25,937 nt of DNA. Origin: a virus. A program made the position numbers and the translations under genes. Below the pieces are notes generated by a model. It ran no database searches. It was not told the DNA's origin and worked only from the letters and a program-made list of their open reading frames with translations. How positions within the stretch are numbered: position 1 is the stretch's first letter; each line of letters starts with the position of its first letter. The stretch spans positions 1 to 25,937 of IMG/VR virus record IMGVR_UViG_3300025274_000060; one strand, given 5' to 3'. Shown piece by piece: positions 1 to 25,937 of the stretch.

Positions 1-1
1 T

Positions 2-223
2 AAAAAACCAATATGTACTGTTGTATTTAGGCATGATACTCCATCAGAAGAAGATATTCAAGCTGATGAATGCTATGTTGATGATTATTATGCTAATTTT
101 AAATGGGGTTCTATGAAATTACCAAAACTTCAATGGCATAGACTATTGGATCAACAAATAAAGTTGTTAGATTTTATAGAACGTGTAGAGAATTTTTGGA
201 AATCTAAAGGTTGCATTTTATAA
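2..223 (+). CDS. hypothetical protein, 5' end outside window
   Basis: The frame is open from the left edge to the TAA at 221-223, giving the last 73 residues of a protein whose start lies outside the window. The visible part has a central acidic, tyrosine-rich stretch and a C-terminal amphipathic helix rich in Q, K, L and E. No family is recognised. It is followed 15 bp later by a small membrane-protein gene with its own AAGGAG site. The frame is real in length and direction, but function is unknown. Confidence 0.6.
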   Translation, partial: KKPICTVVFRHDTPSEEDIQADECYVDDYYANFKWGSMKLPKLQWHRLLDQQIKLLDFIERVENFWKSKGCIL

Positions 224-238
224 ACAAGGAGATCAGAT

Positions 239-394
239 ATGAAACACTATTTTAATTCACTTTTCAATGAAAATCTAACATTTGTATTAGGTTGGGAAGC
301 TTTTGTATTATTTATGCTGTTGATGTTCATCTCAATCATCATCAGATTAAATAGAATCGAAAAGAAGCTGGAGGCAAAAAATGATAATACTTGA
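239..394 (+). CDS. small single-pass membrane protein (51 aa)
   Basis: ATG at 239 follows a strong AAGGAG site at about 227-232. The 51-residue product has a polar N-terminus of about 15 residues, one hydrophobic segment at about 17-38 (LGWEAFVLFMLLMFISII) and a short basic-acidic tail (RIEKKLEAK), as expected of a single-pass inner-membrane protein. Its 3' end overlaps the next small membrane gene by 14 bp. The role is unknown. Small membrane proteins here could act in host takeover, exclusion or lysis, but nothing in the sequence decides this. Confidence 0.6.
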   Translation: MKHYFNSLFNENLTFVLGWEAFVLFMLLMFISIIIRLNRIEKKLEAKNDNT

Positions 395-512
395 AATAAC
401 TGAATGGATTGTAGAAGCGTTTATGCTGGGATGGTTTATGTTGGGTGCTTCCATCTTTGTATTCTTTTTGACATTAGCATTCTTTGCTATTAAGGATCAT
501 AAGAACAAATGA
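381..512 (+). CDS. small membrane protein (43 aa)
   Basis: ATG at 381 is preceded by a GGAGG-like site (ctggagg at 368-374). The product is 43 residues and almost entirely one long hydrophobic segment, residues 9-37 (motifs WIVEAFMLGWFML and FVFFLTLAFFAI), ending in KDHKNK, so the C-terminus is probably cytoplasmic. The start lies inside the preceding membrane gene and the stop overlaps the next start by 4 bp (ATGA), so the three genes are probably translated together. Function is unknown. Confidence 0.6.
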   Translation: MIILEITEWIVEAFMLGWFMLGASIFVFFLTLAFFAIKDHKNK

Positions 513-730
513 AGATTCCATTCATAACTAAAATAAAAGAACTGAAAAATAAAGTTGGTGAACAGAATATTGCGATATCAGAAGCGGAAGGTGAAATAAT
601 ATTCTTAAAAGAAGAAACAAACAAAATGCGGATACAAATCGCCATGACTGAAAGGATACTGAAAGAAGGTGAATCAGGTAAAATCGCAAAACATCGAATG
701 ATCGAAACAATCTATAACATATTACGATGA
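509..730 (+). CDS. small coiled-coil protein
   Basis: The 73-residue product is highly charged. Residues 7-55 show the heptad-like spacing of a coiled coil (hydrophobic I/L/M at regular steps among E and K). No signal peptide or membrane segment is visible. The ATG overlaps the stop of the preceding membrane gene (ATGA), so translation is likely coupled. It may partner one of the small membrane proteins just upstream, but this is a guess from position. No family is recognised. Confidence 0.6.
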   Translation: MKIPFITKIKELKNKVGEQNIAISEAEGEIIFLKEETNKMRIQIAMTERILKEGESGKIAKHRMIETIYNILR

Positions 731-739
731 ACACATACT

Positions 740-1060
740 ATGGAAATACCAGACAATAACGGCTATGAATTTGAAGAAGCGGCAGATTTAGCCAAGAAAG
801 CAGTAAACAGATTAAATGTAACAAAAATAGCAGTAGAATATCTATTTGCCAGGGATGATTTTGATAGGGATGAAATGAGATATTGTAAAACGATTGAACA
901 AAAATGGCAGAATTTCACAACCGAACAGAAACAAATATTATTTTTTCATATTGTACAGGGATATTCATTCACAACTATAGGAAAATTAAACGGTTACACG
1001 CAACAAAACGCATCCAAAATCTTCCATAAAGCCTGTGAAATCATCCAAAATAACGTATAA
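740..1060 (+). CDS. helix-turn-helix protein, sigma region 4-like
   Basis: The product is 106 residues. The C-terminal half (about 58-104) reads as a sigma-70 region 4-like helix-turn-helix: FTTEQKQILFFHIVQGYSF, then TTIGKLNGYTQQNASKIF, then a final helix. The pattern of a hydrophobic first helix, 'QGYS', a turn at 'LNG' and a recognition helix 'TQQNASKIF' is typical of DNA-binding proteins that regulate phage late genes or act as small terminase subunits. It sits directly upstream of a 160-bp non-coding gap and the terminase genes, so late-gene control or recognition of packaging DNA are both possible. The sequence does not separate the two. Confidence 0.6.
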   Translation: MEIPDNNGYEFEEAADLAKKAVNRLNVTKIAVEYLFARDDFDRDEMRYCKTIEQKWQNFTTEQKQILFFHIVQGYSFTTIGKLNGYTQQNASKIFHKACEIIQNNV

Positions 1061-1222
1061 TTAGGTTGTGATTGCCCCTATATAAGTAGAGGGGTGATCC
1101 GTTCCCCTACTCGCCAATGAATAATCGTATGGTGGGCGAAAGACAGGAATGACGGGTATGGTTCTCGAGAGCCTATTAAAAATCTTATGGATAAAATAAA
1201 CAAATCTATTGTGCTTTAGTCG
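1061..1222 (+). other. structured non-coding gap before the terminase genes
   Basis: No convincing gene lies here. The segment holds several inverted repeats. CCCCT at 1075-1079 can pair with AGGGG at 1090-1094, and AGGGG can alternatively pair with CCCCT at 1104-1108, so two hairpins are mutually exclusive. TCGCC at 1111-1115 pairs with GGCGA at 1135-1139. GGTTC/GAGCC at 1160-1173 forms a TCGA-capped hairpin. Position just upstream of the terminase pair suits a cos/pac packaging site. A structured mRNA leader is the alternative. Confidence 0.45.
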
Positions 1223-1546
1223 ATGAGTAAAACGACGGAAAATCGACGGGCTAATGGGCAATTTGCCAAAGGTAATTCTGCTGGTGTGCAATTCAAGCCT
1301 GGAAACAACGCTAATCCTAATGGAAGGCGAGGTGCATTGGCTGATATAATCAATAAAGTATTTGAAGAAGAAGATGTTGATGGCAAGACAAACAAAGAAC
1401 GGATGATACGCAAAGTATATAGCCTGGCGATGAACGGAAGCCTCGGTGCTGTATCATATCTATCTGATAGATCAGAAGGTAAGGCTAAAGAATTCAAAGA
1501 AGTAATCAACAAGACTGAACCAATCAAGATCATGAGTTTTGACTAA
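1223..1546 (+). CDS. DUF5681-like protein, candidate small terminase subunit
   Basis: The 107-residue product begins with a basic Gly/Asn-rich N-terminus containing NGQFAKGNSAG and QFKPGNNANPNGRRG, which matches the 'F+KGQSGNPKGRP' signature of DUF5681, a domain often encoded next to phage large terminases. The rest (about 40-95) is helical and charged. It overlaps the large-terminase start by 8 bp, so the two should be co-translated. A small terminase that recognises packaging DNA would be expected exactly here. The assignment rests on the N-terminal motif and position, since no separate DNA-binding domain is obvious. Confidence 0.6.
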   Translation: MSKTTENRRANGQFAKGNSAGVQFKPGNNANPNGRRGALADIINKVFEEEDVDGKTNKERMIRKVYSLAMNGSLGAVSYLSDRSEGKAKEFKEVINKTEPIKIMSFD

Positions 1547-2747
1547 TAATTGGAAAGCCAACGACTTACGCAAGAGTATCATTCTCGATCCACATCGATT
1601 CAAAGTGGTGGTAGCTGGAAGAAGATGGGGAAAATCTTATCTCAGCCTGATGTGGCTATTAACAAAAGAAATACAACCTGGGGAACGTAGATGGATAGTA
1701 GGGCCAACTTACAGGCAACTGAAAACAACGACATGGCCGATACTAAGATCGTTGATGCGACAATACGAGGGTGCTGTGATTAACGAAACAGAACTATCTA
1801 TCAAGTTACCGAATGATTCCGAGATTGCTCTTAAAGGTTCTGAACAAGAGAATAACTTGAGAGGAAGCGGAATTGATATGGTTTGCATGGAAGAATTTGC
1901 CTACATCAAACCTCATGTCTATGAAGAAATTATATATCCGATGCTGACAACAACACAAGGTGAAGCATTATTCATTGGTACACCTAATTCATTTGATCAT
2001 CTATATGATTATTACTTACGGGGCCAGAGTGATCCTGATTGGAAGTCGTGGCAGTTCACTACAGAAGAAGGTGGCTTTGTACCAAAGGAAGAGATCGAAA
2101 GAGCAAAGGCAACAATGGATGAACATACCTACAAGACTGAATTCCTTGCTGATTTCGTGAGTTCAGGAAGCCGTGCCGCATACAACTTTGATCGTAAGAT
2201 TCATGTGAAACAGGCTGAAGAATTAACTGCCAATCTATTCTGGGGAATGGATTTTAATGTAATGCACATGACTTCTGTGCTTGGGTGTTCATATTCAGAT
2301 GGTTCTATACATTACTTCGATGAGATAAGACAATCCAATTCTAATACTGAACAGTTGGCCATAGCTATGAAGAAGATAGCACCAGGAATAAATGTATATC
2401 CAGATGCAACGGGATCAGCACGATCAACTACTTCAAATAAATCAGATCATCAGATATTGATTGATCATGGTTTTAACGTGATTGCAAAGAAAGTTAATCC
2501 ACCAATCATTGATAGAATCAACGCATTGAATCGGATGCTTGTTGATGCCAATGGTAAGATACGGATGACGGTTGATCCTAAATGTACATACCTGATTAAA
2601 GATTTAGAACAAGTGCAAAGATCAAGGGACGGAAAAATTGAAAAATTAAAAGATATAACTCTCAGCCATGCCTTCGATGCTTGTAGTTATTATATTGTCT
2701 TGAGACATTCTTTGGTTAAGAGATCGGTAACAAGTTCACAATGGTAA
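1539..2747 (+). CDS. terL: terminase large subunit
   Basis: This is the ATP-driven DNA-packaging motor and headful/cos nuclease that docks on the portal. The 402-residue product has a Walker A at residues 27-33 (GRRWGKS), a Walker B at about 112-119 (IDMVCMEE, catalytic E118/E119) and a coupling motif at 147-150 (GTPN). The C-terminal RNase H-like nuclease carries acidic residues in FWGMDFN (about 236), YPDATGS (about 289) and SHAFDACSYY (about 380). Length is near the usual 400-500. The ATG at 1539 overlaps the upstream gene by 8 bp, and the portal gene starts 3 bp after the stop. Confidence 0.95.
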   Translation: MTNNWKANDLRKSIILDPHRFKVVVAGRRWGKSYLSLMWLLTKEIQPGERRWIVGPTYRQLKTTTWPILRSLMRQYEGAVINETELSIKLPNDSEIALKGSEQENNLRGSGIDMVCMEEFAYIKPHVYEEIIYPMLTTTQGEALFIGTPNSFDHLYDYYLRGQSDPDWKSWQFTTEEGGFVPKEEIERAKATMDEHTYKTEFLADFVSSGSRAAYNFDRKIHVKQAEELTANLFWGMDFNVMHMTSVLGCSYSDGSIHYFDEIRQSNSNTEQLAIAMKKIAPGINVYPDATGSARSTTSNKSDHQILIDHGFNVIAKKVNPPIIDRINALNRMLVDANGKIRMTVDPKCTYLIKDLEQVQRSRDGKIEKLKDITLSHAFDACSYYIVLRHSLVKRSVTSSQW

Positions 2748-2750
2748 ATC

Positions 2751-4109
2751 ATGGAATATAATTATCACGATAAAGTGATGCTTCCTTCACTCGGTAGGGA
2801 TGTAGTCATGCAGTCAGTACAACGAGCCGAGAACGATTTAAAAAAGGATGAGATTGCTGAGAAAGATACTGCTCTTGATTTTTATTACAATAAGAAATTA
2901 GATACACATCTGGCTCAATGGTTTCCAGGATCATCATTAGAACAAGTGCCACCATTCGGTATGCGTATTGTACCAAGATTTGCAAAGGCAAGGATGATGT
3001 TATTTAAATCACCACCTGAGAGATTTATCAATGGTGAACCAGCAGATGAATACAATGATATTGCTTACCATCTCGATAGTAAATCAAGAGAGTTCGCAGA
3101 GATAGCATGGCTCATAGGTAAGTGCCACTTCCGTAGTAAGTATTCGGATCGGCATGAACGGATTGAATACGATATAGTAACCAATGCTAAAGAATATTAT
3201 CTGTATGGTGAATCAACACCGTATGGTATAAGCTATGAGGTAGGTAAGGATTTAAAAGGTGATCGGAAGTTTGTATTCTGGAGTGAGTCAAGAAATGGTG
3301 AACCTGGATTGCATTTCGCCTTTGATACTGTTGGTCGTGTTAATCCGATAGGCGACAATACAGACCTAATTAATCCTTATTCGATCATACCTTTGAGCAA
3401 GGTTGAATTCTCATCGGATAGTATGGATGTTGCAAGGGCTGGATTACAAGTGAGTATAGCCATGACTGAAATCGCATTAGCTACAAGGTTCGCATTAGGT
3501 CAGCCAGTTATCACAGGGATAGATACTGAGATTCCTAATCTGAAGGCTGGAATTGAGCGACTGATTTCTCTTCCAGAAGGGGCCGCACTTCAATATGTAT
3601 CGCCAACGGGTTCTATTCGTGACATGATCGAAAGCGTAAAGATGATGATCAATCAGGTGGGCCAGAATCATTCACTTGCTATCAGATGGGGTGAAGGCGG
3701 AACGCCACCGAGCGGTGAAGCGTTGAAAATTCTCAGCATGGAAAATTTGGAGTCAAGAGAATCAGACATACCGCTATTCAAGGAATGGGAACATTCAAGA
3801 TATGAAATAGATCGCACCATATTACAAGTACATCAGAATAAAACATTATCCGAATCTTATTCAGTTGATTTCGCAGAAGCTGGATTTCCTACTACCTGGG
3901 CTGAAGAAAAGGATAGATTGCAATTCCAATTAGATAACAACCTAATGAGTAAAAAAGAATTAATCAGGTACTTCAATCGAGATATTCCTGATGAACAATT
4001 AGATGAAATGCTCGGTGAATTAAAAGAAGAACAAGAAGCAGAAGCACCAGTAGTACCAGAACAACCAATATTTGAAGGATTGAAACGTCTTGGCTCAATT
4101 AGTTCTTAA
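2751..4109 (+). CDS. portal protein
   Basis: The 452-residue product follows the large terminase immediately and resembles SPP1 gp6-type portals. It has an N-terminal helical region, a middle wing domain (about 60-220), and a stem/crown region with the conserved 'GTPPSGEALKILSMENLESRES' type segment at about 323-345, followed by helices ending in an acidic Glu-rich tail (KEEQEAEAPVVPEQP). Twelve copies would form the head vertex channel for DNA entry and the tail attachment point. The next gene starts inside its last 20 bp, so the head-completion genes are read as one unit. Confidence 0.88.
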   Translation: MEYNYHDKVMLPSLGRDVVMQSVQRAENDLKKDEIAEKDTALDFYYNKKLDTHLAQWFPGSSLEQVPPFGMRIVPRFAKARMMLFKSPPERFINGEPADEYNDIAYHLDSKSREFAEIAWLIGKCHFRSKYSDRHERIEYDIVTNAKEYYLYGESTPYGISYEVGKDLKGDRKFVFWSESRNGEPGLHFAFDTVGRVNPIGDNTDLINPYSIIPLSKVEFSSDSMDVARAGLQVSIAMTEIALATRFALGQPVITGIDTEIPNLKAGIERLISLPEGAALQYVSPTGSIRDMIESVKMMINQVGQNHSLAIRWGEGGTPPSGEALKILSMENLESRESDIPLFKEWEHSRYEIDRTILQVHQNKTLSESYSVDFAEAGFPTTWAEEKDRLQFQLDNNLMSKKELIRYFNRDIPDEQLDEMLGELKEEQEAEAPVVPEQPIFEGLKRLGSISS

Positions 4110-4323
4110 TCACATCTCTAAGATAGATGAATTGCAAGATGAAGTAATACAAAATGCAGAGAGTATATTGCCATCAATCAAAATAAATGAATTAATGAAA
4201 GACCCAGAATCATATCTGTTAAGTCTTGGATTATCATTCTTGAATGAACATATGGATGAGATAGAGATGGGTGCTAAACAGGGCGAGAAATTCGCTGAAA
4301 AGATATTAGAAAAAAGTGGCTAA
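4090..4323 (+). CDS. small head-module protein (77 aa), TTG start
   Basis: The 77-residue, mostly helical acidic product has no recognised family. The frame opens with TTG at 4090 inside the end of the portal gene. A GAAGGA site at 4074-4079 is spaced 10 bp from that TTG, which favours it over later starts, and the first ATG is not reached until residue 36. The 3' end overlaps the next gene. A head-completion or portal-associated helper is plausible from position alone. Confidence 0.55.
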   Translation: MAQLVLNHISKIDELQDEVIQNAESILPSIKINELMKDPESYLLSLGLSFLNEHMDEIEMGAKQGEKFAEKILEKSG

Positions 4324-4750
4324 ACAAGCAATCACAATGACCAAGAATTTCGATCTAAAGAAGATCAATCTTGATTTAACGAAAGAATTAAATCTTGCTG
4401 GTCAAATAATCAAGGAAGATCATTTCAAAAGATTAGATAGAGGTCAAGGTGTAAGTGGCCCAATGATACCATCACAGAAAACAAGCGGTAAAACATTAGT
4501 TAATACAGGAAAGATGAGAAAGCTCGTAATTGACAAAGCAACCAAGATGAATCAGGAAGTTGTAGTACATCCTGGAGAAAAGCAGACATACAAAGGTAAA
4601 GATGTTACCATGTCTGATGTTGGTGGATTTCATCAATTTGGTGCTGGGAATCTTCCTGTTCGTGAATGGTTTGGAATTACAAAGAAAGCAGAAAAAAGAA
4701 TTGTGAAGATGATGGAACTCGAAATAGAGAGAGAGATTAAACGTGCCTGA
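4316..4750 (+). CDS. phage virion morphogenesis protein, Mu gpG-like
   Basis: The 144-residue product matches the virion morphogenesis/tail completion family typified by Mu gpG. It has a helical N-terminus, then the core SGKTLVNTGKMRKLV, and the signature GGFHQFGAGNLPVREWFGIT at about 102-121, followed by a C-terminal helix of alternating I/M/E/R. In this family the protein helps join head and tail. The frame opens with GTG at 4316, overlapping the previous stop. An ATG at 4337 is an equally plausible start. It overlaps the minor head gene by 8 bp, the same G-near-F neighbourhood seen in Mu-like phages. Confidence 0.75.
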   Translation: MAKQAITMTKNFDLKKINLDLTKELNLAGQIIKEDHFKRLDRGQGVSGPMIPSQKTSGKTLVNTGKMRKLVIDKATKMNQEVVVHPGEKQTYKGKDVTMSDVGGFHQFGAGNLPVREWFGITKKAEKRIVKMMELEIEREIKRA

Positions 4751-5996
4751 TCTACAGATCACAATGGCTAATCATATATCCGCATCAGCGGCACAATCTG
4801 CTTTGTCTATTCAGGAATTAGTGACAACAATGAAAACCGCTGGTATGGCTGACACGGCAATACGTCAAACCTTATTGAATGACTTGAATACTGGTGGCCC
4901 TTTATTCGGATCATTCAGGAATAAGCTCAAGAATACTGTGAAGAATGGTGTGGAAGCATCTTCAAATGGAAGTGCAAATGGGAAGTTCACTAAGGCTGGG
5001 GTGAGTCAGTTTCAATGGGTATCGGTTGGTGATGGTAAGGTTTGCCCTGATTGTGAAGAAAGACATGGCGAAACAGGAACAATGGAATACTTTGAAACTA
5101 TTGGACTACCAGCATCTGGCTTTAGTGTATGCACAACAAATTGCAGATGTCAATTACTACCCGAGAATTATAAGGGTGAGAATCTTGATAAGCCTTTGGT
5201 GAAGGAAAAGAAAATAATCGATGTTACAAGCCCGTCATTGGTTGGAACACATAAAAAAATATCCGATTCCGAAAAGTGGGTTGAGGCCAATATGGTAAGG
5301 GCAAAAGACCCTGGCGTGAGAACCAAGACTGATTTGTCAAAATTTAGGAATAAGAATAATACAGAATCTCTTAATGAATATTTATTGTCGTGGAATAAGG
5401 CTCGTTTGGGCGTTAAAATGGATGAGGTTGTTGCAGAAATAGGGGACTTTGGTGACAGTGCTGGGGTAACTAACCTAACAAAAGAAATGGGTATCCCAAA
5501 CAGGATGCAGAACCAAAGACTGTCTTTATTTGGCCCAATATGGGATTTAAAACCAGAAGAGTTTATAAAGTTTAAAGATAAGTTTACTAAGCCTGGATTT
5601 AATTTAGCAAGGAATATTGGCGATGTTGCAACCCATGAAGCTGGACACGCAAAGCTAAATAATTTTCTATGGCTCACGAGACAAAAAGAACCATCATTTA
5701 CAAAGTTCAAAAAAACAGATGCGTTAAAAGTGAGTCCCTATGCAAGAACAAATTATCAGGAATACTTTTCTGAAGCTAATCTGGCGAGAGATAGAAATTT
5801 ACCAATACCGAGTGGCATCAAAAAAGACTTGGAGACGGTTGATTCATTTTTAAAAAGTAAAGATAAGGAATTATTAGAATCCGCTTACGAAAAATATCGA
5901 GACTCATTGAAGTTGAAAAATTGGGAAAATAGTGCAGAAATAGCAAAAGAATGGGATTTATTAGCAAGTGAAGTATCAAAAAAATACTCCCTTTGA
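4743..5996 (+). CDS. minor head protein (Mu F/SPP1 gp7-like) fused to a zinc metallopeptidase-like domain
   Basis: The first ~140 residues are the Mu F/SPP1 gp7 minor head module: VSVGDGKVCPDCEERHG at about 94-110 and a closing SVCTTNCRCQLLP near 128-138, the cysteine pattern of this family. The rest (about 170-417) is not part of the family core. It carries HEAGH at 298-302, an HExxH zinc-peptidase motif, followed 38 residues later by YQEYFSEANLA, a good candidate for the third, glutamate zinc ligand (E340 or E344). The minor head part sits at the portal. The extension could process head proteins or be injected with the DNA. GTG start at 4743, with ATG at 4764 as alternative. Confidence 0.82.
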   Translation: MPDLQITMANHISASAAQSALSIQELVTTMKTAGMADTAIRQTLLNDLNTGGPLFGSFRNKLKNTVKNGVEASSNGSANGKFTKAGVSQFQWVSVGDGKVCPDCEERHGETGTMEYFETIGLPASGFSVCTTNCRCQLLPENYKGENLDKPLVKEKKIIDVTSPSLVGTHKKISDSEKWVEANMVRAKDPGVRTKTDLSKFRNKNNTESLNEYLLSWNKARLGVKMDEVVAEIGDFGDSAGVTNLTKEMGIPNRMQNQRLSLFGPIWDLKPEEFIKFKDKFTKPGFNLARNIGDVATHEAGHAKLNNFLWLTRQKEPSFTKFKKTDALKVSPYARTNYQEYFSEANLARDRNLPIPSGIKKDLETVDSFLKSKDKELLESAYEKYRDSLKLKNWENSAEIAKEWDLLASEVSKKYSL

Positions 5997-6035
5997 ATTA
6001 AATGATTTTCATAATACTCAAAATAAGAGGTAAAA

Positions 6036-6590
6036 ATGAGTGAAGTAAAAGTCGATATTCCAGACGTAAAACAGGAATCCACTACAGTTGCAAGTGAACC
6101 AAAGCAATCCATCGATCAAGTACCTTATGCACGTTTCAAGGAATTAGTCGATGAAAAAAACACCATGAAAGCAGATTATGAATCTTTGAAGAACAAGATC
6201 AAAGGCGAGAGTGAAGCCAGGCAATTAAAAGAGATGGAATCAAAAGGCGAATACGATAAGATAATGGCAGACATGAACGCAAGGTTGGAAACTTCTGAAA
6301 AGAAATCTAAAGCATGGGATGAATATCAGGCAACACGCAGAGATGCGTTACTATCGAAACTGCCTGAAGATGATCGTGCTGTTTATGATGGACTTCCCCT
6401 GGATAAGCTGGAACTTCATGTAGATAAGTTCAATACGAAGCCTTCACCAGCTTCAGTTGATAATTCACAAGCAACCTCTACAGGCGGTTATGCTACGTTT
6501 GAAGAATGGGCGGCTGTTGATCCGAAAGGATACAAGAAAGCCAACGATCCTCAAACAAGTGGTAAGATCAAGATAGCTTATGGCGACTGA
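6036..6590 (+). CDS. capsid scaffolding protein
   Basis: The 184-residue product has a short Pro/Gln/Ser N-terminus, a long charged coiled coil at about 30-105 (RFKELVDEKNTMKADYESLK through SEKKSKAWDEYQ), a small helical segment with LSKLPEDDRAVYDGLPL, and a Gly/Ser-rich C-terminal region. This is the usual architecture of phage scaffolds, and it lies two genes before the major capsid gene. The scaffold would template procapsid assembly and be lost on maturation. AAGAGG at 6026-6031 supports the ATG at 6036. The next small gene overlaps its end by 11 bp. Confidence 0.75.
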   Translation: MSEVKVDIPDVKQESTTVASEPKQSIDQVPYARFKELVDEKNTMKADYESLKNKIKGESEARQLKEMESKGEYDKIMADMNARLETSEKKSKAWDEYQATRRDALLSKLPEDDRAVYDGLPLDKLELHVDKFNTKPSPASVDNSQATSTGGYATFEEWAAVDPKGYKKANDPQTSGKIKIAYGD

Positions 6591-6816
6591 TATTTTCAAA
6601 AAAGCACTTGATCCTGATAACGATCTTAAACATATCACATCGAATGGTGGCGAGAATATTGATTGTACTTATAAGGATAAAAAAATAAGTTATGATGATT
6701 ATCTCGACATCCATGAAGAACGTGGTGAAAGGATTGGGAAGGGAAAGAAGCCTGGAAGTATTGGTGTCTTTAGTGGATTTGGCCCTGGAACGATGAAGAA
6801 ATCGTATGAAAAATAA
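6580..6816 (+). CDS. hypothetical head-module protein (78 aa)
   Basis: The 78-residue charged product has the core CTYKDKKISYDDYLDIHEER and a Gly-rich basic C-terminus (GKGKKPGSIGVFSGFGPGTM). No membrane segment or known motif is seen. It sits between scaffold and major capsid genes and overlaps the scaffold gene by 11 bp, so an assembly-related role is likely but unproven. Confidence 0.6.
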   Translation: MATDIFKKALDPDNDLKHITSNGGENIDCTYKDKKISYDDYLDIHEERGERIGKGKKPGSIGVFSGFGPGTMKKSYEK

Positions 6817-6847
6817 TTAATAAACAAACCATTATAAGGAAAATAAA

Positions 6848-7729
6848 ATGGCTTTAACTAACACATCAACTGCCGCTGGTGGTCTTGGAAAGACAATCGG
6901 TGATGCAGTTATCGCATTCAATCATGTGAATGTGATGTTTCCACTTGTGACTGTAAAACAGGCCGCAAGAGGATCAAACTCGGTTCAGTTCTCGGATTGG
7001 ACAAAACTAACTTCAGGCAACGTAACTGCCGCTACTCAGGCAACCGCTACAACTGCTGTTGCTATCACATCAGCCGCAAGAACTGCAACGATCTCTGAAC
7101 ACGTTATCGAAGCAGATGTATCTGATTTGGTACTCATGGGATCAGGCGATAATGTTGATTCTAATGCTGGCCCAGCACTCGGAAATTCTGTCGCCTCGAA
7201 ACTTGATGATGATCTTGTAGAACTTGGCAAATCATTTTCGCAAACAGAATGTGGTGCTGGTACGAGTCTTGCATTGAGCCATATCTTTGGATCAATTAGA
7301 CAAATGAAAAGTGCTGGAAGTCCCGCTCCATATTCGCTCGTTTTAAGCCCAAAACAAATTTGGGGTTCAAAAGGAATTATCTCTCTGCTTCATGATGATG
7401 CAGTAACGGGTTCCAATGCCAAACCGATGTCACTAATGGGTTCTAAAGGCGAAGAAGCCTTTCAAACTGGTTACGTTGGTTCGATTGCTGGATTCAATAT
7501 CTACTGGTCAGATCAGATTGATGAAAATGTTGGATCAGGTGGTGATGCCGCTGGATTTGCTATGAGCAAAGGTGCATTAGGTCTTGGTGTAGGTGCTGAA
7601 GGTTTATTCCGCATCCGCACAGAACGTAATGAAGCCGCAAGATATACAGCTTATGTTGCTGTTGGATTCTGGGGTGAAGTTGAAATCAAAGATGCTTATG
7701 GTGTCTATATCCTATCGGATGTTTCATAA
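6848..7729 (+). CDS. major capsid protein
   Basis: The 293-residue product follows the scaffold and is closed by a strong terminator, the usual arrangement for the most abundant head protein. It has an Ala/Thr/Ser-rich N-terminal arm, a middle 'EADVSDLVLMGSGDNV' to 'LDDDLVELG' helix resembling the HK97-fold spine helix, and a Gly-rich C-terminal half with GALGLGVGAEGLFRI and AAYVAVGFWGEVEIKDAYGV-like strands (here YTAYVAVGFWGEVEI). The start has TAAGGA at 6834-6839. HK97 fold is inferred from order, size and pattern. No maturation cleavage site is obvious. Confidence 0.85.
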   Translation: MALTNTSTAAGGLGKTIGDAVIAFNHVNVMFPLVTVKQAARGSNSVQFSDWTKLTSGNVTAATQATATTAVAITSAARTATISEHVIEADVSDLVLMGSGDNVDSNAGPALGNSVASKLDDDLVELGKSFSQTECGAGTSLALSHIFGSIRQMKSAGSPAPYSLVLSPKQIWGSKGIISLLHDDAVTGSNAKPMSLMGSKGEEAFQTGYVGSIAGFNIYWSDQIDENVGSGGDAAGFAMSKGALGLGVGAEGLFRIRTERNEAARYTAYVAVGFWGEVEIKDAYGVYILSDVS

Positions 7730-7748
7730 TCACTAACTAAATAAAAAC

Positions 7749-7773
7749 GGGGGGACTCGTTCCCCCCTTTTTT
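7749..7773 (+). terminator. rho-independent terminator after major capsid gene
   Basis: A perfect 7-bp GC-rich stem (GGGGGGA at 7749-7755, TCCCCCC at 7761-7767) with a 5-nt loop (CTCGT) is followed by six T. It lies 20 bp after the major capsid stop and would end most transcripts there, separating capsid from downstream expression. Confidence 0.92.
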
Positions 7774-7783
7774 AAGGATATAT

Positions 7784-7924
7784 ATGAAATACTTTAAAAA
7801 GCCAAACGGATCGGTAATTGAATATGATCCCCAAAATCATGATTTGAAATCTCTGAAAAGCAGATTCGAAGAATGCCAGGAAGATGGATCACCGAAACCG
7901 AAAGCAAAAAAGAAAAAAGATTAA
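7784..7924 (+). CDS. small basic-tailed protein (46 aa)
   Basis: ATG at 7784 has TTAAGGAT at 7772-7779 as ribosome-binding site. The 46-residue product starts MKYFKKPNGSVIEYDPQNHD and ends in a lysine-rich tail (PKPKAKKKKD). Short proteins with an 'MKYF.P.G.V..YD' opening are common beside phage structural genes, but their role is not established. It begins only 11 bp after the terminator, so it would be read from read-through or a local promoter. Confidence 0.65.
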   Translation: MKYFKKPNGSVIEYDPQNHDLKSLKSRFEECQEDGSPKPKAKKKKD

Positions 7925-7988
7925 TTAAATAACCAAGATGCCCATGAGAATAGTCAGGCTCGGTAAGGCATAAGTAAGGAGAAACAAG

Positions 7989-8327
7989 ATGGCAAACAAA
8001 TACGCGGTAGTAGAAGCGCAAAATTTAGCGATGGGACAATCAGGCTCGATATTCGTAACAGGCACAACAGCAGTTACTTGCGGTGCTGGAACGGGGGTAT
8101 TCCATTCCATTCAATTCATAGAAGATACAGTTTTTGCTTCAGGATCAGGTGGTCTAATAGCAGAAACGGAACAATTATTTCCAGATGATGCTGGCACAGG
8201 CACATTGATTGATGCAAATGGTGGTGCGGCCATTGATGGTGAAACATTTCCCCAGGGAATGACAATCTTCGGTAGATGGACGGGATTTCAATTAGCGTCA
8301 GGTGCTTGTATAGCATATGTAGGCTGA
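7989..8327 (+). CDS. putative head decoration or other beta-rich virion protein
   Basis: The 112-residue product is preceded by a strong TAAGGAG site at 7976-7982. It is rich in Gly, Ala, Thr and short beta-strand patterns (SGSIFVTGTTAVTCGAGTGV, FIEDTVFASGSGGLI, IFGRWTGFQLASGACIAYVG), with no signal peptide or membrane segment. Proteins of this type next to the major capsid gene often decorate the head surface or cap the base of a fibre. It overlaps the next small frame in a TGATG junction. No exact family is recognised. Confidence 0.65.
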   Translation: MANKYAVVEAQNLAMGQSGSIFVTGTTAVTCGAGTGVFHSIQFIEDTVFASGSGGLIAETEQLFPDDAGTGTLIDANGGAAIDGETFPQGMTIFGRWTGFQLASGACIAYVG

Positions 8328-8458
8328 TGCTTAGTTTAAGATTAAAACTTCAATCCGTAATCACACAAACCGCAAGGTTGGCTCGTGATCTATGGAACTC
8401 TGTGAATCTCAATGATGTATGGGAAAGAGAGGAACGGAAGTGGGAAGATATAGTATAA
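8327..8458 (+). CDS. small hypothetical protein (43 aa)
   Basis: ATG at 8327 overlaps the preceding stop as TGATG, a typical coupled start. The frame encodes 43 residues: a basic amphipathic N-terminal helix (MLSLRLKLQSVITQTARLAR) and a tryptophan-rich acidic C-terminus (WNSVNLNDVWEREERKWEDIV). The gap-filling position between two structural genes supports reality. Function is unknown. Confidence 0.5.
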   Translation: MLSLRLKLQSVITQTARLARDLWNSVNLNDVWEREERKWEDIV

Positions 8459-8482
8459 AAATTTAATGAATAGGATAATATT

Positions 8483-10750
8483 ATGGCAACATTAACAGGA
8501 CAAACTATTGCATCATCATATGAACAACTGCTTCATGTAGATACTGATGGTGGCGGCAATACAACAACTTTAGTTCCAGTAAAAGATGGTGATAATGGCA
8601 CAACCTTCGCAATGCAACTATCAACAACCACTATTTGTATTGATAACCCCACAGCAGATTCATCTACTCAAGGTGGTATTCTAAGACTACAATCTGATGA
8701 TGGTGCATTGATGCAGTCAGGCAGTAGACTTGGTGTTATTGAATTTGGTGGTGCTGAAGATTCAAGCAATACGATAACAGTTGGAGCAAGAATTGAAGCA
8801 GTAACAGATGCTCTTTGGGCGGCTGATGAGAATGGTGCTGATATGGTATTTTATACAACTGATGGTAATGCGGCTCAATCAGAGCATCTACGCATTAAAT
8901 CTGGTAGTGCAGTCAATTTGGTTATTACGGGTGGGTCGACCCATTCACAAGTTGATTTTGCGGGTAGTGATGGAACGAAGGATGGTTCTATTTATGCAGA
9001 AGCTACTAATATAGGTTTTTTAGATGATGATGGTAACTGGGCAGTTAGAGCTGAAACTGATGTTCAGACATCATTATATGTAAATAATTCGATTAAACTT
9101 TTAGTCGATGCCAACTCCCGAATCTCGCTCGGGAATAATGATATTAGTGCAGTTACTTCAACGACAATATTTGGGTATTTAGCTGGACAGGATATTGAAA
9201 GTGGAGCAACTCACAATACTTACTTTGGGAGTTTAGCTGGTAGTGAAAATACCACTGGTGATAATAATACATATATAGGTGCAAATTCAGGATTAGGTGT
9301 TAATGGAAATGCAAACAATGGTAACACAGGAATAGGTAAAAATACTTTAACAGCAGTCACTACTGGAGGCAGTAATGTCTGTGTTGGTGTAAATGCTGGC
9401 GATTCAATTACTACTGCAAATCACTCTATTTTTATCGGCTCATCAGCGGGGGATTCTCTTACAGTTACTGGTGGTGGTAATGCTTATGATGGTCAGATTG
9501 GAATCGGAACATCTGCCCTTGCCGCACTCACATCGGGCATTGGCAACGTGGCTGTGGGGTATCAAGCAATGGATGCTAATCAGACTTCAGATTACAATAC
9601 AGCAGTAGGTACATCTGCACTTGGAGCTCTTACTAATGATGGTGATACTGGAAATACTGCTGTTGGTTATAATGCTGGGGCGGCAGTTACATCTGGAGTT
9701 AATAATACTTTAATTGGAACTGTCGTAGGCGATGGGTTTGATGCTGAAAGAGATAATACTTTTGTTGGCTATGCGTCTGGTACTGGGGCAATAAATGGTG
9801 CTGATTATTGTGTCGCAATAGGCTCAAGTTCATTTCAAGGTGCGGCAACGCAAGATGGGACTGTAGCGATTGGATACCAATCTCTCACAGCCCTCACAAC
9901 TGGTGCTGGGAACACTGCTGTGGGTTATCAAGCTTTAAAAGCCTGTACAGATAATTCATATAATACGGCAGTTGGTTATGCCGCCGCAGATGCTATCCCA
10001 TCTGGTGCATTGGCGAATACAGCCGTTGGATATGATGCTTTAGGTGCTGGAAATAATGCGACTACAGACAACAATACTTGTTTCGGATTTGAAGCTGGGA
10101 ATGTAATCACATCAGGTAGTCAGAATACGATTATAGGTAGTACAACAGACCCATCGGCTAATACTGGTACTAATCAAACAGTAATAGGATATAACACAAC
10201 AGGACAAGGAGACGATACAGTAACACTTGGTAATGCTTCTGTTATAAATGTCTTTGCATCTCAAGATGGTGGAGCAAGAGTTCATTGTGCTGGTATTGCG
10301 TTTGCTGGAACTCAGATTGCAAGTGCAGATGTAAACACTCTTGACGATTATGAAGAAGGCTTAGACACAGTGGCGATAGCCGCTGGTTCTGGTACTATTA
10401 CTATCCACTCCTCAAATGACCAAATTTCATATACTAAAATTGGAAGAGTCGTGCATATTACTGGTAGGCTTAATGTTAGTGCAATTTCATCACCAAGTGG
10501 AGATTTAAGTATTACTGGTCTGCCGTTTGCGGCGGCTGATACAACCGAGACTTCTGAATTAGGAGCTGGAGGTGTTTATTTAGACAATGCTAATGGGGCT
10601 ATTACTACCTATGCTATTTGCTTTGTTTCGACAGGTACGACAACTTTAATTCTTAGAGAAGCTGGTGGTACTGGTAATGGTGCAGATTTAGCCGCACATA
10701 TTGATACTGATACAAAAATAAACATAGAGATTACATATTTTACAACATAA
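8483..10750 (+). CDS. repeat-rich fibre protein (755 aa)
   Basis: Residues 1-240 form an N-terminal region (MATLTGQTIASSYEQLL..., RLGVIEFGGAEDSSN) of a type seen at the start of phage fibre proteins. About 244-580 consist of roughly fifteen degenerate repeats built on NTAVGYxA / GxGxNxxxAxTTG, as in trimeric fibres with a beta-roll shaft. The C-terminus (620-755) starts with LDDYEEG, the joint found before receptor-binding domains of many tail fibres, then ISYTKIGRVVHITGRL. It has no S74 chaperone. It lies in the head module rather than with tail tip genes, so it may be a head fibre. Trimerisation and host or surface binding are inferred. Confidence 0.8.
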   Translation: MATLTGQTIASSYEQLLHVDTDGGGNTTTLVPVKDGDNGTTFAMQLSTTTICIDNPTADSSTQGGILRLQSDDGALMQSGSRLGVIEFGGAEDSSNTITVGARIEAVTDALWAADENGADMVFYTTDGNAAQSEHLRIKSGSAVNLVITGGSTHSQVDFAGSDGTKDGSIYAEATNIGFLDDDGNWAVRAETDVQTSLYVNNSIKLLVDANSRISLGNNDISAVTSTTIFGYLAGQDIESGATHNTYFGSLAGSENTTGDNNTYIGANSGLGVNGNANNGNTGIGKNTLTAVTTGGSNVCVGVNAGDSITTANHSIFIGSSAGDSLTVTGGGNAYDGQIGIGTSALAALTSGIGNVAVGYQAMDANQTSDYNTAVGTSALGALTNDGDTGNTAVGYNAGAAVTSGVNNTLIGTVVGDGFDAERDNTFVGYASGTGAINGADYCVAIGSSSFQGAATQDGTVAIGYQSLTALTTGAGNTAVGYQALKACTDNSYNTAVGYAAADAIPSGALANTAVGYDALGAGNNATTDNNTCFGFEAGNVITSGSQNTIIGSTTDPSANTGTNQTVIGYNTTGQGDDTVTLGNASVINVFASQDGGARVHCAGIAFAGTQIASADVNTLDDYEEGLDTVAIAAGSGTITIHSSNDQISYTKIGRVVHITGRLNVSAISSPSGDLSITGLPFAAADTTETSELGAGGVYLDNANGAITTYAICFVSTGTTTLILREAGGTGNGADLAAHIDTDTKINIEITYFTT
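9214..10227 (+). repeat. degenerate tandem repeats in fibre gene
   Basis: About fifteen imperfect in-frame units of roughly 20-28 codons occur here, each containing a version of AATACTGCTGTTGGTTAT encoding NTAVGY. Clear copies are near 9544, 9597, 9651, 9913, 9961 and 10018. Copies differ enough at the DNA level to resist simple recombination, but unit number could still vary between related phages. Confidence 0.75.
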
Positions 10751-10798
10751 TTCTTAATTGGATAATTAAGTGGAACAAATAAAACAAAGGAGTCAAAA

Positions 10799-11035
10799 AT
10801 GGCTTTAGAAAAGAAAGTAACATACGATTATGAGGTTCGTGGTAAGTACAAATGTATTCAGCAACGAACAAGAACTGCGATAGAAGAAGATGGCAAGGAA
10901 ATATCATTCTCATATCTTCGTACTTCATTTATGCCAGATGCAGATGTAAGTGGTGAATCTGATGAAGTGAAAGCTATGGCAAGTTCATTATGGACAGATG
11001 CAGTTAAAAAAGCATATGAAGATTCAAAAGAATAA
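10799..11035 (+). CDS. hypothetical protein (78 aa)
   Basis: A strong AAAGGAG site at 10786-10792 precedes ATG 10799. The 78-residue product is charged, with a beta-rich N-terminal half (KKVTYDYEVRGKYKCIQQRT, ISFSYLRTSFMPDADVSG) and a C-terminal helix (EVKAMASSLWTDAVKKAYED). The downstream gene uses an almost identical leader (caAGGAGTCAAta). The role is not recognised. Position after the fibre suggests a virion or assembly helper. Confidence 0.65.
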   Translation: MALEKKVTYDYEVRGKYKCIQQRTRTAIEEDGKEISFSYLRTSFMPDADVSGESDEVKAMASSLWTDAVKKAYEDSKE

Positions 11036-11060
11036 TTAACTAACAAACAAGGAGTCAATA

Positions 11061-11303
11061 ATGGCTAAAACAAAAGACAAACAGCCATCGAAACCTCTTC
11101 TGAAATTAGATGATCAAGACTATTTCAAAGAAGATTTTAGTGATGAGCAAATTAGAATGGTAGCACACCTGGAGAATGTGGAAAGTAAACTGCAATCCAA
11201 TGGGTTCATCAATGAACAATTAGGTGTAACAAAGGAAGCATTAATTGAAATGCTTCGCAAATCAATAAACGAAAAAGAGGAAGTAAAAGATGAATTGGAG
11301 TAA
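11061..11303 (+). CDS. hypothetical protein (80 aa)
   Basis: AAGGAG at 11049-11054 supports the ATG. The 80-residue product has a basic N-terminus (MAKTKDKQPSKP) and then long charged helices (EQIRMVAHLENVESKL, KEALIEMLRKSINEKEEVKD) suggesting a coiled coil. The next gene starts inside its last 14 bp. Family not recognised. Confidence 0.65.
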   Translation: MAKTKDKQPSKPLLKLDDQDYFKEDFSDEQIRMVAHLENVESKLQSNGFINEQLGVTKEALIEMLRKSINEKEEVKDELE

Positions 11304-11619
11304 TTACGATTCTTACAAATCAAACAACCAGGGTGCATTTAGCAATGAATCACAAGTTACCCGTGCCGCAGTTTCCGAAGAAACAGACGATGATGGCAAT
11401 GTAATCCGTCATGCACAAGCTGAAGAAAAGCGTGAATTCATCGCTTGGAAACAGAAACGATGGGATGCTGAAACTGGCGAAGCACAAGATGATTCAAAAC
11501 GTGAATATTCACTATCTGATCTTGAAAGAGAAAAAGCACGATACGATAGAGATCAGGCATCTGCCAAAGCACAATCTGATGGTTTAGCAAAGGCAATCGC
11601 TGATTTCAAAAAGATGTAA
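11290..11619 (+). CDS. hypothetical charged helical protein (109 aa)
   Basis: The product has a polar Asn/Ser-rich N-terminus (MNWSNYDSYKSNNQGAF) and then a very charged helical body (EEKREFIAWKQKRWDAE, SDLEREKARYDRDQASAKAQ). It has no cysteine and no membrane segment. ATG 11290 lies in the 3' end of the upstream gene after GAGGAAG at 11277-11283. The three genes 10799-11619 look like one small operon between the fibre and the lysis genes. Function unknown. Confidence 0.62.
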   Translation: MNWSNYDSYKSNNQGAFSNESQVTRAAVSEETDDDGNVIRHAQAEEKREFIAWKQKRWDAETGEAQDDSKREYSLSDLEREKARYDRDQASAKAQSDGLAKAIADFKKM

Positions 11620-11655
11620 TGAATACATCCTATGACATCCCCATAAAATTCGTAT

Positions 11656-11979
11656 ATGTCGGAGAATAATGGTGTTAGATCGTATTCTGGGCAAGTTATC
11701 GGTGATTCAATGTCGCTTACTTTTAATTTCCGATTTCTGCTTAATGCGATTGCAGTATTTGGCACGATCATATACGGTGCATATAAATTTCAGAATCGGA
11801 TTGAAGAACTTGAAAGAAAGATGGCAGAAGCGGATCAGACGATTGAAGATTTACTTGAGAAACACGTTCTGGCTGAAAATGAAGCTATTGCGGAATTAGA
11901 ATCGAAAGTTGCATGGTATGAAAAAAGTGTTGGTGGATTGAATCCGTTATCCTGGAAAAAGAATAGAAGAAGCAAATAA
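11656..11979 (+). CDS. membrane-anchored coiled-coil protein
   Basis: The 107-residue product has a polar N-terminus, one membrane segment at about 27-43 (FLLNAIAVFGTIIYGAYKF), then a coiled coil at about 45-90 (RIEELERKMAEADQTIEDLL onward) and a basic C-terminus (SWKKNRRSK). This architecture is common among phage lysis-cassette proteins (holin partner or spanin-like), and an M15 endolysin lies 1.2 kb downstream. It has no lipobox or signal-peptidase site, so a classical spanin is unlikely. The next small frame begins at its stop (TAATG). Confidence 0.6.
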   Translation: MSENNGVRSYSGQVIGDSMSLTFNFRFLLNAIAVFGTIIYGAYKFQNRIEELERKMAEADQTIEDLLEKHVLAENEAIAELESKVAWYEKSVGGLNPLSWKKNRRSK

Positions 11980-12068
11980 TGTGCGAAATATACTACATTT
12001 ACTATGAAAAACAAGGATTGAACATGAAAAATAGTAACAAATCATCGGAACGAAGATTATCGGAATGA
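11979..12068 (+). CDS. very small coupled ORF (29 aa)
   Basis: The frame starts at the TAATG junction with the upstream stop and ends in an ATGA junction with the downstream start, so it exactly bridges two genes. It encodes 29 residues (MCEIYYIYYEKQGLNMKNSN onward). A second start at 12024 with AAGGA upstream would give only 14 residues. The coupling supports translation, if only to carry ribosomes onward. No function can be assigned. Confidence 0.4.
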   Translation: MCEIYYIYYEKQGLNMKNSNKSSERRLSE

Positions 12069-12256
12069 GAAAGATACTATCAATACTGTTCTATCAGTTA
12101 GGTCACAATGCAGACAGATTACTCTGGATGAATAGTCCAACTTATGAGTGGATAGAAGATAGACTCGCAGACCTATATCAATGGTCTATGTGGCAGTCAA
12201 TTAAGTATGATGAATACAATGAAATATGGCAATACGATAACCAAATATCAAGGTAA
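12065..12256 (+). CDS. hypothetical Trp/Tyr-rich protein (63 aa)
   Basis: The 63-residue product is rich in aromatic residues (five Trp, six Tyr): MRKILSILFYQLGHNADRLL, then WIEDRLADLYQWSMWQSIKY. Residues 1-12 are mildly hydrophobic and amphipathic but too short for a confident membrane span, so it may lie along the membrane surface. The ATG overlaps the preceding stop by 3 bp. It is part of the lysis-region cluster by position. Family not recognised. Confidence 0.55.
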   Translation: MRKILSILFYQLGHNADRLLWMNSPTYEWIEDRLADLYQWSMWQSIKYDEYNEIWQYDNQISR

Positions 12257-12264
12257 AATGAATA

Positions 12265-12606
12265 ATGGATTTCAATTTATTGATGGAATCATGGGGGACA
12301 CTTGGTGCAACGGGTGTAATCAGTCTACTATTCGGATTTATGATTACCAATTTAATAAAAAGCCAAAATGCACAATCTGAATCATTGGATAAAATTCAGG
12401 TGGATATTGCTAAAGCAGAATCTACATCGGACAACGTACAAGGAATCTTACTAAAACTTCTTGATAGGATTCAGCGAGAAAGTGAACAACAGAATGATGA
12501 AAGAAATAGAAGGCACGAATCCATGATTGAGGCATTGGGGGACGTAGAGAAACAACTGTCAAGGATGGACGGGATTATGAGTCGAATTAATGGTAGTGGA
12601 AAATGA
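12265..12606 (+). CDS. membrane protein with C-terminal coiled coil, holin-like
   Basis: The 113-residue product has a near-N-terminal membrane span at about 11-31 (GTLGATGVISLLFGFMITNL) followed by a long charged coiled coil (SESLDKIQVDIAKAESTSDN to DVEKQLSRMDGIMSRI). AAGG at 12250-12253 precedes the ATG. It overlaps the next gene, which has the reverse arrangement (coiled coil then membrane span), by 4 bp. The two may pair through their coiled coils at the inner membrane. Position ahead of the endolysin suggests a holin or holin regulator; this is inference. Confidence 0.6.
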   Translation: MDFNLLMESWGTLGATGVISLLFGFMITNLIKSQNAQSESLDKIQVDIAKAESTSDNVQGILLKLLDRIQRESEQQNDERNRRHESMIEALGDVEKQLSRMDGIMSRINGSGK

Positions 12607-12827
12607 AAACTGAACAACATAGAGAAGAAGTAATCAAATATCTCACCAAACTGAATGAGAGACAGATCACTATCTTTCATCGGGTTTCAAGAATTGAAAA
12701 GCATCTGGATATGTTAAATGGCAAAACCAACAATAATAATATTGAGATTGCAAAAATTAAAACATGGGGAGGGGTAGCGTTGTTCGCTATTCCTATAATC
12801 GTAAATCTTATAATGAAGGTGACATAA
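12603..12827 (+). CDS. XhlA-like small membrane protein
   Basis: The 74-residue product has an N-terminal coiled coil (KYLTKLNERQITIFHRVSRI, EKHLDMLNGKTNNNNIEIAK) and a C-terminal membrane span at about 54-72 (WGGVALFAIPIIVNLIMKV). This is the layout of XhlA/haemolysin-type phage membrane proteins, which work with holins and endolysins. The ATG overlaps the previous stop by 4 bp and the next gene starts directly after its stop. Assignment is by architecture and context only. Confidence 0.6.
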   Translation: MKTEQHREEVIKYLTKLNERQITIFHRVSRIEKHLDMLNGKTNNNNIEIAKIKTWGGVALFAIPIIVNLIMKVT

Positions 12828-12980
12828 ATGGAATGGCTACAAATGAATTGGGAATGGGTTTTACTTGGATTCATGATCTTGGAAAAACTTGTAAAAATGA
12901 GTCCATCAGATAAAGATGATATTCTTCTGGATGTTATCTTTCAGGGATTAACTAAAATGGTAAAGGGGGAAAAGAAATGA
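12828..12980 (+). CDS. small protein with SPSDKDD motif (50 aa)
   Basis: ATG 12828 directly follows the preceding stop, with GAAGGTGA at 12815-12822 as ribosome-binding site. The 50-residue product has an amphipathic Trp-rich N-terminal helix (MEWLQMNWEWVLLGFMILEK) and then LVKMSPSDKDDILLDVIFQG. The 'K-x-(S/T)P-(S/T)-x-KDD' motif recurs in the next gene as KATPTKKDD. Small proteins with this motif occur beside phage lysis genes. It overlaps the next gene by 4 bp. Confidence 0.6.
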   Translation: MEWLQMNWEWVLLGFMILEKLVKMSPSDKDDILLDVIFQGLTKMVKGEKK

Positions 12981-13132
12981 GCTGGGCATCGAAATATGTA
13001 GAACGGCAAATCAAAAAACGAGGTGCGAAAGCGTTCTTTCTGTGGGTTGCTGAATTAATTGCTAAGGCGACACCTACTAAAAAAGATGATCAGATGGTGG
13101 CTGAGATCAAAAAGGTGTTGAAGAAATTCTGA
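12977..13132 (+). CDS. small protein with TPTKKDD motif (51 aa)
   Basis: The 51-residue product has a basic N-terminus, a short hydrophobic stretch (AFFLWVAELIAKA) and then TPTKKDDQMVAEIKKVLKKF. The motif TPTKKDD parallels SPSDKDD in the preceding gene, so the two are probably related or act together. GGGGGAAAAG at 12965-12974 precedes the ATG. It joins the endolysin start as TGATG, so a lysis role is likely from context. Confidence 0.6.
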   Translation: MSWASKYVERQIKKRGAKAFFLWVAELIAKATPTKKDDQMVAEIKKVLKKF

Positions 13133-13533
13133 TGCCAAGATTCGGAAAAAGAAGTAAAGAACGTCTAAAAGGTGTGGATGCTAAACTTCAGAATGTACTG
13201 AATGAGGTAGTTAAATACTTCGATATTACTATAATTGAGGGATTACGTTCCCAGGAACGGCAGAATGAATTAGTAGCACAAGGTAAAAGTAAAACCAAAT
13301 TCGGAAAACACGTTTTAGGAAAAGCAGTTGATATTGCCCCGTATCCTATAGATTGGAAAGCGAGGGATGACTTCCACTACCTCGGTGGTTTTATGCTCGG
13401 TATGGCCGCTTCTATGGGCATCAAGATACGTTGGGGCGGGGATTGGAATGCCAGTTCGTTATTTAAAGGGCAACGCACAACTAAAGATAACAATTTTGAC
13501 GACTTAGTTCACTTTGAAATCCTGGATGAATAA
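13132..13533 (+). CDS. M15-family peptidoglycan peptidase (endolysin)
   Basis: The 133-residue product matches the VanY/L-alanyl-D-glutamate peptidase group (M15) that cleaves peptide stems in host cell walls. Zinc-site residues are visible: H60 and D67 in FGKHVLGKAVDIAP (the SxHxxGxAxD motif with Gly in place of Ser), and D124/H127 in DLVHFEI. R39/Q44 in GLRSQERQNE is the usual substrate-side segment. There is no signal peptide or cell-wall-binding domain, so export to the wall needs a holin, for which the membrane proteins just upstream are candidates. ATG overlaps the previous stop (TGATG). Confidence 0.88.
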   Translation: MPRFGKRSKERLKGVDAKLQNVLNEVVKYFDITIIEGLRSQERQNELVAQGKSKTKFGKHVLGKAVDIAPYPIDWKARDDFHYLGGFMLGMAASMGIKIRWGGDWNASSLFKGQRTTKDNNFDDLVHFEILDE

Positions 13534-13741
13534 AACAAAATTCATGGAAGCTGTTGAAGGCCGTATTGATTATGGTAATGATCTCAATAATATCAATAAG
13601 GCGATCCGTAAAGCGAAAAGAATTCCGATTGTTCAGTTGATTGATATGGATGGTGCAGTATTGGGTGATGTTGCTGAAGTTCTGGCACTATTAAAAAGTT
13701 GTAATTACTTGGAATTATTAAATGAAGGATATGAAGCATGA
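13526..13741 (+). CDS. hypothetical protein (71 aa)
   Basis: The chosen start is ATG 13526, overlapping the endolysin stop by 8 bp; an in-frame ATG at 13514 would extend it by four residues. The 71-residue product has RIDYGNDLNNINKAIRKAKR and then a small beta-alpha segment (IPIVQLIDMDGAVLGDVAEV). It lies between the endolysin and neck genes and joins the next start as ATGA. No family recognised. Confidence 0.6.
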   Translation: MNKTKFMEAVEGRIDYGNDLNNINKAIRKAKRIPIVQLIDMDGAVLGDVAEVLALLKSCNYLELLNEGYEA

Positions 13742-14724
13742 GTACATACGAGTCAAGTTACTGTTCACAAGCTGACATTCAGTTTGTTCTGCCTGAAATG
13801 GCAAAATATAATCAACGAACAATACTCTCACCAAATTGGGTGGCGAGTGGGACTTCAAATTTATATTTCAATTATTCAACTGGCCCAATGACTGTATTAT
13901 TTAAAGATGGACAAGATTTATCTACTGAGCATGGATCACAACCAGGTTCAGATAATCAATGGCGGTATGTTGAAGCAGATGGGAAGCTGGAATACTATCT
14001 TGCGAGTTCTTCTGCATCAGCTTTAAACGGTGCTATCTTTGAAGGTGGTATTGATGCTGATACACATCTCACATCTGTGATTGCCAGATCAAGTGATTTC
14101 GTAAGAAGTATGTCAGGCGGAATTGCAATTTATCCGAGAAAGGGAGTGGGTATTGCTTCTGCTACTGGTGCAGATTGGCCAGAGATTATAGTAATGTCCA
14201 CGGCCCATATCGCCGCCAGTTTTATTACAGCACCTTATAATTTAGAACTTTCTACCCAATTATCAGATAAAGTAAGTAATGCAGAAGGTACTGGATGGCT
14301 TGATCTATTAAGACGGGGTGAAGTAACCATCAATCAACAGGAATCACTACAAAAGAATCATGGAATCGTAAGAAGGGTGAGCCTGAATGGTTCTACAACT
14401 TCTGATATTGTGGACGTTAAAGGAAGGCCATCTGTTGAATGGGATATTATTCAAATCAAAATAGCCAGCGGTGCTACACTTGCACGATCCACAAATTCAT
14501 CAGTCACCTATTCAACAAAAGGATCAAATGCTGATGGCTTACAAGTTGAGGCACTTTATACAAGCGAAACTGTAACAGGGGGATGGGATGCAGTAGGACA
14601 CGGAATGTATGTACGCTGGTCACCTGGTGTGCTTACAACTAACGATCAATGGGAACTTGAAATCTCTGGGGAACTTGATTCAACTGCAACACCTATTAAA
14701 ATGGCTCAAGTGAATCGTATATGA
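13738..14724 (+). CDS. putative head-tail connector (neck) protein
   Basis: The 328-residue product opens with a segment like head-tail adaptors (YCSQADIQFVLPEMAKYNQR). It contains the helical stretch STAHIAASFITAPYNLELST followed by LSDKVSNAEGTGWLDLLRRG, which resembles the helical core of SPP1 gp15/HK97 gp6-type connectors. The C-terminal third is beta-rich (VSLNGSTTSDIVDVKGRP..., ISGELDSTATPIKMAQVNRI) and unusual in length, since adaptors are commonly about 100-200 residues. It precedes a tail-terminator-like gene, as in other siphovirus neck modules. The extra beta domain could be surface-exposed at the neck. Confidence 0.6.
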   Translation: MSTYESSYCSQADIQFVLPEMAKYNQRTILSPNWVASGTSNLYFNYSTGPMTVLFKDGQDLSTEHGSQPGSDNQWRYVEADGKLEYYLASSSASALNGAIFEGGIDADTHLTSVIARSSDFVRSMSGGIAIYPRKGVGIASATGADWPEIIVMSTAHIAASFITAPYNLELSTQLSDKVSNAEGTGWLDLLRRGEVTINQQESLQKNHGIVRRVSLNGSTTSDIVDVKGRPSVEWDIIQIKIASGATLARSTNSSVTYSTKGSNADGLQVEALYTSETVTGGWDAVGHGMYVRWSPGVLTTNDQWELEISGELDSTATPIKMAQVNRI

Positions 14725-15137
14725 TAACCTACACAAATCAGGTTAATACTATTATTGATAAGGTTGCCAATATTATCGGTGATGAAGTATCAATTCCGAT
14801 TACGTTTGATGAACATAAAGGGAATCATTCTATTCTAATTGTTCCGTTGGAAGATAATTTAATTGATCTACTTGCCAGGGGCCAATCCCGTGAATATTCG
14901 ATACTATTATCTTACGAATTATCAACGGGTGGCAATATGAGTGAGAACACATTTAAGCAAATATCCAATACAGCGGAACATATTAAACGATTATTTGCAC
15001 CAGATAATAATGCCGATGTTTCAGGATACTGGATTGCTGGACAAATTTCATCAGTAGTATATGAACGTGATGAAGATGATGAAACCAAGATTAGGGCATT
15101 GATAAATTTTAGTTGTATAAACGTGGAGTCATCATGA
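14721..15137 (+). CDS. putative tail terminator/completion protein
   Basis: The 138-residue product has the alpha/beta pattern of tail terminators that cap the tail tube and bind the neck: an N-terminal helix (YTNQVNTIIDKVANIIGDEV), strands (ILIVPLEDNLIDLL, EYSILLSYELS), a helix (FKQISNTAEHIKRLF) and a final strand pair (YWIAGQISSVVYER, IRALINFSCINV). Its place between connector and major tail protein is standard. The ATG overlaps the connector stop (ATGA), and the next start overlaps its own stop. Confidence 0.62.
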   Translation: MITYTNQVNTIIDKVANIIGDEVSIPITFDEHKGNHSILIVPLEDNLIDLLARGQSREYSILLSYELSTGGNMSENTFKQISNTAEHIKRLFAPDNNADVSGYWIAGQISSVVYERDEDDETKIRALINFSCINVESS

Positions 15138-15313
15138 AAATAAAATTGAAAAATAAAAAGAATCCAATCACTCAGATGTGGTGTTTTAACATGAGTGGAT
15201 ATGATTCGGATATAATTAATAAACTTAATTCTGGGGAAGAAGTTGAAGTTGAAAAGATACCAAAACCAGCCCTGGAATTTGTAAATGAAGTAAAAACAAA
15301 GGGGAATGAATAA
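15134..15313 (+). CDS. small hypothetical protein (59 aa)
   Basis: The likely start is ATG 15134, in an ATGA junction with the upstream stop and after GTGGAG at 15123-15128; the frame also opens earlier with a TTG at 15113 that has no such support. The 59-residue product is basic at the start (MKIKLKNKKNPITQMWCFNM) and acidic at the end (EEVEVEKIPKPALEFVNEVK). Short genes of this kind often precede a major tail protein. Function unknown. Confidence 0.6.
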   Translation: MKIKLKNKKNPITQMWCFNMSGYDSDIINKLNSGEEVEVEKIPKPALEFVNEVKTKGNE

Positions 15314-16338
15314 TGGCAATTTCAACAGCATCATATTCGTCATCAGCTTTTAAAATAGCGATAGCGGAACAGGATGCCTTCGGAACAGTAACTGCGGCTG
15401 GTGGTAACGCATATCATGCTTTAGATGTGGATTCGATTAGTTCACCATCATTGAATCTAAATCAAGCATTGGATGTACGATCTGGTAGTCGAGTATTACA
15501 GACAACGGACTTTTTTCATACGAAGGTCGGTGCAATCGCAGAAATCAGCGTATCAGGAACAGCAACAACTAATGCTCTTGATATATTACTTGAGAACATA
15601 ATGGGTGAAGCAGAAGGATCAGCGAGTGGTGTATATTCGTTCAATTCTAATGCTTCTGCTCAAAGTGTTGGATCGGGTGATTCATCTCAAGCTGGAACCT
15701 TGATTTCAATAGCGATGATCTCACCAATCACCGATATGGATTTAGGCTTTAAGGATTGTGTAGTAACGGCCTTATCACTTTCGGGTGATGCTGGAACAGA
15801 AGGCGGTAGGATTAAATTCTCTGCTACTTTTAAAACTGGATCAGCTGTAGATGGAACACAAGCTACAACAGTTGGTGCAGTAGATACTGCTTTCACAGCC
15901 GCATCTGAAAACTATACAATGAATTCATGGACTGCTGGATATAGGCAAATAGTTGGTGTTGCAGATTTGGTGATGAGTTCGTTTGCATTGAATCTTACTA
16001 ATGATGCAAACTTCTTGGGGCTTGTATCTACAGGATTTGAGACAATCTCAAGGGCTGGTGAATTCTCTGCTACTTTGGATGCTACCGTAAAATATGATGA
16101 TAAAGTTCAGGCATTCTTTGAGAACTTCCAGGATCAAGCAACTGGTGCATCAGAAGGGGCTACATTTTTGAACAATGATTCAGCTTTAACTGATGCCAAT
16201 TTTGGAATAAAAATAGCGGCTTCGGTTTTAACTAATGTGGCTTTCAATGAACAGGCTATGATGATGATGGATTTATCTGTGAAGGCGATTGGTTCTGGTG
16301 TTGCTTCAAGTACACCTCTTGTAGAAGTAGCCTGTTAA
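15313..16338 (+). CDS. major tail protein
   Basis: The 341-residue product is Ala/Ser/Thr/Gly-rich and dominated by beta-strand patterns (AIAEISVSGTATTNALDILL, GGRIKFSATFKTGSAVDG, SFALNLTNDANFLGLVS). That composition and its place between tail terminator and tail chaperone genes fit the tail-tube subunit. AAAGGGG at 15298-15304 precedes the start. There is no sheath gene next to it, which supports a non-contractile tail. The identification rests on context and composition. Confidence 0.78.
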   Translation: MAISTASYSSSAFKIAIAEQDAFGTVTAAGGNAYHALDVDSISSPSLNLNQALDVRSGSRVLQTTDFFHTKVGAIAEISVSGTATTNALDILLENIMGEAEGSASGVYSFNSNASAQSVGSGDSSQAGTLISIAMISPITDMDLGFKDCVVTALSLSGDAGTEGGRIKFSATFKTGSAVDGTQATTVGAVDTAFTAASENYTMNSWTAGYRQIVGVADLVMSSFALNLTNDANFLGLVSTGFETISRAGEFSATLDATVKYDDKVQAFFENFQDQATGASEGATFLNNDSALTDANFGIKIAASVLTNVAFNEQAMMMMDLSVKAIGSGVASSTPLVEVAC

Positions 16339-16354
16339 ACAATAAGGGGGGCAA

Positions 16355-16639
16355 ATGAAAATAGAAGTAGAAGGTCAGGAATTCCTGATAAAAGAAATTA
16401 GTTACTCGGATAAACTTGGATTGCAGGGTGAATTTGCGGATGTCTATAAAAACGGTACTGATAATGTTAGTCAAAAGGATTTCAATATCTTATTAGGACA
16501 TACCGCAGAAATTGCATTCAACAAGCCTGAAGATTTTTTGAAAGAACATGAATATGAATTTCAATTAAAAATTCTGATAGCTATCATGATGGAATATTTA
16601 GGATTGTCTGAATCAGCAAAAAAAGAAGATGGGGGTTAG
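16355..16639 (+). CDS. tail assembly chaperone (G-like)
   Basis: The 94-residue product (KIEVEGQEFLIKEISYSDKL, then helices ending LGLSESAKKEDGG) has the size, start after the major tail gene and acidic helical character of tail assembly chaperone G proteins. AAGGGGGG at 16343-16350 is a strong ribosome-binding site. Near its 3' end codons GCA AAA AAA contain the slippery heptamer A_AAA_AAA (16618-16624), at which a -1 shift enters the downstream frame. The chaperone pair coats the tape measure protein during tail assembly and is not in the virion. Confidence 0.8.
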   Translation: MKIEVEGQEFLIKEISYSDKLGLQGEFADVYKNGTDNVSQKDFNILLGHTAEIAFNKPEDFLKEHEYEFQLKILIAIMMEYLGLSESAKKEDGG

Positions 16640-17040
16640 CCTTTTGTGTGTGGTATTGGGTATTCCAACCGAAGCCACACGATCAATATTTATTTCCCTA
16701 TGTTGGCGAAACCCCCGTATCAAGAAAAATAAAGGAATTCAATCATGTTGATGACATCTTTGAAGAGGTTGCAGAAATATCAAATGCGAGTGATGGCAAA
16801 CGAACAATCGGGCAAGAACTATGGTATCTGATTCCTTTATTTGCAAATCCACAATATCTATTAAGCGATGAATCCTTCAATCTGATTAATGAATATCACT
16901 ACATCATTGACTACCATATCCCTTTGGGTTCAACCTTAGATGAAACTGATGCTCATAAATTGGAATACTTCACAATCATTAAAAATGAAATGGGTGTCGC
17001 CTTAAGACACCGACAGGAAAAAGATGCTAAAAAAAGATAA
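16355..17040 (+). CDS. tail assembly chaperone fusion (GT-like) by -1 frameshift
   Basis: Slippage at 16618-16624 would give 90 residues of the upstream frame joined to 138 residues of the -1 frame (228 in all), with junction SAKKRRWGLAFCVWYWVFQP. The -1 frame is open without a stop from the slippery site to 17040. The downstream part has no ATG or ribosome-binding site near its beginning; its first start codon is a bare GTG at 16648. As in lambda G/GT, only a small share of ribosomes should shift, fixing the G:GT ratio. No clear stimulatory hairpin was found downstream. Confidence 0.85.
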
Positions 17041-17044
17041 GAAT

Positions 17045-17119
17045 ATGGGGATCGGAGATTATCAATTATATGATGATCTTATGCACAGCCTCCCTTGTAA
17101 ACCGATCCCCAGAGTTTAA
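17045..17119 (+). CDS. possible 24-aa ORF before the tape measure gene
   Basis: ATG 17045 to TAA 17119 exactly fills the gap before the tape measure start and encodes 24 residues (MGIGDYQLYDDLMHSLPCKP, then IPRV). There is no good ribosome-binding site. The same DNA holds a perfect 10-bp inverted repeat (17046-17055 and 17102-17111). It could be a real leader peptide or only a chance frame within an RNA hairpin. Confidence 0.3.
   Translation: MGIGDYQLYDDLMHSLPCKPIPRV
17046..17111 (+). promoter_or_regulatory. long-range hairpin upstream of tape measure gene
   Basis: TGGGGATCGG at 17046-17055 is perfectly complementary to CCGATCCCCA at 17102-17111, enclosing a 46-nt loop and ending 10 bp before the tape measure ATG at 17122. 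It lacks a T-run, so it is not a terminator. It could stabilise the message or tune translation of the tape measure gene. Confidence 0.5.
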
Positions 17120-17121
17120 TT

Positions 17122-18648
17122 ATGGCAGATAAAAAACTAAATATAAAAGTCTCAACAACTGGTGCGAGTAAGTCACAGAAAAATTTAAAAGGTTTATCTG
17201 GATCAATAAAGACTTTAGGAAAAGCGGCATTAGCTACTGGTGCGGCTTATTTCGCTACAAGGGGATTAATAAACGGATTCAGTTCAGCATTGAGATTGGC
17301 TGGTGAACAGGAACAAGCTGAAAAGAAACTTGAAGTAGCATTGGGCAAGACATCAAAGGCATTATTAGATCATGCTTCTTCTTTACAGAAAGTGACTACT
17401 TTCGGTGATGAAGCTATCATTGGTGTCCAGTCCAGTTTAGCCGCATTCATAAAAAACGAAGATCAAATCAAGAAAGCAACAGAAGCCACATTAGATATGG
17501 CGGTTGCTATGGGGATGGATTTAAAAGCGGCTGGTGATTTAGTTGCAAAGACTCTTGGATCATCCACAAATGCCATGAGCCGTTATGGTATCCAGGTTGA
17601 AGGTGCAGTAGGATCAACAGAAAGACTTGAATCATTAACGAATAATGTTGCTACTCTTTTTGGTGGTCAGGCATCAGCACAAGCTGATACTTATGCTGGT
17701 TCTGTTCAACAGATGAAAAACTCTTTAGGTGATATGGCAGAACAGATTGGTGCAATCCTGATTCCAGCTTTCGAAAAATTAGAACCTCATTTAAGTCTTG
17801 CAATAGATTTCTGGGGTAAATATTTTGGAACACTTAAAGATGGTGATGCTATAAATAGTCAATTCTCTACACAAGTTCAAGCAATAGATAGACAAATAGA
17901 AAAACTAAATGGAAGAGTAGAATATCAATTAGCACTAATGCGAGACCAAGAGTCACTTAGGGAAAGAGCCATAATAGCCGAAAATAGCATTAGTAAGCAG
18001 AAGGCAGAAGAAATGCTGGCGATTGCAAATTTAAATGCTCAAATAAATAAATTAAATAATGCCAAAGAAACACAACTGAAAATAGAAAAAGCCTTAAACG
18101 AAACTACCCAATTAAATCTTCAATTAAGACAAGCCGAAATTGATATGGGGATTGAATATGTAAAAGTAATTGATGTTACTCGTGGTGCAATAAAAAACAA
18201 ATACGCAGAAGAAATGAAGGGAGCCGCATTATCTGGGCAATCTGCAATCGAAGCCATGAAATCAGTAGTTCGAGCAGAAACAATGGAAGCTGTAGCTGGT
18301 TATCTTGCGAGTGTATTAAAAACAGTTCCATTCCCAGCTAATTTAGTTCTGGCGGCCGCTGGTGGTGGAATCGTGGCTGGTCTTATGGATAAGGCAATGG
18401 GTGCTATTCCTAATAAATTCGCCACAGGAGCCGACTTTGTTACTTCTGGTGCTACACCTATGCTTGTAGGAGAAAGTGGCCCAGAACGCGTATCTGTCAC
18501 ACCCTTAACACCAGGAATGAATCAGAAAGGGCCTCAAGGAATTACATTAAATATAAGTGGCGGTTTAATAGATGATTCTTATGTAAGGAATGTTTTGATA
18601 CCAGCGTTGAATAAGGCCACATCTTTAGGAAGAAGGATTAATGCTTAG
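17122..18648 (+). CDS. tape measure protein
   Basis: This protein sets tail length and exits with the DNA. The 508-residue product has a basic N-terminus (KKLNIKVSTTGASKSQKNLK), a hydrophobic Gly/Ala segment at about 33-55, a long helical middle with coiled-coil runs (about 245-330) and a hydrophobic stretch near 400-425 (LVLAAAGGGIVAGLMDKAMG). The C-terminus carries the familiar tape measure ending KFATGADFVTSGATPMLVGE then SGPERVSVTPL. At about 1.5 angstrom per residue it predicts a tail near 75 nm. It overlaps the next gene by 8 bp. Confidence 0.92.
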   Translation: MADKKLNIKVSTTGASKSQKNLKGLSGSIKTLGKAALATGAAYFATRGLINGFSSALRLAGEQEQAEKKLEVALGKTSKALLDHASSLQKVTTFGDEAIIGVQSSLAAFIKNEDQIKKATEATLDMAVAMGMDLKAAGDLVAKTLGSSTNAMSRYGIQVEGAVGSTERLESLTNNVATLFGGQASAQADTYAGSVQQMKNSLGDMAEQIGAILIPAFEKLEPHLSLAIDFWGKYFGTLKDGDAINSQFSTQVQAIDRQIEKLNGRVEYQLALMRDQESLRERAIIAENSISKQKAEEMLAIANLNAQINKLNNAKETQLKIEKALNETTQLNLQLRQAEIDMGIEYVKVIDVTRGAIKNKYAEEMKGAALSGQSAIEAMKSVVRAETMEAVAGYLASVLKTVPFPANLVLAAAGGGIVAGLMDKAMGAIPNKFATGADFVTSGATPMLVGESGPERVSVTPLTPGMNQKGPQGITLNISGGLIDDSYVRNVLIPALNKATSLGRRINA

Positions 18649-20944
18649 TTTTGATTCGGCATTATCTAATGCACTCAAACTCGGTAATACAACAGCCTTC
18701 TGGGTTTTAAAACTATATTATAATGCGGAAGGTTCTGGTGATTTTATAGGGGTAAGTGATACTCACCGTGTAGATGGTTCTGATATATATTACGGCCTTG
18801 TTTCTTCATGGGGTAATTATTCTCAGTCTTTGGATTTTTTTAATTTTACAACTTCAACAGGGAATATGTCGGTTCGTTTAATCAATACGGATAAATCAAT
18901 TCAGGGCGGGCGATTCTCTGATCTGTTCAGCACTAATAATTTTGCAAATAGAAAATGGGAATTATTCTTAAATACATCTCAAGCGGGAACTTATGATACT
19001 GCTGTACGGATGATTGGAACGGGGATTATCTCAGGGAACATAAAATACGATACAAACTCTGTTTCATTATCATTATTAGATTTTGATTCTAAATATCATC
19101 AAGAACTTCCAACTACAGTAGTTGTATCGAGTACATATTCTAATGCACCTGAGAAAAATATCAATAAACCGATTCCAATGTTTTATGGTGATTGTCACGA
19201 TAAAGATTCAAGTAGTATTGGAACAATTCCTACATCTGGTGCTCAATTTGATCGCTATTATACAAAAGGAAAATTCCCCGCTATCATTACAGATAAATTT
19301 GATTCAACGAATGCAAATATAGAAGCTTTGGTAGATAATGAAACCCCGCACACATTGGATACTGAAAACATATATATGAAAGTTGATGATAATTTTGCGG
19401 TTTGTCTCAATACCACCCAATCTGGAAATAAAATAACGGTTAGTGATGTGGATTGGCGAGTCTATATTACACCAACTCATCATAATACTTATTCAAGTGG
19501 CACGAATTATGGACAGACAGTCAATCGTGATTTTAGGATTTCAGCACCATATACTTTATCAGCTTCAGATGGAACAGGCACAACAGGATGGCGTATTCCC
19601 AAGATACCAAAATTGGGTGAGTTTACAGACATAAAAGTTTTAATCGCACTCAGGGATATGGCAACTGACCCTGGTTCTACAATCAATGCTTTTTTTATAT
19701 CGAAAGCAGATGGAACATCTATAGCCGATTTATCTGGAAGCTGGAGTGACGGGAATGATGCAGATGTTACATCATCGAGCATAGCTGGACTCTATTCATC
19801 ACCTGAAAAAGATAGTTGGGATTTTGAAAATAGTTTCCTTTTGAAACTTACAGATGCGTCTGGTGATTCAAGTGTTAAGATTGCCGAAATAGCCCTTGAA
19901 ATACAATTTGAGCCAAGCCAGATATTTGAAAAGATTATAAGTGAACCACATGAAGTTACTATTGCATATTCTGAGTTTTATACATCTACTATTAATGAAG
20001 ATGGTGAACAAGTACCAAGCACAAGAAGATTAAACAGGACACGAAGCGTTCAAACCCCTGTTATTAGTGATTATATATATTTTTCAGGTAAAGGAAGAAA
20101 ATATCCTGCATTTATTGATGCTGATTCAAGAAACCAGGGATACAATGAAACTGATTTGATTGAAAATCCAGTCTATATTATTGAGGATGTTTTGAGAACA
20201 GAATTATCTCTTACTTCTTCTGAAATAGATTATGCTTCTTTTGATACTTCTGGCAATACGACAGACGGTTATTTAGGAGATATTTATGATGATGCTGTAG
20301 GTGATGTTAAGTTTGCTTTTTCTCAATATAAATTTATCAATTCAAAAGATTTCATAAGTAGAATATGTAAGCAGATTCTTTCATGGGTGTTTATAAGTGG
20401 TGATGGGAAATTTAAGATTAAGACACTTCGCAGAGTAGGGGATTATGATTCAGCAGATAAGACGATTGATTTCAATGATATAAATTTAAAATCTATTTCT
20501 AAAACTTCGTTGGGTGGAGTAAGAAATGATATTACAGTCAATTATAATTTTGATTATGGTGAGGATCAATTTTTATCGAATGCAAATCCCACAGCCGATT
20601 CCACAAGTAAAGGAACTACTGTTAATGGTTATAATGTTTCTGATGGCTTAAAATTAGAAATAGATGCAGACGTATTAGATGATGATACGGCGGGGGCGAC
20701 TTCAGGAAAAGGATTGGCCGATGCTTATATGACTATTTTCAAGGATAGGAAGGTTATTCTGGATTTTGATTGTATTCGCCCATTATATAATGATCTTGAG
20801 ATTGGCGATATTATTACATTTGATAATTGGGATACTAATTTAAAACTATATGGAACAGCATTCAGTTCTGATTATTTCATTGTCCAGGATATTGCAAAAA
20901 GACCAGAAGGCTGTTCCATAAAATCAATAAAGGTAGATGCATAA
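18641..20944 (+). CDS. tail tip/baseplate hub-like protein
   Basis: The 767-residue product directly follows the tape measure gene, the usual place for distal tail and hub proteins. The N-terminal ~200 residues show strand-rich segments (TAFWVLKLYY, YYGLVSSWGNYSQSLDFFNF) and a segment GNIKYDTNSVSLSLLDFDSK then KPIPMFYGD, which recalls hub-type proteins ('G.PIP..YG'). A C-terminal part (about 560-767) with FKIKTLRRVGDYDSADKTID and IGDIITFDNW resembles the last domain of such hubs. Its role is probably tail-tip scaffold and attachment platform. No enzymatic motif is seen. Confidence 0.7.
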   Translation: MLSFDSALSNALKLGNTTAFWVLKLYYNAEGSGDFIGVSDTHRVDGSDIYYGLVSSWGNYSQSLDFFNFTTSTGNMSVRLINTDKSIQGGRFSDLFSTNNFANRKWELFLNTSQAGTYDTAVRMIGTGIISGNIKYDTNSVSLSLLDFDSKYHQELPTTVVVSSTYSNAPEKNINKPIPMFYGDCHDKDSSSIGTIPTSGAQFDRYYTKGKFPAIITDKFDSTNANIEALVDNETPHTLDTENIYMKVDDNFAVCLNTTQSGNKITVSDVDWRVYITPTHHNTYSSGTNYGQTVNRDFRISAPYTLSASDGTGTTGWRIPKIPKLGEFTDIKVLIALRDMATDPGSTINAFFISKADGTSIADLSGSWSDGNDADVTSSSIAGLYSSPEKDSWDFENSFLLKLTDASGDSSVKIAEIALEIQFEPSQIFEKIISEPHEVTIAYSEFYTSTINEDGEQVPSTRRLNRTRSVQTPVISDYIYFSGKGRKYPAFIDADSRNQGYNETDLIENPVYIIEDVLRTELSLTSSEIDYASFDTSGNTTDGYLGDIYDDAVGDVKFAFSQYKFINSKDFISRICKQILSWVFISGDGKFKIKTLRRVGDYDSADKTIDFNDINLKSISKTSLGGVRNDITVNYNFDYGEDQFLSNANPTADSTSKGTTVNGYNVSDGLKLEIDADVLDDDTAGATSGKGLADAYMTIFKDRKVILDFDCIRPLYNDLEIGDIITFDNWDTNLKLYGTAFSSDYFIVQDIAKRPEGCSIKSIKVDA

Positions 20945-21996
20945 TGGCAAATCAAAATATAAGAATTCCAAGATTTTATCCTTGTTTGGCAAATCACAGG
21001 ATGGCAACTGGAACAGCTCAGAATGCCAACTTTGATTTGATGAGTGGCTCAAACTTAATCAGCACATTTACACAAGGCTCTGAGCCTGAATTATTTGATT
21101 TAAAGCCAATGAATCAATGTAGCTGGGATACATCTTCAAACACTACCTTACAAGATGACCATGTTTTAGTGAACATGGATACTGGCGGTGGATTCAATGT
21201 GGATTTTGTCGCAATATTAAATCATAATATGGCTACTGCTGATGCCAAGTTTAAAGTTGGGCATAGTGGTACTGAAACTGACGTGAATCGTGCTGATATG
21301 CCAACTGATACAGATATAGCGAGTGTGACCGAAGTAGTAAACGCAGACACAATTAATGGCAATGTTGTTACACCAGGAACAGATGGTTCTACCATTATCA
21401 CTTTCACAGCTTCAAGTAACAGATATTGGGGTATTCAATTTGAAGGTATCACGGGACAAACAAATACGGCGAGTGGAGATGGTAAGTTTGATACCGCTAA
21501 CGATTTAAAAATTGGTTGCGTAATCTTCGGTGAATTCTACGATATGCCGAGATCACCAGATTTAAGTGTGAATCGTTCTATCATGTATGATGGTGTCAAT
21601 GTACAAGAATCCGCTGGTGGACAAAGGTACGGTAATGCAAAGAATCGAGGTCGTAGATATGTAGGTACAGGCAATCAGACACCATTTGTACAGGCATCTC
21701 AAAGCTATTATGTATATGGTGGCAGAATGGCTTATGATATGAATTTTTCATACTTATCATCGGATGATGTTATGCCTTCAGATTACAAATCAGAAGTAAC
21801 TGGAAGTGATACAGTTGTAGCCGATGTTTGGAATAGGACGAGTGGTAATTTATTGCCTTTTATATTCACATCGGATGGTACTTCTACAGCAGAATCAGAT
21901 TATCTATTCGCAAGGTTTGGGCAAAATAGTCTTGATATGAGCCAAGTGGCTTTGGATACATTCAATATATCGCTTCGTCTTGAGGAAGAATTTTGA
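20944..21996 (+). CDS. tail protein at the end of the structural operon
   Basis: The 350-residue beta-rich product starts in a TAATG junction with the hub gene. It has short strand-turn patterns throughout (FNVDFVAILNHNM, STIITFTASSNRYWGIQFEG, CVIFGEFYDMPRSPDLSVNR) and a Tyr/Gly-rich middle (ASQSYYVYGGRMAYDMNFSY). The segment 'VLVNMDTGGGFNVDFVAILN ... NRYWGIQFEG' looks like a carbohydrate-binding-type jelly roll, suggesting a tail-tip or receptor-facing component. It is the last gene before a strong terminator. No exact family is recognised. Confidence 0.62.
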   Translation: MANQNIRIPRFYPCLANHRMATGTAQNANFDLMSGSNLISTFTQGSEPELFDLKPMNQCSWDTSSNTTLQDDHVLVNMDTGGGFNVDFVAILNHNMATADAKFKVGHSGTETDVNRADMPTDTDIASVTEVVNADTINGNVVTPGTDGSTIITFTASSNRYWGIQFEGITGQTNTASGDGKFDTANDLKIGCVIFGEFYDMPRSPDLSVNRSIMYDGVNVQESAGGQRYGNAKNRGRRYVGTGNQTPFVQASQSYYVYGGRMAYDMNFSYLSSDDVMPSDYKSEVTGSDTVVADVWNRTSGNLLPFIFTSDGTSTAESDYLFARFGQNSLDMSQVALDTFNISLRLEEEF

Positions 21997-22028
21997 TTTA
22001 ACATATCCATCATTCCTGTCAAATAAAG

Positions 22029-22054
22029 GCGGCCAGCAATGGTCGCTTTTTTTT
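22029..22054 (+). terminator. rho-independent terminator closing the structural operon
   Basis: The stem GCGGCC (22029-22034) pairs with GGTCGC (22041-22046; one G-T pair) around a 6-nt loop and is followed by eight T. It ends the long structural transcript 33 bp after the last tail gene and is followed at once by a promoter-like sequence. Confidence 0.92.
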
Positions 22055-22055
22055 C

Positions 22056-22084
22056 TTGTTTATTAACTGTTTGGATATTATACT
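22056..22084 (+). promoter_or_regulatory. sigma-70-type promoter for the early-type module
   Basis: TTGTTT (-35, 22056-22061) and TATACT (-10, 22079-22084, 5 of 6 consensus) are 17 bp apart, immediately after the terminator. A start site near 22091 would place the first GATGAGACA repeat at the very 5' end of the message. Confidence 0.6.
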
Positions 22085-22090
22085 CTGAAT

Positions 22091-22196
22091 GATGAGACAC
22101 TTAATAAACAAACATTACGACACACCAGGGGGGCTTCTCGGTCAACCGACCTATGTCTCATCGCATCCCAAGCCCCCCGTGTCAAAGGATGAGACA
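22091..22196 (+). promoter_or_regulatory. switch-like structured leader with GATGAGACA repeats
   Basis: The leader contains GATGAGACA at 22091-22099, its reverse complement TGTCTCATC at 22154-22162, and GATGAGACA again at 22188-22196 within the ribosome-binding site of the next gene. The inverted copy can pair with either direct copy (9 bp each), so it could hide or release that site. It sits in the loop of a strong hairpin: GACAC/GTGTC (22119-22123, 22179-22183) plus GGGGGGCTT/AAGCCCCCC (22128-22136, 22170-22178), with an inner TCGG-TCAA-CCGA hairpin. A DNA operator is the alternative reading. Confidence 0.65.
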
Positions 22197-22367
22197 ATGA
22201 AACAAACAATAATAAATAGCTTTATTGATAAATCAGTTAAAGCACCAAGTTATGAGCCAAATGAACTGACAAGGAAAAACTTTGGTGATTGGATAACTGC
22301 CAACCCTCTCGGCACATACAAAGAATGGAAAGAATATCTTGAACTATTAGTTAAGGGGGGTGAATGA
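22197..22367 (+). CDS. small hypothetical protein (56 aa)
   Basis: The frame is open from ATG 22089, but that codon lies at or before the predicted transcription start and its first 36 codons run through the structured leader. The ATG at 22197, with AAAGGA at 22184-22189, is preferred. The 56-residue product is helical and ends in KEWKEYLELLVKGGE. As first gene after the switch-like leader it would be the controlled one. Family not recognised. Confidence 0.55.
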   Translation: MKQTIINSFIDKSVKAPSYEPNELTRKNFGDWITANPLGTYKEWKEYLELLVKGGE

Positions 22368-22368
22368 T

Positions 22369-22590
22369 ATGAGATATACACTTGTATCACAAAGATTTGT
22401 TGGCGAACCACTTGAGGTTCACAATTCAGCCTGTTCGGATATATCAAAAAAAATAAAGAATGGTGCTTACGCCATATTGGAAAACACGACAAAAGAATCA
22501 TTATCAGATGAAATTAATTACCTTATTGAAAATGATCAAATCATAGAAAAAGACATCAAGCACTTTAATTGCTGTAAAGGGGGTGAGTGA
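22369..22590 (+). CDS. small hypothetical protein (73 aa)
   Basis: ATG 22369 is chosen because AAGGGGGGTGA lies at 22353-22363 at proper spacing; a GTG at 22360 lies inside that site. The 73-residue product has a beta-rich start (MRYTLVSQRFVGEPLEVHNS), helices and a C-terminal CC pair (HFNCCKGGE). It is one of a run of small coupled early-type genes. Its stop forms TGATG with the next start. Function unknown. Confidence 0.6.
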   Translation: MRYTLVSQRFVGEPLEVHNSACSDISKKIKNGAYAILENTTKESLSDEINYLIENDQIIEKDIKHFNCCKGGE

Positions 22591-22931
22591 TGAAACTAAT
22601 ATCTATCGGTAAAAAACTATCATGGGAATCATCTGAATTGGTGATTTTAAGATTATTAAAAAATAAATTATTATCAATCTATTCGGATACCGAATTGGAA
22701 TTAGACGGTTTGAATCATAGTCACTTAGTTGATCTTTTGAACAACGTCAGTATAAAAGTTGAAACCATAAACAAGATCATGGATCAGGAATTGGAAAGAT
22801 TAATTAAACGTGATTCGGATATTTTCAAAGATCATAGATGTTCACATTGTCAAAGTGATAAAATCTATGTTTGCGATCCTTGCATGGATATATGGGCTGA
22901 TGAAGTCAAGAGGGTGGCCCTGAATGGCTGA
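22590..22931 (+). CDS. small protein with C-terminal zinc ribbon
   Basis: The 113-residue product has a helical N-terminal region and a C-terminal CxxC-x7-CxxC pair (C84, C87, C95, C98: CSHCQSDKIYVCDPCMDIW), a likely zinc ribbon that could bind nucleic acid. AAAGGGGGTGAG at 22576-22587 supports ATG 22590 in a TGATG junction, rather than the GTG three bases earlier. Phage proteins of this sort may act as RNA- or DNA-binding regulators. No specific family is recognised. Confidence 0.62.
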   Translation: MKLISIGKKLSWESSELVILRLLKNKLLSIYSDTELELDGLNHSHLVDLLNNVSIKVETINKIMDQELERLIKRDSDIFKDHRCSHCQSDKIYVCDPCMDIWADEVKRVALNG

Positions 22932-23061
22932 GAACGTGAAATTTACTATCATAAAGCCCAAAACTATGAAAAGCCACATATATGTTAGGCTAATGAGGAA
23001 ACTCGTCAAAATCCTTGAAAAATTGGATGTTGGCGTTAAAATAAAAGAGGTGAAAATATGA
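22924..23061 (+). CDS. small basic protein (45 aa)
   Basis: ATG 22924 overlaps the upstream stop by 8 bp and the stop overlaps the next ATG (ATGA). The 45-residue product is strongly basic (MAENVKFTIIKPKTMKSHIY, then VRLMRKLVKILEKLDVGVKI) with two probable strands and one helix. The basic charge would suit a nucleic-acid-binding role, but nothing more can be said. Confidence 0.5.
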   Translation: MAENVKFTIIKPKTMKSHIYVRLMRKLVKILEKLDVGVKIKEVKI

Positions 23062-23297
23062 TTGTGCCATTTGATTTTAAATATCATGCTGAAATCCAAT
23101 ACGAAACTGAATTCGGTTTAGCCTTTTGTAATGCAAACGGGAATACAATGGATGAATTATTATGGGATATAGACTTTAGGTTCGATCAATACAAACACCG
23201 ATTGCCGCAATTATCTTTGGTTCTGAAAAATCCGAACGGCCAGAAGATCGATATTACTAAAGATGTATTAAAAAAACTAAAAAAGGGGGCATCATGA
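23058..23297 (+). CDS. hypothetical protein (79 aa)
   Basis: AAGAGGTGA at 23045-23053 precedes the ATG. The 79-residue product has strands (DFKYHAEIQYETEFGLAFCN), a helix (TMDELLWDIDFRFDQY) and a basic C-terminus (ITKDVLKKLKKGAS). Coupled to neighbours on both sides by ATGA overlaps. No family recognised. Confidence 0.6.
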   Translation: MIVPFDFKYHAEIQYETEFGLAFCNANGNTMDELLWDIDFRFDQYKHRLPQLSLVLKNPNGQKIDITKDVLKKLKKGAS

Positions 23298-23509
23298 ATT
23301 GGACTTGTTGTGAATGTGAAAACCAGGTAGATGAAAGATTTTATGATCTGGATGAAAGAACTTGTGATGATTGCATGAATCCAGCAGAAATCATGATTGA
23401 TAAATTGGATTTATGGATAGGCACGTTTATGTTCTATCTTCAAAAGATTGCCCCATATTTAATTGTGGGGATGATAATTCATTTAATAATAAACCTATGG
23501 AGGCTATAA
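23294..23509 (+). CDS. zinc-ribbon protein with membrane anchor
   Basis: The 71-residue product has an N-terminal zinc ribbon of two CxxC pairs (C5-x2-C8 and C24-x2-C27: TCCECENQVDERFYDLDERT then CDDC) and a C-terminal membrane span at about 43-66 (GTFMFYLQKIAPYLIVGMII then HLIINLW). The cytoplasmic ribbon would face nucleic acid or another protein at the membrane. In layout the ribbon recalls small CxxC...CxxC proteins such as Mu Com, which controls mom translation, but the membrane anchor has no counterpart there. AAAAGGGGG at 23280-23288 precedes the start. Confidence 0.62.
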   Translation: MNWTCCECENQVDERFYDLDERTCDDCMNPAEIMIDKLDLWIGTFMFYLQKIAPYLIVGMIIHLIINLWRL

Positions 23510-23510
23510 T

Positions 23511-23990
23511 ATGCCAGATAAACCAAAAATAACATTCAATCCAGGTGAGCCTGTGATTGTCACTTTGAAGTTCGATAAAGGATTCGAAAATGAAGGAAAA
23601 CATGGAACGTATTTTTCGCATACTGTTTTGAATAATAACGTAGATACACTCATGTTTGCATCACCAGATTTGAACGATATGATCACTTCTGATTATGGAC
23701 GTGGTGATACTCTCAGGATCATCAAACATGATACCAATCCTACAACTTGGGGTGTTCATAAAGAAGGCGAATCATCGGTTAAAACTGTTGCTAATGTGAA
23801 ACCAGTAGAGGTAACGAATGATGCAAGGACTCACGATATTCATCGCCAGGTAGCGGTTAAAATTGTCTGTCAGAATACTGATTTTTCTGAAAAAGAAATA
23901 TCAGAAGAACAATATGATTTGATGTATGAGAATGTGCAGATTATCTTGAATCTGATTGAAAATAAAAAAGATGGTTCATTGCCCTTGTAA
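23511..23990 (+). CDS. putative OB-fold, single-strand DNA-binding-like protein
   Basis: GGAGG at 23499-23503 gives a strong start. The first ~95 of 159 residues show a strand pattern like an OB fold (GEPVIVTLKFDKGFENEGKH, TYFSHTV, NVDTLMFASPDL, RGDTLRIIKHDTNPTTWGVH). The C-terminal part has a helix starting HDIHRQVAVKIVCQN and another, EEQYDLMYENVQIILNLIE, as in phage replication-associated accessory proteins. Neighbours (nuclease, replication protein) support a DNA-metabolism role. The fold is inferred by eye. Confidence 0.4.
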   Translation: MPDKPKITFNPGEPVIVTLKFDKGFENEGKHGTYFSHTVLNNNVDTLMFASPDLNDMITSDYGRGDTLRIIKHDTNPTTWGVHKEGESSVKTVANVKPVEVTNDARTHDIHRQVAVKIVCQNTDFSEKEISEEQYDLMYENVQIILNLIENKKDGSLPL

Positions 23991-24357
23991 AGTGAAGAAG
24001 TCTGAAAAGAAAAAACTGCATTCTCTGGTTCGGCAATACGTTATCCAGAGAGATAAATGCTGTTTAAAGTGTGGGAAGTCTGATAGGTTGCACGCTTCCC
24101 ACATCTATCCAAGAGGCAAATATCCTAAGATGCAGTTCAATTTGGAGAATGTGAAGGCTTTATGTGTTGGCTGTCATCTCTATTGGTGGCACAAACACCC
24201 CATAGATGCACGAGAATGGGCGGAAAAGACATTAGGCAAGGCTTTACTCATGCGATTGAAGAAACAGGCGAACACGATAAATAAGGAACCCTGGAATTAT
24301 AAAGATATTAAATTGAGCATAGAAAAAGAATTAAAATTGATGCTGGAAAATGAATAA
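23971..24357 (+). CDS. HNH nuclease, NinG-like
   Basis: ATG 23971 is preferred over the earlier TTG at 23956; it overlaps the upstream gene by 20 bp. The 128-residue product shows a zinc-stabilised HNH fold: C31-x2-C34, H41/H44 in LHASHIYPRG, N57/N60 in FNLENV, and C65-x2-C68-H69. The layout RDKCCLKCG...HASH...FNLENVKALC..CH resembles lambda NinG/Rap-type recombination nucleases and homing-type HNH enzymes. A role cutting branched DNA in replication or recombination is likely given the neighbours. Its stop lies inside the beginning of the mom-like frame. Confidence 0.75.
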   Translation: MVHCPCKVKKSEKKKLHSLVRQYVIQRDKCCLKCGKSDRLHASHIYPRGKYPKMQFNLENVKALCVGCHLYWWHKHPIDAREWAEKTLGKALLMRLKKQANTINKEPWNYKDIKLSIEKELKLMLENE

Positions 24358-25120
24358 TATAAATGCGACTCAAGAATCAAGAGAGATTCACTTGAATACC
24401 ATTCAAGAGGGCCTGGGGCGGTGCCAGGGAGTCGCTCAAGAATTTAGTGTGAGAAGTATCAAATCTAAACAAACATACGATTGGCTATTAAATAAACATT
24501 ATGCAAAAAGAATACCGAGCATTTCTCATGCTTTTGGTTTATATGATTACAGGAATCTATTAAATGGTGTCTGTACTTTTGGGATTCCAGCTGTATCACA
24601 ATGGCAGAATGAATATATTGAATTAAATAGATTATGTATCAATAATAATTTAGGAAAAAACGTGTTATCGTATTTTGTATCACAATGTCTTAAAAGTATG
24701 TCAAATGAAAGAATTATTGTTAGTTTTGCCGATCCAAATCAAAATCATCAAGGATACATATATCAAGCTACTAATTGGTTATATACTGGAATTGGATCAG
24801 ATTCTAATAAGTATTATTTAAACGGGAAAGATTATCATCCACGACATATTAACAAAACAGAACAGTATTTTATCAATTTAATAAATAACAATGGAGGTAC
24901 ATTTCATCAGAATAAATCAATTCGTGAGATGTGGAATTCTATCGGTGGTTACATAGAAAAACAAAAAGGAAAACATCGTTATTTTTTTACAAAATCAAAA
25001 TCACATAGAAAATATTTATTAAAAAAATATGAGATTAAACCATATCCAAAAGGTGAAAATATAAGATACGATGCAAGTTATAAACCTATAATACAAACCG
25101 AATTATTCACAACTATATAA
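24350..25120 (+). CDS. mom: Mom-family adenine modification protein (GNAT fold)
   Basis: The product (256 residues from ATG 24350) matches Mom, the GNAT-fold enzyme that adds a glycine-sized group to adenine in phage DNA and shields it from restriction. Family segments are HYAKRIPSISHAFGLYDYRN (50-69), GVCTFGIPA (73-81), ELNRLCINN (91-99), VSFADPNQNHQGYIYQATNW (124-143) and the C-terminal KHRYFF...PYPKGENIRYDASYKP. The usual GNAT CoA loop (Q/RxxGxG/A) is degenerate here (NNLGKN). Codons 6-29 coincide with a tRNA-like RNA, and family similarity begins only at V34, so GTG 24449 (223 residues) may be the true start. The gene looks very AT-rich (11 G+C in the 60 bases from 24961), whereas the cloverleaf is GC-rich. 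Confidence 0.85.
   Translation: MNNINATQESREIHLNTIQEGLGRCQGVAQEFSVRSIKSKQTYDWLLNKHYAKRIPSISHAFGLYDYRNLLNGVCTFGIPAVSQWQNEYIELNRLCINNNLGKNVLSYFVSQCLKSMSNERIIVSFADPNQNHQGYIYQATNWLYTGIGSDSNKYYLNGKDYHPRHINKTEQYFINLINNNGGTFHQNKSIREMWNSIGGYIEKQKGKHRYFFTKSKSHRKYLLKKYEIKPYPKGENIRYDASYKPIIQTELFTTI
24365..24436 (+). ncRNA. tRNA-Gly-like cloverleaf RNA, anticodon ACC
   Basis: The 72 nt fold as a complete cloverleaf with all stems Watson-Crick. Acceptor GCGACTC/GAGTCGC (24365-24371, 24429-24435); AA linker; D-arm GAATC/GATTC (24374-24378, 24385-24389) with a 6-nt loop; one A; anticodon arm CTTGA/TCAAG (24391-24395, 24403-24407) with 7-nt loop ATACCAT, U33 and anticodon ACC (glycine); AGGG variable loop; T-arm CCTGG/CCAGG (24412-24416, 24424-24428) with 7-nt loop. 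Position 73 is U. G1-C72, C2-G71, G3-C70, U73, C35 and C36 match bacterial glycyl-tRNA-synthetase identity. The D-loop (AAGAGA) lacks GG and the T-loop (GGCGGTG) lacks TTC. CCA is not encoded. Confidence 0.78.
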
Positions 25121-25131
25121 GGATGAGACAA
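25121..25131 (+). promoter_or_regulatory. third GATGAGACA copy at a ribosome-binding site
   Basis: AAGGATGAGACAA at 25119-25131 is identical over 13 nt to 22185-22197 and, like that copy, sits as ribosome-binding site just before an ATG (25133). It could be bound by the same protein, or paired in trans by the TGTCTCATC of the leader at 22154-22162. Confidence 0.5.
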
Positions 25132-25132
25132 A

Positions 25133-25789
25133 ATGCCTAAAAGATATACAGACACCGATAAATGGAAAAAGATTTGGTTCCGTAAATTGAAGAATGATCA
25201 TAAAGTATTCTGGATGTATGTATTGGATCAATGTGATCACGCTGGAATCTGGGAAGTGGATTTTGAACTGGCTTCATATTTCTGCAACGGAATCAAAGAA
25301 ACGGAAATCAGAGAAACATTTGTAAAACAATATCATGAGTTCGATGATGGCAAAAGATGGTTCATTAAAGACTTCATAGAATTTCAATATCGTGGTTTAG
25401 ATGAATCCAATAGAGTCCATAATTCTGTAATTAATATCCTAAAACGACATGGGTTGTTTAAGGGTCTTATAAGGCCCTTATATGAACCTAAAGCTAAAGA
25501 CAAAGATAAAGAACAAGCTAAAGATCAAGAGAAAGATAAAGAAAAAGGGAAAAATTCTAAAAAAAATCAGCTTAAAAAAATAGAATTAGAATTGAATATA
25601 CTACAGGCTGAATTTGATGCGGTTGATGTTTCGATTGAATTCGATAAATTTCAGGACTACTTAAAAGCAAACGGAAAAAAATACGCTAATTATAAATCTG
25701 CATTTCGGAATTGGTTGAGATCAGATTTTATCAAACCTAAGGAAACGTATGAAAAAAACATCTATACAGGAAGCAAGTTTAAGAGTTGA
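25133..25789 (+). CDS. replication initiation/replisome organiser-like protein
   Basis: The 218-residue product starts with a winged-helix-like domain (about 1-115): KWKKIWFRKLKNDHKVFWMY, LDQCDHAGIWEVDFELASYF, KRWFIKDFIEFQYRGLDESN, a pattern typical of phage replication initiators. A lysine/aspartate-rich linker follows (about 118-150). The C-terminal segment EFDKFQDYLKANGKKYANYK then SAFRNWLRSDF resembles the DnaD/DnaT-type end that contacts single-stranded DNA or the helicase loader. It would open the origin and recruit replication proteins. AAGGATGAG at 25119-25127 is the ribosome-binding site. Confidence 0.75.
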   Translation: MPKRYTDTDKWKKIWFRKLKNDHKVFWMYVLDQCDHAGIWEVDFELASYFCNGIKETEIRETFVKQYHEFDDGKRWFIKDFIEFQYRGLDESNRVHNSVINILKRHGLFKGLIRPLYEPKAKDKDKEQAKDQEKDKEKGKNSKKNQLKKIELELNILQAEFDAVDVSIEFDKFQDYLKANGKKYANYKSAFRNWLRSDFIKPKETYEKNIYTGSKFKS

Positions 25790-25937
25790 TGATCTATTTG
25801 AATTCCTGGATATAAAAGGATCACGGCCATTATATAACGAATTGATCGGCCTGATCATGGAATACTCATTGGATACCGTAAAGGCTGGATGGGTTGATAT
25901 TATGCACGAATGCTCGCCGCCGAATGGCCAGCTATCT
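25749..25937 (+). CDS. hypothetical protein, 3' end outside window
   Basis: ATG 25749 follows an AAGGA site at 25740-25744 and overlaps the replication gene by 41 bp, an unusually long overlap for this genome. Sixty-three codons are visible (MKKTSIQEASLRVDDLFEFL, then LYNELIGLIMEYSLDTVKAG), helical in character, before the window ends. Position after the replication initiator could suit a helicase-loader or similar partner, but no motif confirms this. Confidence 0.55.
   Translation, partial: MKKTSIQEASLRVDDLFEFLDIKGSRPLYNELIGLIMEYSLDTVKAGWVDIMHECSPPNGQLS

Follow-up and report, generated by a model that had tools for sequence, protein, structure and literature searches.

Mom modifies adenine in DNA, and its product, N6-carbamoylmethyl-adenine, is an isomer of N6-glycyl-adenine, with a glycine-sized group of +57 Da. 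In phage Mu the mom gene is controlled by Com, a translational regulator. A glycyl carrier outside translation is known from the staphylococcal cell wall, where a non-proteogenic tRNA-Gly, a substrate of FemXAB, serves a GNAT-related transferase. The phage RNA described here would likewise be a glycyl carrier outside translation, but the staphylococcal tRNA has a normal T-loop and a peptidoglycan role, whereas the RNA in question comes from phages and is linked to an enzyme that modifies DNA. TacT, a toxin of the GNAT fold, acts on Gly-tRNA-Gly, which it reads through U73 and G71 (PMC9976931); it acetylates the glycine, whereas Mom modifies DNA adenine. The bacterial glycine identity set defined by experiment consists of U73, G1-C72, C2-G71, G3-C70, C35 and C36, and the tRNA-Gly consensus includes a (G10-Y25):G45 triple (PMC9976931). 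U73 goes with the alpha2beta2 type of bacterial GlyRS (PMC3990555). The donor used by Mom has been predicted in a review to be an acyl-CoA such as glycyl-CoA (PMC7824862), and a published tRNA donor for Mom was not found in the open-access literature, though a paper may exist elsewhere.

Our data indicate that a subset of Mom phages encodes a tRNA-Gly-like RNA, usually beside the mom gene. The window, i.e. the whole stretch of 25,937 bases that we analysed, comes from an IMG/VR virus record and has the following features around this RNA.

23956..24357, + strand: HNH/NinG-like junction endonuclease gene, its stop overlapping the mom ATG
24350..25120, + strand: mom, GNAT-fold DNA adenine modification enzyme (Pfam PF25680, phrog_1384)
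24365..24436, + strand: tRNA-Gly-like cloverleaf RNA, G1 to U73 (from the fold and family covariation)
24365..24371, + strand: 5' strand of the acceptor stem, GCGACTC, then AA; G1, C2 and G3 lie in glycine identity pairs (from the sequence and the identity set in PMC9976931)
24374..24389, + strand: D arm, stem GAATC/GATTC, loop AAGAGA without G18G19, then A; G10 and Y25 are invariant in the family
24391..24407, + strand: anticodon arm, stem CTTGA/TCAAG, loop ATACCAT
24398..24400, + strand: anticodon-like triplet ACC; C35 and C36 are invariant in 30/30 members and the first base varies
24408..24411, + strand: variable loop AGGG, a sequence that two of the search patterns fix
24412..24428, + strand: T arm, stem CCTGG/CCAGG, loop GGCGGTG (GGCRGUU in the family)
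24429..24435, + strand: 3' strand of the acceptor stem, GAGTCGC
24436..24439, + strand: discriminator U73 (T in the DNA), then CAA

The geometry given in the first-pass annotation was verified in full: stems of 7/5/5/5 bp with 22/22 Watson-Crick pairs, spacings of 2/1/4/0, two 7-nt loops, the triplet ACC and U73. With its 4-nt variable loop the window cloverleaf is 72 nt long. The segment 24365-24436 has a minimum free energy of -29.3 kcal/mol (z = -4.1 relative to dinucleotide-shuffled sequences, none of which equals the native value), and the strict tRNA cloverleaf has -27.7 kcal/mol; the minimum-energy fold adds to the anticodon stem two A-U pairs taken from its loop. The annotation had also called such a fold very unlikely by chance, and our estimate agrees: about 3e-7 all-Watson-Crick cloverleaves are expected in the window at its base composition, counting 22 Watson-Crick pairs in any of ~32 tRNA-like geometries. 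Across 369 kb of fetched viral DNA, no cloverleaf other than the window element and its homologues had as few as 0-3 bad pairs. ARAGORN made no tRNA call on the cloverleaf in the window or in family members. Rfam, including RF00005, gave 0 matches at the gathering threshold; at E<=10 there was still none for the window, and the members L110 and L092 gave only chance-level matches. On the same window, positions 8483-10750 encode a long tail-fibre-like protein with NTAVGYQAL-type repeats.

The gene over the cloverleaf, which had been called mom-like with the fold at its 5' end, is correctly placed in the window and encodes a true Mom (PF25680, E 2e-34, 119.4 bits with a cut-off of 27.1). Other RNA-linked proteins also match PF25680. 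The window mom frame is open through the RNA from the ATG at 24350, the conserved domain begins at ~24443, and a GTG at 24449 is a possible later start; the HNH/NinG-like gene and mom are probably co-transcribed. A fold search with the AlphaFold-predicted structure of this Mom (pLDDT 85) found Mu Mom 8bv8 at the top (Z 18.7), followed by CoA-dependent GNATs; no aminoacyl-tRNA-using enzyme was among the matches listed, which settles nothing. A serine corresponding to Mu S124, the residue mutated in the inactive 8bv8 protein, is aligned in 8/8 of the Moms compared. Ordinary GNATs bind CoA through the motif R/Q-x-x-G-x-G/A; past strand 4 of the Mom alignment we read D..P.N..S at the place expected for this motif. 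The linked protein thus belongs with Mu Mom in fold and in its serine; the two systems differ in that the RNA is absent from Mu and from the other cultured Mom phages tested and that Mu relies on Com.

Pattern scans of IMG/VR found cloverleaf homologues in ~41 other viral contigs. Exact scans with single hairpins and a geometry scan led to L042 and L013, which share the loops and are fully paired with stems of other sequence. Scanning with a loop pattern added L053, L055 (on the L013 contig), L057, L058 and L059. When the first seven sequences were aligned, 99.2% of the pair cells were paired, 14/22 pairs were doubly changed, and the covariation score was 0.676 vs 0.202 in shuffles. A last pattern, which left the anticodon arm free, matched 41 stretches, compared with about 2 expected by chance by our estimate, and 34 of the stretches are new members; L080 was reached independently through its Mom protein. 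In the alignment of 29 distinct members, 96.9% of the cells are paired, 16/22 pairs are doubly changed, compensatory cells number 182 vs 51.5 in shuffles, and the covariation score is 0.769 vs 0.178 shuffled, with every shifted register far lower. Compensatory changes in folds beside mom-family genes, which the first-pass annotation had predicted, are thus strongly present, in seven and then in 29 distinct sequences. The last pattern fixed AAGAGAGA, AGGG and GGCRGT, and conservation at these places is partly ascertained; it left the identity positions except G45 free, and the anticodon loop is fixed in the seven members that came from the earlier pattern.

Outside these viral contigs the searches gave little. 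BLASTN of the element against phages and plasmids returned chance matches only, and a pattern scan of genome contigs returned 8 chance matches, none with a cloverleaf fold. A covariance model found nothing at E<=1e-6 in 1,094 genomes from three phyla, which shows little given the strict filters and the lack of a positive control. The model matches the window element at 100.5 bits, the window being one of its own training sequences. As far as the available library shows, the cloverleaf is a member of an RNA family undescribed in the accessible literature, and the structured RNA at 24365-24436 is real beyond reasonable doubt.

The fold is kept on the sense strand as RNA, because the 638 pair cells include 19 G.U/U.G and 0 A.C. 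In 33 members the mom frame (frame 0) has no stop within the RNA; in these, third positions that coding leaves free, at C36 and U73, are fixed, with NCC at 34-36 and GCT at 70-72 in 33/33 each. L013, L053, L057 and L081 have a stop codon inside the RNA. Thirty IMG/VR relatives of the window Mom (42-52% identity) begin 0-10 codons before the V.SI motif, i.e. after the RNA position, and the 72 nt are therefore not conserved Mom coding sequence. Upstream of these 30 relatives lie other genes and no adjoining cloverleaf, the exception being L013, whose cloverleaf is ~440 nt upstream. Pfam gave no support for codons 6-33 as a domain, and a reading of them as an N-terminal HTH-like peptide was dropped on that ground. 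In L042 (1364-1460) a stop in the RNA puts the mom start inside or just after the RNA, where only TTG or rarer start codons are available.

The likeness to bacterial tRNA-Gly, e.g. the GCC type, lies in the 7/5/5/5 cloverleaf and in the nucleotides read by GlyRS. G1, C2, G71, C72, U73, C35, C36, G10 and Y25 are invariant in 30/30 distinct members, and G45 is found in 29/30. The full GlyRS identity set noted earlier for the window is there, and in the family U73, G1-C72, C2-G71, C35 and C36 hold throughout; the 3-70 pair does not, being G3-C70 in 24/30 and C3-G70 in 6/30. CCA is encoded in many members, as in bacterial tRNA-Gly: U73 is followed by CCA in 19 of 41 members, by CAA in 12 (including the window) and by other letters in 10. 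The covariance model, built from phage RNAs only, had one match at E<0.01 among 24 whole bacterial genomes, and this was a host tRNA-Gly(GCC) at 30 bits. These features suggest that the RNA very probably derives from or mimics tRNA-Gly and is recognised by GlyRS.

The RNA also departs from tRNA-Gly in several features. The lack of G18G19 and the altered T-loop, first remarked in the window, are shared by the family. The family T-loop is GGCRGUU and not UUCRANU, with C56 and R57 kept and T54, U55 and A58 changed to G; U8, A14 and G18G19 are absent or free, so that C56 and R57 alone are kept of the elbow and core set. The variable loop has 4 nt, the seventh acceptor pair is often G.A, and ARAGORN and the Rfam tRNA model miss the RNA. 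The U33 reported earlier is present in the window and is kept in only 19/30 members. Position 34 may be A, C or U; given this variation and the inconstant U33, the anticodon is not maintained for decoding.

The window and its twin contig L034 are taken as one here, which gives 42 contigs. In 38 of them the RNA abuts or overlaps a Mom-family gene, and all 36 pairs measured share a strand; none of 19 control contigs carrying chance pattern matches has a mom. The RNA lies 5' of mom in the window and in L042, and at the mom 3' end in the other linked contigs. The earlier placement of the element, hidden at the 5' end of the gene, is hence right for the window and does not extend to the family, whose RNA is mostly at the 3' end or stands alone. 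The RNA-linked Moms are 20-50% identical to each other and are scattered over at least five places of the Mom tree, interspersed with RNA-free Moms (6 changes, of which supported branches force at least 5). In the sister phages L058/L059 and L053/L055 the mom subfamily has been exchanged while the RNA stayed near-identical, and identity resumes 0-6 nt from the RNA 5' end. The RNA thus persists regardless of which Mom accompanies it. These exchanges also mark a modification-gene exchange spot bounded by the RNA, with conserved flanks. On the 4.5-kb contig of L055 (121-2183), two different mom genes flank the RNA and a RusA-like gene. As for the twin contig, L034 (1-952, 3487-11128) matches window 1-952 and 18296-25937; it passes the window's right end by 2.5 kb and then continues into window 1-952 in the opposite relative orientation, through an inversion or an assembly joint.

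The RNA is an accessory of a subset of Mom phages, and most Mom phages are without it. The family was not matched in Mu, 13 other cultured Mom phages or 20 IMG/VR Mom contigs, so Mom in general does not depend on it. A geometry-only cloverleaf scan near mom genes that lack the family found AT-rich chance folds only. A tRNA near the mom of phage Melnitz was at first taken for a tRNA-Gly and is a tRNA-Trp. The Mom of Methylophilales phage Melnitz-3 (MZ577098, 69571-70380), annotated as DUF465, is 43% identical to the cloverleaf-linked type.

Four copies of the RNA (L084, L092, L093 and L112) stand alone, and none of them is covered by a long ORF. In L092 the cloverleaf is preceded by TTGACT-N18-TATATT; behind it come first a second hairpin RNA and then a strong hairpin with a run of eight T. 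L084 is arranged alike as judged by eye, with a promoter-like site and a T-rich terminator. There are mom genes elsewhere on these contigs (three for L084, one for L092 and two for L093); L093 ends just past the RNA, and the L112 contig is a fragment with the RNA 105 nt from its end. The second hairpin RNA (L092:1637-1720 and L084:1206-1320), lying between cloverleaf and terminator, is conserved as GAGAGAAC..CATACTT..CAGTCCCTC..GTTCTCTC, and Rfam gives no convincing match for it. A third structured element possibly precedes the cloverleaf in L084. The 113-kb contig of L084, which includes the regions L116 and L122, encodes three mom genes, a tRNA-Arg, a tmRNA and the stand-alone cloverleaf.

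The interpretation in the first-pass annotation, a non-translational glycine carrier, is supported as the best hypothesis. From its linkage, the RNA quite likely serves Mom; we also lean towards a non-ribosomal glycine carrier that would be charged by host GlyRS and donate glycine to Mom. In the window and in most members the RNA would be part of the mom transcript, and stand-alone copies would be transcribed from a promoter of their own; host tRNA-processing enzymes would excise it. Charging by the host glycyl-tRNA synthetase is proposed because the bacterial glycine identity nucleotides are kept. The charged RNA would stay out of translation, as G18G19, T54/U55/A58, U8 and U33 are missing or free. 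Mom would then take the glycyl group and build it onto N6 of adenine in phage DNA, and a rearrangement inside Mom, or a variant product, would reconcile the glycyl with the carbamoylmethyl group. A broader proposal, which in our judgement could go either way, is that Mom may be an aminoacyl-tRNA:DNA transferase taking its carbamoylmethyl group from tRNA-borne glycine, with one subset of phages using a dedicated tRNA-Gly invisible to the ribosome and Mu and the rest using host Gly-tRNA. Several points count against the carrier role: Mom phages without the RNA would need host Gly-tRNA or some other donor, the window member and several others have no encoded CCA, and the donor predicted in print is an acyl-CoA such as glycyl-CoA (PMC7824862). 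Its non-canonical elbow may also make the RNA a poor substrate for RNase P, RNase Z and the CCA-adding enzyme.

The main rival to the carrier reading is cis-acting control, in which Mom or GlyRS would bind the mimic on the mom mRNA and tune or shut down a toxic enzyme. ThrRS binds a tRNA-like leader of its own mRNA, and Com provides a precedent for control of mom. The adjoining, same-strand position of 38/42 copies, the tight control of the toxic Mu mom (PMC12707154) and the L042 start codon at the RNA all fit such a role. However, the copies lie on either side of mom, U73 with an encoded CCA (19/41) has no clear use in a leader, and the four stand-alone copies, at least two of them with their own promoter-like site and terminator, speak against it, so that we consider cis control unlikely. 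The RNA could also be a decoy tRNA-Gly for T-box switches or for host defences and toxins such as anticodon nucleases and TacT-like GNAT toxins. Defence-related tRNAs are common in phages and the nucleotides read by TacT, U73 and G71, are kept exactly (PMC9976931), but a decoy would leave the near-complete linkage to divergent Moms unexplained, and we find this reading rather improbable.

Readings that dispense with an RNA function fare worse. A folded single-strand recombination site (attC-like) or a homology anchor for mom cassette exchange would account for the mom swaps in L058/L059 and L053/L055, where identity resumes so close to the RNA 5' end. Such a DNA-level element has little probability: the G.U cells without A.C point to RNA, the exact tRNA geometry and glycine identity set would be unexplained, the stand-alone copies look transcribed, and no integrase was seen adjoining the cloverleaf. 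A chance fold or a conserved protein tail, for which the frame open in 33 members could speak, is already refuted by the massive covariation, the internal stops of four members, the non-coding copies L084 and L092 and the fixed wobble positions. The window element has a 9-bp direct repeat, CTCAAGAAT, with copies 66 bp apart, and no near empty site was found for it. An in-frame palindromic insertion of the Rickettsia type with target duplication is unlikely, as covarying homologues are without the repeat arrangement.

The finding brings to light ~30 distinct sequences of an RNA family overlooked by ARAGORN and Rfam. We know of no earlier tRNA-like RNA that serves DNA modification specifically. 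Should the mechanism hold, an aminoacyl-tRNA mimic devoted to DNA hypermodification would be a new kind of system. It would also provide a small, portable glycyl carrier, perhaps independent of translation. For the donor, which the review found gives only as a prediction (PMC7824862), a tRNA mimic with glycine identity and genetic linkage to Mom is a testable candidate. If true, the carrier reading would explain the origin of Mom's DNA modification and link aminoacyl-tRNA chemistry to anti-restriction.
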